From positions 6,241,001 to 6,305,000 of the forward strand of contig NZ_CP030117.1 of assembly GCF_001039275.2 (NCBI RefSeq): DNA of 64,000 nt. Reading direction: 5' to 3'. Positions 1-64,000 of the stretch are shown in pieces; within the stretch, counting starts at the first letter, position 1; the number at the start of each line of letters is the position of its first letter. The position numbers and the translations under genes are program-made. The DNA comes from Brevibacillus brevis (GTDB taxonomy: Bacteria; Bacillota; Bacilli; Brevibacillales; Brevibacillaceae). Under the pieces are notes generated by a model. That model was not told the origin of the DNA. It was given only the letters and a program-made list of their open reading frames with translations, and ran no database searches.

Positions 1-1267
1 GTGCTTCGCGAAGCGACATCTTGGAAGTAGCCAGATTCGGCTCCATCGCTGCCTGCTCTTCCCCTGCCAACCTGATTTCCGCGGGCAGATGCTGAGAAGT
101 GATCACCTCTTCGTCCGCTGTGACCACCATTCTCTCCAAGACGTTCTCCAGCTCGCGCACATTGCCGGGCCACTCATACTGCATCAAGCCATGTGTTGCA
201 GCAGGGTCCAGACGCTTGTCCATTCCGTATCGTTCATTGAGCGAGCGCACGACGCGCTTCAGGAGAGCGGCGATATCCTCTGGCCGATTTCGCAACGGCG
301 GGACGTGGATCGGGACAACATTCAGGCGAAAATACAGGTCCTGCCGAAACTTCCCTTCCTTTACCATCTTCTCCAAATCGCGATTGGTGGCGGCAATCAA
401 ACGAAAATCCACATCGCGGTACTGTGTGCTTCCAACGCGTTGCAACCGTTTTTCTTGAATCACCTTCAACAGCTTTGCCTGCAAGGTCAGCGGCAGTTCC
501 CCCAGCTCGTCCAAGAGGAGAGTCCCCTGGTTCGCCATCTCGATAATCCCTTGCTTGCCCTGCTTGGCGGCGCCTGTAAACGAACCAGCCTCATAGCCAA
601 ACAGCTCCGATTCCAGCAAGCCCTCCGGGATCGAGCCACAGTTGATCTCCACGAATTGTCCACCTGCACGACGGCTATTGCGATGAATTTCTTTTGCGAT
701 CACGTTTTTCCCGACACCCGATTCCCCGAGGATCAGGACAGTCGAATCGACAGCCGCGACTTTCTTGATGAGACGCTCAATGGCTTGCATCGGCTGACTC
801 ACTGCCACAAAGCCCTCCTGATGCTTTTCGCGCAGCTCCTCAATCTCAGTTTCAAACTGCTTGAGCTGCTCTGTCAGACCTTCGTAGCGCCGTTTCAATT
901 CCATAATTTCAGTCAGGTCATGGGAATAGCTGATGATCGAATGCATACTGCCATCCTCGTTCCAGACGGGAAATGCCGTCACCATCAGCTTTCGACCGCC
1001 GGGTATTTCCTGCATGATCGTCTGCGGTATCTTGGCATCCATGACTTTTCGCGTGACAGATGGAGAAAAGACCTTCCTTTTTTCCAGCTCGATGACGTTT
1101 TTGCCCAAGAGCTCTTGCTTTCCAATGCCGTATATTTCATAGGACGAATCGCCAACCAGCCGGATATAGCCCTCAGGGTCCGTGATTAGCAAATGATCGC
1201 GAGACGTTTCAACAATAGCTTCCAATACGCGGCTCATCCACTTCTGTGTGCTCTCTTCTCTCTTCAT
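1..1267 (-). CDS. Sigma-54-dependent activator, PAS + AAA+ (3' end outside window)
   Basis: Enhancer-binding protein that would open sigma-54 (SigL) promoters by ATP hydrolysis. About 422 codons are visible; the C-terminal helix-turn-helix lies beyond the window edge. A PAS-like sensory domain covers roughly residues 10-115 and a short coiled linker follows. The AAA+ domain has Walker A GESGVGKN, a sigma-54 contact loop reading GSFTGA (the usual form is GAFTGA), a Walker B LLLDELGELP and the WPGNVRELENV motif. The ATG at 1267 is preceded by a GAGAGGCGG ribosome binding site. The architecture is that of RocR/AcoR-type regulators of amino-acid or acetoin catabolism. The target operon is probably to the left, outside the window. 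Family confidence is high; the inducer is unknown. Confidence 0.9.
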   Translation of the reverse strand, partial: MKREESTQKWMSRVLEAIVETSRDHLLITDPEGYIRLVGDSSYEIYGIGKQELLGKNVIELEKRKVFSPSVTRKVMDAKIPQTIMQEIPGGRKLMVTAFPVWNEDGSMHSIISYSHDLTEIMELKRRYEGLTEQLKQFETEIEELREKHQEGFVAVSQPMQAIERLIKKVAAVDSTVLILGESGVGKNVIAKEIHRNSRRAGGQFVEINCGSIPEGLLESELFGYEAGSFTGAAKQGKQGIIEMANQGTLLLDELGELPLTLQAKLLKVIQEKRLQRVGSTQYRDVDFRLIAATNRDLEKMVKEGKFRQDLYFRLNVVPIHVPPLRNRPEDIAALLKRVVRSLNERYGMDKRLDPAATHGLMQYEWPGNVRELENVLERMVVTADEEVITSQHLPAEIRLAGEEQAAMEPNLATSKMSLREA

Positions 1268-1497
1268 TTCTTCGCCGCCTCTCGTTGGTCACGACTATTT
1301 TATATGAGAGGGACACATGTAAAACCTGCAAACATCCCCCTAATGTTCATCTATATACCCATCAATGTACACGTGCCTTCCTTCATTCTAGCAGAAAATG
1401 ATTTTCACAAAAAATTCATATTCAAAATTACAATTTATAACATTAATTCAAATGATTTTATTACATTAACGATAGAAAAAAGGGAGGCGATACCATC

Positions 1498-1659
1498 ATT
1501 AGAATACTCTTAGTTGTTATTCTTGGGCTTTTGGCATTCCGTTTCTTTGATCTTGACATCAACATGGGAATAGACAGAAAGATTACCGTAAGCATTACAG
1601 TCGTTTTGGTTTTTTGGATGACCTATCTTCAATATAAAAATCAAAGGAAAGGCAAATGA
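1498..1659 (+). CDS. Small membrane protein, probable ATT start
   Basis: A 53-residue frame running from ATT (1498) to TGA (1657-1659). It has two hydrophobic stretches, residues 2-17 (MRILLVVILG...) and about 29-43 (ITVSITVVLVFW...), with a short polar loop between and a basic tail (KNQRKGK). A strong GGGAGGCG ribosome binding site sits 7-10 bases upstream of tandem ATC/ATT codons, and no ATG, GTG or TTG lies at a workable distance. I therefore infer a rare ATT (or ATC) start, as known for infC. A terminator follows directly. The function is unknown; the shape is a two-span helical hairpin membrane peptide. Confidence 0.6.
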   Translation: MRILLVVILGLLAFRFFDLDINMGIDRKITVSITVVLVFWMTYLQYKNQRKGK

Positions 1660-1669
1660 ATGAAAAACA

Positions 1670-1714
1670 AAGAAGCTAGGAGAAACCGTTTCGTTTTATC
1701 CCAGCTTCTTTTTT
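1670..1714 (+). terminator. Rho-independent terminator after the small membrane protein gene
   Basis: AAGAAGCT(A)GG pairs with CCAGCTTCTT across a loop of about 20 bases and runs into TTTTTT. It closes the small ORF that ends at 1659. Confidence 0.7.
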
Positions 1715-1817
1715 GTCCCTTTGGGTTTAATAAAAACCGCAAGAACAACGACAATGTTTGAAAAATATGTAAAAATAACAGTAACAACAGCCTTGCGAGA
1801 TGGAAAGGATGGTAGGA

Positions 1818-3356
1818 ATGACGCCCACAGTCGGAGACATCTACTGTGTTTTTGTCGAGAAGCTGCAAAAGTACACAGCTTGCCAGGTCACATCGATAAA
1901 AGAGCCTGACACGAGCAAATCCAACCTCATCAGTATCCTCGAGCTGGACTGGAGCAGCGATACACTGCCTGATGAATCAGAGCTGCACCAGATGAAGCCC
2001 TTATATTGCGATTACTTCTTCTGGAACAACAAGCTCGATCACATCTATGTTGATCCGGCGGTGCCCAAAGGCTACATAAAAGTAGGGAATGTACCACCTC
2101 TCGTGACAGAAGAGACAAGGAGTTATGGCAGTTGGGATGTCGGAGGGAGCTTTTACCGTCAACACAAATGGAATCAAATTCCCGAGAAACGTCGCCAGCA
2201 GTTCAAACAGGCAGCAAATGATGACAAGATGATTTCGCTGGGCGGGAAGAGCCTGCGCCGATCTAACAACGTCATTCATGCTGATATCCTTCAAAGCCTG
2301 ACGGACATCTCTGAATTGGAAAAGCTCCCTTGCCTGACACGCATCCATGCAGAGGAGCCCACCGATTCCTTGCTTGCCTTTGTCAAAAGTAATCCGTTTA
2401 TTCTGGAGCTGCACCTGGAAAAAGCCAATGGCCCCTCACTTGATCTGACAGGAAGCCATCTCAGTAAATTCTCTCTCCAAAACGCGGACGGGCTGGAGTC
2501 ATTGCATCTGAATGATTGTCTAAAAGAGCTCATACTGGGTAAGTCGCTTTCACCGAACCTGTTCATAGAAGCCGAACAGAATGGATATTGGCTGACCGCC
2601 TCATTCTCAGATTCGCTACCGCTTCACCGCGGACTCGACCAGCTAGGAGGACTCCATCTGCGCAATGTGACGGAACTGGACTTGCAGCCACTCGTCCAAC
2701 GCTATCCCTCGCTTCAGAACATCCGTCTGTGGGGCAAGCCTGGCACCCTCCGCAATCTGGGCAGTATCAAGCACTTGAAGGAGCTACTGACGTTTACGAC
2801 CTACGATCTGTTTGGCTTCTCCGGGGACGAGTTCCCTTCGCCAGATCAATGTCCCAAGCTCTCCTCGCTCTGGATGACGAGCCTCCCGGCAGAAGCGGCC
2901 AAGACCATTAAAGCCGCCTACAAAAAAGAAGTAAAAAATGGGCTGGATTTGTCCATCACCAAGCCGCGTAAGCCCGAATGGCTGGCGAATAATTTGACCA
3001 ATCCGTTTCGCGATTGGGATGGCAGGGAGCACATCACAACAACCAACGCCAACAAGGCTGCCAGTCTTTATAAAAAAATGAACACCACGATCAGTGCGCT
3101 TGAAAAACAAAGCAGCGAAGACGCGACGAATGCGGAAGAAATACAAACCGCTTTGCGTGCATTGGTCAAGGAGTACACAGAGACTTTCAACAAAATGGAT
3201 CGCCGAACTGGCTTTATCGAAACGGTTGAGCGGGAAGAAATTTTCGTTGTACTCGATGAGCTGCTTCAGTCGGCAAAACGGAATTTGGCTACAGCGGGTG
3301 TGGAAGTAGATGTGGACGAGCTTTTTGCTATTTTTGATCAGACACGTGATTTTTGA
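1818..3356 (+). CDS. Uncharacterised protein with leucine-rich-repeat-like core
   Basis: A 512-residue cytoplasmic protein with no signal peptide or membrane span. The first 100 residues (MTPTVGDIYCVF...) form a small beta-rich domain that resembles Imm26-type immunity domains (GDiy...G.V). This is a resemblance only. The middle, about residues 150-360, shows irregular leucine-rich repeats (LRNVTELDLQPL, LHLEKANGPSLDL, LWMTSLP). The C-terminal 120 residues are helical and charged. The ATG at 1818 is preferred over the in-frame ATG at 1800 because AAAGGA lies 8 bases upstream of it. The gene is monocistronic and followed by a strong terminator. Immunity-like or LRR scaffold proteins of this kind occur in Bacilli, but no function can be assigned. 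Confidence 0.75.
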   Translation: MTPTVGDIYCVFVEKLQKYTACQVTSIKEPDTSKSNLISILELDWSSDTLPDESELHQMKPLYCDYFFWNNKLDHIYVDPAVPKGYIKVGNVPPLVTEETRSYGSWDVGGSFYRQHKWNQIPEKRRQQFKQAANDDKMISLGGKSLRRSNNVIHADILQSLTDISELEKLPCLTRIHAEEPTDSLLAFVKSNPFILELHLEKANGPSLDLTGSHLSKFSLQNADGLESLHLNDCLKELILGKSLSPNLFIEAEQNGYWLTASFSDSLPLHRGLDQLGGLHLRNVTELDLQPLVQRYPSLQNIRLWGKPGTLRNLGSIKHLKELLTFTTYDLFGFSGDEFPSPDQCPKLSSLWMTSLPAEAAKTIKAAYKKEVKNGLDLSITKPRKPEWLANNLTNPFRDWDGREHITTTNANKAASLYKKMNTTISALEKQSSEDATNAEEIQTALRALVKEYTETFNKMDRRTGFIETVEREEIFVVLDELLQSAKRNLATAGVEVDVDELFAIFDQTRDF

Positions 3357-3370
3357 GTGAGAAAAAAGAC

Positions 3371-3399
3371 GCCGCCTTTCCTACAGGAAGGCGGCTTTT
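3371..3399. terminator. Bidirectional terminator
   Basis: GCCGCCTTTCC/GGAAGGCGGC hairpin flanked by A-run and T-run. It serves both the LRR-like gene on the + strand and the methyltransferase on the - strand. Confidence 0.85.
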
Positions 3400-3403
3400 G
3401 TGC

Positions 3404-4072
3404 TTAGGCATTCTTTTTGATTACCCACGTACTCATGCAACGCTGTCCAGCTACGTTCACCGTTTTGATTGGCTCCAGGAACACGCCTTGCAGTTTTTCT
3501 GTCATGCCCACCATCGTCCGTTCATTTACGAGAAAACGGGTGCTTCCGTCCGGCAACAAATAACATTCGTTCCCTAGTGGCTGCACAGCATCCTCAATCC
3601 CAATCGAGGACGCAAGACGCATGAATAGAATGCCTTCTGGTTTCAGTACCCGCCACAGCTCCTCCAGCATCTGGCGAAAATGCTCTTCGTTTTCAGCAAA
3701 ATGTAGAACGGCATTACTGATGATGAAATCAAAGCTTTCGTTTTCAAAGCTCATGCTCTCAATCGGTTCCACACGAGCGCGCTCCGCTGACCAGTCCATT
3801 GTCAGTTGCGATGCCATTCGCTGTACAGCCTCGATGGCTTTTGCCGATTGGTCAATCGCATACACCGAATAATCATTTCGCAAAAAGTAGACCAAATTCC
3901 GCCCCGAACCGCAACCGGCATCGAGTATCTGCATTTCCTTCGTAACCCTTCCCTTTAACAACTGATCAAACAAGTAAATATCCATATCGCCAAACTGCTC
4001 GGCCAGATTCATGTTTATCACAGCCTTTATCCGATTTTTCTTCAGTGTACCAATTCGCTCTTCATCTTCCAA
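3404..4072 (-). CDS. Class I SAM-dependent methyltransferase
   Basis: A 222-residue Rossmann-fold methyltransferase. SAM-binding motif I is LDAGCGSGRN (about residues 50-59), followed by an acidic motif II residue (YAIDQS) and motif IV FDFIISNAVLHF. The substrate is not predictable. The frame opens with TTG at 4072, where the ribosome binding site is weak. An internal ATG (residue 21, MNLAEQFGD) with AAAGG 11 bases upstream is an alternative start. It is convergent with the LRR-like gene and divergent from blaI, whose promoter region it abuts. Family confidence is high; start confidence is moderate. Confidence 0.85.
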   Translation of the reverse strand: MEDEERIGTLKKNRIKAVINMNLAEQFGDMDIYLFDQLLKGRVTKEMQILDAGCGSGRNLVYFLRNDYSVYAIDQSAKAIEAVQRMASQLTMDWSAERARVEPIESMSFENESFDFIISNAVLHFAENEEHFRQMLEELWRVLKPEGILFMRLASSIGIEDAVQPLGNECYLLPDGSTRFLVNERTMVGMTEKLQGVFLEPIKTVNVAGQRCMSTWVIKKNA

Positions 4073-4108
4073 TGATGGTCACATGGAACGGATTTACAAA
4101 AATGATTG

Positions 4109-4137
4109 TTGACACCCTTTGACTACAAGTGTAATCT
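4109..4137 (+). promoter_or_regulatory. Sigma-A promoter of the blaI-blaR1-like operon
   Basis: TTGACA (4109-4114), a 17-base spacer, and TAATCT (4132-4137). A BlaI-type operator lies between the two hexamers. Confidence 0.85.
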
Positions 4138-4166
4138 TTAAAACAGAATCAACGACTACAAATGTA
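4124..4166 (+). promoter_or_regulatory. Two BlaI/MecI-type operators
   Basis: Two perfect dyads, TACAAGTGTA (4124-4133) and TACAAATGTA (4157-4166), each inside a longer GACTACA-N2-TGTAATC repeat. They are spaced 33 bp apart (three helical turns), which suits two repressor dimers on one DNA face. One blocks the promoter and the other sits just upstream of the blaI ribosome binding site. TACAnnTGTA is the core operator of BlaI/MecI repressors, so autoregulation is very likely. Confidence 0.85.
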
Positions 4167-4185
4167 ATCGAAGGAGGTGTCCTAC

Positions 4186-4560
4186 TTGGACGAGCAACCG
4201 CGAATCTCGGATGCCGAATGGGAGATTATGAAGGTCATCTGGGCTAAGTCACCCGCTACAGCAGCCGATGTCATCCACGCCCTGCGAGACAACAAGACGT
4301 GGAAAGACAACACAATCAAAACCTTGCTCAGCCGCCTATTGCAAAAGGGCATTCTCACTTATGAGCAGGTCAATCGAGTCTACTATTACTCTCCTGTGCT
4401 CACTGAGGAAGAATGCAAACGCCAAGAGCGCCATTCCTTTTTGCAGCGCGTGTACGGCGGGGCCTTAAAGCCCATGCTGGTTCACTTTTTAAAAGAGGAA
4501 AAGCTCTCGTCCCATGAGATTGACGAGCTGAAAAAAATCCTTTCTGAAAAGGAGAAATAA
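4186..4560 (+). CDS. blaI: BlaI/MecI/CopY-family transcriptional repressor
   Basis: A 124-residue winged-helix repressor. The N-terminal DNA-binding domain contains ISDAEWEIMKVIW and TIKTLLSRLLQKGIL, and a helical dimerisation tail follows. In this family a partner membrane protease causes repressor cleavage on cell-wall stress. The start is TTG at 4186, seven bases after AGGAGGT. A GTG at 4177 lies inside that ribosome binding site and cannot be the start. The neighbour four bases downstream is a BlaR1-type peptidase. The gene is controlled by its own operators at 4124-4166. Confidence 0.9.
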   Translation: MDEQPRISDAEWEIMKVIWAKSPATAADVIHALRDNKTWKDNTIKTLLSRLLQKGILTYEQVNRVYYYSPVLTEEECKRQERHSFLQRVYGGALKPMLVHFLKEEKLSSHEIDELKKILSEKEK

Positions 4561-4564
4561 GCTG

Positions 4565-5998
4565 GTGGATTGGCAATGGCTCTCACTCACCCTCAATCAA
4601 GCATTTACATGGACACTGTATAACTCCATCGAGGCCAGTCTTCTTGTGCTCCTGATCTTGCTCTGCCAGCAGCTCGGCAAAAAGCATTTCCCCATCCGCT
4701 GGCACCATGCCGTGTGGTTCCTGCTTCTCTGGAAGCTCGCGGTTCCTTGGTCGATAGACAGCACGATCAGTTTGTATAACTGGCTACCTACTTCGTCCTG
4801 GACATCCATGCAGGAAGCACACCCGCCTACAGAACCGATTGTTCTCGCAACTGAGGCACTAAATCGGCATGAATCTGCCTTCCAATCAGATGCCTCTTTA
4901 GTAAACAAAGCGAGCTTTTCCTGGATCAGCCTGCTTTCTCTCATCTGGATCTGCGGTGTCACCATTTTCGCTGGCACCATGACTCTCAGTACATACCGAT
5001 TGCTCTCTCCGCTAAAAAACGATGAGTTCGTACAGGATGTAGCCATTTTGCGCGTCTTTTCCCAATGCCAAAAACAGATGGGCATCTCCAAATCCATTCC
5101 CCTGCGCATGAGTCCCCAGATGACAAGCCCTGCCTTGATGGGAATCTGGCGACCGCAAATCTGGCTGCCCACAAATCTTTTGGACAAGCTCAACGAGCAT
5201 GAGCTGCGCCACATCTTTTTGCATGAGCTGGCGCATTGGAAAAGAAGAGATATTCCTGTAAACAGCGTCATGAGCGTGCTGCTGATCCTCAACTGGTTCA
5301 ACCCGCTGTTATGGTACGCTGCTTCCCGCATGCGTCAGGATCAGGAAATGGCTTGTGATGCCTTGGCTTTGACTTATTTGCAGGAGACAGAGGTACCCCG
5401 CTATGGATACACCATGATCAAAATGCTCGAGCTGTATGCCTGTCCCAAACAGATTCGCTTCACAGCCGGGTTCTCCAGCTCCAAAAAACAGGTGAAAAGG
5501 AGAATAGAAATGATTCGTCACTTTCAAAAACGGGCTTATACGTGGACCCTATCTGGTATTGTGGTCGTCTTGGCTTTAGGCGTCTTCACTTTGACTGATG
5601 CAAAAAAAGCACTAGGGAACGAGGCTACCTTCGCCGTCCCCGCAGAAGGTACAATCAAAAGCCCTATTGATCAAGCAATCGGCTTGAGAATCGTAAACGA
5701 CCTGAATACGCCCGTTCAGGCAGCAGCGGCTGGCAAGGTAGTCAAGGCTGAATACGATACAAAGACAGGGAAAGGCAACCAGGTCATTCTGGAGCATGAA
5801 GGCGGGTATCAAACCGTTTACTCTCATTTGGAAAAGCTGGAGGTCACCGCTGGAGTTGCTGTGACCCAAGGCCAGCTCATTGGTCTGTTGGGAAGTACGG
5901 GACGCAGTACGGGACCGCATCTTGCTTTTCAGATTCTCGAAAATGGTATACCTGTTGATCCGACGAAGCTGTTAGTAGACATAGAAGCAAAAGAATAA
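4565..5998 (+). CDS. BlaR1-type M56 membrane peptidase with degenerate LytM/M23 C-terminal domain
   Basis: A 477-residue signal-transducing metalloprotease that should inactivate the adjacent BlaI. It has N-terminal membrane spans, the M56 zinc motif HELAH at residues 220-224 (LHELAHWKRRD), and a last membrane span near residues 325-345. The usual BlaR1 penicillin-binding sensor is replaced by a LytM/M23-like domain (about residues 360-470). The M23 zinc ligands are missing: the HxGxD motif reads GLRIV and the final HLH reads HLA. The histidines of YSHL and of PHL remain. This suggests a non-catalytic peptidoglycan-binding sensor. The start is GTG at 4565 with AAGGAG upstream. It is co-transcribed with blaI. 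Confidence 0.88.
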   Translation: MDWQWLSLTLNQAFTWTLYNSIEASLLVLLILLCQQLGKKHFPIRWHHAVWFLLLWKLAVPWSIDSTISLYNWLPTSSWTSMQEAHPPTEPIVLATEALNRHESAFQSDASLVNKASFSWISLLSLIWICGVTIFAGTMTLSTYRLLSPLKNDEFVQDVAILRVFSQCQKQMGISKSIPLRMSPQMTSPALMGIWRPQIWLPTNLLDKLNEHELRHIFLHELAHWKRRDIPVNSVMSVLLILNWFNPLLWYAASRMRQDQEMACDALALTYLQETEVPRYGYTMIKMLELYACPKQIRFTAGFSSSKKQVKRRIEMIRHFQKRAYTWTLSGIVVVLALGVFTLTDAKKALGNEATFAVPAEGTIKSPIDQAIGLRIVNDLNTPVQAAAAGKVVKAEYDTKTGKGNQVILEHEGGYQTVYSHLEKLEVTAGVAVTQGQLIGLLGSTGRSTGPHLAFQILENGIPVDPTKLLVDIEAKE

Positions 5999-6004
5999 AG
6001 ACCA

Positions 6005-6038
6005 AAGGCCACAGAAAAAAACATCTGTGGCCTTACTT
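6005..6038. terminator. Bidirectional terminator
   Basis: AAGGCCACAG/CTGTGGCCTT hairpin between the BlaR1-type gene and the convergent MFS gene. Confidence 0.8.
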
Positions 6039-6045
6039 GTTACGC

Positions 6046-7212
6046 TTATTGATTCGTAGACAAATCTTGTTTGTTACCTGAAAGCACCTTGTACAGAATA
6101 AGTGCAGTCACCAAGGCAATACAACCGTTCAGATAAAAAGAGGTCGCCGCGCCAAACTCTTGCCATACCCAACCGGTAAGAAGGGATGCAGGCAACAAAC
6201 CGATTCCTGTAACCATCGAGTACATGCCCAGTGATGTTGCTTTCAAATCTTTCGGTGCAGAGGACGCAACCAATGACTTTTCTATTCCCTTCGTCAACGC
6301 GATATAAAAACCATACAGAATGAATAACAACCATAAGCCTGTTATCGAGCTCACCATTCCGAATCCAATATATACGAAGCCATAAAGGATATAGCCAACG
6401 GTTAAAATGACTTTGTGTCCGAACCGATCGGAAATGGCACCTGATGTGTAGGAAAACAGCGAAGCAACCAAATGAAGGACTAAATACAGCAACAATACAC
6501 TCGTAGCAGAAAGCCCGAGATCAGTTGCTCGCAGCAATAAAAAAGAATTGGACGAATTGGCAACCGTAAACAGCATAATGATCAAAAGCAATTGCTTGGT
6601 CTCACGATTTAACTTCTTCCAGCTTGGTTTTGTTTTCGGTTCACGCGAAATCACCTTCGTATTTTCCCGCTTCTCCTTGATGGCAAAGAGCAGGCAGAAG
6701 CCAATGCCGACAGGAACCAATGAATACAAGAAAACACTCTGGAAATCTTTATTTCCATCCATCGTTAATAGGAGATATGCGATGCCGATTCCAATCGCCG
6801 CCCCGAGCATATCCATCATTTGATGCAAGCCAAATGAGCGTCCTTGCTTTCGTTTTCCCCCTGCTTCCGAGATGATCGCATCGCGGGGAGCTGTTCGTAT
6901 TCCCTTACCGGTACGATCGATCAGCTTCCAGACAAAAACACCTACCCATGAACTGGCTATTACAAGGACTATCCTGCCGATCCCGGATAGTCCGTAACCC
7001 AGTATGGCTAACGATTTTCGTTTCTTGGAACGATCGGAAACATAACCTGAGACGAACTTGAGCAGACTGGTCAGAGCCTCGGAAACTCCATCGATGATCC
7101 CGATAATCATCGGACCCGAAGAGGCAAGAAAGATCGGAATTAACGGGGTAACCATGTATGTACCCATGTCTGTGAAAAAACTGACGAAGCTGAGCAGCCA
7201 TACGTTATTCAT
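6046..7212 (-). CDS. MFS transporter
   Basis: A 388-residue major facilitator with about 12 hydrophobic spans. The cytoplasmic loop after span 2 reads GYVSDRSKKRK (MFS motif A-like), and RTGKGIRTAPRDA follows span 4, a signature of a subgroup of drug/metabolite exporters. The substrate is unknown. The ATG at 7212 lies six bases after the stop of the arylamine N-acetyltransferase gene and has only a weak ribosome binding site, so translational coupling is likely. The pairing suggests that the acetylated product, or the amine itself, is exported, but this is inference. Confidence 0.85.
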   Translation of the reverse strand: MNNVWLLSFVSFFTDMGTYMVTPLIPIFLASSGPMIIGIIDGVSEALTSLLKFVSGYVSDRSKKRKSLAILGYGLSGIGRIVLVIASSWVGVFVWKLIDRTGKGIRTAPRDAIISEAGGKRKQGRSFGLHQMMDMLGAAIGIGIAYLLLTMDGNKDFQSVFLYSLVPVGIGFCLLFAIKEKRENTKVISREPKTKPSWKKLNRETKQLLLIIMLFTVANSSNSFLLLRATDLGLSATSVLLLYLVLHLVASLFSYTSGAISDRFGHKVILTVGYILYGFVYIGFGMVSSITGLWLLFILYGFYIALTKGIEKSLVASSAPKDLKATSLGMYSMVTGIGLLPASLLTGWVWQEFGAATSFYLNGCIALVTALILYKVLSGNKQDLSTNQ

Positions 7213-7218
7213 GATTTG

Positions 7219-7995
7219 TTACAACCCAAAATGCTGTTTCGCCAGCTCTTTGAATCTCGCCTTGTCGATTTCCTCTTTGGTAACGACTCCATCCACCCAT
7301 TGCGTAAAGGACGTACTCGTCAACGTAACATTGCCTCTCTCTGTCAGTTGCGTAAGCAAAGGGCTTTTGTTGAAGGGAGACTGTTCATGGTTAGCGATAA
7401 TCGTCTGAATCTCGTTTAATTCCGTTTCATCCGTCACCAGCTTCTGCGAATCAAACGTATAGCCGATCCTCCAGTCCTTATCCTTGTGCCGCAGCTTCAT
7501 TTCGAGTACATAATCGCCATACTCCGTCTGCTCTTTCTTGATCCGAAACTCACCATTGCGCGAAGAGACGGTCTCTCCGGTTAACGGAACAGGCTTCAAC
7601 GGCAGGTTCGAACCGAAGCCCGTGTCGAGCAAATACGTTTGCCCCTCATGTGTAAGCAAAATCGTGGCATGCGTCCGACCAATCGTGTAATACTCGCCAA
7701 CGTCATGCCTGTAAACAACTCCGCGAGTCAGATGGGCGTCAAAGCCATTTTCCAGCAAGAAGAAATAGAGCATCGGATTGAGCTCGTAGCAAAGACCGCC
7801 TTCGTTTCTGACCAGTAGCTTCTCCATGACGGACTGTCTGGAGATTACGCTCGTTCGCTCTTCCACAATGCACAGGTTTTCAAAAGGAATCGCCAATGCT
7901 GTCAGATCAAGGAGGCGATCCAATGTATCGAAGGTAATTGTTTCGTTTTCTGGCATACCGATTCTTTTCCGAAATAAGGCATTCAGCTCACTCAT
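7219..7995 (-). CDS. nat: Arylamine N-acetyltransferase
   Basis: A 258-residue enzyme that moves an acetyl group from acetyl-CoA to aromatic amines or hydrazines through a cysteine intermediate. The catalytic triad is recognisable: Cys in GGLCYELN, His in RTHATILL and Asp in LLDTGFGSN. Length is normal for the family. The ATG at 7995 has GGGAGGAAG seven bases upstream and fits the family's N-terminus better than the longer frame beginning at 8010. It is the first gene of a two-gene unit with the MFS transporter. Confidence 0.92.
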   Translation of the reverse strand: MSELNALFRKRIGMPENETITFDTLDRLLDLTALAIPFENLCIVEERTSVISRQSVMEKLLVRNEGGLCYELNPMLYFFLLENGFDAHLTRGVVYRHDVGEYYTIGRTHATILLTHEGQTYLLDTGFGSNLPLKPVPLTGETVSSRNGEFRIKKEQTEYGDYVLEMKLRHKDKDWRIGYTFDSQKLVTDETELNEIQTIIANHEQSPFNKSPLLTQLTERGNVTLTSTSFTQWVDGVVTKEEIDKARFKELAKQHFGL

Positions 7996-8053
7996 GCTTC
8001 TTCCTCCCACATCGTTTCTCCCACAAGTTTACACCAGGTCCTGCCCGAATGCC

Positions 8054-9808
8054 TTAAATACCAAGCAGCTTTAGCTTCCGATACAAGGTGCGAAGCCCGA
8101 TCCCGAGTTCTTCTGCTACCCGCTGCTTTCCTTTCAAATCGCTGCCATGCTTTTGCAGCGAAGCGCGAATGGCGTCCGCTTGTGCATCGGCGACCCTTGC
8201 TTTGATAGCTGGACCTGAATGCGAAGGAGCCACTGTAGGACGAGCACGAAGGCGCGGAGGCAAGCTGTCCGCAGTCAGAACCGTGTCTTGCTCCATGTTC
8301 ATGGCGTACTCGATGGCGTTTTCCAGCTCCCGCACATTGCCCGGCCAGTGATAGTGCGTGAGCAGGCTCATTGCCTCCCGAGCTATTCCGAAGAAGGTAC
8401 GTCCTGCTTGCTCTCCGTACTTCTCCATAAATGAAACAGCCAAGAGCTCGATGTCTTCCTTGCGCTCTGCGAGTGACGGGACGTGTATTGGAATAACGTT
8501 CAACCGATAGAACAAGTCGGCACGAAACGCTTTTTTCTCCACGAGCTCCTCCAGGTTCTGATTCGTCGCCGCGATGATTCGTACATTGATGGGAAACGAC
8601 CGTGTGCCGCCGATGCGTTCCACGACCTTTTCCTGCAAGACTCGCAGCAGCTTGGCCTGCAACGAGAGTGGCATATCGCCGATCTCATCCAGAAAAAGCG
8701 TACCTCCCTCTGCCAATTCGAACCGCCCTGGCTTTCCTCCCTTTTTGGCTCCGGTAAACGCACCGTCCTCGTATCCGAACAATTCGCTCTCGAACAGATT
8801 TTCCGGAATGCTGGCGCAATTGATCGCGACAAACGGATAGAATGCTCGCGTGCTTGCCTCGTGAATCGCTTTTGCCAGATGTCCTTTGCCTGTCCCTGTT
8901 TCTCCGGTAATCAGTACCGTAGAGCTGCTGTTACCGATTTTCATCGCCATTTCTTTGACCTGTTTGATGGCTGGGCTGTTTCCCACGATTTGAGCCAGGC
9001 TATCCGTTTTGCCAGACGAACGACTCCCTTGATGATCGATCAAACGCGGAACAGTTAACGATCCCCTCTGCACGCGAAGCACACCGCCAATGAGCTGATT
9101 GTTGACGATAATCGGAGTGGCCTCGGTCGGAGCATCCAGCTTGTCAACGAGACAATTGGCGATCGGCAAGGAATGCGCAGCCATCCCGGATAACGACGGC
9201 AGCAGCATCCGTGAAATCTCCGCTGGCAGCAGCTCATGCTGGGACAGCAGTCTACGCGCGCTGGCGTTCGTGTGAATGACATTGCCACTTCGGTCAAAGG
9301 TGAAATACGCATCGGCAACGGTATCCAGCGCTCCCTCCAACAGCCGTATAGAGTCATGAGACGATTCGATTTGTCTCGTCGCATGGGACTGTACAATCGC
9401 CGTAATCATCTCGCTGACTTCTGTCAGGATTTGCTGGTATCTCTCTGTATGCTTGGACAGGCGATTTTGACCTTCCTTCGTAAAGGATGTGAGGGAAACG
9501 ACCCCGATTGCATGATTGGCTACCTTAATAGAGGAGAGCAGTTCGACTTTGGCGGGGCAACTGTCGAGAAAACGGCATCCTTTACACATTTCCATGGAGC
9601 CGGGTTTGTCTACCACATACTGACCTTTTGCCAACACGAATTCAATCGAGGGCACATGCACGTTTTCGCCTTTTTGTTTCAAATAGCGCTCTGTACTCAC
9701 GACCAAGAGGCCGCGCTCGTTAATTACCGCAGCATCTACGTTCAATATATCTGAAATGCTTGTAATGACCTTTTCGATGGCTGGTTTGCACAGATCCAAC
9801 GAAACCAT
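8054..9808 (-). CDS. Sigma-54-dependent activator of the adjacent catabolic operon
   Basis: A 584-residue enhancer-binding protein. The N-terminal sensory domain (about 1-150) carries a cysteine cluster, MCKGCRFLDSC (C-x2-C-x6-C), which could bind a metal or sense redox. A PAS-like domain follows at about 155-240. The AAA+ domain has Walker A GETGTGKG, an intact GAFTGA loop, FLDEIGDMP, and WPGNVRELENAIEYA. A Fis-type helix-turn-helix sits at the C-terminus (VAEELGIGLRTLYRKLKLLGI). GGGAGGA precedes the ATG at 9808. It is divergent from the operon starting at 10071, which has a sigma-54 promoter and upstream palindromes. It is therefore very likely the direct activator. The inducer is unknown, probably an amino acid or derivative imported by this operon. 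Confidence 0.92.
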   Translation of the reverse strand: MVSLDLCKPAIEKVITSISDILNVDAAVINERGLLVVSTERYLKQKGENVHVPSIEFVLAKGQYVVDKPGSMEMCKGCRFLDSCPAKVELLSSIKVANHAIGVVSLTSFTKEGQNRLSKHTERYQQILTEVSEMITAIVQSHATRQIESSHDSIRLLEGALDTVADAYFTFDRSGNVIHTNASARRLLSQHELLPAEISRMLLPSLSGMAAHSLPIANCLVDKLDAPTEATPIIVNNQLIGGVLRVQRGSLTVPRLIDHQGSRSSGKTDSLAQIVGNSPAIKQVKEMAMKIGNSSSTVLITGETGTGKGHLAKAIHEASTRAFYPFVAINCASIPENLFESELFGYEDGAFTGAKKGGKPGRFELAEGGTLFLDEIGDMPLSLQAKLLRVLQEKVVERIGGTRSFPINVRIIAATNQNLEELVEKKAFRADLFYRLNVIPIHVPSLAERKEDIELLAVSFMEKYGEQAGRTFFGIAREAMSLLTHYHWPGNVRELENAIEYAMNMEQDTVLTADSLPPRLRARPTVAPSHSGPAIKARVADAQADAIRASLQKHGSDLKGKQRVAEELGIGLRTLYRKLKLLGI

Positions 9809-9888
9809 GGATATCCTCCCTGCTTATTGTCCTTGCTCTCTATTTTACGAAATATTTAGATAGTTCACAAACGTTTTACCACTGATGT

Positions 9889-9934
9889 TTGTCAATAATG
9901 ACAACTTATTGCCACTTTTGTCACTGTCATGACG
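9889..9934. promoter_or_regulatory. Upstream activator sites (palindromes) for the sigma-54 activator
   Basis: A perfect dyad TTGTCA-ATAA-TGACAA (9889-9904) is followed by TTGTCA (9918-9923) and the palindrome GTCATGAC (9926-9933). The repeated TGTCA/TGACA half-site lies 90-130 bp upstream of the -24/-12 promoter, where enhancer-binding proteins bind. It also lies 80-125 bp upstream of the activator's own start, so autoregulation is possible. Confidence 0.6.
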
Positions 9935-10019
9935 GTACGAAACACAGTCGGAACCTCGTAAAATCAGCTTTTTTACGATCAACCAAGGAGCATGTTACCC
10001 CGCGCGGTTCATTCCACAC

Positions 10020-10037
10020 TTGGCACAGTGATTGCAT
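10020..10037 (+). promoter_or_regulatory. Sigma-54 (-24/-12) promoter
   Basis: TTGGCAC-AGTGA-TTGCAT. The invariant GG (10022-10023) and GC (10034-10035) have the required spacing, and the match to the sigma-54 consensus is near perfect. It lies about 35 bases upstream of the first gene of the operon. Confidence 0.92.
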
Positions 10038-10070
10038 TATAAACTTTTCAACTAGGGGGAGTGATCAACC

Positions 10071-10853
10071 ATGGTAAACACGAACGAGGTATTCAATCTG
10101 CAAGGAAAGGTAGCCTTGGTGACAGGTGCTGCTTCCGGTATCGGACTTGCAACAGCGAAACGACTGGCCCAATTCGGAGTAAACGTCATGCTGCTTGATA
10201 TCAACGAGGAGCTCGGGGAAAAGGCGGCACAAGAAATCGTAGCGGATGGCGGGTCAGCCCGTTATTTTACATGCAATGTAGTTTCCCAACAGGATTGTCG
10301 TGCAGTAACGCAAGCGATCGAGGAAGCTTACGGTCGCATCGATATTTTGTTCAACAACGCAGGCGTGATCAGAAGAAAGACAGTCGTCGAGCTGGAAGAA
10401 GACGATTGGGATCTGGTCGTCGATGTCTCCTTGAAGGGTGCTTACAACCTCTCCAAATTCGTCATTCCTGTCATGGCGAAAACAGGAGGAGGCAGCATCA
10501 TTAACACAGGCTCTGGCTGGGGCATCAAGGGCGGTGACAAGGCGGCGGCCTACTGCGCGGCAAAAGCAGGCGTCGTCAATCTGACACGGGCAATGGCGAT
10601 TGACCACGGTCCGGAAAACATCCGTGTGAATTGCGTGTCACCCGGCGATACCGACACACCTCTGTTGCGTGAAGAAGCGCGCCAGCTTGAAAAAGATGAA
10701 GGAGCATTCCTCGTCTCCTCCGCCCAAGGGCGTCCGCTGGAGCGTCTCGGTTCTCCGCAAGATATTGCCAATGCTGTCCTATTCTTTGCCAGCGACTTGT
10801 CATCCTGGGTGACGGGCTCCGTACTGGTCGTCGACGGCGGCGGTTTGGCTTAA
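10071..10853 (+). CDS. Short-chain dehydrogenase/reductase
   Basis: A 260-residue classical SDR, cytosolic and NAD(P)-dependent. The cofactor motif TGAASGIG is at about residues 18-25, with NNAG in the middle. The catalytic YxxxK appears as YCAAK with an upstream Ser in the GSGWG stretch. An acidic residue after beta-2 (LLDIN) points to NAD(H) preference. GGGGGAGTG precedes the ATG. As the first gene of the sigma-54 operon it probably oxidises a hydroxyl group of the imported compound or of an intermediate. The exact substrate is not predictable. Confidence 0.9.
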   Translation: MVNTNEVFNLQGKVALVTGAASGIGLATAKRLAQFGVNVMLLDINEELGEKAAQEIVADGGSARYFTCNVVSQQDCRAVTQAIEEAYGRIDILFNNAGVIRRKTVVELEEDDWDLVVDVSLKGAYNLSKFVIPVMAKTGGGSIINTGSGWGIKGGDKAAAYCAAKAGVVNLTRAMAIDHGPENIRVNCVSPGDTDTPLLREEARQLEKDEGAFLVSSAQGRPLERLGSPQDIANAVLFFASDLSSWVTGSVLVVDGGGLA

Positions 10854-10905
10854 TGTATCGTTATTTCGACTGAATATTCCAACGAAGAAATGGAGGAACC
10901 ATGTG

Positions 10906-12291
10906 ATGAGCGTACAGCGTTATGCCCACCCGTATATTCCGAATTCTGCACCTGCAGTTAAAGAGAAAATGCTTGCCGAAATCGGCTTTTCCAGCATCGA
11001 GGATATCTATGCGGACATTCCCGGGGAGCTGCGCCTAAAAGAAAAAATGAACATCCCGAAAGCTTTGACCGAATACGAGCTGGAACGCCACGTCAACCAG
11101 CTCATGAACAAAAACCAAACCACAAAAGAAAATATCAGCTTTCTCGGCGCAGGTTGCTGGCCGCATTTTGTTCCGGCTGTTTGTGATGAAATCAACTCCC
11201 GCGCAGAGTTCGTGACCGCGTATGCTGGCGAGCCTTACGAAGACAAGGGGCGCTTTCAGGCGCTGTTCGAGTATCAAAGCCTCGTAGCTGAGCTGGTCGA
11301 TATGGATGTCGTGAATGTTCCGACCTTTGACTGGGCACAGGCCGCTTCGACTGCTCTGCGCATGGCAGCACGCATTACCAACCGTACAGAACTTTTGGTC
11401 TCGAAAAATATCCATCCCGACAAGCTCTTGATCATCAAAAACTACACGTCTCCTGATCTTACCGTCACCTTGATCGATTTTGAGAACGAAACAGGCAGAC
11501 TTGACCTGAATGATCTAAAAGCAAAGCTCAGTGTAGATACAGCAGCAGTTTACTTCGAAAACCCGACCTTCCTCGGCTCCGTGGAAGTACACGGGCAGAT
11601 GATTGCGGACTTGGCTCATGCAGCCGGTGCCATTTGCGTAGTCGGCGTCGATCCCATCTCTCTTGGCGTGATGGAATCTCCGGCGAATTACGGCGCGGAC
11701 ATCGTGTGCGGAGATTTGCAACCGCTCGGCGTACACATGCATTACGGCGGTGGGCAATCCGGCTTTATCGCGACGCATGACGACCCGACCTACGTCATGG
11801 AATATCCGTCCCGCCTTTTTGGAATCGCTCCGACAGAGGTCGAAGGCGAATACGGCTTCGGAGATGTCGCGTACGACCGCACCTCTTTTGCCAAACGCGA
11901 AAAAGGCAAGGAGTCCGTCGGAACGCAAACCGCGCTATGGGGCATTACCGCAGGCGTGTACTTGGCGACGATGGGACCCGTGGGCATGGAAGAAGTCGGG
12001 CAAGGCATCATGCAGCGCTCCCAATACGCCGCCAAGCAGCTCTCTTCCATTCCCGGCGCCGAGGCCAAATTCTCCGCTCCTTTCTTCAAGGAGTTCGTGA
12101 TCGACTTTTCGCAAACAGGCAAAACCGTCAAAGACATCAACGCTGCGCTTCTCGCCAAAGGAATTTTCGGCGGAGTTGATTTGACTGAACACTACCCGGA
12201 ATTGGGTCAATGTGCACTCTACTGCGTCACGGAGGTTCATACCCAGGAGGATATTGATACACTCGTTGCCGCAATAAAAAACATCGTGTAA
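10906..12291 (+). CDS. Divergent glycine-decarboxylase-like PLP protein, GcvPA-type subunit
   Basis: A 461-residue fold-type I PLP protein homologous to subunit 1 of glycine decarboxylase (P protein). The family's FLGAG motif is kept. The next stretch, which in true GcvPA reads close to VYDHYIP and then YTPYQAEISQG, reads CWPHFVP and YAGEPYEDKGR here. This is part of the glycine/lipoyl site, so a substrate other than glycine is likely. No GcvT or GcvH gene is present nearby. GGAGG lies 9 bases before ATG 10906; a GTG at 10903 is an alternative. The gene sits between the dehydrogenase and the catalytic partner subunit. Homology is certain; the reaction is inferred. Confidence 0.85.
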   Translation: MSVQRYAHPYIPNSAPAVKEKMLAEIGFSSIEDIYADIPGELRLKEKMNIPKALTEYELERHVNQLMNKNQTTKENISFLGAGCWPHFVPAVCDEINSRAEFVTAYAGEPYEDKGRFQALFEYQSLVAELVDMDVVNVPTFDWAQAASTALRMAARITNRTELLVSKNIHPDKLLIIKNYTSPDLTVTLIDFENETGRLDLNDLKAKLSVDTAAVYFENPTFLGSVEVHGQMIADLAHAAGAICVVGVDPISLGVMESPANYGADIVCGDLQPLGVHMHYGGGQSGFIATHDDPTYVMEYPSRLFGIAPTEVEGEYGFGDVAYDRTSFAKREKGKESVGTQTALWGITAGVYLATMGPVGMEEVGQGIMQRSQYAAKQLSSIPGAEAKFSAPFFKEFVIDFSQTGKTVKDINAALLAKGIFGGVDLTEHYPELGQCALYCVTEVHTQEDIDTLVAAIKNIV

Positions 12292-12307
12292 AAGGAGGAA
12301 ACCGCCC

Positions 12308-13897
12308 ATGAAAACATCCGAAGGAACAATCGGCAAAATGAAACGGATTCCGAGAGACCATAAGGTACGCCGCTTTCACCAAGCAAAGTGGGATGAGCCT
12401 GTCATTTTCGAGCTGAGCCAGCCCGGCGAGCGTGGCGTCGAGGTCCCGCCCGTCGAGCCACAAATTGTGGAGACCGTAGGCGATGGCATCTCTCAGCTAC
12501 CAGACAGCCTGCGGCGAAAAAAACGGCCGAATCTTCCCGAGATCAGTCAGTACCGCGTGATCCGTCATTACTCCCGCATTTCGCAGGAGGTTCTGGGGTC
12601 GGATTTCAACGTAGAGATCGGGCAAGGCACCTGCACGATGAAATACTCCCCGAAAATCAATGAACGCTTCGTGCGCTCGCCGAAAATGGCGGAGCTGCAT
12701 CCGCTGCAAGACGAATCCACTGTCCAAGGGATGCTGGAGATGACCTATCAGCTCGATCTGTACCTGCGCGAGATTTCGGGAATGGACAAATTCTCGTTCC
12801 AACCGGGCAGCGGCACACAGGCGTTGTTTACCCAGGCCTCTATCGTGCGCAAATACCACGAATCTCGCGGCGAAGGAGAGCAGCGCAACGAGTTTATTAC
12901 CACCCATTTTTCCCACCCGTCCCAAGCCGCGACGGCAGCAGTCAAAGGCTTCAAAATCATTTATGTACCTGCTGACGAAAACGGCTACCCTGATCTGGAA
13001 GCGCTAAAGGGCCTCGTCTCGGAGCGCACCGCCGCCTTTGCCGTAGCGAATCCAGAGGATACAGGCATTTACAACTCCCGCATCAAGGAGTTCACAGACG
13101 TCGTTCACGCCGCAGGAGGGCTGTGCTGCTACGACCAAGCAAACGCCAACGGCTTGCTCGGCATTACACGCGCGCTGGAAGCAGGCTTTGACATGTGCTT
13201 CTTCAACCTGCACAAAACCTTCTCCGTCCCACACGCTTGCGGCGGACCTGCAACAGGTGCCATCGGGGTCACTGCCGAGCTTGCGCCATTCCTGCCAGGA
13301 CCGATCGTAGACTTCGACGGAGAGCGTTACTTCTATAAGCGTGATTTGAAAAACAGCATCGGGAAAGTCCGCAGCTTTTACGGCGTACCACCTGCTGTCC
13401 TGCGCTCCTACGCTTGGGTCCGGGCGCTTGGTGCTGACGGCTTGAGGGAAGTTGCCGAAATCGCTTGCCTCAACAACAACTATCTCTATCACAAAATCCT
13501 GCAAATCCGCGGTGCGAGCGCACCCTATATACAAGGCCGACGCCTGGAGCAGGTTCGCTATAGCTGGCAGCAGTTAAAAGAAGACACCGGCATCACGACA
13601 TACGATGTTCAGCGTCGGATGGTCGACTTTGCCCACCATTACTGGACCAGTCACCACCCGTACGTCGTGCCAGAGCCGTTCACTCTGGAACCGACGGAGT
13701 CTTACTCCATGGCAGAGCTCGACGAGTACATTGCGGCACTGACCCATATTTCACAGGAAGCCTATGAGAATCCGGAGATCGTCAAAACAGCACCGCACAA
13801 TAGTACAGGTCACCGTGTCCTAGAGTCCGTGCTCGATGATCCTGATCAATGGTGTATCACTTGGAGAGCTTATCTGAAAAAGACGGCACAAAATTAG
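12308..13897 (+). CDS. Divergent glycine-decarboxylase-like PLP protein, GcvPB-type catalytic subunit
   Basis: A 529-residue protein, about 40 longer than usual GcvPB because of an N-terminal extension. The PLP lysine is K303 in FNLHKTF. The glycine-rich stretch after it reads PHACGGPATG, where canonical GcvPB has PHGGGGPGMG, again pointing to a distinct subfamily. With the preceding subunit it should form an alpha2beta2-type decarboxylase or a related PLP lyase. Canonical glycine decarboxylation needs lipoyl GcvH, which is not encoded here. AAAGGAGG precedes ATG 12308. A weak hairpin follows the gene. Confidence 0.85.
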   Translation: MKTSEGTIGKMKRIPRDHKVRRFHQAKWDEPVIFELSQPGERGVEVPPVEPQIVETVGDGISQLPDSLRRKKRPNLPEISQYRVIRHYSRISQEVLGSDFNVEIGQGTCTMKYSPKINERFVRSPKMAELHPLQDESTVQGMLEMTYQLDLYLREISGMDKFSFQPGSGTQALFTQASIVRKYHESRGEGEQRNEFITTHFSHPSQAATAAVKGFKIIYVPADENGYPDLEALKGLVSERTAAFAVANPEDTGIYNSRIKEFTDVVHAAGGLCCYDQANANGLLGITRALEAGFDMCFFNLHKTFSVPHACGGPATGAIGVTAELAPFLPGPIVDFDGERYFYKRDLKNSIGKVRSFYGVPPAVLRSYAWVRALGADGLREVAEIACLNNNYLYHKILQIRGASAPYIQGRRLEQVRYSWQQLKEDTGITTYDVQRRMVDFAHHYWTSHHPYVVPEPFTLEPTESYSMAELDEYIAALTHISQEAYENPEIVKTAPHNSTGHRVLESVLDDPDQWCITWRAYLKKTAQN

Positions 13898-13904
13898 TTC
13901 ATCT

Positions 13905-13939
13905 AGGGGCAAGGGCGGCATGTACGCCCTCCCCCTTTT
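13905..13939 (+). terminator. Possible partial terminator or processing hairpin within the operon
   Basis: AGGGCG/CGCCCT stem with flanking GGGG/CCCCC and a short T-run. It separates the enzyme genes from the transporter genes and may reduce, rather than stop, read-through. Confidence 0.4.
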
Positions 13940-14022
13940 CCTCTAGAGGCAGCATACTTTTTTGTTTCCTAGCTGGGTCAGCAAGACGTTTTGCACACCA
14001 TATCTGTTAGGGGGATTCTCGT

Positions 14023-14892
14023 ATGAGGAAGAAAGGTTTGTTTCCTGTCACTCTTTTGGTCAGTTCGCTCGTGCTCTCTATTTTGGGAGGCTGTGCTTCC
14101 AATGCCGCCCCACCACAATCGCCAACAAATGCAACCCCTTCCACCACTCCCTCTACTCCCTCCACTACACCAGAACAGCCTGCTTCTGATGTGAAACTCA
14201 AGCTCGTCCATGAAGGAAAACTGACATTTGCGATGAGCGGTCTGCTCAAGCCACTCAACTACAAAGACACGAATGGCGTACTGACCGGATTCGATGTGGA
14301 GATCGGCAATGAGATCGCCAAACGGATCGGACTCGAAGCCAATCCCGTAACCAATCCGTGGGAAACGATTCTGCAAGGGCTGAAGGGCGGGAAATACGAT
14401 GCCATTATCGGCAGCATGACGCACACAGAAGAACGTGCCAAGCAAGTAGACTTCACCGAGCCCTATTACATCTCCGGCGGGCAAATTTTCATTGCCGAGA
14501 CCAATGACTCGATCAAAACGCAGGACGATCTGCAAGGCAAAGTCATCGGTGTCGTCCAGGCAAGCACTCACAAGGAGGTAGCCGAAACCTTAACGGATAA
14601 GACAAAAGTAAAAGGCTATCCCACAGACATCTACGCCTTGCAGGATCTGGTCCCCGGTCGGGTCGACGCCGTAATCACAGACCGTGTCGTCGGAACCTCT
14701 GCGATCAAGAATCAAGGTCTGAAAATCAAAGCGACAGGCGAGGTTTTGAACAAGGAAAACATTGCGATCGCCGTAACCAAAGACAACCCTGAGCTGACCA
14801 AAAAAATCAATGAAGCCATCAAAGCCATGATTGAAGACGGCACCTACGAGCAAATCAGCGTGAAATGGTTCGGATCGAACCTGTTGAAATAA
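14023..14892 (+). CDS. Amino-acid ABC transporter substrate-binding lipoprotein
   Basis: A 289-residue extracellular binding protein of the polar amino-acid family (SBP_bac_3). It has a lipoprotein signal with lipobox ILGGC (Cys about residue 26), then a Pro/Thr/Ser-rich linker. The binding domain contains GFDVEIGNEIAKRIG, the SMTHTEERAKQVDFTEPYY motif, and a DAVITDRV stretch near the end. It would be anchored to the outer face of the membrane and deliver its ligand to the permease encoded 19 bases downstream. GGGGGA precedes the ATG. Its ligand is presumably the substrate of the two PLP proteins. Confidence 0.92.
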   Translation: MRKKGLFPVTLLVSSLVLSILGGCASNAAPPQSPTNATPSTTPSTPSTTPEQPASDVKLKLVHEGKLTFAMSGLLKPLNYKDTNGVLTGFDVEIGNEIAKRIGLEANPVTNPWETILQGLKGGKYDAIIGSMTHTEERAKQVDFTEPYYISGGQIFIAETNDSIKTQDDLQGKVIGVVQASTHKEVAETLTDKTKVKGYPTDIYALQDLVPGRVDAVITDRVVGTSAIKNQGLKIKATGEVLNKENIAIAVTKDNPELTKKINEAIKAMIEDGTYEQISVKWFGSNLLK

Positions 14893-14911
14893 CGTGGGAG
14901 GTTGAGCAGCC

Positions 14912-15613
14912 ATGGGTTTTGTAACCAGTATCATTGATATATTTACGATTCATGGAAAAGCTTTTTTGGAGGCCGCTTGGATTACCGTTTCGCTCACGGC
15001 TGTATCCTTGGCGATGGCCTCTGTGATCGGACTCGTCTTCGCCTTTTTCAAAGTATCCGGGATTATCGTCCTGCAAAAGCTGGCCGACACCTATATTTTT
15101 ATCGTGCGCGGCATGCCGTTAATCGTCCAGCTCATGTTCCTCTACTACGGGATATCCAGTGTCATCGTGCTCTCTGACTTTACGGCAGGGGCACTCGCGC
15201 TTGGCATCCACTCTGGCGCTTACATTGCCGAGATTTTCCGGGGAGCCATCCAATCGATTGACCGTGGACAGATGGAGGCAGCACGTTCGCTCGGGATGCC
15301 GTATAGCCTGGCGATGCGTCGAATTGTTTTGCCACAAGCCTTCAAACGTGCCATTCCGCCGCTTGGCAATCAATTCATCATCGGACTGAAAGACTCTTCA
15401 CTCGTCGCGTACATTGCCGTAACAGAGCTGTTTAACCGTGCCTTGTCTGCACAAGCAGAGAACTTCATGCCTTTTGAAACGTATTTCGTCGTCGGACTGT
15501 ATTACCTCGCACTCGTCGCCATCTTTTCCTTTCTTTTAAACCGTGTGGAAAAACGTCTCGATACTGGTAGGACGTCCGTCAGCACTCCAAAACCAAAAGA
15601 GGTGGCAGCATGA
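14912..15613 (+). CDS. Amino-acid ABC transporter permease
   Basis: A 233-residue HisM/GlnP-type permease with five or six membrane spans. The EAA loop appears as [22 protein letters not shown], which contacts the ATPase. GTGGGAGG precedes the ATG. The stop overlaps the start of the ATPase gene by four bases (ATGA), which implies coupled translation. Confidence 0.92.
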
Positions 15614-16332
15614 TCAAGGTACGCAATCTGGCCAAGTCATTCGGGAACCTGCATGTACTTAAAAACATCACGCTGTCGATTCAAAAATCAGAAGTGGTTG
15701 TGCTGATCGGAGCGAGTGGGTCAGGGAAAAGCACGCTATTGAGATGTCTGAACTTTCTGGAAATAAAAGACAAAGGTGATATCGAGATCAACAATCAGGT
15801 CATCGATGTCAAAAACAGTGACTTGAACAAAGTACGCGAGCATGTCGGCATGGTTTTTCAGCATTTCAATCTGTTCCCGCATATGACCGTGCTGGAAAAC
15901 GTGATTGAAGCACCGATCTACGTCAAAAGGAAAACCAAGATGGAAGCGACCGCAAAAGCCATGGAGCTATTACGGCGCGTCGGATTGACAGACAAAGCAA
16001 ACGCCTATCCCGAGCAGCTCTCCGGCGGGCAGAAGCAGCGTGTCGCGATTGCCCGTGCTCTGGCGATGGAGCCGGATGTCATGCTGTTTGATGAGCCTAC
16101 TTCTGCCCTGGACCCTGAGCTGGTAGGCGAAGTGCTCGCTACAATGAAAGACCTCGCCCGCGATGGCATGACAATGGTCGTCGTAACGCACGAAATGGGC
16201 TTTGCCCGCGAAGTAGCTGACCGAGTCATTATGCTAGCGGACGGAGAAATGGTCGAAGAAGCCCATCCCCATGAGCTCTTCACCAATCCAAAGCATGAAC
16301 GTACCAAGCGGTTTTTACAACAAATTTTGTAA
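15610..16332 (+). CDS. Amino-acid ABC transporter ATP-binding protein
   Basis: A 240-residue ABC ATPase of the GlnQ/HisP type. Walker A is GASGSGKST, the Q-loop is [12 protein letters not shown], the signature is LSGGQKQR, Walker B is [12 protein letters not shown], and the H-loop is [10 protein letters not shown]. It powers the importer formed with the two preceding genes. Confidence 0.95.
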
Positions 16333-16353
16333 GCCAAAGACGAGGTGGAACCC

Positions 16354-18003
16354 ATGCTACAAAGCCGTGAATCGATCCTGCAATTGACCGATGAATTAGT
16401 CAGCATTGAAAGTATCGTGAACACGACCGGAGAAATCGCCGTTGCTACCCATCTATACGAGCATCTGAAGTCATTCCCCTATTTTCAAAAGCATCCAGAT
16501 CAGTTGATTCTCTCCCGCACGGTCAACGACGAGGTGGAGCGCTACAACGTCCTCGCTTTTGTCAGAGGAACCAAGGAGCCGAGCGCCAAAACCGTTATTT
16601 TAATGGGGCACACGGATACGGTCGGCATCGAGGATTACAACCACCTGAAGGACAAAGCCTGCCATCCAACTGCACTCATGGACGCCTTGAAAAACGAGCC
16701 ACTGCCTGCACTGGTGAGTGAGCAGCTGGAGTCAGGTGATTGGCATTTTGGGCGTGGCGTGCTCGATATGAAAAGCGGCGTAGCGAGCCACGTTTACTTG
16801 CTGAAGTACTATTCCGAGCACCCGGAAGAACTGGCGGGCAATCTCATGCTGCTTGCCGAATGCGACGAAGAAGACAGCTCGCATGGCGTCCTCTCCTCCT
16901 TGAAGAACTTGAAAAAATGGCGGGAGGAGCACAATTTTGACTATATCGCGCTGATTAACTCCGACTTCGTCGCCCCGCGCTACGATGGGGACCCGAATCG
17001 CTATATCTATAAGGGTACTGTCGGCAAGCTGCTGCCCTCCTTTTATATCACGGGCTACGAGACGCATGCGGGCTCTGCTTTTGAGGGACTCGATCCCAAC
17101 TTTATCGCCGCAGAGCTGACTCGCCAGATCAGTTACAATCCTGACCTGTGCGACGAAGCCTACGGCGAGACACCTGTGCCGCCTGTATCTTTGAAGCAGA
17201 CAGACTTCAAGCCGACCTACACGATCCAGACCGCCCTGTCAGCCTATGTCTATTACAATTTCTTCATCCATTCCTGGTCTCCGAAACAAGTCTTGGCACT
17301 ACTAAAGGAGCAAGCCGAGATCGCTTTCGAAAACGCACTGACTCTGTTGCGTGAGCGTCATCGCCGCTTCTGTGAAAAGAGCGGTCAAGCTTGGACTCCA
17401 CTCCCTTGGAAGACCCGAGTTTTGATCTACGAGGATATGAAAAAAGAGCTGATCGCCGAGCATGGGGACGCCTTCCTCTCGCACATGAAGCAGTTTAAAG
17501 AGGCCCTTTTGCAAGACAAAACCTTGGATGTACGCATGTTCTCAGCTCGTGTGGTTGAGGAGGAGGTCAAGTGGATGAAGGACAGAAGCCCCGCCATCAT
17601 CTTGTTCTATTCCTCACTCTACTCTCCCCGCATCGAACTCGTTGGCAAGGACGACCGGGAGCAAAACTTGATAGAGGCATTGGAACAAGCCGTTGCGGCT
17701 GTCCAGCCGGATTATGCACACCCAATCGTGACGCGCAACTTTTTCCCGTACGTTTGCGATATGAGCTGCGTGGCGCTTTCAGACGATGAGGAAGGCATTC
17801 TCGCGATCGAAGAGAACAACCCGAGCTGGGGCAGCAAGCATTACGTCGAGTATCAGGACATTCGGGACATCAATGTACCTTGCATCAACATCGGTCCGTA
17901 TGGGTACGATGCGCATAACCGTTTTGAACGGATGGAGATTACGTATTCGACAGAAGTGGTTCCCTCTGTGACGAACGAGATTATCAAGCGTCTATTGAAA
18001 TAA
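16354..18003 (+). CDS. RocB-like M20-family metallopeptidase
   Basis: A 549-residue M20 peptidase/deacylase homologue, matching the length of RocB from Bacillus arginine catabolism rather than the shorter carboxypeptidases. Metal-site motifs are GHTDTVG, DMKSGVASH and ECDEEDSSHG. ATG 16354 with GAGGTG six bases upstream is preferred over the in-frame GTG at 16345. As last gene of the sigma-54 operon it may hydrolyse an acyl, amide or peptide bond of the imported compound. RocB's own reaction is not well defined, so this is inference. Confidence 0.85.
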   Translation: MLQSRESILQLTDELVSIESIVNTTGEIAVATHLYEHLKSFPYFQKHPDQLILSRTVNDEVERYNVLAFVRGTKEPSAKTVILMGHTDTVGIEDYNHLKDKACHPTALMDALKNEPLPALVSEQLESGDWHFGRGVLDMKSGVASHVYLLKYYSEHPEELAGNLMLLAECDEEDSSHGVLSSLKNLKKWREEHNFDYIALINSDFVAPRYDGDPNRYIYKGTVGKLLPSFYITGYETHAGSAFEGLDPNFIAAELTRQISYNPDLCDEAYGETPVPPVSLKQTDFKPTYTIQTALSAYVYYNFFIHSWSPKQVLALLKEQAEIAFENALTLLRERHRRFCEKSGQAWTPLPWKTRVLIYEDMKKELIAEHGDAFLSHMKQFKEALLQDKTLDVRMFSARVVEEEVKWMKDRSPAIILFYSSLYSPRIELVGKDDREQNLIEALEQAVAAVQPDYAHPIVTRNFFPYVCDMSCVALSDDEEGILAIEENNPSWGSKHYVEYQDIRDINVPCINIGPYGYDAHNRFERMEITYSTEVVPSVTNEIIKRLLK

Positions 18004-18009
18004 GAAAAA

Positions 18010-18048
18010 CGCCAGCTCGGATTGCACCAGGAGCTGGCGTACTTTTTT
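18010..18048. terminator. Terminator of the sigma-54 operon
   Basis: CGCCAGCTC/GAGCTGGCG hairpin followed by TACTTTTTTG. An A-run on the left makes it usable for the convergent gene too. Confidence 0.85.
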
Positions 18049-18057
18049 GGATTGTTG

Positions 18058-18711
18058 TTAGAACTGATTCGGGAACTGCTTAATGATGCCTGCTGTCAGC
18101 ACATCAGCGAATGAGATGATATGATCCTCACCTTTATCAAACGCAGCAATATCCGCTTCCCAGTCTTTTTTCAATCTCGCCTGGAGATTATCAGTGAGTA
18201 GCTTCAGATGCGTGTACATCATCTCTTTTAGTTCTTTCTCGTTCCAATTGGGGTTGGCACTGCTCAAGAACTTGGCGATCTCATCCGCATTCCGGTGCCA
18301 GTCCTTATCGAGCTTTGCCACAGCAGCCTGATCACCTTTTTTAGCTGCGTCAATGATTTTGCCGCCTATGGTAATATGAGCCGTCAGCAATTCGGTAAGC
18401 TTTTTACCTGCTTCCTCTCCGTAATACGGCTTGATTGCGTTCCCGATATCCACCTGGTTTTTCAAGAGACGTGCCTGTACGGCGTCTTTGTCTTCCAGCC
18501 CTGCCAAGGCGCTGACCATATAGGTGTGATCCCACAGCAAATGGTCGATCCAGAGCCTGCGCATATCACCCTGAAGCTTTACTTCTTTCGGCTTTATACA
18601 TTCTGCCTGCTGTACATTCCCTTGTGATTCCTTGGCTGCTGCCATACCCGGCACACCAAGTAATGCCATGCAAATCATCAACAATGTTGCTTTCCTGAGC
18701 ATTGTAGTCAT
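18058..18711 (-). CDS. Secreted helical protein of unknown function
   Basis: A 217-residue protein with an N-terminal signal peptide (hydrophobic core about residues 8-22, cleavage near AAA-KES). The mature part is almost entirely helical. It has regularly placed His/Asp residues in DHLLWDHTYM, AHITIGGK, KDWHRN and YTHLKLL that could form a metal or small-ligand site in a four-helix bundle. AAAGGAG precedes the ATG. It is monocistronic. I recall similar Bacilli proteins only as hypothetical or misnamed, so no function is given. Confidence 0.75.
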   Translation of the reverse strand: MTTMLRKATLLMICMALLGVPGMAAAKESQGNVQQAECIKPKEVKLQGDMRRLWIDHLLWDHTYMVSALAGLEDKDAVQARLLKNQVDIGNAIKPYYGEEAGKKLTELLTAHITIGGKIIDAAKKGDQAAVAKLDKDWHRNADEIAKFLSSANPNWNEKELKEMMYTHLKLLTDNLQARLKKDWEADIAAFDKGEDHIISFADVLTAGIIKQFPNQF

Positions 18712-18805
18712 CTATTCCTTCTCCTTTTTTGGTAAGTAGTGAATCCCGCTTGTTATTTTGAGCAAATTTGGCTTTTTCATGCGTTCAACATATCAGCCCT
18801 GCAAA

Positions 18806-18850
18806 TTGACACTTGTCGGAACCATCCTTATAGTTGTCTTATCAACAGTT
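18806..18850 (+). promoter_or_regulatory. marR promoter with overlapping operator
   Basis: TTGACA (18806-18811), a 17-base spacer, and TATAGT (18829-18834). A 20-base element, TAGTTGTCTTATCAACAGTT (18831-18850), overlaps the -10. The same element recurs at 19348-19367 before the MFS gene, so it is the likely MarR binding site. Confidence 0.75.
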
Positions 18851-18881
18851 GCCCTGACTGCCTAACCTAGGAGGCTTCGCA

Positions 18882-19307
18882 ATGAAATTGGATGAGTATA
18901 TCGGCGTCATCGTGAAACGAACGGATTTAAAACTGAACAACTATTACCAAAAAGTATGTAATCCGTATAACATCACCATCGATCAGTGGATGATTTTTGT
19001 CGTGTTATGGGAAGAAGAAGGTCTGACCCAAAACGAGTTGGCAGATCGCACCTACAAGGATAAAACGAATATAGCGCGGATGCTTTTTCTCATGGAAGAA
19101 AGAGGGTTCATTCATCGCGAAACAGATAAAAAGGATCGCCGCTCCCTTCGTGTCTATCTGACGGAAAAAGGACGACTTTTAAAAGACGAGGTGCTTCCTC
19201 CCTCCATTGAAGCGTACGAGAAAACCATTGCAGGATTGACCGAAGAAGAAGTGAACCAATTTCGAAGAACACTCAATATCATTTATGAGAACGTAAAAAA
19301 CTTGTAA
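18882..19307 (+). CDS. MarR-family transcriptional regulator
   Basis: A 141-residue winged-helix repressor. The DNA-binding core has GLTQNELADRT and DKTNIARMLFLMEERGFIHRE, and the wing reads KKDRRSLRVYLTEKG. CTAGGAGG precedes the ATG. It lies directly upstream of an MFS exporter and both promoters carry the same 20-base element. It therefore most likely represses itself and the pump until a toxic ligand binds. Confidence 0.92.
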   Translation: MKLDEYIGVIVKRTDLKLNNYYQKVCNPYNITIDQWMIFVVLWEEEGLTQNELADRTYKDKTNIARMLFLMEERGFIHRETDKKDRRSLRVYLTEKGRLLKDEVLPPSIEAYEKTIAGLTEEEVNQFRRTLNIIYENVKNL

Positions 19308-19319
19308 AAATAAAAACCA

Positions 19320-19367
19320 TTGCAGGATGTCACTTTTTGTATATAATTAGTTGTTGTAGCAACAGTT
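19320..19367 (+). promoter_or_regulatory. MFS gene promoter and MarR operator
   Basis: TTGCAG (19320-19325), a 16-base spacer, TATAAT (19342-19347), and then TAGTTGTTGTAGCAACAGTT at 19348-19367. The element is shared with the marR promoter (consensus TAGTTGTnnTAnCAACAGTT). Confidence 0.75.
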
Positions 19368-19416
19368 TTTATAACAACTTTCAAAACAAACTATATACAA
19401 ATAAGGAGTGAAAATA

Positions 19417-20808
19417 ATGAGCACAGAAGGGATTTGGAGCACGCATTACCGAGCGTTGACGATTGGTATTATTCTTGTGGTGACTGCTACTGCATTTGAA
19501 GGCTTGGCTGTCACGACAATCGCCCCCGGTCTTTCCCGAGAGCTACAGGGTGAGGATCTTTATGGGTGGGTATTCAGCGCTTATTTGTTGGCTCAACTGA
19601 TTGGAACCGTAGTCACAGGTCAATTCGTCGATAGAAAAGGGCCTGCCCAGCCTTTTATTGTCACGATCGTGCTCTTTGCTCTTGGCATTGTAGTTGCTGC
19701 AATCGCGCCAGACATGCTTACTTTACTGCTTGGGCGAGTGATGCAAGGATTCGGAGCCGGTGCCTTGGTCAATTGCGTGTATACCATGATTACTTTGCGT
19801 TACCCTGATTCCCTTCGCCCACAGATTCTTGCTGTCTTCTCCAGCGCTTATATCCTTCCAGGCCTGTTCGGACCGTATGTTGCCGGGATTATTACCGAAC
19901 AGTTGTCGTGGAGATATGTCTTCTGGTTGATCCTTCCCTTTATCTTTCTGTCTGCACTCTTAACCACCCCCTCTTTCCGAGGCTTACAGCCGCCAAAAGC
20001 AAGCGCGGCCAACAATCGTAGTCTTCTTCTGCCTTTTTTCTTGGCCCTAGGGACTGGTGCCTTGCTTTTTGGACTCGGCAAAATTCCCTCGACCTACGGT
20101 TTCCTGTTATCCATCGCGGGTTTGCTCACCCTTAGTGTCCCATTGTATAAGCTGATGCCTAAAGGAACGCTCCTCGCACGTCCAGGCTTACCTGCTGTCA
20201 TCGCGTCCCGGGGGCTTTTTGTCGCTGCCTATTACGGCACACAAACGTATCTCGTCCTGGGACTTACTTCGATTCTAGGATTAACCGCGGACAAAGCTGG
20301 TTTAGCGGTTGCCTCGGCAGCAATCAGTTGGTCGCTGGCAGCCAATGTACAAGCAAAGCTGGACAAAAAAGACCAAGGGGCCGGTCGAAAAAAACGAATC
20401 ATCATCGGTCTCGTCATTATGCTCATCGGAGTCGCTTGCACTGTACCGCTGACGTTGATTCAACAAGACCTTTTCGGTATCGTGGTTGCGATTGTTAGCC
20501 AGATCATTATGGGCTTCGGAATCGGTTTGGCTCACCCGACAAGCGGTGCCATTGCGTTTTCTCTTGCAAAGCCTGGTGAAGAAGGAAAAGTATCTGCTGA
20601 AATATCTATCGCTGATACGTTCACACCAGCGATTGTCATTGGCGTGGGAGGAGCTATCATATCTGTGATGACCTCCTTTGCGTTTGCACTTTCTGTTGGT
20701 ATTACCGTTTCCCTGCTCCTTCAGACGTTCATCGTTCTACTCGGGCTGGCATCTGCTGCCCGACTGGCGACTCGTTCCGTACCTGTTCAAGAAAAACGGA
20801 CACCTTAA
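19417..20808 (+). CDS. MFS multidrug-type exporter
   Basis: A 463-residue major facilitator. The early region has FEGLAVTTIAPGLSREL and a motif A-like loop (GQFVDRKGPAQP), and the later GRVMQGFGAGAL resembles motif C of drug/proton antiporters. The span count looks like 12-14. AAGGAG lies 8 bases before ATG 19417, so the upstream GTG at 19408 is rejected. Regulation by the adjacent MarR protein is indicated by the shared operator. The substrate is unknown. Confidence 0.88.
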   Translation: MSTEGIWSTHYRALTIGIILVVTATAFEGLAVTTIAPGLSRELQGEDLYGWVFSAYLLAQLIGTVVTGQFVDRKGPAQPFIVTIVLFALGIVVAAIAPDMLTLLLGRVMQGFGAGALVNCVYTMITLRYPDSLRPQILAVFSSAYILPGLFGPYVAGIITEQLSWRYVFWLILPFIFLSALLTTPSFRGLQPPKASAANNRSLLLPFFLALGTGALLFGLGKIPSTYGFLLSIAGLLTLSVPLYKLMPKGTLLARPGLPAVIASRGLFVAAYYGTQTYLVLGLTSILGLTADKAGLAVASAAISWSLAANVQAKLDKKDQGAGRKKRIIIGLVIMLIGVACTVPLTLIQQDLFGIVVAIVSQIIMGFGIGLAHPTSGAIAFSLAKPGEEGKVSAEISIADTFTPAIVIGVGGAIISVMTSFAFALSVGITVSLLLQTFIVLLGLASAARLATRSVPVQEKRTP

Positions 20809-20820
20809 AAGGTGTCCTTT
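20798..20820 (+). terminator. Terminator overlapping the end of the MFS gene
   Basis: GGACACCTT/AAGGTGTCC hairpin that includes the stop codon, followed by TTT. Confidence 0.6.
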
Positions 20821-20850
20821 ACTCGTGTAGAAAGGATATGCCTCCTATTC

Positions 20851-21201
20851 TTATTTTTCAGGTGGCATGTCTTTCTTTTTTTGTCTGGATATGTACTGTT
20901 CTCCGACTCCTATCATCTGCTCCAAGATGGGAGCCAAGCTTTTGCCAAAGTCCGTTAACGAGTATTCTACTTTTGGCGGCACGGTCGGGTACACATGTCG
21001 TGCAATGATTTCGCTGTTTTCCAGTTCTCGCAACTGCACGGTGAGCACTTGTCGCGATACTCCCGGGATCAACCTTTGCAATTCTCCAAATCGTCTCTTG
21101 TCCTTGAGCAGTTCATAAATAATGCGAGGCTTCCATTTTCCACTCATCAAATGGAGGCCTACCTCGACAGGACATCCAAACTGGTCATCTTGATACGGCA
21201 T
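20851..21201 (-). CDS. HxlR-family transcriptional regulator
   Basis: A 116-residue winged-helix regulator with family hallmarks: Cys near the N-terminus (FGCPVEVGLHLMSGKWK), FGELQRLIPGVSRQVLTVQLRELE, and the VPPKVEYSLTDFG wing. GGGAGG precedes the ATG. It is divergent from the NTF2-like gene. The intergenic region contains the dyad TGAC-TAG-GTCA (21229-21239), a candidate operator. HxlR proteins often sense electrophiles or oxidants through the N-terminal cysteine. Confidence 0.9.
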   Translation of the reverse strand: MPYQDDQFGCPVEVGLHLMSGKWKPRIIYELLKDKRRFGELQRLIPGVSRQVLTVQLRELENSEIIARHVYPTVPPKVEYSLTDFGKSLAPILEQMIGVGEQYISRQKKKDMPPEK

Positions 21202-21321
21202 CTCGACCTCCCAATAGTCAGCTTTTTATGACTAGGTCATTTTTTTGTGCGTACTTTTCGCTCTGATTGCCTCGAGCTATGCTTAACAGGCAGCTTAACG
21301 ATGCCAAAAAGGAGCGTTCCT

Positions 21322-21726
21322 ATGCCATTTTCTCAACGCATTCAACCAGTCATAAACCCGGAAGATATGAACCCTGCCTTCGCAGAAGCGTTCAATTCCG
21401 GGGACATCATGAATCTTCTTACTCTCTATGAACCGCAGGCTATCCTCATTACGCAAGACAACGAGCAGAGCCAAGGAATCGAGCCAATCCGCCAAAAACT
21501 GGAGCAATTACTCCAAGTACAAGGTAAGATGGTTTCCACCAATGTATTTTGTATTCCGTTTGAAAATATTGCTTTATTACGGGCTCACTTTATCATTCAT
21601 ACCACAGATGACGCAGGCAATGCCATGAAAATAGAAGGGCACACCTCTGAAATCGTACGAAAGCAGCCAGATGGTAGTTGGCTGTATGTTGTCGATCATC
21701 CATTTGGCGTGAATCAGCCTATCTAA
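21322..21726 (+). CDS. NTF2/SnoaL-like (DUF4440-type) small protein
   Basis: A 134-residue alpha+beta cone-fold protein. Features are an acidic N-terminal helix (FAEAFNSGDIMNLLTLY), a QGIEPIRQKLEQLL helix, and a C-terminal strand pair ending DGSWLYVVDHPFG. The ATG at 21322 has AAAAAGGAG seven bases upstream; longer in-frame starts at 21247 lack this. Proteins of this family are often small isomerases or binding modules. It is probably regulated by the divergent HxlR protein. Confidence 0.8.
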   Translation: MPFSQRIQPVINPEDMNPAFAEAFNSGDIMNLLTLYEPQAILITQDNEQSQGIEPIRQKLEQLLQVQGKMVSTNVFCIPFENIALLRAHFIIHTTDDAGNAMKIEGHTSEIVRKQPDGSWLYVVDHPFGVNQPI

Positions 21727-21763
21727 TAAAAAAAGATGAGGGCACCAGCAGTAGGTGTCCTCT
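21726..21763 (-). terminator. Terminator for the YhgE-like gene (minus strand)
   Basis: Read on the minus strand, GAGGACACC/GGTGCCCTC forms a hairpin followed by a run of seven T. Confidence 0.75.
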
Positions 21764-21795
21764 TACCAATTTGTACAACTATATCCGTGTATCCT

Positions 21796-24471
21796 TTACC
21801 CAATAATCTTGGTCTTCTTCGCATTCTCCATCGACTTTTCAATGATTCCGCTCAACGGACGCTTCAGCACGAGCGCCACAAACAGGCTGATACCGATAAA
21901 GCCGAATAGTACGAGTATATCCCGGATCGCCGTTTCCCAGAGGATGCCGCCCACCCCTTCACGCAACAGGCTGATTGCATACGTGAAAGGCATGTATGGG
22001 TTCAGTGCTTGGAAAAACGGTGAAGTCATGCTGATCGGGAACGTGCCCCCCGAACTGGAGAATTGGAAAACCATGAAGATGATCGCTATGCCTTTACCCA
22101 CGTTGCCGAACACGGACACCAGCGTGTACGTAATCGTGACGAACACCAGGCTGATCAGCATACCGAATAACACAAACGGAGCTTTATCCGCTACATAGGC
22201 CCCCAGAATGTAAATATCACCGAGCGTGACGAACAACGCCTGAAGCAGCCCGATGGTCGCAAAAGTTCCCAAGCGACCCAGGTACAACTGATACGGCTTG
22301 TACACTCCGTCTGGATTTTCCGCATTCGGCTTCAGCAAGGAAATCAACAAGGTCGCACCTACCCAAAGAGAGAGCACACCGTAAAACGGTGACATGGCTG
22401 AACCATAATTCGGTATCGGGTAGAGGCGGTTTTCCTTGATCTGCACGGGACTTGCGAGGAATTCGCTCTCTTTTTTAATGTCGCCGCGCAATAGCTTGGC
22501 AAGGTCGGCGAAGTTGTTGTTCGCCTCGACCTCTCTCAGCTTGTCTGCTGCTTGCCCAATGGCACTCTCCAGCTTAGGCAGATCATCGCGAACCAATGCA
22601 GCAACTCTGTGGACTCCTGCCTCCACCTCCGGGAGCTTGTAGCGCACAAAATCAGCCAGCTTGGTCAAATCCGCCTCCGCTTTGGGCAGATCGTTCTGGA
22701 CAAATGCCGCTGCCTCGTCGAGCTTTTTCCCAATTGTAGGAAGATTCCCCTTCAGGAATGGCGCTGCTACGCGAATGGCATTTGCAAAAGCATCCGACTT
22801 GCTTCGGAGCGTTTGGGCCAGCTCGTGGACTTGCGCCCGTATTTGCGGCATCTCCTGCTGGATTCGTTTCAATTCTGCCAATCCCAGCTCCAAGCCCGTT
22901 TTTGTCTCTTGGAGAATCGCTTCGATATCCGGAAGTTTTTCTTGGGCCTTATGCAGTAGATCGGCGGATTCTCCTGTGATCACCTTCAGCCTATCAATGC
23001 CCTCGGATATTTTCGGGACGATTTCACTATCGTAACGGGACAGAATGTCTCCCAATTCCGCGCTGGTGTTTTTCGAGAGCTGATTCAAGCTCTCCACCAA
23101 ATCTTTCGCTGGCTGCTTGCCGTTTTCCAGCGCGCTTGCAATCATGCCGAGAATCTCGATTTGCCGGTTCATTCTGTTCTCAATCGTGCGCAGCCTCTCT
23201 GTGAAATGACTCAATGGCTGTCCAGGAATATAACTATTTACTTTCTCTACAAGCGATGCGGTATGCCCCAGAACATTCACAGCTCTGGATAACCTGTCTT
23301 TTACGGCATTTACCTCACTCGCAGTAGGCAGGCGATCCGGATTGATTTGCAACAGCCTGTCTGTGAGTTGTGTGAGCGCATCCGATGCTTGCTGAGCTAA
23401 GATGAGATTTTGCTTGATCAGCGGTGCAATCGTTTCAAAGGCACCATCATGCTTCGCAAAAAAGTCATTGAGCTGATCGGCAACAGCCGCGCCCTTATCA
23501 GTCAGATCAGCGATACGCGGCAACGCTTGTTGCGCAGCCGAAACGATCTCAATAGCCTTATTCGCTTTTTCTGTGGCCGTAGTCACGGCGTTTGCGACTT
23601 TATCAAAATTTTGATCCAGCTCTTCCATTCGTCCAACGGCTTGCTCAATTACCGGCAGCTTGTCTTCCATCGCGATAATGACAGACGCCGCTTCATTGAT
23701 TTTCGGCCAGTTTTGCTGAATTTTGAGCACGGCCTGCCCAGCTTGATTGATCTCGGGGATTCTTTTTTCCACTTCCAGAATGATCTGCGCTTTCTCGTGA
23801 ATCTCAGGAAGTTTCTGTTCAATCTCCAATACTTTTTGCCCTGCGGCACGAATCTCGGGTAGGTTCTTTTCCAGTTGGAAAACGCCACTCTCGATTTTGC
23901 GGATGGTCGGCAATTGCTCTTCAATTTTAATGCCGATCTCTGTAAGCTTCGTCAGCAAAGCTTCACTGACGCTTTCCGTAAAACTCTCGTTGATCTGCTT
24001 GGCAATCGCTGAAACACCTGACGAGGTGATTTTAGGTGCGACGGCGTTCACTTTTTCATTGACTGTATAGATCACTTCGGGCTTGTTCAGGTTGCCATGG
24101 ACAATTCCGGTGATCTTTGTGGAAAAATCAGCCGGGATCAGGATGCTGGCATAGTAATCGCCCCGCTCCACTCCCCGTCTGGCCTCTTCTTTATCCACAA
24201 AGGTCCACCCTAGTTTCTGGTTGTTATGCAAGCTTTTTACGAGCTCGTCTCCGATGTTGACCTTTTGATCACCAACCGTGGCTCCCTGATCCTCGCTTGT
24301 CACCGCCACCTTGACACCTTGCGTATTGGCGTAAGGGTCCCATACTGATTTGATGTTGATCCAGTCGTATAAACAAGGCAGGAGAATGATGGCGATGATC
24401 AGAAAAATCCCGGTTGGGACCTTGAAAATGTTAATCCAGTCCGTTTTGTAAATCTTCCATATAGACCGCAT
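21796..24471 (-). CDS. YhgE/Pip-family membrane protein with tandem heptad-like repeats
   Basis: An 891-residue membrane protein. One N-terminal span lies at about residues 15-40, a large extracytoplasmic domain follows, and at least five C-terminal spans begin near residue 700 with ABC-2-type permease character. The family includes the phage-infection protein Pip and YhgE and is related to type VII secretion membrane components. The extracellular part holds six 17-residue repeats (23608-23913) and four 18-residue repeats (22528-22743), each beginning LPxI-like and predicted helical. ATG 24471 with AGGTGG upstream is preferred to the frame opening at 24513. It is monocistronic. Confidence 0.85.
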   Translation of the reverse strand: MRSIWKIYKTDWINIFKVPTGIFLIIAIILLPCLYDWINIKSVWDPYANTQGVKVAVTSEDQGATVGDQKVNIGDELVKSLHNNQKLGWTFVDKEEARRGVERGDYYASILIPADFSTKITGIVHGNLNKPEVIYTVNEKVNAVAPKITSSGVSAIAKQINESFTESVSEALLTKLTEIGIKIEEQLPTIRKIESGVFQLEKNLPEIRAAGQKVLEIEQKLPEIHEKAQIILEVEKRIPEINQAGQAVLKIQQNWPKINEAASVIIAMEDKLPVIEQAVGRMEELDQNFDKVANAVTTATEKANKAIEIVSAAQQALPRIADLTDKGAAVADQLNDFFAKHDGAFETIAPLIKQNLILAQQASDALTQLTDRLLQINPDRLPTASEVNAVKDRLSRAVNVLGHTASLVEKVNSYIPGQPLSHFTERLRTIENRMNRQIEILGMIASALENGKQPAKDLVESLNQLSKNTSAELGDILSRYDSEIVPKISEGIDRLKVITGESADLLHKAQEKLPDIEAILQETKTGLELGLAELKRIQQEMPQIRAQVHELAQTLRSKSDAFANAIRVAAPFLKGNLPTIGKKLDEAAAFVQNDLPKAEADLTKLADFVRYKLPEVEAGVHRVAALVRDDLPKLESAIGQAADKLREVEANNNFADLAKLLRGDIKKESEFLASPVQIKENRLYPIPNYGSAMSPFYGVLSLWVGATLLISLLKPNAENPDGVYKPYQLYLGRLGTFATIGLLQALFVTLGDIYILGAYVADKAPFVLFGMLISLVFVTITYTLVSVFGNVGKGIAIIFMVFQFSSSGGTFPISMTSPFFQALNPYMPFTYAISLLREGVGGILWETAIRDILVLFGFIGISLFVALVLKRPLSGIIEKSMENAKKTKIIG
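22528..22743 (-). repeat. Four tandem 18-codon repeats inside the YhgE-like gene
   Basis: Protein repeats of 18 residues: LPTIGKKLDEAAAFVQND, LPKAEADLTKLADFVRYK, LPEVEAGVHRVAALVRDD and LPKLESAIGQAADKLREV. The Leu-Pro start and hydrophobic spacing are conserved, but the DNA has diverged. Confidence 0.7.
23608..23913 (-). repeat. Six tandem 17-codon repeats inside the YhgE-like gene
   Basis: Six uninterrupted 17-residue units begin with LPTIRKIES, LPEIRAAGQ, LPEIHEKAQ, IPEINQAGQ, WPKINEAAS and LPVIEQAVG. Each is a Pro-initiated helix with a hydrophobic face, so the region should form a rod or coiled bundle. Confidence 0.75.
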
Positions 24472-24600
24472 GTATGTACCACCTGGTAGGAAAGAATGGA
24501 TGAAGCATGACACTTACATGACAGTTTACCATGAAAGGAAATGGTCGGGAATGAGCTGTCAGTAGTAGCATGATCTGCTGCACGCCAATTTATAATGGAA

Positions 24601-24631
24601 AAAAGCCCAACCATCACTGGTCGGGCTTTTC
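24601..24631. terminator. Bidirectional terminator
   Basis: AAAAGCCC...GGGCTTTT hairpin (with inner ACCA/TGGT pairs) downstream of the metallophosphoesterase gene. Confidence 0.85.
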
Positions 24632-24648
24632 CTAGTAAATCGGTACCT

Positions 24649-27600
24649 CTATTTTCTCACTTTTAACTTGTACTCGCTCGTATGACCATCGTTCTGTGCA
24701 ACAATCGTCAACGTGGTTTTTTCTGGTGCATCCTCATGAACTGTTACCAGACCATCCTCGCTAATCACCGCATATTCTTCCTCTACTACATGGTAAGTTG
24801 TTCCTGTGCTTTCCTTAGTCATTTCTCGTCCACTGCGGTCTGTCATGTTAGCCCACACGATCATTTGAACCGTATCACCAGGCTTCACTGAACTCTTTTT
24901 GGTGGATAGATTGATACTTTTGATTTCCGCAATCGAGAAGGTCACTTTGGACGATTTTTCTCCGTTTGTCACCTTGACTGTAAATTTCTTGCCCGGTCGC
25001 GCATCCTCGGAAACCTCAATCAAGCCGTTTTCATCAACAGTGACGCTATCGTTGTCAGATTCATAAACCGTTCCGCTCTCGCCATCGGTCAGATCCTGCC
25101 TGGTGCGGTTCGAGAACGATCCTGTTACTTGAAGCTGGAGATTCTCTCCTGGCAACAGTGTTGCTTTGCTTGGCGTAACTCTCACGCTTTGCAGACCTGC
25201 ACTCGCTACCATGTAGATACCTGGCTTTTCGATATCAAAGCTTGCGCGGTCCCCCGTTTTGATAACCTCTACTGTTTTTCCTTTGGAAGTCTTGAGGCTG
25301 CTCCATTCTTTCTCCGCTTCATCATAATGATGAGCCGTCAAATATTTATCCTTTTTCTCGTAAGGCAAAATCATGCGGACAGTCTCGCTGTCAAAGCGCT
25401 TCAATTCCTTGTTGTCTGCTTCCAGGCGAACTTCGTACATGTCGCTGGCATTGCCCGATTTCGAAGGCTTTTTGATGTCTTCCGGCTTCGATATCTCGAC
25501 GTGGATATCCGCACCGTCATGCTCTGCGAGAAGCTCGCTGGACAGCCACACACCTGCGTCATCCTTGTTCACCAAGGCTACATTGATTTGTTTTTGTGCC
25601 AATGCATCTACGATATCACCACTTAGTGTCAGCGAAGATTTTTCTTCTTCCTTCGATTTTCTCGCTGCACGCACTTCATGACGAGTACCGTCCATGCGAA
25701 TCTCGATTGTCTTCTCCAAACCAAACAGTGATGCTTGCTCGTCCAGTGCTGTCTCAAGTGTCTCTACTGCTTGGGCAAAACGTTCGATCTGAGCGACTAC
25801 CTTCTCCGTATTTTCGCTATCGTCTGCTTCGATTGTGCTGACTTGTGTCAAAAGCTCCGCGATCGGTTCTTTCAGCTTTTTCACCCATTTTCCAGAGAGA
25901 TCGTCTTTATCCAGCTTGGCAATCGTCGTCTCTGCTACATGAGCCATGACTTTGACTGCTTGCTCCCATTGTTCTTGATCGTTTTTCTCGATCTCATCTA
26001 CCACTGGCAAGAAAGCATCCTTCAACAACGAGTAGGTCTGTTCTAACACTTGATCCTCATCGATGATATCCTCTTTCCATTTGGAAACCATTGCGGCCAA
26101 CACAGTATTCGTTGCGTCGGAAACCAAAGCAAGATGCGTAGAATCACTGAGCTGGTCGTCCTTGATCAGCTTGGACAATTGCTTGATCGCATTCTCTGCT
26201 TGCTTCTCTACTACATCTTCATCTGTCGCATTCTTAATCACCTCAGCAGCAGCGCGATTGGCTTGGCGCAACTGCTCATCTGGCGTGAGGACAGGCGGTT
26301 CTACTGGTGGTGTGACTGGTGGTACTTGGGTAAAAGCATCCTTCAGAGCTGTTTGGGCAAAGTCCTCAGACTCTGTGTCCTTTTGCTTGGAGAAAGCGAG
26401 AATTTTCGTCGCGCCATTTGGGATCGCCGTACCATTCGGGATCGCGTAGACGACCTTATCGCCTGTCTTGGCTACAGATGCGATTGCAGATTGCCCGGAC
26501 AGCTTGCCTTCATCGCTGCCCCAGTAAAGTACATACTCGTCAATGTTCGTTTCATTTGCCACAGGAGTGATCGTGACATCCCCGCCAATCACGCCCTTGT
26601 TCGTGTCCGCATCGGTGAAGGATACCGCCTGTGGTGCTTGTGCCTGCGTCTCATCGATAATAGTAAAGGTGACGCGGCCCAGCTCCAGATTGTCGTTATC
26701 TGTTCGATACTCTGCTTCCCCGACATAAACGGCATCGTACTTGCCAGGAGCCAAATTCAAATCCTTGAACGAAATCGTTCCATCCGGCTGCTTGACGCTT
26801 TTCGTTTTTTGCATCGCGATTGGTTTAACATTTTTCCCGAGCTTGGTTCCTACAGGGAAAATACCGATCCAGTCTTCTAGTACAGAGCTGGTATAAGCAA
26901 CCTCAACAGCTTCTGTTGGCAGATATTTTTCTTTGACCATATGAACGGTAGGATTGCTGATGGTCAAATCCGGGTCGGTAGCCGGGTCTACCACTGGTAT
27001 TTTCTCGGAAAGATCGATTTCGAATTGCGCATTGGCGATCCATGTGTCGTTTTTAAAATCTCTTCCTTTTACCAGCACTTTATCTTCGTACACTTCCACG
27101 AAAAAGCCTTGGCTTCCGTCCTTGCCTGTATTGGCGTCTGTCCACAAATAAGAGGTAGCGCCCGCATTAAACATCGTAGCGTATTTGGCGTTGTACATCG
27201 TATCCTTCGCACCCAGCTCCCAGTGCGTATGTCCGCTGAACAGGAAGGCCCCTGGATGCTTGGACAAGATCGTCTTCATTTCCTTATCCTGTCTGACACC
27301 ATACCAGTAATTGCTTTTGAGATAGCCAACGTTCGCACCTGCTACCGTATTTTTCAACGGTTGATGGTGGAAGATGAAGGTCGGCTTGCCCCCAGACTCG
27401 GACAGTTTTTCGTCCAGCCATTTCAACTGTGCTTCTGATAAGTACGAGTAGTCCTTTAACCCTTTTTCCGTGCCCAGGAAAATGAATTGGTAGCCATTAA
27501 TCCATACATTGTAGTAGCTAGACTTCATGTTGGTGTACTTGTGGAACAGCTCGGAAAATTGCGTCCAGTCCCCCCAGCGAACATCGTGGTTCCCTTGCAC

Positions 27601-28545
27601 AAAATACGTTTCCGGGAGTTGGTCCTTGTACATGTTAAAAATCCGGGCCAGCTCCATATATTGCGCTTCGGTTCCGTTCTCCGTATTGTCCCCGATGGTC
27701 ATGAGACCGTCACTGTCCGGATTCAGCGCAATCATATCTTTGAAGGCATCTTCGAGGTTTTTATTATGAACGTGATCCTTGCTGGTTTGCACATGCATGT
27801 CAGTGATGACTTCAAAGCTGACCAATGGCTTCTCTTTCACCATTCCCGGGATCGTAAACTCTGCGCTCGCAGTCGTTTCACCCGCAGTTGAATCCGAGTA
27901 AGCGAGGAGCTTCGTCGCGCCCTTTGGAATGACCGTGTTAGCTGGGATTGTATAGGTCGCATACGTTTCACCAGGCATAGTTGGAGGCTGCACTTGTGCG
28001 ATAATCGGCTCTCCTGGCAGCTTTCCGACATCATTTCCCCAGTACAGATTGTAATGAGTCACATTCGCAGGATCGGCAGGGATTTTGATTTTCACATCGC
28101 CTGCGATCTGGTCTGCATCGTCATCTGTATCGACAAAAGTAATGCCCGCAGGAGGATTCAAGGTAATGATCGAAAAAGGAGCCCGCTGAAAAATGTTGTA
28201 GCCGTCATTTTGCATGTACAGTGCCTCGTACTCACCTGCTGGCAATGACTTCGTAAAGCTCATCGCACCATTTGGCTGACCGTTTGCACTCGTGTATTGC
28301 CAAGTGAGAGAAGGATTGCTTCCCTGTGGAATGGCACCTGCTTTATACAGTCCGATCCAATCCTTCAGAGAAGCTCCTGTATACGCCAAGGAAATCGGTT
28401 GACCATACAAATAGGTTTGCTTGTCCATCGTGACGGTTTGCTCTCCTGCTGCCTGAACGCCTTGGATCATAAAAGGTTGAGTCATTCCCATGAAGGCAAC
28501 CGTAACACCCAGTACCATTGACATCGTTTTGTTTATCACTTTCAT
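24649..28545 (-). CDS. Large secreted metallophosphoesterase with repeated surface domains
   Basis: A 1298-residue exported protein with signal peptide (cleavage near VQAAGEQ). The calcineurin-like phosphoesterase core (about residues 230-470) has TDMHV, GDNTENG, QGNHDVRWG, FHHQP and FSGHTHWE, a complete two-metal site. Two non-catalytic modules occur twice, before and after the core: a beta domain with DWIGLYKAG / DWIGIFPVG and a YNLYWGNDVGKL / YVLYWGSDEGKL module. A long helical region and two Big2-like beta domains at the C-terminus (VRVTPSKATLLPGE; INLSTKKSSVKPGD) follow. No LPXTG or SLH domain is visible. ATG 28545 is chosen because the longer start at 28563 contains the ribosome binding site GAGGTG. 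Likely substrates are extracellular phosphoesters. Confidence 0.88.
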   Translation of the reverse strand: MKVINKTMSMVLGVTVAFMGMTQPFMIQGVQAAGEQTVTMDKQTYLYGQPISLAYTGASLKDWIGLYKAGAIPQGSNPSLTWQYTSANGQPNGAMSFTKSLPAGEYEALYMQNDGYNIFQRAPFSIITLNPPAGITFVDTDDDADQIAGDVKIKIPADPANVTHYNLYWGNDVGKLPGEPIIAQVQPPTMPGETYATYTIPANTVIPKGATKLLAYSDSTAGETTASAEFTIPGMVKEKPLVSFEVITDMHVQTSKDHVHNKNLEDAFKDMIALNPDSDGLMTIGDNTENGTEAQYMELARIFNMYKDQLPETYFVQGNHDVRWGDWTQFSELFHKYTNMKSSYYNVWINGYQFIFLGTEKGLKDYSYLSEAQLKWLDEKLSESGGKPTFIFHHQPLKNTVAGANVGYLKSNYWYGVRQDKEMKTILSKHPGAFLFSGHTHWELGAKDTMYNAKYATMFNAGATSYLWTDANTGKDGSQGFFVEVYEDKVLVKGRDFKNDTWIANAQFEIDLSEKIPVVDPATDPDLTISNPTVHMVKEKYLPTEAVEVAYTSSVLEDWIGIFPVGTKLGKNVKPIAMQKTKSVKQPDGTISFKDLNLAPGKYDAVYVGEAEYRTDNDNLELGRVTFTIIDETQAQAPQAVSFTDADTNKGVIGGDVTITPVANETNIDEYVLYWGSDEGKLSGQSAIASVAKTGDKVVYAIPNGTAIPNGATKILAFSKQKDTESEDFAQTALKDAFTQVPPVTPPVEPPVLTPDEQLRQANRAAAEVIKNATDEDVVEKQAENAIKQLSKLIKDDQLSDSTHLALVSDATNTVLAAMVSKWKEDIIDEDQVLEQTYSLLKDAFLPVVDEIEKNDQEQWEQAVKVMAHVAETTIAKLDKDDLSGKWVKKLKEPIAELLTQVSTIEADDSENTEKVVAQIERFAQAVETLETALDEQASLFGLEKTIEIRMDGTRHEVRAARKSKEEEKSSLTLSGDIVDALAQKQINVALVNKDDAGVWLSSELLAEHDGADIHVEISKPEDIKKPSKSGNASDMYEVRLEADNKELKRFDSETVRMILPYEKKDKYLTAHHYDEAEKEWSSLKTSKGKTVEVIKTGDRASFDIEKPGIYMVASAGLQSVRVTPSKATLLPGENLQLQVTGSFSNRTRQDLTDGESGTVYESDNDSVTVDENGLIEVSEDARPGKKFTVKVTNGEKSSKVTFSIAEIKSINLSTKKSSVKPGDTVQMIVWANMTDRSGREMTKESTGTTYHVVEEEYAVISEDGLVTVHEDAPEKTTLTIVAQNDGHTSEYKLKVRK

Positions 28546-28597
28546 AATAAACGCACACCTCATTTCGATCAGATTGATAGAGTCCGACTGATGATTT

Positions 28598-28939
28598 TTA
28601 CACGACCTTGCTGCTGACTTTCAGACCAATGACACCAATCACAATGAGTGACATCCAGAGCATTTGCTGAAGATTGATCATTTCTTTGAATAAGAAAATA
28701 CTGACGAATGTAATTAAAACAATCCCGACACCAGACCAGATCGCATAAGCGACTCCGACCTGTATATAGCTGAGTGCGAAATTAAGCAGAGTAAAGCTGG
28801 CACCGTACAACAGAAACATCAGAATGGATGGCCACAGCTTGGTAAAGCCCGCAGATAGCTTCATCGAAGTCGTACCTGCTAGCTCCAACAGAATAGCGAA
28901 TGCGAGGAGAACCCATCCCCACCCGATCCCCTCATTCAT
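28598..28939 (-). CDS. Small multidrug resistance (SMR/EmrE-type) transporter
   Basis: A 113-residue protein with four membrane spans. The essential membrane glutamate is in LLELAGTTSMKLS (the EmrE E14 position), and the family motif YAIWSGVG follows. It works as a dimer exchanging protons for cationic or guanidinium compounds. ATG 28939 with GAGG upstream overlaps the end of the HAD gene by eight bases, so the two are translated together. This places it last in the phosphonate-type transport operon. Only one SMR gene is present here. Confidence 0.9.
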   Translation of the reverse strand: MNEGIGWGWVLLAFAILLELAGTTSMKLSAGFTKLWPSILMFLLYGASFTLLNFALSYIQVGVAYAIWSGVGIVLITFVSIFLFKEMINLQQMLWMSLIVIGVIGLKVSSKVV

Positions 28940-29714
28940 GCCGCGATGCCTCAACCTTCAGTTGCGCATAGGAGGAAATCACCGCTTCTGCTTCCTCCAG
29001 GATTTGCATACGGTCAGACGAGTCTTCCTTGCTCACAATGCCAATGGTCACCAAGACCCCTGCACTTTTCCCCATGCGTATGTCGCCGCTCGTATCACCG
29101 ATAACAGCGACCTCTCTCGGCTTCAAGCCCAATTGGGTACAAGCTTTTAGCACCATGTCCGGATAAGGCTTGCCACGCTCTACCTGATCATTCCCGATAA
29201 TGACTGGAAAATAAGAGCGAATGCCCATCCATTCCATATGCTTGATCGCTTCCTCTGTTTCGTCTGCGGTTACAATCCCCATAAACATGCCGTGGTCGCG
29301 ACATTGTTCGAGGAACGGGATCAGCCCCCCAATGGGATAGGCAGGACGAGTCTGCTCCATATCCTGATAAGCTCGGTCCTTGCACTCTCTAGCGAGTCGC
29401 ATGGATTCTCCCCACGATAGTCCCTGACGATATCCCTGCCATGCCAGGATCGCAAGCAAATCGCCAGTCGAGCCCATCGCTAACGGACCATTGATGCTGT
29501 AGTCGCATACGTGCCCGTCTTCGTCGTGAACAGTTCCCCACAGCTCTGCAAGAGGAGCGATCTGGCTCGGCTGCGGTAGCTGGCTGGCAAAATGACGATG
29601 TACGGATTCGCTCCAGTACCCCCAGAGCCGCACAAACTCCAGCAAAGTACCATCCTTATCGAACAAAATCGCTTTGACCGTATATCTCTTGTTGTTAACA
29701 AGTAAGTCGGGCAT
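28932..29714 (-). CDS. HAD-superfamily phosphatase
   Basis: A 260-residue HAD hydrolase. Motif I is LFDKDGTLLEF (Asp nucleophile), motif II is IVTADE, motif III Lys is in RGKPYPDMV, and motif IV is IGDTSGDIRMG. A helical cap lies between motifs I and II (about residues 30-115). It lacks the PhnX-specific pattern, so it is probably a small-molecule phosphatase acting on a product of the imported phosphonate or phosphoester. ATG 29714 with AGGTGG seven bases upstream is preferred over the frame opening at 29783, which would overlap the permease gene. Confidence 0.88.
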   Translation of the reverse strand: MPDLLVNNKRYTVKAILFDKDGTLLEFVRLWGYWSESVHRHFASQLPQPSQIAPLAELWGTVHDEDGHVCDYSINGPLAMGSTGDLLAILAWQGYRQGLSWGESMRLARECKDRAYQDMEQTRPAYPIGGLIPFLEQCRDHGMFMGIVTADETEEAIKHMEWMGIRSYFPVIIGNDQVERGKPYPDMVLKACTQLGLKPREVAVIGDTSGDIRMGKSAGVLVTIGIVSKEDSSDRMQILEEAEAVISSYAQLKVEASRHE

Positions 29715-29754
29715 CTTTTTTCCACCTGCATTCCATTTTGAATCGGATTTGGCT

Positions 29755-31455
29755 CTACTCTTTCGTCCTGACAAGAAGCGCATCCGTTCTTTTCTGAATC
29801 TTGCCTGAAATCCACATGATCGCGGTACGTACCAGCAGATTCGCTACGATGATTAACGTAGACATCGCAGCAGCTTGCGCGATATCGCCTGAGTCCTCCT
29901 TATTCACAATCGCAACGGCAGCCGGTTTCAGGTCTGGGGCATACAAGAAAATAATGGCCGAGACTGTCACCATGCTGTTGATGAAATAGTAGAGGAACAC
30001 CTCCAAAATCGTCGGCAATGACAGCGGAACTGTAACGCGCAGCAATGTCCGATACCAAGGCACATTCATCGATTCCGATGCAGCCTCGAACTCGCTATCC
30101 AGCTTCTTCAGACCGGACGTCATCGTCAGGAAGGAAACCGAGTAGAAGTGAACGATGTTACACAAAATGACGATCCAAATCGTGCCGTAAATGCCGTGCA
30201 GCGGTTGATTCGGATTGTTGAAAAAGAATACGTAGATCAAACCGAGCACGAGTCCTGGCAATGCAAGCGGCAGCATGGACAGAAAATACGCTGACTGACG
30301 CAGCAGACGATGCCCGCGTGACTTCTCGATGAGATACGCGAACAAAAAAGTAGCGACTGTGCCCATCAAAGCCGTGGCAAACGCGATAAGCAAGCTCGTC
30401 ACAAACGGTCCTTCACTATCCAAAAAGTCTTCGTAGTGCGCAAAGGAAATGGATAGATTATACGGCCACACTTTTACAAGGGAGCCGTAAATAGCAACCA
30501 GGATCATGCTAATAATTACAGCGGACACGGCGGAGCAAAGCACGTAAAACAACCCATCACGCAGTTTGTTGCGTTCAATTCGGTAAGGGATGGACTTCGC
30601 GCTCAACCAACCGCTCTGTTTACGCTGGGAGATGCGATCGATCACGAATGAAATCACAGCCGGTATCAACAGCAGCACCCCAACTGCCGCACCCATTTGC
30701 ATGTTTTGTTGCCCGATAACCTGCTTGTACAAATCTGTCGCCAGCACGTTATACTGCCCGCCGACCACTTTGGGAGCCCCGAAGTCGGTAAAGGTCAAGA
30801 CGAAGCAGACAAAAATGGCACTGATCAGCGCAAACCTCGTACCCGGTACCGTAACCGTCCAAAATCTGCGCCACTTGGACGCCCCGAGCGTCTCTGCCGC
30901 TTCATACATCCGGTAATCTGCACTTGCGAGTGCCACAGACAGCATCAGAAACGCCTGCGGAAACGTATAGAGTACTTCCGCCATCACAATCCCGATAGGC
31001 CCGTAGAGCTCTATGCGGAATTCCGGCAACAGACCAAAAAATCCGGTAGAAATCAGACCTTGATTGCCAAACAAGTAGGTGAGCGCCAAGCCGTGCAGCA
31101 TAGAGGGTGCGAATAGCGGCAAGAGCGCAACAGACCGATAAAACCATTTGCCGCGAATCGCACTTCTCTCCAGTGCGTAAGCAAATCCGAAGCCTAGCGT
31201 AACGGCAATAATCGTCGTGACCGTCGACACCTTAATGGAATTCCACAATGACATCACGAGGGCCGGGGTCGAGAAGTAATTCGCAAAGTGCATGATCCCA
31301 ATGAAGTTTCCGTCCTGATCCGTAACTGCCTTGATTACCAGCTCACCAAGCGGCAGCAGGATGGCGAACAACAGCGCGATGGTCATGCAGACGATGATCG
31401 CGTTTTGGCTCCATTGGTTGGCATCAGGGCGTATTCGTTTTAACCAGGTGTCCAT
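29755..31455 (-). CDS. ABC permease, double-domain, 2-aminoethylphosphonate type
   Basis: A 566-residue permease made of two fused BinPD_transp_1 halves (FbpB/PhnU2-like architecture) with about 12 spans. EAA-like loops appear as EAAETLGASKWRRFWTVTVP in the first half and EAASESMNVPWYRTLLRVTVP in the second. It forms the channel for the ATPase encoded 14 bases upstream. AAGGAG precedes the ATG. The ligand assignment rests on the binding-protein family. Confidence 0.88.
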   Translation of the reverse strand: MDTWLKRIRPDANQWSQNAIIVCMTIALLFAILLPLGELVIKAVTDQDGNFIGIMHFANYFSTPALVMSLWNSIKVSTVTTIIAVTLGFGFAYALERSAIRGKWFYRSVALLPLFAPSMLHGLALTYLFGNQGLISTGFFGLLPEFRIELYGPIGIVMAEVLYTFPQAFLMLSVALASADYRMYEAAETLGASKWRRFWTVTVPGTRFALISAIFVCFVLTFTDFGAPKVVGGQYNVLATDLYKQVIGQQNMQMGAAVGVLLLIPAVISFVIDRISQRKQSGWLSAKSIPYRIERNKLRDGLFYVLCSAVSAVIISMILVAIYGSLVKVWPYNLSISFAHYEDFLDSEGPFVTSLLIAFATALMGTVATFLFAYLIEKSRGHRLLRQSAYFLSMLPLALPGLVLGLIYVFFFNNPNQPLHGIYGTIWIVILCNIVHFYSVSFLTMTSGLKKLDSEFEAASESMNVPWYRTLLRVTVPLSLPTILEVFLYYFINSMVTVSAIIFLYAPDLKPAAVAIVNKEDSGDIAQAAAMSTLIIVANLLVRTAIMWISGKIQKRTDALLVRTKE

Positions 31456-31469
31456 ATCGTGTACGCTCC

Positions 31470-32501
31470 TTAGCCAACAGCCAGGTCTGCCGTATCATCA
31501 AAACGGATGACATGCTCTGGCGGCAGAGTGAAGGCAATTTTTTGATCCGGCCAAACATGATGAGACACCATAGCATGTGCCGGGACATCAATCGTGACAA
31601 ACTGTTGCAACAACGTACCTTGTGGACCGATCAACTCTGCCACAATCCGATAATGCGTACCGCGATATTCCAGCTCGCGCACGATCCCTTGTCTGCCTTT
31701 TTCATGACCGTCACGCAGCAACTGGACATGTTCCGGGCGGATGGCGAGCATAGCCTGTTCCGAATGCTTATCCGACCGGATAAAGCTGATAGCTCCGATA
31801 AAATCAGCGACAAATGGCGTTTTGGGACGCTCGTACACTTCTTTTGGCGTACCGACCTGAATGATGCGCGACTGGTTCATCACCACGATGCGATCCGCCA
31901 TCGTCAACGCTTCCTCCTGATCGTGCGTCACCATAATCGTCGTCATCCCGAATTGATGATGGAGCCGACGAATTTCGTTCCTGAGTTTGGTACGAACCTT
32001 GGCGTCCAGCGCAGATAATGGCTCGTCCAATAGCAAGCAGTCCGGCGAAAACGCCAAGGCCCTCGCCAGCGCTACCCGCTGCTGCTGCCCTCCTGATAAT
32101 TGAGCCGGGACTTTGTTGCGGTGTTCTACCAGCTCAACCAGTTGAAGCATTTCCTCTACCCGATCAGCAATTTGTGCCTTGGAGAAGCGATTACGCAATC
32201 CGTAAGCAATGTTTTCACTGACCGTCAAATTCGGAAACAAAGCGTATGATTGAAACATCATGCCAAAATTCCGTTTCCCTGCTGGCAGCGAGGTAATGTC
32301 TTTCCCGGCTATGACGACGCTCCCTTGATCCGCTTTTTCCAGTCCTGCGAGGATGCGCAACAACGTTGTTTTACCGCAGCCGCTCGGTCCGAGCAGACAG
32401 ATGAATTCATTCTTGGCAATGTCCAGTTGAATGTCCTGAAGCGCTGTGTGCTTCCCGAATCGCTTGGCGAGATTGCGTAATGACAAATAGCCTTGCTCCA
32501 T
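31470..32501 (-). CDS. ABC ATP-binding protein, 2-aminoethylphosphonate/iron type
   Basis: A 343-residue ABC ATPase. Walker A is GPSGCGKTT, the signature is LSGGQQQR, Walker B is CLLLDEPLSALD, and the H-loop is IMVTHDQEEA. The C-terminal ~110 residues form a TOBE-type regulatory domain. ATG 32501 with AAAGGGG eight bases upstream is preferred to a GTG at 32504. It partners with the fused permease and the (now broken) binding protein. Confidence 0.9.
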   Translation of the reverse strand: MEQGYLSLRNLAKRFGKHTALQDIQLDIAKNEFICLLGPSGCGKTTLLRILAGLEKADQGSVVIAGKDITSLPAGKRNFGMMFQSYALFPNLTVSENIAYGLRNRFSKAQIADRVEEMLQLVELVEHRNKVPAQLSGGQQQRVALARALAFSPDCLLLDEPLSALDAKVRTKLRNEIRRLHHQFGMTTIMVTHDQEEALTMADRIVVMNQSRIIQVGTPKEVYERPKTPFVADFIGAISFIRSDKHSEQAMLAIRPEHVQLLRDGHEKGRQGIVRELEYRGTHYRIVAELIGPQGTLLQQFVTIDVPAHAMVSHHVWPDQKIAFTLPPEHVIRFDDTADLAVG

Positions 32502-32521
32502 CACAAATGCCCCTTTATTCT

Positions 32522-33609
32522 TTACTTTTTCGGTTCAGCCTTGGAGCCGTACTTCTGCTCCCACTCTTTCAAAATGCCTTCGCGGTCTCTTGCTGCTTGA
32601 TACAAGTCCAGCTTGGTCAACTGCGATACAGGGTCTTGTTTGTAGCCTTCCGGAATTTGACTTCCTTCTTGCTTGATGCTCAAAATCGCGTAGTTTTTGT
32701 TGTATTCCTTCATCGGCTCATCGCTGATCGCCCAGTCCAGGAACAATTTAGCTTCTGGCTTGATGTCCTTTTTCATTACGAGCGCGCTCGCTTCCATATC
32801 CCAGCCCGATCCCTCTTTCGGGAACACGACTTCGACTGGAGCTCCTTTTTTCTGTTCCTGAATGCCGCTGTATCCATAAGAGATACCAATTGGCGCTTCA
32901 CCTGCGGACGCCATCTTCGCTGGCTTGGAGCCAGAGTGCGTGTAGACCATCATGTTTTCATGCAGCTTGTCCATGTATGCCCAAGCCTTGTCTTTGCCGT
33001 ACAACTGATGCAGGGCGTTGACGGTCAGGTAGCCTGTTCCAGAAGAAGCAGGGTGAGGCATCGCGATTAAGCCTTTGTATTCTGGTTTGACCAAATCTTC
33101 GTACGACTGTGGGATAGCCAGATTGCGTTTTTCCATCTCTGCTTTGTTGACAATAATGGCTGTCTCCCAAATATCCATGCCTACCCATTTTGGCGGGTTG
33201 GCCTTGTCTTTGAATTCAGGCAGTACACGATCTACGCCTTTGGGTGCATATGGTGCAAGCATTTGCATATCATCCATCACCAAGAGACTCGTAGCAGCCA
33301 GTCCCCAGATCACATCAGCCTGCGGGTTGTCCTTCTCGGCAATCAGCTTGGCTGTCATGATGCCAGTGGAGTCACGAACGATGTTTACTTTGATATCCGG
33401 ATACTGCTCTTTGAAAGAAGTCAGATACGTCTTGATCTGTTCATCTTCAATTGCTACACATTGATTTCTCCAGATGCGTTAGCTACAGCAGCCTCCGAAC
33501 CGTTTTGCCCACTGCTCGATGCTGTTCCCTCTGTCTTCGGTGCTCCGCAGCCTGCCAACAAACTCGTAACGACCAAAGTTGCTGCCATCACATTCCACTT
33601 GATTTTCAT
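32522..33609 (-). pseudogene. Frameshifted 2-aminoethylphosphonate-type ABC substrate-binding protein
   Basis: Two frames together make one binding protein. The first (ATG 33609) has a lipoprotein signal with lipobox LLAGC and ends GEINV at a TAG (33454-33456). The second resumes within a few bases as AIEDEQIKTYLTSFKEQYPD and runs to 32522. It contains SSGTGYLTVNAL and SGSKPAKMASAGEAPIGISY, typical of PhnS2/iron-type binding proteins. Relatives read GEINVYTAIEDEQ here, which would need four more bases (CACA) after GTGTA. So a 4-bp deletion or a sequence error is likely. Transporter genes downstream are intact. Without a ribosomal shift the mature binding domain is not made. Confidence 0.85.
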
Positions 33610-33773
33610 GGTGATTCTCCTTTTCTGAAAAAAAGTATCGGATAAAAACCATCTCTGTTCAAAAAATATTGTACATTCGCATTGTGTTTCGCCCATGAAA
33701 CCACTGTTAATTGAGCATTAAGATTACGTAAATACTCCTAACAATAGCTTTATCACTGTGTAGTAAAACTTTT

Positions 33774-33782
33774 TGCTATAAT
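33774..33782 (+). promoter_or_regulatory. Extended -10 promoter of the GbsR-family gene
   Basis: TGCTATAAT, a perfect extended -10. No good -35 is seen. It lies about 60 bases upstream of the GbsR-family start. Confidence 0.5.
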
Positions 33783-33840
33783 GGAAGTATCATACAAAAA
33801 GAATTGAACGAAATGATGATGACGGTGGCACGAGAGGGAA

Positions 33841-34398
33841 GTGAATAATCGAATGTCTTTGAACGAGGAAAATGTACCAGAAGAAAAACGCCTCCATATC
33901 CGTAAGCAAATGATCGAAGCCATTGCAGAAACGATGGACTTGTATGGAGCCACTCATTCTTCTGGTCAGCTTTACGGTGTCATGTTCTTCGAGAATCGTC
34001 CGATGACGCTCGACGAAATGAAAATACAGATGAACATGAGCAAAAGCAACATGAGCTATGCGGTGAGATCCTTAATGGAATCTCGCATGGTCAAAAAGCT
34101 CGAGGAAAAACAGGAGCGAAAAGAGCTATATGCGGCGGAGACCAACTTCTTCACAGCGTTTCAAAACTTCTTCACATTCAAGCTACAGCGTGAAGTCGAT
34201 GTGATGACCGGTGCCATCGACCAAGCACTGCCTGAATTAACCGAGCTAGTCCTTCAGGAAAGTACCTCTGATGAGGAACGAAAGCTCGCCCTCCAAGATT
34301 TGCACAAACTCAGACATGCAAAAAAGTATTACGAATGGTTGCAAAACTTTGTGTACGCCTTGGAACAAGGTGATTTTTTCGAAGAAGAGCCCGAATAG
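33841..34398 (+). CDS. GbsR-family (MarR-like) transcriptional regulator
   Basis: A 185-residue winged-helix regulator of the GbsR/OpuCR group. The helix-turn-helix reads MTLDEMKIQMNMSKSNMSYAVRSLMES and the wing reads KQERKELYAAE; a long C-terminal helical domain follows. Relatives control choline and glycine-betaine genes. Here the gene is divergent from the phosphonate-type transporter, its possible target. The GTG at 33841 has a ribosome binding site that is too close, and ATG 33853 is the alternative start. A terminator follows. Confidence 0.85.
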   Translation: MNNRMSLNEENVPEEKRLHIRKQMIEAIAETMDLYGATHSSGQLYGVMFFENRPMTLDEMKIQMNMSKSNMSYAVRSLMESRMVKKLEEKQERKELYAAETNFFTAFQNFFTFKLQREVDVMTGAIDQALPELTELVLQESTSDEERKLALQDLHKLRHAKKYYEWLQNFVYALEQGDFFEEEPE

Positions 34399-34400
34399 AA

Positions 34401-34444
34401 AAAAGCCATCTTTCTCTCCAAAGCTAGAGGAAAAGATGGCTTTT
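34401..34444. terminator. Bidirectional terminator
   Basis: AAAAGCCATCTTT/AAAGATGGCTTTT stem of 13 bp with an 18-base loop. Confidence 0.85.
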
Positions 34445-34448
34445 CATT

Positions 34449-35432
34449 TTACTTTTTCTTCTCTTGACGCACCAAATACAAGAAGTAAGGAACACCGATG
34501 ACCGCCGTCACAATACCCGCAGGAATCTCGATCGGAGGATTCAGTCCCCTCCCCAATGCATCTGCAATGACGAGAATCAACGCTCCCAAAACAGCCGCAC
34601 CTGGCAACAGATAACGATGCTGATGACCGAACAGCTTCCTCGCCATATGTGGCGCAATTAATCCCACAAAGCCGATCGAGCCGATCGCCGCTACACAGGC
34701 GCCTGCCAATGCAACGGCGAGCAGCAAGAGTACATAGCGTGTTCGCACGACATTCAGTCCGAGCCCCGTGGAGCTGCCTTCATCCAGACTGATAATGTCC
34801 AGCTTTCGATGCATAGCAAAGCTGATGGGAATGAATACGAGCAACCACGGCAGCAAAGCGTAAATTTCATCCCAGCCTTTCCCCCACAAGCTCCCTGCCA
34901 GCCAAACAAGAGAATCATTGGCTTGCATCGGATACTTCACCATGATGAATTCCGTCAACGCTTGACAGATCGCCCCTACTCCCATGCCGACCAAGGCAAA
35001 CGTAGTTGGCTGTGCACCGCTTTTCCGAGCGAAGTAGATGAGGGCGATCGCTACTGCCAGTGCTCCCAAAAACGCGACAATCGGGAGAAGTAGCGGTGAA
35101 GCGGTCGGAAACAGAATGATGACCACAACCGCGAACAAGCCCGCGCCTTTGGTTACCCCTACGACATCTGGAGATGCCAGCGGATTACGGATCATTCCTT
35201 GCAAAATCACACCAGCGATCGCGAAGCCCGCTCCGGCAAGAATCGCGAGCAACGCCCGCGGCAATCGATAGTTTTCAATCATAAACGTAAGCGACGATGA
35301 TTCTCCCATGATCACCCGGATCATTTGATCAGGGCTGATAAAGATCGGGCCGATTCCCATGCTAAGCAATGCTGCCACTAAGACTAAGGCACCGAGGCCC
35401 ATCAGGAGCAGGGAGCTTTTTCTCGAAGTCAT
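34449..35432 (-). CDS. FecCD-type siderophore ABC permease (second)
   Basis: A 327-residue permease with about ten spans, BtuC/FecCD family. Typical motifs are RLPRALLAILAGAGFAIAGV, NPLASPDVVGVTKGAG and GLIAPHMARKLFGHQHR. It pairs with the other permease to form the membrane channel for iron-siderophore. Its ATGA start overlaps the stop of the upstream permease by four bases. Confidence 0.92.
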   Translation of the reverse strand: MTSRKSSLLLMGLGALVLVAALLSMGIGPIFISPDQMIRVIMGESSSLTFMIENYRLPRALLAILAGAGFAIAGVILQGMIRNPLASPDVVGVTKGAGLFAVVVIILFPTASPLLLPIVAFLGALAVAIALIYFARKSGAQPTTFALVGMGVGAICQALTEFIMVKYPMQANDSLVWLAGSLWGKGWDEIYALLPWLLVFIPISFAMHRKLDIISLDEGSSTGLGLNVVRTRYVLLLLAVALAGACVAAIGSIGFVGLIAPHMARKLFGHQHRYLLPGAAVLGALILVIADALGRGLNPPIEIPAGIVTAVIGVPYFLYLVRQEKKK

Positions 35433-36439
35433 ACCATTTCCCTCCCCTTTTTTCTCGCCAAGTACAGGAAGAACGGGGTTCCCAGAAGAGCCGTTACAAT
35501 TCCTACAGGAGACTCAAACGGATAGGAAATCAAGCGAGCCAGGACATCGGAATAAGTAACCAAGACAGCGCCACCAAGCGCAGACACAGGGATAACGACC
35601 CGATAGTCCGTACCCACGAGCCTCCTTGCGATATGCGGAACCATCAGTCCGACGAATCCGACAGCTCCGGCGACAGCAACAGAGGCACCTGCCAAAATAA
35701 CGACCACACCATAAGACAGCAGTCGGACGCGGGCGATTTTTTGTCCCAACCCCATCGCGACTTCCTCCCCCAGTCGAAACACAGACAAAGAGCCGGAAAG
35801 CCAAATCGCCAGCAGGAGTCCCGCCATCGACCACGGCAAAATCAATTGCACATCCGTCCAAGCCGCTCCGCTGATGGAGCCAGACAACCAGTACAATACA
35901 TTCGAGATGTGTTCGTTAAAAATAATCATTCCCTTCGTAATGGAGGTGAGCAGCAGGTGGATGGCCATTCCTACCAAAGCGATCTTGAGATTGGTCATCC
36001 CGCGGGAAGCTGCAAATCCAAAGACAACAAGTCCCCCGAGAATCGCTCCAGCAAATGCAAAATAGATGAGATTGGCCTTCCCGATATCCGGTAAAAACAC
36101 AATCGCGAGTACGACCACCAGACAAGCCCCTGCATTCACGCCAAATACTTGCGGGGATGCCAGTGGATTGCGGGTAACGGCCTGCATCACGGCTCCTGCC
36201 ACAGCCAAATTCGCCCCGATGATGGCTCCCAGCACAGCTCTCGGAACGCGGATGGTTTGGAAAATCAAGAGCTCCTTGGAGTATTCACCCGATAGCCAAT
36301 GCGTCACCAATGATCGAATTTGCAACGAAGCTACTCCGGTAAACAAGCTCAGCAACAACCCAATGAACAAGAGGATTGCCAACCCGATTGTAACGAGGAC
36401 AAAGGTACCTTTTCGTTGTCGTGTTGTTGTTTTCTGCAA
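35429..36439 (-). CDS. FecCD-type siderophore ABC permease (first)
   Basis: A 336-residue permease of the same family with RVPRAVLGAIIGANLAVAGAV, NPLASPQVFGVNAGA and GLMVPHIARRLVGTDYR. The start is TTG at 36439, six bases after GAGGTGG. It is separated from the binding-protein gene by a hairpin. The order binding protein, permease, permease resembles Bacillus feu/yfiYZ-yfhA operons. No ATPase gene is present, so it must share one encoded elsewhere. Confidence 0.92.
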   Translation of the reverse strand: MQKTTTRQRKGTFVLVTIGLAILLFIGLLLSLFTGVASLQIRSLVTHWLSGEYSKELLIFQTIRVPRAVLGAIIGANLAVAGAVMQAVTRNPLASPQVFGVNAGACLVVVLAIVFLPDIGKANLIYFAFAGAILGGLVVFGFAASRGMTNLKIALVGMAIHLLLTSITKGMIIFNEHISNVLYWLSGSISGAAWTDVQLILPWSMAGLLLAIWLSGSLSVFRLGEEVAMGLGQKIARVRLLSYGVVVILAGASVAVAGAVGFVGLMVPHIARRLVGTDYRVVIPVSALGGAVLVTYSDVLARLISYPFESPVGIVTALLGTPFFLYLARKKGREMV

Positions 36440-36477
36440 TACAAGCCACCTCGATCAACTACCACGTGCAGGAACAC

Positions 36478-36508
36478 GGAAAAGACCAGATCAAAGATCG
36501 GTCTTTCC
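36478..36508 (-). terminator. Intercistronic attenuating hairpin
   Basis: On the minus strand GGAAAGACC-GATC / GATC-TGGTCTTTTCC lies between the binding-protein and permease genes. It would favour higher expression of the binding protein. Confidence 0.6.
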
Positions 36509-36525
36509 AGAATTTGCATCGTATG

Positions 36526-37494
36526 TTATTTTGCCTTGCTATATAAGAGATTCACTGCCTCTTCCACAATGCGTTCTGCGGATTTCAGTCCGCGATAGCG
36601 TGTCCAGAGGTCACGATTTACTTTGTGTACTTCCTGATTTTTGACAGCGGTGATATTGTTCCAGAGCGGATTTTGCTTCCACTCGTTCAACAGCGCATCA
36701 TCAGCCTCCGCCAGGAAAATCACATCTGGGTCCCACTGCACCATTTGCTCCAGACTGATTTTTACCGTTGGTTCTGCCGCATCCTGAATCGCATTTTTGA
36801 TTCCAATCATTTCAAGCAATTCGCCATCAAACGATTTCGCACCATGTGCAGACAGCGAATCTGCGCGGAATACACCCAGCATGACATTGCGGGAATCCCC
36901 GGCAGGTACTCTCTTCTTAAACTCTGCGATGATCTCCTTGTGCTTGATCAGGCGTTGTTCTGCTTCTTTTTGCTTGTTCAGCGCTTCCCCAATCGTGGCA
37001 AACGAGCTCAAGTTTTCCTGATATGTCGAGTTGCGGCTTTTCAAAATGATCGTCGGTGCGATTTTTTGCAACTCCTTGTAAATGTCCTTGTGTCGATTCA
37101 AATCACCGATAATCAAATCCGGCTGCAACGAGCTGATGACTTCCAGACTCGGCTGCTGGCGAGTCCCCACAGGGGTATACTCGATTTTTTTGCCGATCAA
37201 TCCTTCTACGTCCTTATCCTTCTCCTGCGCGATTCCTACAGGCGTCACTCCCAGCTCCCATAGCCCGTCTACAAAGGAGTACTCCAACGCGACGACTCTT
37301 TTCGGGTCTCCCGTAATTTCCGTTTCGCCCAGCTCGTGTTTCACGATGCGCTTTTGTGCGGTTTGTGCACTATCTTGACCTGCTGCTGGCTGTTTTTGCT
37401 CTGCGCTGCCGCACCCGGTCAGCAATACCGTACCTGCCAGTGCAAGCGTCCAAAGCATATGACCGAGACGTTTTATTCCGTTTGTTCGCTTCAT
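36526..37494 (-). CDS. Iron-siderophore ABC substrate-binding lipoprotein
   Basis: A 322-residue periplasmic-binding-type lipoprotein with signal and lipobox LLTGC (Cys near residue 28). The FecB/FhuD-type fold is shown by PKRVVALEYSFVDGLWELGVTPVG, SLEVISSLQPDLIIGDLNRHKD and the C-terminal LWTRYRGLKSAERIVEEAVN. Relatives such as YfiY bind hydroxamate/carboxylate siderophores. GAGGGA precedes the ATG. A Fur box upstream indicates iron repression. Confidence 0.92.
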   Translation of the reverse strand: MKRTNGIKRLGHMLWTLALAGTVLLTGCGSAEQKQPAAGQDSAQTAQKRIVKHELGETEITGDPKRVVALEYSFVDGLWELGVTPVGIAQEKDKDVEGLIGKKIEYTPVGTRQQPSLEVISSLQPDLIIGDLNRHKDIYKELQKIAPTIILKSRNSTYQENLSSFATIGEALNKQKEAEQRLIKHKEIIAEFKKRVPAGDSRNVMLGVFRADSLSAHGAKSFDGELLEMIGIKNAIQDAAEPTVKISLEQMVQWDPDVIFLAEADDALLNEWKQNPLWNNITAVKNQEVHKVNRDLWTRYRGLKSAERIVEEAVNLLYSKAK

Positions 37495-37518
37495 CTTTTG
37501 TCCCTCACTCGATGTAAT

Positions 37519-37533
37519 TGATAATGATTATTA
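37519..37533 (-). promoter_or_regulatory. Fur box
   Basis: TGATAAT-G-ATTATTA, a 7-1-7 dyad with one mismatch from TGATAATNATTATCA. It lies 25-40 bases upstream of the siderophore-binding protein start. Confidence 0.85.
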
Positions 37534-37656
37534 TTACCGACGAAATGCGTTTTTTATTGTAACAATCCACTCCCGCAAATGAAACATTATGCTAATTAAA
37601 CCTTTTACCGCAATAAAGGTGATTAACGTCATTTTGTTCACGCTCTGCCATTACGA

Positions 37657-37698
37657 AAAAAAGCCGTTACGCCTGAACCATCGACGTAAACGGCTTTT
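37657..37698 (-). terminator. Terminator of the GT2-TPR gene
   Basis: AAAAGCCGTTACG/CGTAAACGGCTTTT hairpin with one mismatch. It has an A-run on the left (T-run on the minus strand). Confidence 0.8.
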
Positions 37699-37708
37699 CG
37701 CCACGATA

Positions 37709-38857
37709 CTATTTGTTGTTTGGCGTATAACTTACTTTAGTCGTCGCGCTCAGCTTCTCCAGTGCTTCCTTGGCAGGCGCATGATTCCCCGCCATCGCCA
37801 TCGCCGACTGATAAGCTGCCACAGCCTCCTTCACTTGACCCAATCCTTCGTAGCAAAGCCCTTTGTAATACCAGGCGTGAAAACTTCCCGATCCCCTCAA
37901 GGTCAGATGCCGAATGTTGCTCTCACCTAGCTCCAAGCAATGATCGAACGTCATCAATGCTCGTTTATAGTCCTTTTTCAAATACTGAATGATCCCTTTG
38001 TACAAATGCAAATCAACGTAGTCAGGATAAATCTCGATGGCCTTTTCAATTCCTGGCCACGCTCCCTCAGCACTGCCGATCGAGATCAACGTAGAGTATT
38101 TGAGCTTATAAAGAAGCGAAGGCGGCATCATATGGTTTTCGAGAAACCCGATAATAGACAGATTCACGAACTTGAACGTTTTCTCATGCTCCTGGATCCG
38201 TGAGAATTCACTGGCAAGATGATACTCAATCCATGGAGAGTGGTTCTCCTTTTCCAATTCTTTCATGAGTAGCTGAATATTGCGCTCGAATTTGTTCTTT
38301 CTGCCAGTAAATTCATTCATGTAGCCGTAATGGTATATCCGTACAGGCAAGATTTGAATATGGAGATCTTCAGTCAGATTGGGAAGAACCTCTTCTACGT
38401 TGAGCGTTTCATGGATGGGAAAATGGAAGCGAAAACCGATGCCATTGCGAAACAAACGTGAGTGAGCGATATGAAAAGCATCGTCTTCATTTAATTCATC
38501 TCCAATGTAATTGATTAGATGGATATAAAAAAGAGAATCCTCTTGACCGCGAAGCAGCTCTTTTAATTTCGTGCTGTCTTGCTTATTCATTTCCTCATCG
38601 GCATCCATCCACAAAATCCAGTCGCCTGTTGCTTTTTCCAGTCCAAAGTTTCGCGCTTCTGCGAAGTTATCCTGCCACTCATACGAATGCACGACCGCTC
38701 CGAATGACTTGCCTATCTCTACCGTTTTGTCGGTACTCCCCGTGTCTACGATAATCATTTCATCCACAAGATCTTTCACGCTTTCCAAGCACTTGTGAAG
38801 GCACTCTTCTTCGTTTTTTACAATCATACATAAGGAAATTTTGGGCGCCTCAGACAT
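37709..38857 (-). CDS. Family 2 glycosyltransferase with C-terminal TPR-like repeats
   Basis: A 382-residue cytosolic glycosyltransferase. The GT-A domain (residues 1-230) has ISLCMIVKNEEECL, VDTGSTDKT and the metal-binding DxD as WMDADEE. The C-terminal part has helical TPR-like repeats (HLYKGIIQYLKKDYKRALMTFDHCLELG; AWYYKGLCYEGLGQVKEAVAAYQSAMAMAG). This SPBc2-like GT2-TPR architecture is common in Bacilli spore or cell-surface glycosylation loci. The ATG at 38857 lies nine bases after AAAGGAG; the upstream ATG at 38866 touches that site. It is divergent from the methyltransferase/GT operon. Confidence 0.88.
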   Translation of the reverse strand: MSEAPKISLCMIVKNEEECLHKCLESVKDLVDEMIIVDTGSTDKTVEIGKSFGAVVHSYEWQDNFAEARNFGLEKATGDWILWMDADEEMNKQDSTKLKELLRGQEDSLFYIHLINYIGDELNEDDAFHIAHSRLFRNGIGFRFHFPIHETLNVEEVLPNLTEDLHIQILPVRIYHYGYMNEFTGRKNKFERNIQLLMKELEKENHSPWIEYHLASEFSRIQEHEKTFKFVNLSIIGFLENHMMPPSLLYKLKYSTLISIGSAEGAWPGIEKAIEIYPDYVDLHLYKGIIQYLKKDYKRALMTFDHCLELGESNIRHLTLRGSGSFHAWYYKGLCYEGLGQVKEAVAAYQSAMAMAGNHAPAKEALEKLSATTKVSYTPNNK

Positions 38858-39028
38858 GCTGCTCATCTCCTTTGACCCACATCACTGAGATCGTGTCTAT
38901 CCCCCCTTTACTCTATGAGCGGACTGCCCCTTTCAGAACGGCACCATTCCCTTGGTTTTCGAACCATTTGCTGGAGCCGCGCATAGGCAGTTGTAGGCAG
39001 ATATCACAAGAAAGCAGGGATCGTATCC

Positions 39029-39883
39029 ATGCATGACTCATGTCCTTTGTGCAACAGCTCTCAGGTTGCGCTTTTCCACCAGTACGCTACCTTCTCGCTA
39101 CTTACGTGCAAAGATTGTGATCTCGTTTTTCAACCTCACCTCGATCAAGTCAACGTGACACAGCTGGTTGCCGACATTTATGATGCGAGTAGGGTTTCCA
39201 TGCGGGATCAATACGCCAAAAATACATTTACGGAACATGCGATCTTTCATACATTGCTGCTCGATATGTGGTTTGCGGAAAAAGGGAAGCTGCTCGAAAT
39301 AGGTCCAGGAACAGGAGAGTTGTTATTCCTTGCTCGTGAGGCTGGGTGGGAGGTTGTTGGAGTGGAGCCGTCACACCAATCATGCGCATACGCCCAAGAC
39401 CGGTATGGGTTACAACTGGTTCATTCGTTATGGAACTCCTCTGTTCTCGCCCCCGAACACATGGGTACGTTTGATGCCATCGTTTTTTGTCACGTCTTTG
39501 AGCATATTTCGCATCCGAAGCAATACCTTGAAGAATTGAAGGGGTTTCTGAAACCAGGAGGAAAGATCATTTTTAGTGTGCCGAATAAAAATTCGTTCAC
39601 CAATAAATTGTTTGGGGTGTATTCCCCGCTGTATACCGAGAATGACCACCTCTTTCATTACTCCCGTGACAATCTGATCTCACTGCTTCATCAAGGTGGC
39701 TGGGAGATTCTCTCCATCTTTTCTCGAGAAGAAACAAACCGCTTGGAAAACCATCTGCGCAAGACCACGCAAACACCTTTACCGATCCATGAAATCTTCT
39801 GCATTGCAACACGACAAGCGCAGGAGGTGCAGCACGTAGATGACCAGAGCCAAACTAACTCTTTCCATGATTGTGAAAAATGA
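39029..39883 (+). CDS. Class I SAM methyltransferase with N-terminal zinc-finger-like motif
   Basis: A 284-residue protein. Residues 1-35 hold two CxxC pairs (SCPLCNS and TCKDCDL), as in sugar-modifying methyltransferases of surface polysaccharide pathways. The SAM motif LEIGPGTGELLFLAREAG and post-motif DAIVFCHVFEHI follow. Candidate substrates are nucleotide- or glycan-linked sugars. It is first in an operon and overlaps the next gene by 44 bases in another frame. Adjacent GTs suggest O-methylation of a surface glycan. Confidence 0.85.
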   Translation: MHDSCPLCNSSQVALFHQYATFSLLTCKDCDLVFQPHLDQVNVTQLVADIYDASRVSMRDQYAKNTFTEHAIFHTLLLDMWFAEKGKLLEIGPGTGELLFLAREAGWEVVGVEPSHQSCAYAQDRYGLQLVHSLWNSSVLAPEHMGTFDAIVFCHVFEHISHPKQYLEELKGFLKPGGKIIFSVPNKNSFTNKLFGVYSPLYTENDHLFHYSRDNLISLLHQGGWEILSIFSREETNRLENHLRKTTQTPLPIHEIFCIATRQAQEVQHVDDQSQTNSFHDCEK

Positions 39884-40541
39884 AGACAATCGCTATTTGA
39901 GACGCGCGTTGGAAGCACATAAAGATTTTATTGACGCAGCCGTCATCATCGACGATGGCAGTACCGATCATACCGTGGATCTCTGTAGAGAGGTTCTCAA
40001 GGGCATTCCGCTTCATCTGGTTCAAAACGCTACCTCTCAGTTTTCCAATGAGGTCACCTTGCGCAAACAACAATGGCAAGAAACGATCCAGACTGATCCA
40101 GGATGGATTTTGAATCTGGACGCCGATGAAATCATGGATAGCTCCTTCCCTTCGAAGGTTTCCGATATTTTGGAACAGCAGACATACGAGGCGATCTACT
40201 TTCGTTTGTACGATATGTGGAGCGAGGCGCATTATCGCGAAGATGAGTATTGGAACGCCCATCATTACTACCGTCCTTTTATGGTCAAGTACCGCCCTGA
40301 CTTCCTATATATATGGAGGGAAACCTCTCAGCATTGCGGCAGATTTCCTCTCTCGATCAACCAGTTCCCTTACCTGTGCCATCCATCACGCGTGAAACAT
40401 TTCGGCTGGGCCCGACTCGAAGACAGACAAAGCAAATACAACCGTTATCAGCTCCTCGATCCCGACGCCAGATATGGCTGGAAGGAACAGTATGAATCCA
40501 TCTTGGATCAACATCCCAATTTGCTGGAATGGGTGGAATGA
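39840..40541 (+). CDS. Family 2 glycosyltransferase
   Basis: A 233-residue GT-A enzyme with LTLSMIVKNEDNRYL, IDDGSTDHT and DxD as NLDADEIMD. The C-terminal half has RPFMVKYRPDFLYIWRETSQHCGR, as seen in B. anthracis/B. cereus-type spore glycosylation enzymes. AGGAGG lies 12 bases before ATG 39840, inside the methyltransferase gene. The stop overlaps the next start by four bases (ATGA). Confidence 0.85.
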   Translation: MTRAKLTLSMIVKNEDNRYLRRALEAHKDFIDAAVIIDDGSTDHTVDLCREVLKGIPLHLVQNATSQFSNEVTLRKQQWQETIQTDPGWILNLDADEIMDSSFPSKVSDILEQQTYEAIYFRLYDMWSEAHYREDEYWNAHHYYRPFMVKYRPDFLYIWRETSQHCGRFPLSINQFPYLCHPSRVKHFGWARLEDRQSKYNRYQLLDPDARYGWKEQYESILDQHPNLLEWVE

Positions 40542-41302
40542 AGATGATCATTCGCGATATTGAAAAAGCCTTGCAGCAGTCCAATTGTAATCACTGGCGA
40601 TACAACTCACTCACGTTGAATAAACAGGCACTCGTACATGCATGCCGTCATATCAACAAAGAAAATGAGGAGTGCCAGGTGCTTCAGTTGGGTGGGGGTG
40701 ACTCCGCTCTGTTTTGGAAATCACTTGGCGAGCTTAAGCTGCTCCGGGTCCAAGCAACTATTGTGGAGCATCATCCGATTCGTGCAAAGGAAATCAAGGA
40801 GAGCCTAGGGGATGTACCGCATGTCGCTTTGGTGACCAGCTCTTTGAAGCAACTATCCGAAGAGGAATGGAACAAGGTCTACGACAATCCTGCAAAGAGC
40901 AGGAGCTTGTGGCCTGCCATCGGACAGCGTGTGCCCGAGAATCAATTCGATCATTTTTCCATTCAAAATGCCTTTTACGCCGATTTGGACCAACTATCGC
41001 TTTCCGGTCATTCTGTAGATGTCATGGTTGTAGACGGTCCGCATGGCAACGGTCGCTCTCTTGCCTATCCACTATTTGTTGACACGCTCAAACCAGATGC
41101 GCTTGTGCTCGTAGATGATTTTGATCACTATCCCTTTCTGGCTCATCTCGGAAAAATCTATCACTACGAAGAACTTTTTCGCGAGATAGTCGGAAATCGT
41201 CGCTGGGTATTGGTAAGGCTCCAGGGCTCGAACCAGCCGCAACACTTTCCGACATCCTGCTCGTCAATGCAAGCGTTCGTCAAACGATACAAAATATCAT
41301 AA
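40538..41302 (+). CDS. SAM-methyltransferase-like protein with recombined 3' end
   Basis: A 254-residue protein with a Rossmann-type core: CQVLQLGGGDSALFWKSLG (motif I-like), TIVEHHP, VDVMVVDGPHGNGRSLAYP and VLVDDFDHYPF. It resembles Methyltransf_24-type enzymes of surface glycan clusters. The start ATGA overlaps the GT stop. The last ~30 residues (after WVLVRL) are read out of frame through a decayed copy of the neighbouring small-protein family (41206 onward). The natural C-terminus has therefore probably been replaced by recombination. Confidence 0.75.
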   Translation: MKMIIRDIEKALQQSNCNHWRYNSLTLNKQALVHACRHINKENEECQVLQLGGGDSALFWKSLGELKLLRVQATIVEHHPIRAKEIKESLGDVPHVALVTSSLKQLSEEEWNKVYDNPAKSRSLWPAIGQRVPENQFDHFSIQNAFYADLDQLSLSGHSVDVMVVDGPHGNGRSLAYPLFVDTLKPDALVLVDDFDHYPFLAHLGKIYHYEELFREIVGNRRWVLVRLQGSNQPQHFPTSCSSMQAFVKRYKIS

Positions 41303-41416
41303 AAAAAAGATATGCTCCTGCCATTCAAATTGGAAACTATCAGAATACCACTGGTCCGGGTCAATCGATCCGGGCTTTTCCTTTTCCTCTCTTCCTTGCG
41401 CATGGTGTACCAATAA
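41206..41416 (+). pseudogene. Decayed copy of the exosporium-type small-protein family
   Basis: The +2 frame relative to the methyltransferase reads IGKAPGLEPAATLSDILL and then [15 protein letters not shown]. This matches [17 protein letters not shown] and [12 protein letters not shown] in the collagen-like protein. An 8-A run at 41301-41308 has one A too many; correcting it restores KKDMLLPFKLETI. The 5' half, with the LLTSIALEE motif, is missing. It is a truncated, frameshifted relic. Confidence 0.75.
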
Positions 41417-41555
41417 ACAGTTCAGTGGGACACACACCTATGCATACACTTACCGTAGTTAAAACGAAGGGGGGAATAGCTAGCGCTCACGTTTTAGAAA
41501 TAAGCGATAGCCGAACGAGTAAAATAGTTACCCATTACTTCAAAGAGGTGATCTC

Positions 41556-41861
41556 ATGTCTCAACCTACCATTCCTAACATTACCCCCACAATTTCCGTT
41601 ACGATTGAGCAATCCGTCTCTTTACTGCTGACATCCATTGCTCTGGAAGAATTGGCTTTGGCGCAAATCATAAATGCAGAGGCAGAAAAACTCCAATTTG
41701 TGGTAGGTACATTAGGGATTACGCCTGGGGTCGTCCCCACCATCTCTGACATTCTTGCCGTTAACAACAGTGTTCACAGAACGCTGCAAGATGTCATCAA
41801 AAAAGATATGCTCTCGCAATTCAAGCTGGAAAGTGTGGTTAACATTATCCCGGGCACCTGA
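41556..41861 (+). CDS. Small spore-surface-type protein, family copy 1
   Basis: A 101-residue protein consisting only of the domain shared with the collagen-like protein's N-terminus: [36 protein letters not shown], and ISDILAVNNSVHRTLQDVIKKDMLSQFKLE. It is helical, with no signal peptide or Cys. AAAGAGGTG precedes the ATG. I infer an assembly or anchoring domain for a spore surface layer. The family name is not known to me. Confidence 0.8.
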   Translation: MSQPTIPNITPTISVTIEQSVSLLLTSIALEELALAQIINAEAEKLQFVVGTLGITPGVVPTISDILAVNNSVHRTLQDVIKKDMLSQFKLESVVNIIPGT

Positions 41862-41988
41862 ATACGATTAAGTTGTCATATTAAGATCGCGGTTACATAA
41901 CATGTACTGCGAGGAAGTTTCCATTTATTCACTATCAATCACGCGATCCTATGACGATTCTATCGTTTTTGTTGCAAGAAACTTGCCC

Positions 41989-42036
41989 GAAGGCGTTCTG
42001 TGCAAATAAAGGGAAGCAGATCGCCTTCTTCTTTGG
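41989..42036 (+). terminator. Possible terminator after family copy 1
   Basis: GAAGGCG/CGCCTTC stem with a 26-base loop followed by a T-rich tract (TTCTTT). The region 41862-42088 otherwise shows nothing but a GCAAG/CTTGC mini-hairpin (41974-41986). Confidence 0.4.
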
Positions 42037-42088
42037 GCTAGTCTTATTTTGTATCCAAAATCATACACATAAAGGATGTAGATAACGG

Positions 42089-42442
42089 ATGACAATGCCC
42101 ACGGTCCCTAATATAACACCGGAAATCATATTGAAACGAAACGAAGTATTAAATTTGCTTCTCACCTCCATTGCGCTGGAGGAAATCGGACTTTCTCACA
42201 TTATTAATGCAGAGGGAGAAAAGATCCAAAAGATAGTGAAGGAGCAATGCCTCTCGCTCAATGATGCGCTTACCTTAAACAACAGCGTAGAACGAATGCT
42301 GCGCAATGTCATCAAGACCGAGATGCTCCTACAATTCAGGCTGGAGGATATTATCAAGCTGGAGCAGATGCAACAGATGCAAAATAATCATGATCATCAG
42401 CACGATGACTTACCTGACTTACCCGACCTTCCATGCCTTTAA
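42089..42442 (+). CDS. Small spore-surface-type protein, family copy 2 with His/Asp tail
   Basis: A 117-residue protein. Residues 3-90 match the family (VPNITPEI, LLLTSIALEEIGLSHIINAEGEKIQ, TLNNSVERMLRNVIKTEMLLQFRLE). A distinctive tail follows (NNHDHQHDDLPDLPDLPCL) with four His, a repeated LPD and one terminal Cys. This could bind metal or cross-link. AAAGGATG precedes the ATG. Confidence 0.78.
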   Translation: MTMPTVPNITPEIILKRNEVLNLLLTSIALEEIGLSHIINAEGEKIQKIVKEQCLSLNDALTLNNSVERMLRNVIKTEMLLQFRLEDIIKLEQMQQMQNNHDHQHDDLPDLPDLPCL

Positions 42443-42506
42443 AGAATAGCCCTCACTACTTACACTGCTTTTCACGGGATCATAATTTTATTGAAGAGGG
42501 ATGATG

Positions 42507-42875
42507 ATGACCTTACGGGATAAAGTTCCATCAAACGATGTGCCTACACGCGAAGAAGCTTTGAGTCATTTGCTGCAATCTATTGCCCTAGAGGAAGAAG
42601 CCTTGTCCAGATTGCTAAACGCCGAAGCTGACAAAGCCCTTGCTTTCGTTGGCAAAAATCTGGACTTCCCCAACACCCCCTCTAATGATGAGATCATCAC
42701 CTTTAATCGTACAGTCATTTCGATTCTGGATTCGGTTCTGATGGCTGAGTGGCTTTTGTTAAAAAAGCTGGATGCAGCCATTCACATGTACCCTGTGGCG
42801 CTTACATCAAATTTTGAGATGGAAGAATCCGATTTCGGGGATGAATTGGAAGACGACTTCACCATCGACTATTAA
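42507..42875 (+). CDS. Small spore-surface-type protein, family copy 3
   Basis: A 122-residue protein. The core family motif is LLQSIALEEEALSRLLNAEADK, with a shorter linker than copy 1 and a diverged second half (TFNRTVISILDSVLMAEWLLLKKLDAA). The C-terminal 25 residues are very acidic (EESDFGDELEDD). Three ATG codons in a row occur at 42501-42509. GAAGAGGG ends at 42500, so ATG 42507 has the best spacing. Confidence 0.75.
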   Translation: MTLRDKVPSNDVPTREEALSHLLQSIALEEEALSRLLNAEADKALAFVGKNLDFPNTPSNDEIITFNRTVISILDSVLMAEWLLLKKLDAAIHMYPVALTSNFEMEESDFGDELEDDFTIDY

Positions 42876-42909
42876 CGATTGATCATTTCAGAATTCGAGG
42901 TCAATTGCC

Positions 42910-43725
42910 ATGAAGAACAGAGGTATCGATGACCAAACCGTTCTAAAGCTGACCTATTCCATCGTCCAGTTGGTCAAAGGATTGGAATCCCGCTTTCATC
43001 ATGCCAAAGATTACGAGCTCATGCTGTTTGGCTACCAAATATCAACGATGTTCAATCTGCTCGTCAGACTGCATACCCACATACATAACAAGCAGATTGC
43101 TCACAGCCTCCTATTTGAATCGCGTAACCCTTTCCATCCCACTAGTGAAATGTACACACATGTCCTTGCTGCGATTGCCCAGTTATCGGAATTGGTAAAG
43201 ACATGGGGGTTTCCACATAAACAAATCGCCACCTTGATTGAAAATCATCTGCGGCAATTACAATCGTTTTACTCGATAGAAGTCCATTCCCATCACCAAG
43301 CAAAGTCTATGGAACCGGAAGAGAATTCCCACTACGACAAGCCGATCCAATTGGAGCTGGAAGAAGAATTACCATGCGACGAACCGATACTGCTGGATCC
43401 AGGTGAGCAAACGAAAACTACTGACGCTCCACCTATGCCTCCCCCAACCCCTCCATTGCTCACAAACAACGCACGCATTGATACAGCCAACAACCGGAAA
43501 TCAGTACGTTCAAAACCCCCATTAGTAGCACAGGCTGCCTCCATCCCTACTCCCGATAAAAACAAAAGCAAACCCAAGCGTCCCAAGCCTGTAACAAACG
43601 TGGCGAAAATGCGAGGCCAGAAAAAAATGCAGGCAAAGCGAGTGTCTGCACCTGCAAAGCCTCCCTTTGTACCGAACTCCGTAAAAGTACGTATCGGCAA
43701 TGTCACCAAGGTCATCCACATATGA
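42910..43725 (+). CDS. Uncharacterised two-part protein (helical domain plus basic Pro-rich tail)
   Basis: A 271-residue protein I do not recognise. Residues 1-125 are helical (IVQLVKGLESRFHHAKDYELMLFGYQ...HTHIHNKQ). Residues 140-165 are acidic. Residues 170-271 are low-complexity, rich in Pro/Lys (SKPKRPKP, KMRGQKKMQAKR) and end VRIGNVTKVIHI. No signal peptide or membrane span is seen. GAGGTC precedes the ATG. It sits between the small family proteins and the MBL gene, so a structural or scaffold role in the same surface layer is a reasonable guess only. Confidence 0.7.
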   Translation: MKNRGIDDQTVLKLTYSIVQLVKGLESRFHHAKDYELMLFGYQISTMFNLLVRLHTHIHNKQIAHSLLFESRNPFHPTSEMYTHVLAAIAQLSELVKTWGFPHKQIATLIENHLRQLQSFYSIEVHSHHQAKSMEPEENSHYDKPIQLELEEELPCDEPILLDPGEQTKTTDAPPMPPPTPPLLTNNARIDTANNRKSVRSKPPLVAQAASIPTPDKNKSKPKRPKPVTNVAKMRGQKKMQAKRVSAPAKPPFVPNSVKVRIGNVTKVIHI

Positions 43726-43753
43726 ACCTGAATCTAATGAAGGAGTAAGGGAT

Positions 43754-44677
43754 ATGGATCGTTTGGAATTGATCGAAGTGGCCGGCAATAGTTATGTAGT
43801 CTCCGGTAAATACGGGATCGGTGTCTATTTGGATAGGTCCAGCAAAACCGCTGTTTGCATTGATAGCGGACCGAATGCCACTGTTATCGAGAAAGTATGT
43901 ACGAAAATCAGCGATCGAGGGTATCAAATCCTTGCCGTAGTTCATACACATGGTCACGCTGTTAATTATGGTGGCAATCTCTATTTGAAAAAGAGGTTCC
44001 CCAACCTTCGCATCTACGCGACACATCTCGCCTCCTATCTCATTGAAAATCCGCATCTCGAGCCTTTCGTTTTCGACGCAGGTAGAGGGGCTGATACGGA
44101 GCCTGATCAAAACAAAAGGAATGCTCATGCGCTAGTAACAGATTATCTGCCATCTACCGATGGTATCTTTCACGTCCATTCCATTCCATTCAAAATCGTC
44201 TCCTTGCCTGGACATTCGCCGGGAATGGTCGGCATTATTACCCCTGATCATGTCCTTTATTGCGGCGATGCCTTATTTGGTCCCAAAACATTGAACAAGC
44301 AGGATCTCCTTTTTTTTAACGATCCGAGTGCTGCCAGAAGAAGCTTCAAGAAGCTCTCGACGATGAAATTGAACGCTTATGTGCTGTACCATGGTGGACC
44401 CTTTAAGACAGTCACAGGTTTAATTAACAAGCATCTCACCCTTATGAAAGACACCTCTGCTTTTCTTGAAGCATGGATTCATGAGCAGCCAAGCACTCTC
44501 GAACAAGTAGTCCAAAAAGTCATGAAAAAGTATGAGTTTGAAGATGACTTGCACCGCTACGGTTTGACTACTTCGATTATCCGTTCTTATTTAAAAGAGC
44601 TACAGCAAGAGAACCGAATTGTCGCAAAAGTGGACAATGGTTTACTGCTATTTAGCAAACCTGCGGCAACCACGTGA
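43754..44677 (+). CDS. Metallo-beta-lactamase-fold protein with altered metal site
   Basis: A 307-residue MBL-fold protein with C-terminal winged-helix-like domain (about 245-300). The HxHxDH motif reads HGHAVN: the two histidines of metal site 1 remain, but the Asp and His of site 2 are Val and Asn. Later ligands are kept (LPGHSPG, CGDALFG, YHGG). It is probably a mono-metal hydrolase or a changed activity. ATG 43754 has AAGGAG upstream; the frame from 43700 overlaps the preceding gene. The next gene follows immediately. Confidence 0.85.
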   Translation: MDRLELIEVAGNSYVVSGKYGIGVYLDRSSKTAVCIDSGPNATVIEKVCTKISDRGYQILAVVHTHGHAVNYGGNLYLKKRFPNLRIYATHLASYLIENPHLEPFVFDAGRGADTEPDQNKRNAHALVTDYLPSTDGIFHVHSIPFKIVSLPGHSPGMVGIITPDHVLYCGDALFGPKTLNKQDLLFFNDPSAARRSFKKLSTMKLNAYVLYHGGPFKTVTGLINKHLTLMKDTSAFLEAWIHEQPSTLEQVVQKVMKKYEFEDDLHRYGLTTSIIRSYLKELQQENRIVAKVDNGLLLFSKPAATT

Positions 44678-44703
44678 ACAAAGGCTATATATGGGGGTGT
44701 ACC

Positions 44704-46575
44704 ATGGGAAAAAAACGTATTTTAATCGGTAGTCCCATTCAACAATTCCCGATCATTTTGGAGGAATTCCTTCCATCCCTCACGGAGCTGACTACCAAAA
44801 ACGAACTGGTTCATTACATGTTCATTGACGATAACAAAGACCCACTATCCAGTTCACTCTTGGCTGATTTCGAGAAGGAGAACAAACGAACCGTCATCCT
44901 CAAAAACACAGACGATGACACGTATGTCCGAAATGAAATGACTCATTATTGGACGGAACGAAATATTTGGAAAGTAGCGGAAATGAAAGATACGATTATC
45001 TCCTATGCGCTCAAAGAGGGGTTCGATTATTTGTTTTTGATCGATTCCGATCTCGTTTTACACCCTCATACCCTGCAACAATTGCTTCAAGCCAATAAAG
45101 ATATTATCTCCAACATTTACTGGACACGTTGGCAGCCTGATACGATTGAGCTTCCTCAAGTTTGGCTGATGGACCAATACACGTTGACACGTGAAGGCGC
45201 AACTGAATCAGCGGAGAACCAAAACTTTTTAGAGATGCTGCGTAAACCGGGTGTGTATGAGGTAGGCGGCCTCGGTGCATGCACGTTAATCCATCGAAAG
45301 GTCTTGGAGGCAGGCGTCAGCTTTAAACAAATAGCGAACTTGTCGTTCTGGGGAGAAGATCGGCATTTTTGCGTTCGGGCTGTAGCTATGGGCTTTTCTT
45401 TACATGTGGATACGCATCTTCCTGGGTACCACATCTACCGTCAGTCGGATCTGGCAGGAGTAAGTGAGTATCGCAAAAAAAATGGTATGACAGCGGGGAA
45501 ATCGAGTCAGATTTCAATCAGTTTATGCATGATCGTCAAAAATGAAGAAGACGCTCTGGAGCGTTGCCTCTCAACCGTTGCGGATCTCGTCGAGGAAATC
45601 ATTATCGTCGACACGGGTTCAACAGACCGCACGAAAGAAATTGCGTCCAACTATGGCTGCACCCTTTATGATTTTGAGTGGATTGATGATTTTTCAGCCG
45701 CACGCAACTATGCGTTCAGCAAGGCAACATGCCCCTATATTTTGTGGCTGGATGCAGACGATATCCTTCTGGAGAAAGATCGGCAGCTCTTCCGCGAGTT
45801 GAAGTTTACGTTGAATTACAGCATCGACAGTGTCACGATGAACTACAACCTTTCTGTAGACAGCAATGGGAATGTGGCATACAGCATTCGCCGCAATCGC
45901 CTCGTAAAACGCGACCGCGGTTTTCGCTGGATCGGACCTGTCCATGAGTATTTGGAAGTGAGCGGAAACGTCATCAACAGTGACATATCCATCACGCATA
46001 ATAAGCAGAAGGAATACACGGACCGCAATCTGCAAATCTATCGACGCAGGGATGCCAAAGGGGAAGAATTCTCTCCACGGGACTTGTACTATTATGCGAA
46101 TGAATTACGCGACAATCAGTATCATGAAGAAGCCATTACTTTTTACACGAAGTTCCTGAACACCCAACAAGGCTGGGTAGAGGACAACATTAACGCTTGC
46201 TTGAAGTTGGCGAGTTGCTATTCCCATCTATACGAGAGACAAAATGTTCTGTCGTCGCTCTATCGTACGTTCAACTACGATCGCCCACGGGCGGAAGCGT
46301 GCTGTCAGATCGGAGCCTTTCACGTCGAAGATAAAAATTGGCCGCTGGCAATTTTTTGGTATGATCTCGCTACAAAAGTAGAGCGACCTGCCGAAAAGCT
46401 CGCACACATCGACCACGTTTCCTGGACCTGGCTACCTCATCTTCAACTCTGCTTGTGCTATTCTCAAATGGGGGATAACGAGAAATCACGTCACCACAAT
46501 GATATTGCCTACTCTTATAACCCAACTCACCCTAGCATTCTTTACAACAAAAGATATTTTGAGTCTCTGACCTAA
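44704..46575 (+). CDS. Two-domain glycosyltransferase with TPR-like tail
   Basis: A 623-residue protein with two GT-A domains. The first (about 1-260) has FDYLFLIDSDLVLHPHTL (DxD DSD) and GGLGACTLIHRKVLE, as in Anp1-like/GT2 enzymes. The second (about 268-480) has ISLCMIVKNEEDAL, VDTGSTDRT and LWLDADDI. TPR-like helices follow (DLYYYANELRDNQYHEEAITFY). It probably adds two consecutive sugars. ATG 44704 with GGGGGTG upstream is preferred to GTG 44674, which overlaps the MBL stop. It lies just upstream of the collagen-like gene, its likely acceptor. Confidence 0.88.
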   Translation: MGKKRILIGSPIQQFPIILEEFLPSLTELTTKNELVHYMFIDDNKDPLSSSLLADFEKENKRTVILKNTDDDTYVRNEMTHYWTERNIWKVAEMKDTIISYALKEGFDYLFLIDSDLVLHPHTLQQLLQANKDIISNIYWTRWQPDTIELPQVWLMDQYTLTREGATESAENQNFLEMLRKPGVYEVGGLGACTLIHRKVLEAGVSFKQIANLSFWGEDRHFCVRAVAMGFSLHVDTHLPGYHIYRQSDLAGVSEYRKKNGMTAGKSSQISISLCMIVKNEEDALERCLSTVADLVEEIIIVDTGSTDRTKEIASNYGCTLYDFEWIDDFSAARNYAFSKATCPYILWLDADDILLEKDRQLFRELKFTLNYSIDSVTMNYNLSVDSNGNVAYSIRRNRLVKRDRGFRWIGPVHEYLEVSGNVINSDISITHNKQKEYTDRNLQIYRRRDAKGEEFSPRDLYYYANELRDNQYHEEAITFYTKFLNTQQGWVEDNINACLKLASCYSHLYERQNVLSSLYRTFNYDRPRAEACCQIGAFHVEDKNWPLAIFWYDLATKVERPAEKLAHIDHVSWTWLPHLQLCLCYSQMGDNEKSRHHNDIAYSYNPTHPSILYNKRYFESLT

Positions 46576-46720
46576 CTCCCCTCGTGACCATGAAAAAGTT
46601 ACCCACCCTGTGGGTGAATGCAATGGTGGTCTATTTTTTGATGAGCACGGTGCTTACCGGTTAATACAACAGCCAAACTGGAAATCGGATTGGCTTTTTT
46701 CTGTTTCTATACAGCCAGGC

Positions 46721-46748
46721 ACGCGCACAGATAAGGCTTCATACCATA
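46721..46748 (+). promoter_or_regulatory. Candidate sigma-K (mother-cell) promoter
   Basis: AC (46721-46722), a 17-base spacer, then CATACCATA (46740-46748), an exact fit to CATANNNTA. It lies 34 bases upstream of the collagen-like gene start. The motif is short and could be chance. Confidence 0.45.
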
Positions 46749-46763
46749 GTGATGAGTTTTTGA

Positions 46764-47846
<1,083 letters not shown>

Positions 47847-47866
47847 CGAGGCCCTGCCATTATGAA

Positions 47867-47902
47867 AAAAGCTGACTGCACTCTACCATGCAGTCAGCTT
47901 TT
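47867..47902. terminator. Bidirectional terminator
   Basis: AAAAGCTGACTGCA/TGCAGTCAGCTTTT hairpin between the collagen-like gene and the convergent PhnA-like gene. Confidence 0.9.
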
Positions 47903-47911
47903 CCTCGTCCA

Positions 47912-48253
47912 TTACACCTTTTTCACAAATTCCGATTTTAATTTCATCGCGCCAAAACCATCGATTTTACAATCAATATCATGGTCTCCATCAATCAGGC
48001 GAATGTTTTTTACCTTTGTTCCTATTTTTACAACTAATGAAGTTCCTTTTACCTTGAGGTCTTTAATGACCGTTACTGTGTCGCCATCGTTAAGGACATT
48101 TCCATTCGCATCCTTGATGACCTTGTTATCTTCACCGTTATCGTTGCCTGCTTGGAGCGTCCACTCATGGCTGCATTCCGGGCATACCAAGGAGCTTCCA
48201 TCTTCGTACGTGTATTCTGAATGACATTTTGGGCAATTTGGCAATTGACTCAT
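47912..48253 (-). CDS. PhnA/YjdM-type zinc-ribbon protein
   Basis: A 113-residue protein. A zinc ribbon occupies residues 5-30 (NCPKCHSEY...VCPECSHEW), then an SH3-like PhnA domain ([15 protein letters not shown] and [14 protein letters not shown]). The family is historically named for phosphonate utilisation, but its role is not established. ATG 48253 with GGAGGT upstream is preferred; the start at 48271 contains that site. Confidence 0.9.
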
Positions 48254-48314
48254 CTTTGATATAACCTCCATTCGATACTGTCCATTCTATCATAAACTAG
48301 CCTGAAAACCTGGC

Positions 48315-50135
48315 CTAACCAGTAAGCCCTTCGTCCCGTGCTTTTTTAACGGCCTCTTCGCGATTCTTAACACCCAGTTTTGCATAAATCACTGTGGTAC
48401 AATTGCGTACCGTTCCTTCAGAAAGAAAGATTTTCTCCGCGATTGTTTTCATGCGAAGCCCCTCTACTAACGAGGCCAGTATGCCTCTTTCCCGTTCCGT
48501 CAACCCATAGGGACACTCGCGTCCTTGCTTTTGGCGAAGTCCATTCAGCTCTTCTTGCTGCAAGCGCATTTCTTTAAAAAGGACATCCGCAATCTTATGG
48601 TTAATCAACGCTTCCCCCTGATGAACAACTCGTATCGCCTCTACGAGCTCGACCGGACTAACCGATTTTAACAAGTAGCCATTCGCGCCACTCCCTAGCG
48701 TTTCCGTCGCAAGGGCTGTTTCTTCGAAGGTCGTCAACATAATGACACGCATGTCTGGCCACCGCTCACGTATCGCTTGTAATGTCTTCGCCCCGTCCAT
48801 GACAGGCATTTGAACGTCCAAAAGCACGACGTCGGGCTTTTCTTTTGGAATGATGTCTAGTGCCATCAAGCCGTTCTCTGCGACCCCGACAACTTGCAAA
48901 TCTTGCTGATTCTGTAAAACAAGCTGCAAACTTTCCCTCACAAAGGGCTGATCATCGACGATCAGGATACGTATGCCTGCACTTGGTACAGCCTGCATAG
49001 CTGGCAGACTACAAATGACCGTCACACCTCCCTCGTCCATACAATGGATCGATAATCGTCCCTGAAGTGCTTCCAGCCTTTCCTTCATCGATTGCAAACC
49101 AAATCCGAATTCGATCGTCCCATTTCCTTCCCCATTATCTTCTACCTGCAACCGAATCTGGGCTTCTTCAAAGTATAGCCCCACTTGAATTTGTGATGCT
49201 TTTCCGTGGCGCACAGCATTGGTCAGTGTTTCTTGCAAGCAGCGGTACAAAGTCAGCTTCATGGAACGGCTCAACGCATACTCAGCGCCGTACATACGCA
49301 GCTTGACGGACACCCCTGTAGCCACCGGAAATTGCCCGATCAATTCAACGAAGGCGGACTCCATGGTCGTAGCAGATTCATAGCCATTCTGAGCCCATTT
49401 GTGGAAAATCCCTCTGGACTCGTCCAAACCTTGTCGGGCCATCTGCAAAAGCATGTCCAGCCGGCTAGCCTCCGTATCCGGTATTTTAGACCGAAGCATC
49501 TCCATCCCCATAATGAGCGATGTCATCGTATGTCCGATCGTGTCATGCAGCTCTCTGGACATTTTGTTTCGTTCTTCCAGCAGCGTGATTTCCTCCACCT
49601 GGGAAGCGTATTGCTCCAATATCTGGTTCTGGTTTTGAATAATCAGGCTCTGCTTGTGCATACGGCTAAGCAATTGAAAGGCAAAACCAAGTGCATATGC
49701 CGCGAAATGGTACACAATGAGATCGCTTACGGCTATAGGCTCGAAATCAAACCCAATTGCCTCGCCCACAAGAAACGGAATCGCCAAAATCGCCAATGGT
49801 CCCGTCCAGCGATAAGATCGTCCCACACTGTGATATCCGATGAGAAAAGCGATGGGGATAAACTGCCATCTTACTCCCTCAAAAAAGAAGTTCAAGGCAA
49901 TACACAAGCCTCCACTCAAAATAATCTCAGCGAACAAATATAGGTTACGAGAGTATCGACGCAAACAACTGGGGACGACAAGCACGAAGAACAAAACGAT
50001 CAATGTCATCACTAGCGGATAAGGCAATTGATCGTGATGGCGGACAAAACCGAGAATAATCGTCAATCCCCACATAAAGTGGATGGTGAAGATCATCCAG
50101 TCGACCCATAACCATCGTTTAACAAATGCAAGCAA
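48315..50135 (-). CDS. Fused sensor histidine kinase and NarL-type response regulator
   Basis: One polypeptide of 606 residues. The N-terminal five or six spans (to about residue 165) are followed by a HisKA_3 domain with RELHDTIGHTMTSL (phospho-His). An HATPase domain (LQETLTNAVRHGK, DNGEG) comes next. A receiver domain follows (IVDDQPFVRE, phospho-Asp in VVLLDVQMPVMDG, Lys in GYLLKSVS), and a LuxR-type helix-turn-helix ends it (LTERERGILASLVEGL, IFLSEGTVRNC). Such partners are normally two genes. No internal ribosome binding site exists at the junction. TTG 50135 has GAGGTG six bases upstream; TTG 50159 is the longer alternative. Confidence 0.88.
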   Translation of the reverse strand: MLAFVKRWLWVDWMIFTIHFMWGLTIILGFVRHHDQLPYPLVMTLIVLFFVLVVPSCLRRYSRNLYLFAEIILSGGLCIALNFFFEGVRWQFIPIAFLIGYHSVGRSYRWTGPLAILAIPFLVGEAIGFDFEPIAVSDLIVYHFAAYALGFAFQLLSRMHKQSLIIQNQNQILEQYASQVEEITLLEERNKMSRELHDTIGHTMTSLIMGMEMLRSKIPDTEASRLDMLLQMARQGLDESRGIFHKWAQNGYESATTMESAFVELIGQFPVATGVSVKLRMYGAEYALSRSMKLTLYRCLQETLTNAVRHGKASQIQVGLYFEEAQIRLQVEDNGEGNGTIEFGFGLQSMKERLEALQGRLSIHCMDEGGVTVICSLPAMQAVPSAGIRILIVDDQPFVRESLQLVLQNQQDLQVVGVAENGLMALDIIPKEKPDVVLLDVQMPVMDGAKTLQAIRERWPDMRVIMLTTFEETALATETLGSGANGYLLKSVSPVELVEAIRVVHQGEALINHKIADVLFKEMRLQQEELNGLRQKQGRECPYGLTERERGILASLVEGLRMKTIAEKIFLSEGTVRNCTTVIYAKLGVKNREEAVKKARDEGLTG

Positions 50136-50315
50136 TTCGCACACCTCATCTACACCCAAACTTTCTCTCTATTATATTCCCAGATGACGCCCAGCTACTA
50201 TCACGATAAACCATGACATTCTGTTACTTCTCACCGTGACACTCATCGTCCTATACTCATCCCTGTCGCTGGCTTACAACAATTGACTGACGCAAAACGC
50301 GAAAGGTGATGAAAC

Positions 50316-52208
50316 ATGACATTATTTGCTCTACGAAAATGGTTTGCCGTTTTGCTCGTATCCTGCCTCATGCTGATACAGCCCCTATCTGTGGTCAATG
50401 CTCGCTCCCCTCTTACTACTCCTTCCATCGAACAAGTAGTTGATCCCCTCATGAAAAAGGAAATGCACAACTTGCATATCCCAGGTGCAGCCATTGTCAT
50501 TACCCAGGGAGATCGCATCATTTTTAAAAAAGGCTATGGTTTTGCCGACGTCGAACAGCAAATCCCCGTTGATCCTGAGCGTACGGTGTTTCGAATCGGT
50601 TCCGTGACCAAGTCGCTTACTGCTACTGCAGCGATGCAGCTCGTGGAAAAAGGCAAGCTTTCCTTACGCGAAGATTTGAATACTGTCCTAAAAGACTACA
50701 AAATTACCAATACTCGTTACGGCCTGATCACACTTCACCACCTGCTCACACATACAGCCGGTCTAGATGAAAAGATTTATAAAAGAGACAACCGCCAGAG
50801 TGTGATACCGGAATTCTCGACCGAGACCGTAAATGAAACGCTTCAGATGCAGGAGACGATTTTCACGCCAGGGAGCAAATTTCAATACAGTAATGCGGGC
50901 ACCGGATTGTTAGGAAGTGTAATCGAACAAGCTTCCGGCCAATCTTTGCATGACTATATGCGGGAGAATATCTTCCGCCCGCTAGGTATGGATTCCGCCG
51001 AATTGTATCTCCCACAAGACAGTAGCAAGCTGGCTAAAAGCTATTATTACGACGGAAACGGCTATCAAACGATTCCTTACTCGGGGATTATTTTCCCAGG
51101 GAGTGGTGCTGCTAATATGACACCCGTCGACTTCGCCCCCTATATGATCGCCCATCTTTCTGGCGGCAGCTATAACGGCACATCTCTGCTCAAACCAGAA
51201 ACTGTCCAGCTTATGCATGCCCAGCAATTCGCGGCCCATAAGCGCATGTACGGAATCGGCTACGGCTTTTTTAAAGGAGAGACGAAAAACGGCATTCCTA
51301 CCCTATGGGCAAACGGTGGGATTGATGGCTTTATCTCGAAAATGGTGCTAATTCCTTCAGAATCAATCGGCATCTTTGTTACGGTGAACGCCACGCATCC
51401 GGGCTTGGAGCTGCACGGCAAGGTCGTGAACGCGTTTACCGACAAGCTACTGACCGAGCAAGTCCGCAAGCCCCTAACTCCTGTTGCTGGAACCATAGAC
51501 GAAATAAAAAAGCTGGAAGGTCAATATCTGCTTACCCTGACGCCTGAGAATGGCTGGGGCAAAGGGCTTCGGCTGCTCAGTAGCTACCCGTACACAGTGA
51601 AGGCATTGGATGGGCAGACGATATCCGTGACTGGTTTATTCCAGAATGAAGGACAGCAATCCCTTGAGAAAAAGTTTGTACAGGTAGACGATCATTTCTT
51701 TCAAGAGATCGGCGGCGAGGAGCAGCTATATTTTCATGAGGAACAAGGGACATTTTATATGACAGGACCGATGAACTTTTCGCTCCCTCGTATCTCCTTC
51801 ATCGAAAGTCCACCTGTTCTCCTGGCTCTGTATGTGATTCCCGGAATCGTGTTCATCCTTCTTTCGCTCGTCTGGATCGCTCGTTACGGGCTACGCAAAT
51901 GGCGCAAACAATCGCACGCCATTTCGAAGATCGTTCCGATTATGGCTCTGCTTCATGGCATATTTTTTATCATCCAATTCACCTATGCAAACGCAGAGCT
52001 TGTCTATGGCTATCCGGCCTTCTACCAAGTCGTGGTTGCATCCCTACCGATTGTTTCGTTGGCCGCCGCCGCATATTTGATCCTGCGAATCGGAACAGCC
52101 AAGGAGCGCGATCGCTGGAAGGTAGCGAATGGCGCAGCAGCGGTACTCTCTATCCTGTATACTGGCTATTTATTTTACTGGAACTTTCTTTCGATTCATT
52201 ACTCATAA
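50316..52208 (+). CDS. Class C beta-lactamase-like serine hydrolase with membrane tail
   Basis: A 630-residue exported protein. A signal peptide is followed by a serine hydrolase domain (about 35-370) with SxxK as SVTK (SVTKSLTATAAMQL), YxN as YSNAG, and HHLLTHTAGL. A beta-rich region follows, then four C-terminal spans. The architecture matches FmtA/PbpX-like D-Ala esterases and peptidases acting on cell-wall polymers. AAAGGTG precedes the ATG. It is divergent from the kinase-regulator fusion and could be its target. Confidence 0.88.
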   Translation: MTLFALRKWFAVLLVSCLMLIQPLSVVNARSPLTTPSIEQVVDPLMKKEMHNLHIPGAAIVITQGDRIIFKKGYGFADVEQQIPVDPERTVFRIGSVTKSLTATAAMQLVEKGKLSLREDLNTVLKDYKITNTRYGLITLHHLLTHTAGLDEKIYKRDNRQSVIPEFSTETVNETLQMQETIFTPGSKFQYSNAGTGLLGSVIEQASGQSLHDYMRENIFRPLGMDSAELYLPQDSSKLAKSYYYDGNGYQTIPYSGIIFPGSGAANMTPVDFAPYMIAHLSGGSYNGTSLLKPETVQLMHAQQFAAHKRMYGIGYGFFKGETKNGIPTLWANGGIDGFISKMVLIPSESIGIFVTVNATHPGLELHGKVVNAFTDKLLTEQVRKPLTPVAGTIDEIKKLEGQYLLTLTPENGWGKGLRLLSSYPYTVKALDGQTISVTGLFQNEGQQSLEKKFVQVDDHFFQEIGGEEQLYFHEEQGTFYMTGPMNFSLPRISFIESPPVLLALYVIPGIVFILLSLVWIARYGLRKWRKQSHAISKIVPIMALLHGIFFIIQFTYANAELVYGYPAFYQVVVASLPIVSLAAAAYLILRIGTAKERDRWKVANGAAAVLSILYTGYLFYWNFLSIHYS

Positions 52209-52217
52209 GACTCCGAG

Positions 52218-52251
52218 GCCGCAACTGAGCTTTACAGTTGCGGCATTTTTT
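52218..52251 (+). terminator. Terminator of the serine hydrolase gene
   Basis: GCCGCAACTG/CAGTTGCGGC hairpin followed by ATTTTTTT. Confidence 0.9.
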
Positions 52252-52313
52252 TAAGCATAATGTTTGATCCAAGGAACTACCATTAAACTAAGCCGCATAA
52301 GGAGGAACGAACT

Positions 52314-52862
52314 ATGAGTACTTCTAGCTTAAAAATCGGGATTATTCTGGGCAGCTCTCGCCCAGGCCGAGTCAGTCCCCAAGTAGGTGCGTGGCTCAAA
52401 GGAGTTGCCGATCAACGAGGAGACGCAGCGTATGAGATCGTTGATATTGCGGACTTTCACTTACCGTTCTTTGGCGATCCGAGCGGTGAGCAACAAGTAG
52501 CCGCATGGGCGGCAAAGCTATCCAGTCTGGATGGATTCGTATTCGTTACCGCCGAATACAACCACAGCATCACAGGGGTATTAAAAAACGCACTCGACCT
52601 CGCCCGCAAGGAATGGTACAACAAGGCGGCCGGTATCGTCAGCTATGGTTCATCAGGCGGAACTCGTGCAGCAGAGCACTTACGTGGAATCCTGGGGGAA
52701 TTGCAGGTTGCCGATGTTCGTACACAACCTGCCTTCAATCTATTTACGGATTTTGAAAATTACACGGTCTTTAAACCATCCGAATTGCACATCCCACATG
52801 TAAACGACATGTTAAATCAAGTGATCAGTTGGTCAACGGCATTACAATCGGTTCGGGACTAA
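52314..52862 (+). CDS. NADPH-dependent FMN reductase
   Basis: A 182-residue flavodoxin-fold enzyme. FMN-binding loop GSSRPGRVSPQV is at residues 13-24, with the TAEYNHSITGVLKNALD signature and YGSSGGTRAAEHL. It reduces FMN or quinone-like electrophiles with NADPH. AAGGAGGA precedes the ATG. It is monocistronic. Confidence 0.92.
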   Translation: MSTSSLKIGIILGSSRPGRVSPQVGAWLKGVADQRGDAAYEIVDIADFHLPFFGDPSGEQQVAAWAAKLSSLDGFVFVTAEYNHSITGVLKNALDLARKEWYNKAAGIVSYGSSGGTRAAEHLRGILGELQVADVRTQPAFNLFTDFENYTVFKPSELHIPHVNDMLNQVISWSTALQSVRD

Positions 52863-52870
52863 TAAGAAAA

Positions 52871-52954
52871 CCTCTATCGAGGCCTTTACAAGGAGGAGCG
52901 ACCGCGTTTTAGCGGAAAGTTTCCATGCGCTCCGGAATTTATTTTATAAATTCC
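52871..52954. other. Cluster of small hairpins, function unknown
   Basis: Successive dyads: CCTC-TATC-GAGG (52871-52882); GGAGCG...CGCTCC (52895-52933) enclosing CCGC/GCGG and the palindrome GGAAAGTTTCC; and GGAATTTAT-TTT-ATAAATTCC (52934-52954). They lie between the FMN reductase and a true terminator. Either a structured RNA or a dispersed intergenic repeat is possible. Confidence 0.5.
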
Positions 52955-52966
52955 TATACGTTAGAA

Positions 52967-53004
52967 AAATGACTAGCAGCGATATCTGCTAGTCATTTCT
53001 TTTT
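52967..53004. terminator. Bidirectional terminator
   Basis: AAATGACTAGCAG/CTGCTAGTCATTT hairpin followed by CTTTTTC, between convergent genes. Confidence 0.9.
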
Positions 53005-53010
53005 CGTTCC

Positions 53011-54198
53011 TCACTCATATCGCAACGCATCAATCGGATGGAGCCTCGCTGCCTTATGAGCCGGGTAGAGCCCAAAGAAAATACCGATGGCACTGGAGAA
53101 CCCGAAGGCGATTACGATACTTTCCCACGATAGTAGCGGCGGCACTTCGACATATTGCGAGGCAAACATGGCTGTCCCGATGCCGAGCAGCACGCCAATC
53201 GTTCCACCAATCAGACAGACGATCATCGATTCGATCAAAAACTGTAGCATAATATCTCCGTAACGCGCCCCTAACGCCTTGCGAATGCCGATTTCCCGCG
53301 TCCGCTCCGTGACGGATACGAGCATGATGTTCATGACGCCAATCCCACCGACAAACAGCGCAATCCCAGCTGCGACGCTAAAGATCGTGGTGAGCGTACC
53401 GGAAAAGGAATCCATCTCCCCCAGTGCGTTCTCGATACTATCGATTTGGTAGTAATTTTCGCGATCGTGCCTGCGGTTTAAGTACTTCTCTGTCTGCCTC
53501 TTGGCTGCTTCCATCGTTTCCTTCGACTTGGCTTTTACGGTTATCGTATGAACCATCTTCAACCCGTCTTTATTGTGCAGAAAGGTAATCGGCACATAGG
53601 CACCCTCGGATCGACCATTGTCAACCATCAGCTTGGCTTCCCTTACCACGCCAATAACGACGACTGATGCTGTTTCATAAGTCAAACGCTTGCCAATCGG
53701 GTCTTCACGCCCGAAAAGCCCTGCCGCTAACTTTTCGGTTAAAACGATAACAGGCTTCCCCTCTCTTACTTCCCTCTTAGTAAAATATCTGCCTGCAACT
53801 ATTTTCAAGTTTGGTTGAACCTTTAACAAATCCTCATTTGTTCCTTGTATATTTGCGTCCTGCCCCTTTTTTGGGCCACGAATCGTTCCATAATAAGAGG
53901 CGAACGGCACGGCCGCTTCAATGTAGGGCGATTGTTGGGGAAGTGCATAAGCATCCTCCACTGTCAAATCAGTAAGTTTGCTTCCTTGCCTCGGGTCCCA
54001 GCCAAAATAAACGCTGAAATTAGTTGCACCCAGCTTCTCCAACTGATCGTTATAGGCCTGTTGACTGCCGTTTCCTAGTGTAATCACAGCAATAACAGAC
54101 ATGATTCCGATGATGATCCCAGACATCGTCAAGGTAGCACGCAGCTTATTTGTCCCAATCCCTTCTAGAGCCGTACGAAAGCTTTCGAGTAAATTCAC
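53011..54198 (-). CDS. MacB/FtsX-type ABC permease
   Basis: A 395-residue permease with one N-terminal span, a MacB periplasmic-core domain (about 45-240) and three C-terminal spans forming the FtsX domain (GVMNIMLVSVTERTREIGIRKALGAR). It exports peptides or lipophilic compounds by mechanotransmission. The GTG start overlaps the ATPase stop by four bases. It is last in the MacA-MacB-type operon. Confidence 0.9.
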   Translation of the reverse strand: MNLLESFRTALEGIGTNKLRATLTMSGIIIGIMSVIAVITLGNGSQQAYNDQLEKLGATNFSVYFGWDPRQGSKLTDLTVEDAYALPQQSPYIEAAVPFASYYGTIRGPKKGQDANIQGTNEDLLKVQPNLKIVAGRYFTKREVREGKPVIVLTEKLAAGLFGREDPIGKRLTYETASVVVIGVVREAKLMVDNGRSEGAYVPITFLHNKDGLKMVHTITVKAKSKETMEAAKRQTEKYLNRRHDRENYYQIDSIENALGEMDSFSGTLTTIFSVAAGIALFVGGIGVMNIMLVSVTERTREIGIRKALGARYGDIMLQFLIESMIVCLIGGTIGVLLGIGTAMFASQYVEVPPLLSWESIVIAFGFSSAIGIFFGLYPAHKAARLHPIDALRYE

Positions 54199-54914
54199 GT
54201 GAGGATCACCTCCTCGGACGGAGTAGCAAACAAGCGCTTCTCCACTCGCTCATCTCGGATGATATGACCATCTCGAAACGTAATGACGCGCTCGGCATGC
54301 TGAGCGATATCCGCCTCGTGCGTGACGAGGAGAATCGTTACCCCTTGCGCATGCAACTCCTGAAAAATCGCCATGATCTCGATGCTGGAACGACTGTCCA
54401 GATTCCCTGTCGGCTCGTCAGCAAGTAAAATGGCTGGCTGGTTAACCAACGCTCTGGCGATAGCTACCCGCTGTCTTTGACCGCCGGACAGTTGCGTTGG
54501 TTTATGATCCATCCGCTGGCCGAGTCCGACACGCTGCAACGCCGCTTTCGCTCTTTTTTTGCGTTCTGTCATGCCGATGCCCGCATACATCATCGGCAAC
54601 TCTACGTTTCGCAGCGAAGTAGCACGTGGCAACAGATGAAACGATTGAAAGACAAAGCCGATTTTTTGATTGCGTACTTGCGCCAGCCCACTATCCTTCA
54701 ACTGCGTAACATCAATTCCATCCAAGACATACGCTCCGGAGGTTGGCCGATCCAGACAGCCCAGCATGTTCATAAACGTCGATTTTCCGGAACCAGAAGG
54801 TCCCACGATCGCCACGAATTCACCTTGAGCCACGTGGATATTGATATTTTGCAAAGCGAACAGCTCCAGCTCATCCGTCTTGTACTGTTTGGTTAACCCC
54901 TCAATGTTCAGCAT
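54195..54914 (-). CDS. MacB-type ABC ATPase
   Basis: A 239-residue ATPase of the LolD/MacB group. Walker A is GPSGSGKST, the Q-loop is FVFQSFHLL, the signature is LSGGQRQR, Walker B is ILLADEPTGNLD, and the H-loop is LLVTHEADIA. AAAGGAGG precedes the ATG. It partners with the FtsX-type permease. Confidence 0.93.
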   Translation of the reverse strand: MLNIEGLTKQYKTDELELFALQNINIHVAQGEFVAIVGPSGSGKSTFMNMLGCLDRPTSGAYVLDGIDVTQLKDSGLAQVRNQKIGFVFQSFHLLPRATSLRNVELPMMYAGIGMTERKKRAKAALQRVGLGQRMDHKPTQLSGGQRQRVAIARALVNQPAILLADEPTGNLDSRSSIEIMAIFQELHAQGVTILLVTHEADIAQHAERVITFRDGHIIRDERVEKRLFATPSEEVILT

Positions 54915-54926
54915 ATGTATCCTCCT

Positions 54927-56189
54927 TTACCCCGCAAACTCTTCGGGAGATGCTTGGAAGATCACTTCATTTTCTTGCAAGGTTTCCGGTGGATTCGCTA
55001 CCAGCTCTTCACTGCCATCCAATCCGCTTTCAATTTGGATAAACAATTCACTTTCAATTCCAGTCGTCACTTTTTTCTTCTTGGCCTTGCCATTTTCCGC
55101 TACCCAGACAAAAGAAGATCCATCTTGGTCCGTCACGACCGCCTCAATGGGGACTTGCATGGCGTTTGCTGCTTTTTGCAGGACGATGTTCACATCCACG
55201 TGAAAACCTGGCTTCAAATACTCCCTCGTCTCATTCAGATTGACAGCGACCGGCACTCTCGTACTCTCTCCATCCCGCTCTTTGCTGGTTACAGCTATAG
55301 GAGATATGCGCGACACCTTACCTTGCAACTGTTCTCCGCCTAAGGAAATGCCTGAGACCACCGCATCCTGTCCGATTTTGATTTTACGCAAGTCAGATTC
55401 TCCGACTCCTGCTTCGACCATAACATCATTGGTATCTCCAACCGTGAGAATTTCCTCGCCTTTACTTAGGTACTTCCCTTGTTTCACCTTCATGGAGAGC
55501 ACCGTCCCGTCAATCGGAGACACGATGCTGCTTTGCACACGTTGCTTTTCATATTTTGCTTTTTCCAAATTCAGCTTTTGAATTTGCGCCTCGTAGGAGC
55601 GAATCTCTGCCTTGTCTGGCCCTTTTTGCTTCAAAAGTAAATCTTGCTTCGCGACTCTTACTCTTGATTCCGCAGTCTGGAGCTTTTGCTTCGCCTCCTC
55701 TACAGCCTGTTGGGTAGACACGCCTGCGGTAAACAGCGATTGCGTTCGCTGGTAATCTTTTAATGCCGTTTGGTACTCGCGTTCATGCTGGGCAAGCTGC
55801 TCCTGCATTTTCGTGACTTCCTCAGGCTCCACACCTTTGGAGAGCCTTGCGATATTCGCTTCCTGAATGGTGATTTGCGCCTCGATATCCATGATTTCAT
55901 TGCTGACATCGGACATGTCGATATTGCCGATCACCTGCCCTTTCGTCACTTTGTCTCCCTCCTTGATGGAGAAATTCCGCAGATCGCCTGCATAGTTGGC
56001 GAACAATGTATGTTCATTTCGTACTTTGACCATGCCCGACGTCAAAATCGTGCTTTCCAAATCGGCCGTTACCACCGTTGATAACATGACAGGAATGCCA
56101 TTCTTCTTTTCTCCCGAAGAAGCTGCATAGCCGCCGAACCCGGCCACAAGCACGCCCACACCCAGCCAGATCCACAAACGTTTTTTCAT
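54927..56189 (-). CDS. MacA/HlyD-type membrane fusion protein
   Basis: A 420-residue protein with an N-terminal membrane anchor (7-25). A biotinyl-lipoyl-like domain (EGDKVTKGQVIGNIDMS; SPIDGTVLSMKVKQGKYLSKGE) flanks a helical coiled-coil hairpin (about 90-200). A beta-barrel and a C-terminal domain follow. It bridges the ABC exporter to the outside. GGGGAGG precedes the ATG. It is transcribed downstream of the kinase gene, across the 56.2-kb hairpin. Confidence 0.92.
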   Translation of the reverse strand: MKKRLWIWLGVGVLVAGFGGYAASSGEKKNGIPVMLSTVVTADLESTILTSGMVKVRNEHTLFANYAGDLRNFSIKEGDKVTKGQVIGNIDMSDVSNEIMDIEAQITIQEANIARLSKGVEPEEVTKMQEQLAQHEREYQTALKDYQRTQSLFTAGVSTQQAVEEAKQKLQTAESRVRVAKQDLLLKQKGPDKAEIRSYEAQIQKLNLEKAKYEKQRVQSSIVSPIDGTVLSMKVKQGKYLSKGEEILTVGDTNDVMVEAGVGESDLRKIKIGQDAVVSGISLGGEQLQGKVSRISPIAVTSKERDGESTRVPVAVNLNETREYLKPGFHVDVNIVLQKAANAMQVPIEAVVTDQDGSSFVWVAENGKAKKKKVTTGIESELFIQIESGLDGSEELVANPPETLQENEVIFQASPEEFAG

Positions 56190-56238
56190 ATTCCTTACCT
56201 CCCCAAAAACTTTAAACCCCGATCATTCTTAGCCAATC

Positions 56239-56324
56239 AAAAAACCCCACTTTTTCTATTACAGGTTCCACCCTGGCTCGTCACCCGATCAGGATAAGAA
56301 AAACTGTTAAAAGAAAAAGTGGGG
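56239..56324 (-). terminator. Long split hairpin terminator/attenuator before macA-type gene
   Basis: A perfect 13-bp inverted repeat, CCCCACTTTTTCT (56312-56324 on the minus strand) and AGAAAAAGTGGGG (56245-56257), is separated by 54 bases. TTTTTTG follows the second arm. It terminates the two-component transcript or attenuates the exporter genes. Confidence 0.7.
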
Positions 56325-56340
56325 TAATCCTTAAATTTTT

Positions 56341-57447
56341 TTAAAGTGAGGTCGTCTGTTCGTAAGGTAAGCGTATTTCAAAAACGGTGCGGATCAAATT
56401 GCTTTGCGCAGAAATCGTCCCTTCGTGGCGCTCGACGATATTTTTGGCGATAAACAGCCCAAGACCTGTGCTTCCGTTTTGATGACTTCGGGCCTTGTCA
56501 CCCGTGTAAAACATCTCAAAAAGATGCGGCAGCTCTTCCTCGGGAATTTCGTTTCCATAATTGATAATCTGTACAACGACCTCGTCACCCGCAAGAAAAC
56601 CGTTGATATCAACAAACTGACCATCGTGCCCGTAACGGATGGCATTGGTCATGATGTTCTCGAAAACACGTGCCAAGAGCTCGCCATCCCCGCAAACCGT
56701 CAATCGTGAAGCCACATTCATTCTGGTTTCCAACTGATTTTTTTCCAAAGAAGGATATAGCTCCTCGTTTAACTGCATGAGTAATTCACTCAGGTCAATC
56801 AGATTCTGTTGGATGGTGAGCATGCCGTAGTTCATTCTCGTAATTTCGAAGAGCTCATCGATCAGTTTTTCCAAACGCTGCGACTTGGTAAAAGCAATAT
56901 TCGTGTAATGTCGGGCTTGTTCCATTGTCAACTGCTCGTCCCGCAAAATGATGTCCAAATACCCTAAAACAGAAGTCAGTGGCGTCCGCAGGTCATGCGC
57001 CAGGTTTAAAACCAACTGATCCTTGCTGCTTTCGGCAAAATCTCCTCTTTGTACGGCTTCTTGCAATTTTTCACCCGCCAGATTGATGTCCTTGGCAATA
57101 TCTCCGAACTCATCGTTCGACGGTATTTGAACATGGTGGGTAAAGTCGCCGTTTGCAAGATGATGAATTCCTCTGGAAATCTCCTGAAAGTAGACGGCAT
57201 ACCGTTTGGTTAGCAAGAAGAAAAACAGTATGGCTAGTGGAACAAAAATAATCAGAAAGAAGTAAATGTCCCCTATTTCTCGCATAAAATAGCGAATCGG
57301 CGTCAACAAGCTTTCAAACCTTACCTGTGTTCGATAGTAAAACTGTAGCGTTTTAAAAATCACATACGTAACCGCACCAGATAGAAGCAGACTTAGGCCC
57401 AGAAGCTTGACCATTTGGAACCGAAAGCTCCGTATCATCTTAGCCAT
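56341..57447 (-). CDS. VanS-like sensor histidine kinase
   Basis: A 368-residue kinase. Two spans (about 12-32 and 60-80) flank a short extracytoplasmic loop, and a HAMP domain follows. The H-box is LNLAHDLRTPLTS, the N-box is FENIMTNAIRYG, and the G-boxes are NYGNEIPEE and GSTGLGLFIAKNIVERH. The start overlaps the regulator stop by eight bases. Confidence 0.93.
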   Translation of the reverse strand: MAKMIRSFRFQMVKLLGLSLLLSGAVTYVIFKTLQFYYRTQVRFESLLTPIRYFMREIGDIYFFLIIFVPLAILFFFLLTKRYAVYFQEISRGIHHLANGDFTHHVQIPSNDEFGDIAKDINLAGEKLQEAVQRGDFAESSKDQLVLNLAHDLRTPLTSVLGYLDIILRDEQLTMEQARHYTNIAFTKSQRLEKLIDELFEITRMNYGMLTIQQNLIDLSELLMQLNEELYPSLEKNQLETRMNVASRLTVCGDGELLARVFENIMTNAIRYGHDGQFVDINGFLAGDEVVVQIINYGNEIPEEELPHLFEMFYTGDKARSHQNGSTGLGLFIAKNIVERHEGTISAQSNLIRTVFEIRLPYEQTTSL

Positions 57448-58141
57448 GAAAGGAATACCCTACTCCCCAGACCGTTTTAATCCACTTGTTTTTGGTTTTT
57501 TCTTCTCCCAGCTTCTTTCGCAAGGTGCGAATGTGCACCATGACTGTATTGCAGCCTTCATAGTACGCTTCGCCCCACACCTGCTGGAAAATATTATCCG
57601 CGCTAAACACCTTCTTTGGATAGCTGGCCAGCAGGTAGAGAATATCAAACTCTTTCGGTGTTAACTCAATCGTTTCTCCGTACAGGCTCACGGTTCGCTG
57701 CTCTGGATAAATGATAAGTCCACCTGCCTCTACGACCTTGTTACTCGCTACTGCTACTGCTGGTTGATTCAACTGCTTAAAGCGCCGCAGTTGGGCATTC
57801 ACACGAGCGACTAATTCCATTGGATTGAATGGCTTGGTCATATAATCATCTGCGCCCATCACCAAGCCCGAGATTTTATCCAGATCGGATGTCTTGGCAC
57901 TCAAAAAGATGATCGGCATATTGTGCTGTTCGCGAATGAGCCGGGTGACCTCATAGCCATCCAGCCCAGGCATCATGATATCGAGGATCGCCAAATCAAT
58001 CGAATGGGTCTGTACAGCTTGGAGTGCTGCCTTTCCATCCGCTGCGATTATTGTGTGGTAACCTTCTTTTTTCACATGCAAGGCAACGAGCTCAGCAATC
58101 TCCGCTTCATCGTCGGCGATCAATATGGTGACGTGCTTCAT
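57440..58141 (-). CDS. VanR/OmpR-family response regulator
   Basis: A 233-residue regulator. The receiver has acidic pocket ADDEAEI, phospho-Asp in LAILDIMMPGLDGYE, and Lys in DDYMTKPFNP. The OmpR winged helix contains ELTPKEFDILYLLASYPKKVFS and TVMVHIRTLRKKLGEE. ATG 58141 is preferred; the frame from 58231 adds 30 residues that do not fit the family. It probably regulates the adjacent MacAB-type exporter. Confidence 0.93.
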   Translation of the reverse strand: MKHVTILIADDEAEIAELVALHVKKEGYHTIIAADGKAALQAVQTHSIDLAILDIMMPGLDGYEVTRLIREQHNMPIIFLSAKTSDLDKISGLVMGADDYMTKPFNPMELVARVNAQLRRFKQLNQPAVAVASNKVVEAGGLIIYPEQRTVSLYGETIELTPKEFDILYLLASYPKKVFSADNIFQQVWGEAYYEGCNTVMVHIRTLRKKLGEEKTKNKWIKTVWGVGYSFHG

Positions 58142-58260
58142 CGTTTTTCCCATCCCTTGTATACATTTCCTACCATTATAGCAGGTATGAAATAACTTTT
58201 CTGTTATCACACGTAGAGCTTGATCATACAATTATGGGTAATAATTACTTTCAGTTTCTT

Positions 58261-58290
58261 TTGACTTTGCAGACTTTTCTATATTACTAT
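58261..58290 (+). promoter_or_regulatory. Candidate sigma-A promoter of the glutamine-type importer
   Basis: TTGACT (58261-58266), an 18-base spacer, and TACTAT (58285-58290). It is upstream of the binding-protein gene. Confidence 0.4.
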
Positions 58291-58337
58291 ATTCATGTCC
58301 ATATCATATCTATCATAAATATACTTGGGGGTAATTT

Positions 58338-59123
58338 ATGAAAAAACTAATGTTTGCTGTTGTTTCTGGTTTGTTGGCACTAACGGTAAGTGCGTGTGGC
58401 ACTGGCACGGATCAAGCGGCCTCGACATCTGGGCAATCCGGTGCGACGAAGTACGTGTTTGGTACAGATGCAACATACCCACCCTTTGAGTTTGAAAAAG
58501 ACGGAAAATACGTGGGAATTGACATCGACCTGATCAATGCAATCGCCAAAGAAGAAGGCTTTGAGGTAGAAATTAAGCCGATGGACTTCAAAGGAATCAT
58601 TCCGGCTGTTCAAGCGAAGCAATTGGACGGTGCCATTGCAGGGATCAGCATCAATGATAAGCGCAAAGAAATTTTGGATTTCTCTGAACCTTACTATCAA
58701 GCAGGTCTTTCCTTGGTCGTACGTGAGGACAACACAACGATCAATGGAGAGGCAGACTTGGCTGGCAAAACGATTGCGATCAAAAAAGGCACGACTGGCG
58801 CGACCTTTGCTGATGAGCTCGGGAAAAAGTACGGAGCGACTGTCAAATACTTTGACGATAGCCCTTCCATGTTCCAAGAGGTTCAGAACGGCAACGCTGA
58901 TGTAACCATCGAAGACTATCCGGTTATCTCTTATAAAATTGCGGTAGACCCTGCTTCCAAACTAAAAATTGTAGGCGATCGTCTCAATGGTGACCACTAC
59001 GGCATCGCGGTATTAAAAGGGAACAAAGATCTGCAGGACAAACTCAACTCCGGTCTGAAGAAGCTGAAAGAGAACGGGAAATACGACGAAATCATCAACA
59101 CATACTTGAACACGAAAAAGTAA
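58338..59123 (+). CDS. Glutamine-type ABC substrate-binding lipoprotein
   Basis: A 261-residue lipoprotein (lipobox TVSAC, Cys at residue 20) of the GlnH/SBP_bac_3 family. It has DATYPPFEFEKDGKYVGIDIDL and GISINDKRKEILDFSEPYY, with the ligand carboxylate site in KKGTTGATFA. It is secreted and membrane-anchored. TTGGGGG precedes the ATG. An attenuator-like hairpin follows before the permease. Confidence 0.93.
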   Translation: MKKLMFAVVSGLLALTVSACGTGTDQAASTSGQSGATKYVFGTDATYPPFEFEKDGKYVGIDIDLINAIAKEEGFEVEIKPMDFKGIIPAVQAKQLDGAIAGISINDKRKEILDFSEPYYQAGLSLVVREDNTTINGEADLAGKTIAIKKGTTGATFADELGKKYGATVKYFDDSPSMFQEVQNGNADVTIEDYPVISYKIAVDPASKLKIVGDRLNGDHYGIAVLKGNKDLQDKLNSGLKKLKENGKYDEIINTYLNTKK

Positions 59124-59124
59124 A

Positions 59125-59147
59125 AGGCGCAAGACGCGCCTTTTTTT
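59125..59147 (+). terminator. Attenuator between binding-protein and permease genes
   Basis: AGGCGC/GCGCCT hairpin with seven T. It should lower permease and ATPase expression relative to the binding protein. Confidence 0.75.
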
Positions 59148-59174
59148 CACCTTAGAAAGAATGGAGTTGTCCAA

Positions 59175-59828
59175 ATGAGCAGTAGTTGGGATGTCATTGT
59201 CGATGCTCTTCCTGTCTTGGCCCAAGGCTCTGTGGTCACGTTAAAAATAACGGTCATTTCCCTGTTTTTTGCTCTCTTAATCGGATTGCTTTTTGGTTTA
59301 ATGAGCACCAGCCGCTCCAAAATACTCCGTGGCATTGCAACCGCTTACGTTGACTTTCTCCGCGGCACACCGCTGTTGGTTCAAATCTTCTTTATTTATT
59401 TTGGCTTGCCGCCCGTCCTTGATATCAAAATTCCAGAGACAACCGCAGGTATTCTTGCGCTCAGCCTCAATGCCGGAGCCTACCTGGCTGAAATTTTCCG
59501 CGGAGGGATTCTCTCCATCGATAAAGGGCAGATGGAAGCAGCTCGCTCCCTCGGACTCACGCACGGAAAAGCCATGCGCCTGGTTATCTTGCCTCAGGCT
59601 GTTCGCCGCATGATTCCTGCCTTCGTCAACCAATTCATCGTGACGCTAAAAGACACCTCGCTCCTAACGGTCATTGGTATCCGTGAACTGATGAACAGTG
59701 GTGAGATTATCATTTCTAGCAACTTCCGTTCATTCGAAATTTGGGCTGTAGTAGCGGTCTTCTATTTCCTGATGATATACATCCTCAGTCTGCTATCCCG
59801 TTCCCTTGAGAGGAGGTTCGCGAAATGA
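59175..59828 (+). CDS. Glutamine-type ABC permease
   Basis: A 217-residue GlnP-type permease with about five spans and the EAA loop [22 protein letters not shown]. The stop overlaps the ATPase start by four bases (ATGA). Confidence 0.93.
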
Positions 59829-60547
59829 TTCATGTAGAGAATTTGAAAAAGAGCTTTGGCTCGCTGGAAGTCTTAAAAGACATCTCAACTACCATTGAAG
59901 AGCGCGAAGTTGTCTGTGTCATTGGTCCCTCCGGCTCGGGAAAAAGTACGTTTCTGCGCTGCCTGAACCAGTTGGAGGAGGTGACATCCGGCAAAATCAC
60001 CATTGAGGGCATGGAGGTTACCTCCCCCAAAGTGGACATTAACAAGCTGCGAGAGCGTGTCGGCATGGTGTTTCAGCGGTTCAATCTCTTCCCGCATCTC
60101 ACTGTTTTGGAAAACATTATGCTCGCACCCAAGCACGTCAAAAATTCAGAGCGCCAGCAAAATGAACAAAAGGCGCTGCAACTCCTCAAAAAAGTAGATT
60201 TGGCGGACAAGCGAGACGTGTATCCAGATCGGTTGTCTGGTGGTCAACAGCAGCGCGTAGCCATTACCCGTGCGCTCGCCATGGACCCTCATATCATGCT
60301 GTTCGATGAACCTACCTCTGCACTCGACCCGGAAATGGTAGGCGAAGTTCTTCAGGTGATGAAGGATTTGGCCAAAGAAGGAATGACGATGGTCGTGGTT
60401 ACGCATGAGATGGGCTTCGCCCGTGAAGTAGCCGATCGCGTGATCTTCATGGATGGCGGATACATCGTAGAAGAAGGCACGCCTGCCGAGATTTTTGACA
60501 ATCCCCAGCATGAGAGAACCAAGGCGTTTCTCAGTAAGGTGCTATAG
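59825..60547 (+). CDS. Glutamine-type ABC ATP-binding protein
   Basis: A 240-residue ATPase, very similar in layout to that at 15610-16332. Walker A is GPSGSGKST, the Q-loop is [10 protein letters not shown], the signature is LSGGQQQR, and Walker B is [12 protein letters not shown]. It completes the three-gene importer. Confidence 0.94.
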
Positions 60548-60548
60548 A

Positions 60549-60599
60549 CAAGCAACGGGCATGATGCGATTTTTCATCCATCATGCCCGCTTGTTTTTT
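60549..60599. terminator. Terminator of the glutamine-type importer operon
   Basis: CAAGC-ACGGGCATGATG / CATCATGCCCGCTTG hairpin followed by TTTTTTC. Confidence 0.9.
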
Positions 60600-60612
60600 C
60601 TATGAAACTACC

Positions 60613-62304
60613 TCACACATACTCATGCGCCAGCATCAAAAACACGCTGGACGTCCATGTAAATGCCCGATCCCTCAAGCCATCACCTGTCAGTGCATCG
60701 AAGTTTTCCGCCATGCCACTGCGTGCTGCCATTCGGCAAAAACGTCTGGCAATCTCCTGGGAAAACTCTACTTCACCTGCTCGCCGCAATCCATCGACCA
60801 ATAGCATCGTTACTGGCGCCCAGATCGGGCCTAACCAGTAGCCATCAGCGCGGTAGAAGGAGCTGGTTGGACTCTCCGTAGCCAGACCATTCTCGGTCAA
60901 AAATCGCTCCTGCAAGTCCGCAATCAGCTTGGCCCGGATGTCTTTTGGCAGCTTTTCACCAAGCACCAGAGGCATATAACGAATCAAGCTGTCTCCTTGG
61001 GTAGGCTGATCGCTGCCAGAGTGGGTCGCGAAGAAGTTTTCGCCATTCCAGTGCTTCTCTAGGAGGCGTTGCAGCGTCATTTCCGCCTTTTCCTGCCACT
61101 TCGCTGCCTCTTCAGGACAGCCCAATCTCTTCGCCAAATCCGCCAGCACATCCATTTGCAGAATCAAATACGCAGGCAAGTCCGGGCTTTCAATCGGTGC
61201 CCCATCGAGGAAAATCGTGCTGTTGTCCCAGCCGCAGTCATAGCCATGATTGTACTGCGGAATTCCGTCCTGATCATCATCGCGATAACGGAACCACCAG
61301 TCGGTCCAGCGACAAAGCGGCTCGTACACCTCTTCTAGCATCTCGTTTGTAATCGCTTCGTTCCGATCCAGCATCCAGCGCAGCGTCCAGCCGTGAATCG
61401 GAGGCTTGCAGCAATTCCACAGCGCATACCGATCATTGATAAAATCGGGGAAGACACCACTTTCGTCCTGCCTGTCGATAAAGATCATGAGCTGATCCCA
61501 CGCCAGCGGCAGGTTTGCTCGCGTCAGTGCCATCGCATTGAAGCAATGATCCCAGCTCCAGATATTCGTCATCCAGTTTTTGGACATGTACATCGCAGAC
61601 CGCGGCAGATAGCCTTCAGGTCTCACCACACAAGACCAGGTGATGTACGCCGCGAGCTCTCGTGCTTCACTCAAGCCCTCGCGATGCTCCTCAGATACAG
61701 AAAGGGTCCGTTCCAGCCACTCGTCGTACTCTTTTTTTACCTGCTCCCATCCATCGGCAAAGGCAGGATAGCTGCGCTCCTTCCATACCGTGTGGAACTC
61801 CTCCCATACGCCTTCCAGTACACCAGTTTCCTCGTCGGGAAGAAAGGTTACGCTCACTTGCTGTTCACGTGATGCCTTCGTAGGGTTGACCACCAGCGCT
61901 CCAGCAAGCGGAGTCACTCGCAAGCGAATTTCCGTGGAAAAGTGATTGATTTCCCAGCATCCGGCTCCTGCTTGAATCGCGTAGTCTGCTGCCGTCGATT
62001 CCAGCACGAGTCGCAAACCAACGCCTTGACCACGCATCTGCACCACCTGCGGCTCGCTCATGCACAGCTTCACTTCGCCTTTATCCCCGTAGAGACGCAG
62101 CAAGGTTGGCGTAGCCTCCGTCTCAAATGGAACCGCCACACCATCGGCTACCATTTCTATTCGAAAAATCGCGCCATCGTGGTTGTCTCCTCCACGAATA
62201 TTGCGCAAATACAGCCCTTCTGCTCGTTTGGTGTTACCCAGACGCGAGAGTACGAGATATGACCCGTATCGGCTAAAAGGAACGATTCCCAAATCAAACT
62301 GCAT
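60613..62304 (-). CDS. GH63/MGH1-like (alpha/alpha)6 glycoside hydrolase
   Basis: A 563-residue cytosolic protein. The N-terminal beta domain (to about 190) is followed by an (alpha/alpha)6 barrel with NWMTNIWSWDHCFNAMAL (catalytic Asp region), DESGVFPDFIND, PPIHGWTLRWML and YDCGWDNSTIF. The last stretch reads FYRADGYWLGPIWAP. Relatives cleave alpha-glucosides or mannosylglycerate-type compounds. ATG 62304 follows GAGGTG and overlaps the DUF624 gene end by 11 bases. Position after sugar permeases implies it hydrolyses the imported oligosaccharide. Confidence 0.88.
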   Translation of the reverse strand: MQFDLGIVPFSRYGSYLVLSRLGNTKRAEGLYLRNIRGGDNHDGAIFRIEMVADGVAVPFETEATPTLLRLYGDKGEVKLCMSEPQVVQMRGQGVGLRLVLESTAADYAIQAGAGCWEINHFSTEIRLRVTPLAGALVVNPTKASREQQVSVTFLPDEETGVLEGVWEEFHTVWKERSYPAFADGWEQVKKEYDEWLERTLSVSEEHREGLSEARELAAYITWSCVVRPEGYLPRSAMYMSKNWMTNIWSWDHCFNAMALTRANLPLAWDQLMIFIDRQDESGVFPDFINDRYALWNCCKPPIHGWTLRWMLDRNEAITNEMLEEVYEPLCRWTDWWFRYRDDDQDGIPQYNHGYDCGWDNSTIFLDGAPIESPDLPAYLILQMDVLADLAKRLGCPEEAAKWQEKAEMTLQRLLEKHWNGENFFATHSGSDQPTQGDSLIRYMPLVLGEKLPKDIRAKLIADLQERFLTENGLATESPTSSFYRADGYWLGPIWAPVTMLLVDGLRRAGEVEFSQEIARRFCRMAARSGMAENFDALTGDGLRDRAFTWTSSVFLMLAHEYV

Positions 62305-62950
62305 ATGTCTCACCTCGAGGTTGCTTCGTCGATCGTTTACGATCGCGCTTTTCCAGCAGACGATTCATTCTGGCGTTCAACCACCAGACAGGCAGGCTCG
62401 CTCCCAGCAAGATCGGCAAAACGGGAATCGCCAGCAAGAGAATCAAGAGAAGGAGCAAGCCTCCCATCGTGACGAGCGAATGCACCGGAAAGGCCGCAAC
62501 CAGCCAAAACGATTGCTTGAGCGTCCTCTTCACGTCTGAATTCTCCCGAACAAGCAGGGAAAAAGCGTGGCAAGAGGTAGCCGCATGCAAGAATCCGATC
62601 CCCGCAAAAACAGCCGCAATCGAGAGCCCCCACAGTGTACCAAAGCGAAGGAAAAACACCACATCGCCCCACAGGATGGCCCCCGTTAGCACCGTCCCTG
62701 CACCAAGCCATTGGCTCCTCCAGAAGTAGTGGCGAAAAGCATGCCAGAAGGCGGACAAAAGCCCACGGTCATTCCACTTGCCGCTAAGTACGTCGTACAG
62801 AGCGGCTGTCGCTGGGAAAATTCCAAAGACGATGCCTCCCATGAGCGTACATGCCACCCACATGAGATGCGCTGCCGCCATCCGCAACAATCGCTCACCA
62901 AATTGATGAAATGACCATGCCCATCCTTCCCATTTCGCCCGATTCCCCAC
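62294..62950 (-). CDS. DUF624 (YesL-type) membrane protein
   Basis: A 218-residue protein with five or six spans and the family pattern near the N-terminus (LMWVACTLMGGIVFGIFPATAALYDV). In Bacilli these proteins are encoded with CUT1 sugar transporters, as here, but their role is unclear. The start is GTG 62950 with AAGGAGG; the longer frame to 62992 would overlap the permease gene. Confidence 0.85.
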   Translation of the reverse strand: MGNRAKWEGWAWSFHQFGERLLRMAAAHLMWVACTLMGGIVFGIFPATAALYDVLSGKWNDRGLLSAFWHAFRHYFWRSQWLGAGTVLTGAILWGDVVFFLRFGTLWGLSIAAVFAGIGFLHAATSCHAFSLLVRENSDVKRTLKQSFWLVAAFPVHSLVTMGGLLLLLILLLAIPVLPILLGASLPVWWLNARMNRLLEKRDRKRSTKQPRGETYAV

Positions 62951-62978
62951 TGTAGCTCCCTCCTTACTTGATAGCCTC

Positions 62979-63791
62979 TTACTTAATAGCAACGCCGGCT
63001 GAATTGTCTACGATATATCGTTGTGCGAGGAAAAAGAGGAGTAACGGCGGAAGCGAGATCAATAATGTTACCGCCATCAGCCCGGTAGCCTCTACTTCAT
63101 ACATCCCTTTAAATTGCGCCAGTCCCAGCGTCAGCGTGTACTGGCTTTGGTCATTCAAGAAAATGAGTGGACCCAAGTAGTCGTTCCATGTGCCCAAGAT
63201 GTTGAATACACTCACCAAAATCAGAGCAGGCATCATCAACGGCATAATAATCCGTGCGTAAATCTGAAACGAACCGGCACCATCAATACGCGCCGCTTCA
63301 TCCAGCTCACGAGGAATGGTCAAAATAAACTGTCGCATGAGGAAAATATAAAACGCTGACCCGAAGAACGAAGGAACAATCAACGGCTTGAGCGTGTTGA
63401 TCCAGCCCAGATAGTTGAATTCCATGTACAGCGGGATCATCGTCACTTCCCACGGAATCATCATCGTGGCCAAAACGACCATGAACAGAAAATCTCTCCC
63501 TTTAAACGTAAACCGGGCAAAGCCGTACGCGACCAGCGAAGACGAAATCAACTGACCAATCGTGGTCAGGATCGTCACCGTCAACGAGTTTTCCAAATAC
63601 AGATGAAACGGCTGCGACATCCACGCATTCCCGAAGTTCTCCCAATGCAACACATCCGGAATCCATTTGGGTGGATACTGCAAAATCTCAGTATCTGACT
63701 TGAGCGCAGTAGAGATCATCCAGTAAAACGGTGCGAGAAACAGGAAAGAGAAAAAGATCAAGCTCGCATAAGCGACCGTTTTGCGTATCAA
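62979..63791 (-). CDS. Sugar ABC permease, MalG-type
   Basis: A 270-residue CUT1-family permease with six spans. The EAA loop reads DEAARIDGAGSFQIYARIIMPLMMP. The C-terminus ends VDNSAGVAIK, as usual for MalG-type proteins. The start is TTG 63791, overlapping the TGA of the upstream permease, with GGGGAGG upstream; ATG 63836 lies within that gene. Confidence 0.9.
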   Translation of the reverse strand: MIRKTVAYASLIFFSFLFLAPFYWMISTALKSDTEILQYPPKWIPDVLHWENFGNAWMSQPFHLYLENSLTVTILTTIGQLISSSLVAYGFARFTFKGRDFLFMVVLATMMIPWEVTMIPLYMEFNYLGWINTLKPLIVPSFFGSAFYIFLMRQFILTIPRELDEAARIDGAGSFQIYARIIMPLMMPALILVSVFNILGTWNDYLGPLIFLNDQSQYTLTLGLAQFKGMYEVEATGLMAVTLLISLPPLLLFFLAQRYIVDNSAGVAIK

Positions 63792-64000
63792 GCTTCCTCC
63801 CCTCCCCTGCGATTGTCGCCCTCGTAGTACACCCATTTGCCGGACGTTTTAAATACGAGGAAGGTCAATACCAAAATGATCACAAACATAAACCAGGAGT
63901 TCGCCGAAGCATATCCCATCTTGAAGTATTTGAAGGCGTTGTCATACGCGAACATGGCATAGAAATACGTAGACTGCAACGGTCCGCCTCCTGTGAGCAA
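63788..64000 (-). CDS. Sugar ABC permease, MalF-type (5' end outside window)
   Basis: Only the C-terminal 70 residues are visible. LTGGGPLQSTYFYAMFAYDNAF and KMGYASANSWFMFVIILVLT are diagnostic of MalF/LacF-type permeases. It couples to the MalG-type gene by a TTGA overlap. The rest of the operon, including the binding protein, is beyond the right edge. Confidence 0.9.
   Translation of the reverse strand: MLTGGGPLQSTYFYAMFAYDNAFKYFKMGYASANSWFMFVIILVLTFLVFKTSGKWVYYEGDNRRGGEEA

What the first reader, a model, noticed from the sequence alone, without database searches (positions are those of the whole stretch)
10906..13897. P-protein-like pair with changed glycine-site motifs and no GcvT/GcvH
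The stretch after FLGAG (YTPYQAEISQG in the family) is replaced by YAGEPYEDKGR, and PHGGGG after the PLP lysine is PHACGG. Without a lipoyl carrier gene nearby, glycine cleavage is doubtful. A new decarboxylase or lyase activity is possible.
Basis: partly seen in the sequence, partly recalled or inferred. Interest (0 to 1): 0.6.

Follow-up and report, generated by a model that had tools for sequence, protein, structure and literature searches.

The report
Repurposed glycine-decarboxylase-like enzyme pair
A soil bacterium carries a pair of proteins annotated as glycine decarboxylase that belong to a separate, widespread enzyme family, probably used to break down a sugar-linked amino acid such as the hydroxylysine of collagen.

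Summary
Window 10906-12291 and 12308-13897 encode a GcvPA/GcvPB-like pair in which YTPYQPEISQG has become YAGEPYEDKGR and PHGGGG has become PHACGG. No gcvT or gcvH lies nearby. The same genome has a canonical gcvT-PA-PB operon with a tandem glycine riboswitch, and gcvH elsewhere. In trees with canonical GcvPB (three solved proteins included) the pair's family is one side of a branch, support 100/100. None of 112 paralog PA rows keeps TPYQ. Seven carrier genomes show neither GcvT nor full-length GcvH (four are 92-99% complete). So standard glycine cleavage is unlikely. In 78 of the 80 best relatives an SDR gene sits directly beside the pair; 61 of 80 have a GH2 (LacZ-type) or GH63-like glycosidase gene within 9 kb. 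The window itself has an amino-acid ABC importer and an M20 hydrolase. Best hypothesis: the substrate is 5-hydroxylysine, from Glc-Gal-hydroxylysine or imported; the SDR oxidises its C5-OH, and the pair cleaves the resulting aminomethyl ketone to glutamate and methylamine. Family and context are shown; substrate and chemistry are inferred. NCBI models name the pair GcvPA/GcvPB above cut-off, so it is probably misannotated.

The parts
8054..9808 (-). divergent sigma-54-dependent activator; best NCBIfam model PrdR (proline reductase regulator), below its cut-off
   Evidence: NF041552, 385 bits, cut-off 795; PF00158
9889..9904 (.). perfect palindrome TTGTCA-N4-TGACAA, candidate activator site
   Evidence: only match in the window; at least one match in 23 of 100 shuffles, so weak on its own
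10021..10036 (+). perfect sigma-54 -24/-12 element upstream of the SDR gene
   Evidence: only exact match in the window; 1.36 expected at up to 1 mismatch, 2 found; exact elements in 11 of 90 SDR loci, all 11 among the 22 loci with the activator gene
10071..10853 (+). SDR oxidoreductase, first gene of the putative operon
   Evidence: an SDR of at least 45% identity within 400 bp on the same strand in 78 of 80 relatives
10906..12291 (+). GcvPA-like subunit (PA paralog), 461 aa
   Evidence: canonical PA of the same genome is 37% identical
11221..11253 (+). YAGEPYEDKGR in place of canonical YTPYQPEISQG
12308..13897 (+). GcvPB-like subunit (PB paralog), 529 aa, PLP lysine K303
13229..13246 (+). 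PHACGG in place of canonical PHGGGG
14023..14892 (+). family-3 solute-binding protein of an amino-acid ABC importer; best solved relative 3vv5 and its sister entries
14912..15613 (+). amino-acid ABC permease
15610..16332 (+). amino-acid ABC ATPase
16345..18003 (+). M20-family hydrolase (RocB-like; that name is recalled), present in exactly the same 10 of 80 relatives as this importer's binding protein

Best explanation
The pair is the PLP enzyme of a catabolic module, SDR-PA-PB, not a glycine cleavage component. Proposed working: the cell takes up hydroxylysine, its collagen glycosides (Glc-alpha-1,2-Gal-beta-O-Hyl, Gal-beta-O-Hyl) or small derivatives. In relatives a GH63-like enzyme removes glucose and a GH2/GH42 beta-galactosidase removes galactose. 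The SDR oxidises the freed C5 hydroxyl to a ketone, giving 2,6-diamino-5-oxohexanoate, whose end H2N-CH2-C(=O)-R is a ketone analogue of glycine. PA/PB forms the aldimine at the C6 amine, and water attack at C5 splits C5-C6. This leaves L-glutamate and the same PLP-stabilised aminomethyl carbanion that glycine decarboxylase makes after losing CO2. It is protonated and released as methylamine instead of being passed to lipoyl H-protein. Shown: a separate family, its rewritten glycine-site and predicted H-contact segments, carriers without GcvT/H, the SDR triad, the glycosidase and amino-acid-importer contexts. Inferred: hydroxylysine, the keto intermediate, the retro-Claisen step, methylamine.
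For: Separate clade 100/100. Family-wide loss of TPYQ (0 of 112) and of REQHIRR (0 of 112 against 22 of 22 canonical); these segments map to residues annotated 'Active Site' (Y161, Y164) and 'H-interface' (Q366, I372, R373, K376) in human GLDC (PMC7259800, passages; my mapping). GcvT and full-length GcvH both absent in 7 carriers, of which G040 also has no canonical GcvP. Within 9 kb of the PA gene in 80 loci: SDR of at least 45% identity in 80 (78 within 400 bp, same strand), GH2 in 53, GH63-like in 27, either in 61, both in 19. Similar sets recur far away: G375 has a GH2 fragment, SDR, PA, PB, a galactokinase-family gene and a GH63-like gene; G673 and G705 have SDR-PA-PB-GH42 and G673 also GH63-like and epimerase (GalE-like) genes. 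Galactokinase-like genes also in L116, L126, L127, so 4 of 123 loci. The window's binding protein best matches 3vv5/3vvd/3vve/3vvf, which I recall as a binder of lysine and its analogues. Genes that fit acid plus amine products: copper amine oxidase and acyl-CoA ligase in Gemmobacter, acyl-CoA ligase in Rhodococcus, a dimethylamine methyltransferase plus corrinoid protein in G241. No further pathway gene is needed if the products are glutamate and methylamine. The host genome has two strong M9 collagenase matches.
Against: No direct evidence for hydroxylysine. M9 collagenase gives no clear support: strong hits in 1 of 27 carriers (the host itself) vs 1 of 371 others (p=0.13), over cut-off 2 of 27 vs 4 of 371 (p=0.056); counting also weak partial matches, mostly below cut-off, it is 6 of 27 vs 16 of 371 (p=0.002), which I do not lean on since related genomes are not independent and these hits are probably other metalloproteases. 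GH2 and GH63-like enzymes have many substrates, and G673's cluster also holds an alpha-galactosidase, which fits plant galactosides too. In the Bacillota sample of 27 loci only 7 have the SDR by the same test, 1 GH2, 1 GH63-like and 1 the amino-acid importer, so the glycoside context belongs mainly to the close group. The amine-oxidase and methyltransferase loci are single cases in more distant relatives (PB 50 and 57% identity), and the methyltransferase is the dimethylamine type. Most carriers do have GcvH and GcvT. I did not search the host for a methylamine sink. The NAD-kinase-like gene beside most distant members is unexplained.
Confidence: 0.38

Rival explanations
1. A second, specialised glycine decarboxylase that uses the GcvH and GcvT encoded elsewhere in the genome.
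For: Both proteins pass the NCBIfam cut-offs as GcvPA/GcvPB; the PLP lysine and its surroundings are kept; GcvT and GcvH exist in the host.
Against: Separate clade; glycine-site and predicted H-contact segments rewritten family-wide; no glycine riboswitch found at the pair although the canonical operon has two aptamers; 7 carriers lack GcvT and full-length GcvH.
Confidence: 0.06
2. Lipoyl-independent alpha-decarboxylase of a larger amino acid, for example hydroxylysine to its diamine, with the SDR acting on substrate or product.
For: Same family and PLP site as a decarboxylase, with the glycine pocket remodelled; amine-using genes in L194 and L165.
Against: Leaves an amino alcohol that should need more enzymes, and I saw none conserved in the operons; acyl-CoA ligases in L193/L194 point to an acid product.
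Confidence: 0.2
3. Same aminoketone cleavage, but the aminomethyl group goes to lipoyl-GcvH and on to 5,10-methylene-THF where GcvH/T exist.
For: GcvH and GcvT present in 17 of 18 carriers and in 21 of 28; G040 is in both sets.
Against: Predicted H-contact segment lost; family kept in carriers without H/T; most hosts would be expected to have GcvH/T anyway.
Confidence: 0.12
4. Same module and chemistry, different aglycone: another galactosylated or free 1,2-amino alcohol, with subfamilies serving different ones.
For: Pocket residues vary between subfamilies and distant members have other neighbours (APC and TTT transporters, acyl-CoA ligases).
Against: I know no other common amino acid carrying Glc-Gal (recalled, not searched); the window's importer resembles an amino-acid binder that I recall as basic-amino-acid specific.
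Confidence: 0.24

Closest known systems
Two-subunit glycine cleavage P-protein (GcvPA/GcvPB; Thermus 1wyt/1wyu/1wyv)
   Same: Two adjacent genes, near full-length homology to both subunits, PLP lysine in NLHKTF, CTMKY and YD-AN motifs
   Different: TPYQ lost; HGTNP became HP, GGGGPG lost, REQHIRR lost; no GcvT/H gene nearby, no glycine riboswitch found, SDR partner
Monomeric glycine decarboxylase (human GLDC 6i33, 4lgl)
   Same: Homologous halves, same PLP lysine motif
   Different: As above; the GLDC residues annotated Active Site (Y164) and H-interface are not kept
Mammalian hydroxylysine route (hydroxylysine kinase plus PLP phospho-lyase; recalled)
   Same: Would act on the same amino acid with a PLP enzyme
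   Different: Kinase plus phospho-lyase, no SDR; the PLP enzyme there is, as I recall, aminotransferase-like, not a P-protein
2-amino-3-ketobutyrate CoA ligase with threonine dehydrogenase (recalled)
   Same: A dehydrogenase makes an amino ketone and a PLP enzyme cleaves it
   Different: CoA thiolysis giving glycine; a different PLP enzyme family

Membership tests
Glycine cleavage system P-protein (GcvPA/GcvPB) | Sequence homology over both subunits and NCBIfam cut-offs | tested here: met
   522 vs 364 and 573 vs 441 bits
Glycine cleavage system P-protein (GcvPA/GcvPB) | PLP-binding lysine in NLHKTF | tested here: met
   K303
Glycine cleavage system P-protein (GcvPA/GcvPB) | Conserved TPYQ and GGGGPG segments | tested here: not met
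   TPYQ in 22 of 22 canonical and 0 of 112 paralog rows; GGGGPG in 24 of 24 and 0 of 105
Glycine cleavage system P-protein (GcvPA/GcvPB) | Groups with canonical P-proteins in a tree | tested here: not met
   separate side of a branch, 100/100 (unrooted)
Glycine cleavage system P-protein (GcvPA/GcvPB) | Works with GcvH and GcvT | tested here: inconclusive
   no genes nearby; not found in 7 carriers but present in the host and most carriers; no assay
Glycine cleavage system P-protein (GcvPA/GcvPB) | Glycine riboswitch (usual in such Bacillota operons, not strictly defining) | tested here: not met
   no Rfam match in window 8000-18100; two aptamers in the canonical operon
Glycine cleavage system P-protein (GcvPA/GcvPB) | Decarboxylates glycine | not testable with these tools
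   needs enzyme assay
Hydroxylysine catabolic module (proposed) | Genes to release and oxidise a galactosylated hydroxy amino acid | tested here: inconclusive
   SDR in 80 of 80, GH2 or GH63-like in 61 of 80 within 9 kb; aglycone not shown

The most novel reading that the evidence does not exclude
A new enzyme family derived from glycine decarboxylase that cleaves alpha-aminomethyl ketones hydrolytically (retro-Claisen) to a carboxylic acid and methylamine, without lipoate, and that gives bacteria a route from collagen's glycosylated hydroxylysine to glutamate.
Probability: 0.28. Interest if true: 0.82.

Novelty: new variant of a known kind. Interest (0 to 1): 0.62.

Why it matters
If right, a family found in 27 of 398 sampled Bacillota genomes (host included), in 8 of 297 genomes sampled around an Aminicenantes one and on 8 plasmid records of other phyla is misnamed as glycine cleavage in public annotation (the annotated plasmid records call it gcvPA/gcvPB). 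It would show how a decarboxylase becomes a C-C hydrolase by replacing the leaving group (CO2 by an acid). It would also give a directly testable bacterial route for hydroxylysine of collagen; the listings of my searches showed no paper on such an operon (open-licence PMC papers only).

Tried and rejected
Glycine cleavage paralog: rejected as main reading (clade, motifs, no riboswitch, carriers without H/T). Collagenase co-occurrence as support: tested over 398 genomes; not significant for strong or over-cut-off matches, p=0.002 only if weak partial matches are counted, not relied on. A missing alpha-carboxylate arginine in the binding protein as an argument against an amino-acid ligand: dropped, because the nearest solved relative also seems to lack it (by eye; the arginine's role is recalled). 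Structure prediction of the PB subunit alone was useless (mean pLDDT 34); the second job was not spent. Paper searches: judged by listed titles and abstract starts, none is about this family or a hydroxylysine operon; only PMC7259800 was opened, by passages. One degenerate PA row (L118:2762-4087) was left out of the comparison. Only the best 80 of 224 relatives were returned. The tree used 74 of 129 PB rows after thinning; that used 47 chosen rows. In one search the tool's tally of 24 of 28 for GcvH includes partial 22-24 bit matches in G123, G376 and G040; I count 21 of 28. Likewise 17, not 18, of 18.
Full report
Observation. Window 10906-12291 and 12308-13897 encode two adjacent proteins that score above the NCBIfam cut-offs for GcvPA and GcvPB. 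In Pfam the first matches GDC-P and the second GcvP2_C, both over cut-off. The quoted motifs are exact: YAGEPYEDKGR at 11221-11253, PHACGG at 13229-13246, PLP lysine K303 of the second protein. The gap between the two genes is 16 bp, and SDR to PA is 52 bp.

A second, canonical locus exists. The window lies at G000:C1:6241001-6305000 of a 6.44 Mb contig. PF02347 finds a canonical gcvPA/PB at 2413394/2414835; GcvT is at 2412270 and the only full-length GcvH at 5175868. The canonical PA is 37% identical to the window's PA. The canonical operon carries a tandem glycine riboswitch. Window 8000-18100 has no Rfam match over gathering score but has an exact sigma-54 -24/-12 element at 10021-10036 before the SDR gene and a divergent sigma-54 activator gene, 8054-9808. 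Of 90 loci with the SDR, 11 have an exact element, and all 11 are among the 22 loci with the activator gene. The Fisher value, 1.7e-8, treats related loci as independent and is only a guide.

A separate family. Relatives were collected from named genomes (80 best of 224), the host's order (14 of 39 genomes carry one at 75-100% identity, host included, plus one 49% paralog), a Bacillota sample (27 of 398, host included), a sample around an Aminicenantes genome (8 of 297) and plasmids (8 records). In a tree of 74 PB rows, 59 paralogs and 15 canonical rows are the two sides of one branch, 100/100. Adding the Thermus subunit and two monomeric P-protein C-termini gives the same (38 vs 9, 100/100). 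Column comparison of PA (22 canonical, 93 close and 19 distant paralog rows) and PB (24, 86, 19): TPYQ is in 22 of 22 canonical and 0 of 112 paralog rows, REQHIRR in 22 of 22 and 0 of 112, GGGGPG in 24 of 24 and 0 of 105, HGTNP in 24 of 24; paralogs have HP at that place in 105 of 105, YDQA in 103 of 105, and PH.CGGPA in 84 of 86 close rows, while distant subfamilies vary there. In human GLDC, Y161 and Y164 are listed as 'Active Site' and Q366, I372, R373, K376 as 'H-interface' (PMC7259800, passages only; these come from a homology model and docking, not from measurement). I mapped them by aligning the canonical PA to chain 6i33 with an offset of 43 set by K754; they fall on the two Tyr of YTPYQ and on QTREQHIRRDK.

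Carriers without GcvT and GcvH. Among 18 carriers, full-length GcvH is found in 17 and GcvT in 17; G040 (L100) shows neither and only one GDC-P match, the paralog. Among 28 handles (G040 again, and G033), GcvT is found in 21 and full-length GcvH in 21. The same seven lack both: G040, G080 (94% complete, 7% contamination), G123 (99%), G299 (92%), G340 (61%), G375 (72%), G376 (94%). G040, G080, G375 and G376 belong to the close group with the SDR. Incomplete assemblies weaken any single case, less so the set.

Neighbourhood. In the 80 named loci an SDR of at least 45% identity is within 9 kb in 80, and within 400 bp on the same strand in 78; PB is present in 80. GH2 (LacZ type) lies within 9 kb in 53 (34 of these within 1.5 kb and on the same strand), GH63-like in 27, either in 61, both in 19. 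The amino-acid binding protein and the M20 (RocB-like) hydrolase occur in the same 10 loci (families, tested on representatives). A common Paenibacillus order is two-component system, sugar-type binding protein and permeases, GH2, SDR, PA, PB. Similar sets recur far away: G375 has a GH2 fragment, SDR, PA, PB, a galactokinase-family gene and a GH63/YgjK-like enzyme; G673 and G705, of the same phylum as L128 (Acidobacteriota in GTDB, recalled), have SDR-PA-PB-GH42, and G673 also a GH63-like enzyme (PF22422), an epimerase that reads like GalE, an alpha-galactosidase and an ORF that reads like GalT (by eye). Galactokinase-like genes also lie in L116, L126 and L127 (L116 and L127 checked). In the Aminicenantes locus L128 a trans-3-hydroxyproline dehydratase/proline racemase-like gene precedes the SDR. 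By contrast, of the 27 Bacillota-sample loci only 7 pass the SDR test, 1 has GH2, 1 GH63-like and 1 the amino-acid importer: the glycoside context belongs mainly to the close group.

Reading. A GH63-like enzyme plus a beta-galactosidase plus a dehydrogenase for the freed hydroxyl, in operons whose other form has a polar amino-acid importer, suggests a hydroxy amino acid carried as a Glc-Gal glycoside. 5-Hydroxylysine of collagen is the one I know (recalled). The nearest solved binding protein to the window's is 3vv5 with 3vvd, 3vve, 3vvf, which I recall as a Thermus protein solved with lysine and its analogues. Oxidising C5 would give H2N-CH2-CO-R, a ketone analogue of glycine, which explains why a glycine decarboxylase ancestor could be recruited. 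Cleavage gives R-COOH (glutamate) and the same PLP-bound aminomethyl carbanion. More distant relatives have genes that fit an acid plus an amine: acyl-CoA ligase in Rhodococcus L193, acyl-CoA ligase and copper amine oxidase in Gemmobacter L194, dimethylamine methyltransferase with an in-frame TAG and a corrinoid protein in G241. These are single cases, and L193 and L194 belong to another subfamily.

Against. M9 collagenase gives no clear support: strong matches 1 of 27 carriers (the host) vs 1 of 371, p=0.13; over cut-off 2 of 27 vs 4 of 371, p=0.056; with weak partial matches 6 of 27 vs 16 of 371, p=0.002, the last not relied on. The aglycone and reaction are untested. GH families are broad, and G673's alpha-galactosidase would also fit plant galactosides. 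An ordinary alpha-decarboxylase of a larger amino acid cannot be excluded. The NAD-kinase-like gene found in 19 of 27 Bacillota loci and 7 of 8 plasmid loci has no role in my scheme.

Print. The listings (empty), judged by titles and abstract starts, show no paper on this family or on a hydroxylysine operon; the library holds open-licence PMC papers only, so absence there is weak evidence.

Verdict. Observation confirmed; 'not glycine cleavage' well supported (about 0.9); an aglycone handled together with the SDR likely (about 0.7); hydroxylysine about 0.45; the full mechanism about 0.38.

Noticed in passing
L165 (G241) 12998-15051: Dimethylamine methyltransferase gene (PF09505) with an in-frame TAG at residue 350, followed by a corrinoid protein, beside SDR-PA-PB and an NAD-kinase-like gene.
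   Followed up: partly
L118 2762-4087: Neobacillus soli has a degraded-looking PA-like ORF (40% identity) beside the amino-acid importer and M20 (RocB-like) gene, with a second SDR-PA-PB further on.
   Followed up: no
L100 12981-14099 and many others: An ATP-NAD-kinase-family gene accompanies the pair in 19 of 27 Bacillota-sample loci and 7 of 8 plasmid loci but in only 3 of the 80 closest; role unknown.
   Followed up: partly
L172, L171, L170, L169: A distant subfamily sits near DUF436-like genes (PF04260 shown for L172), APC-type permeases and, in some genomes, the canonical gcv operon.
   Followed up: no
window 4177-5998: BlaI/MecI-like repressor next to a BlaR1-like M56 protein whose C-terminal part reads like an M23 peptidase domain (by eye).
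   Followed up: no
G000:C1:4568116-4569087 and 4084741-4085586: Two strong M9 collagenase matches in the host genome; only one other genome of 398 has one above 100 bits.
   Followed up: partly
window 9889-9904: Perfect palindrome TTGTCA-N4-TGACAA between the activator and the SDR promoter, a candidate upstream activating site.
   Followed up: no
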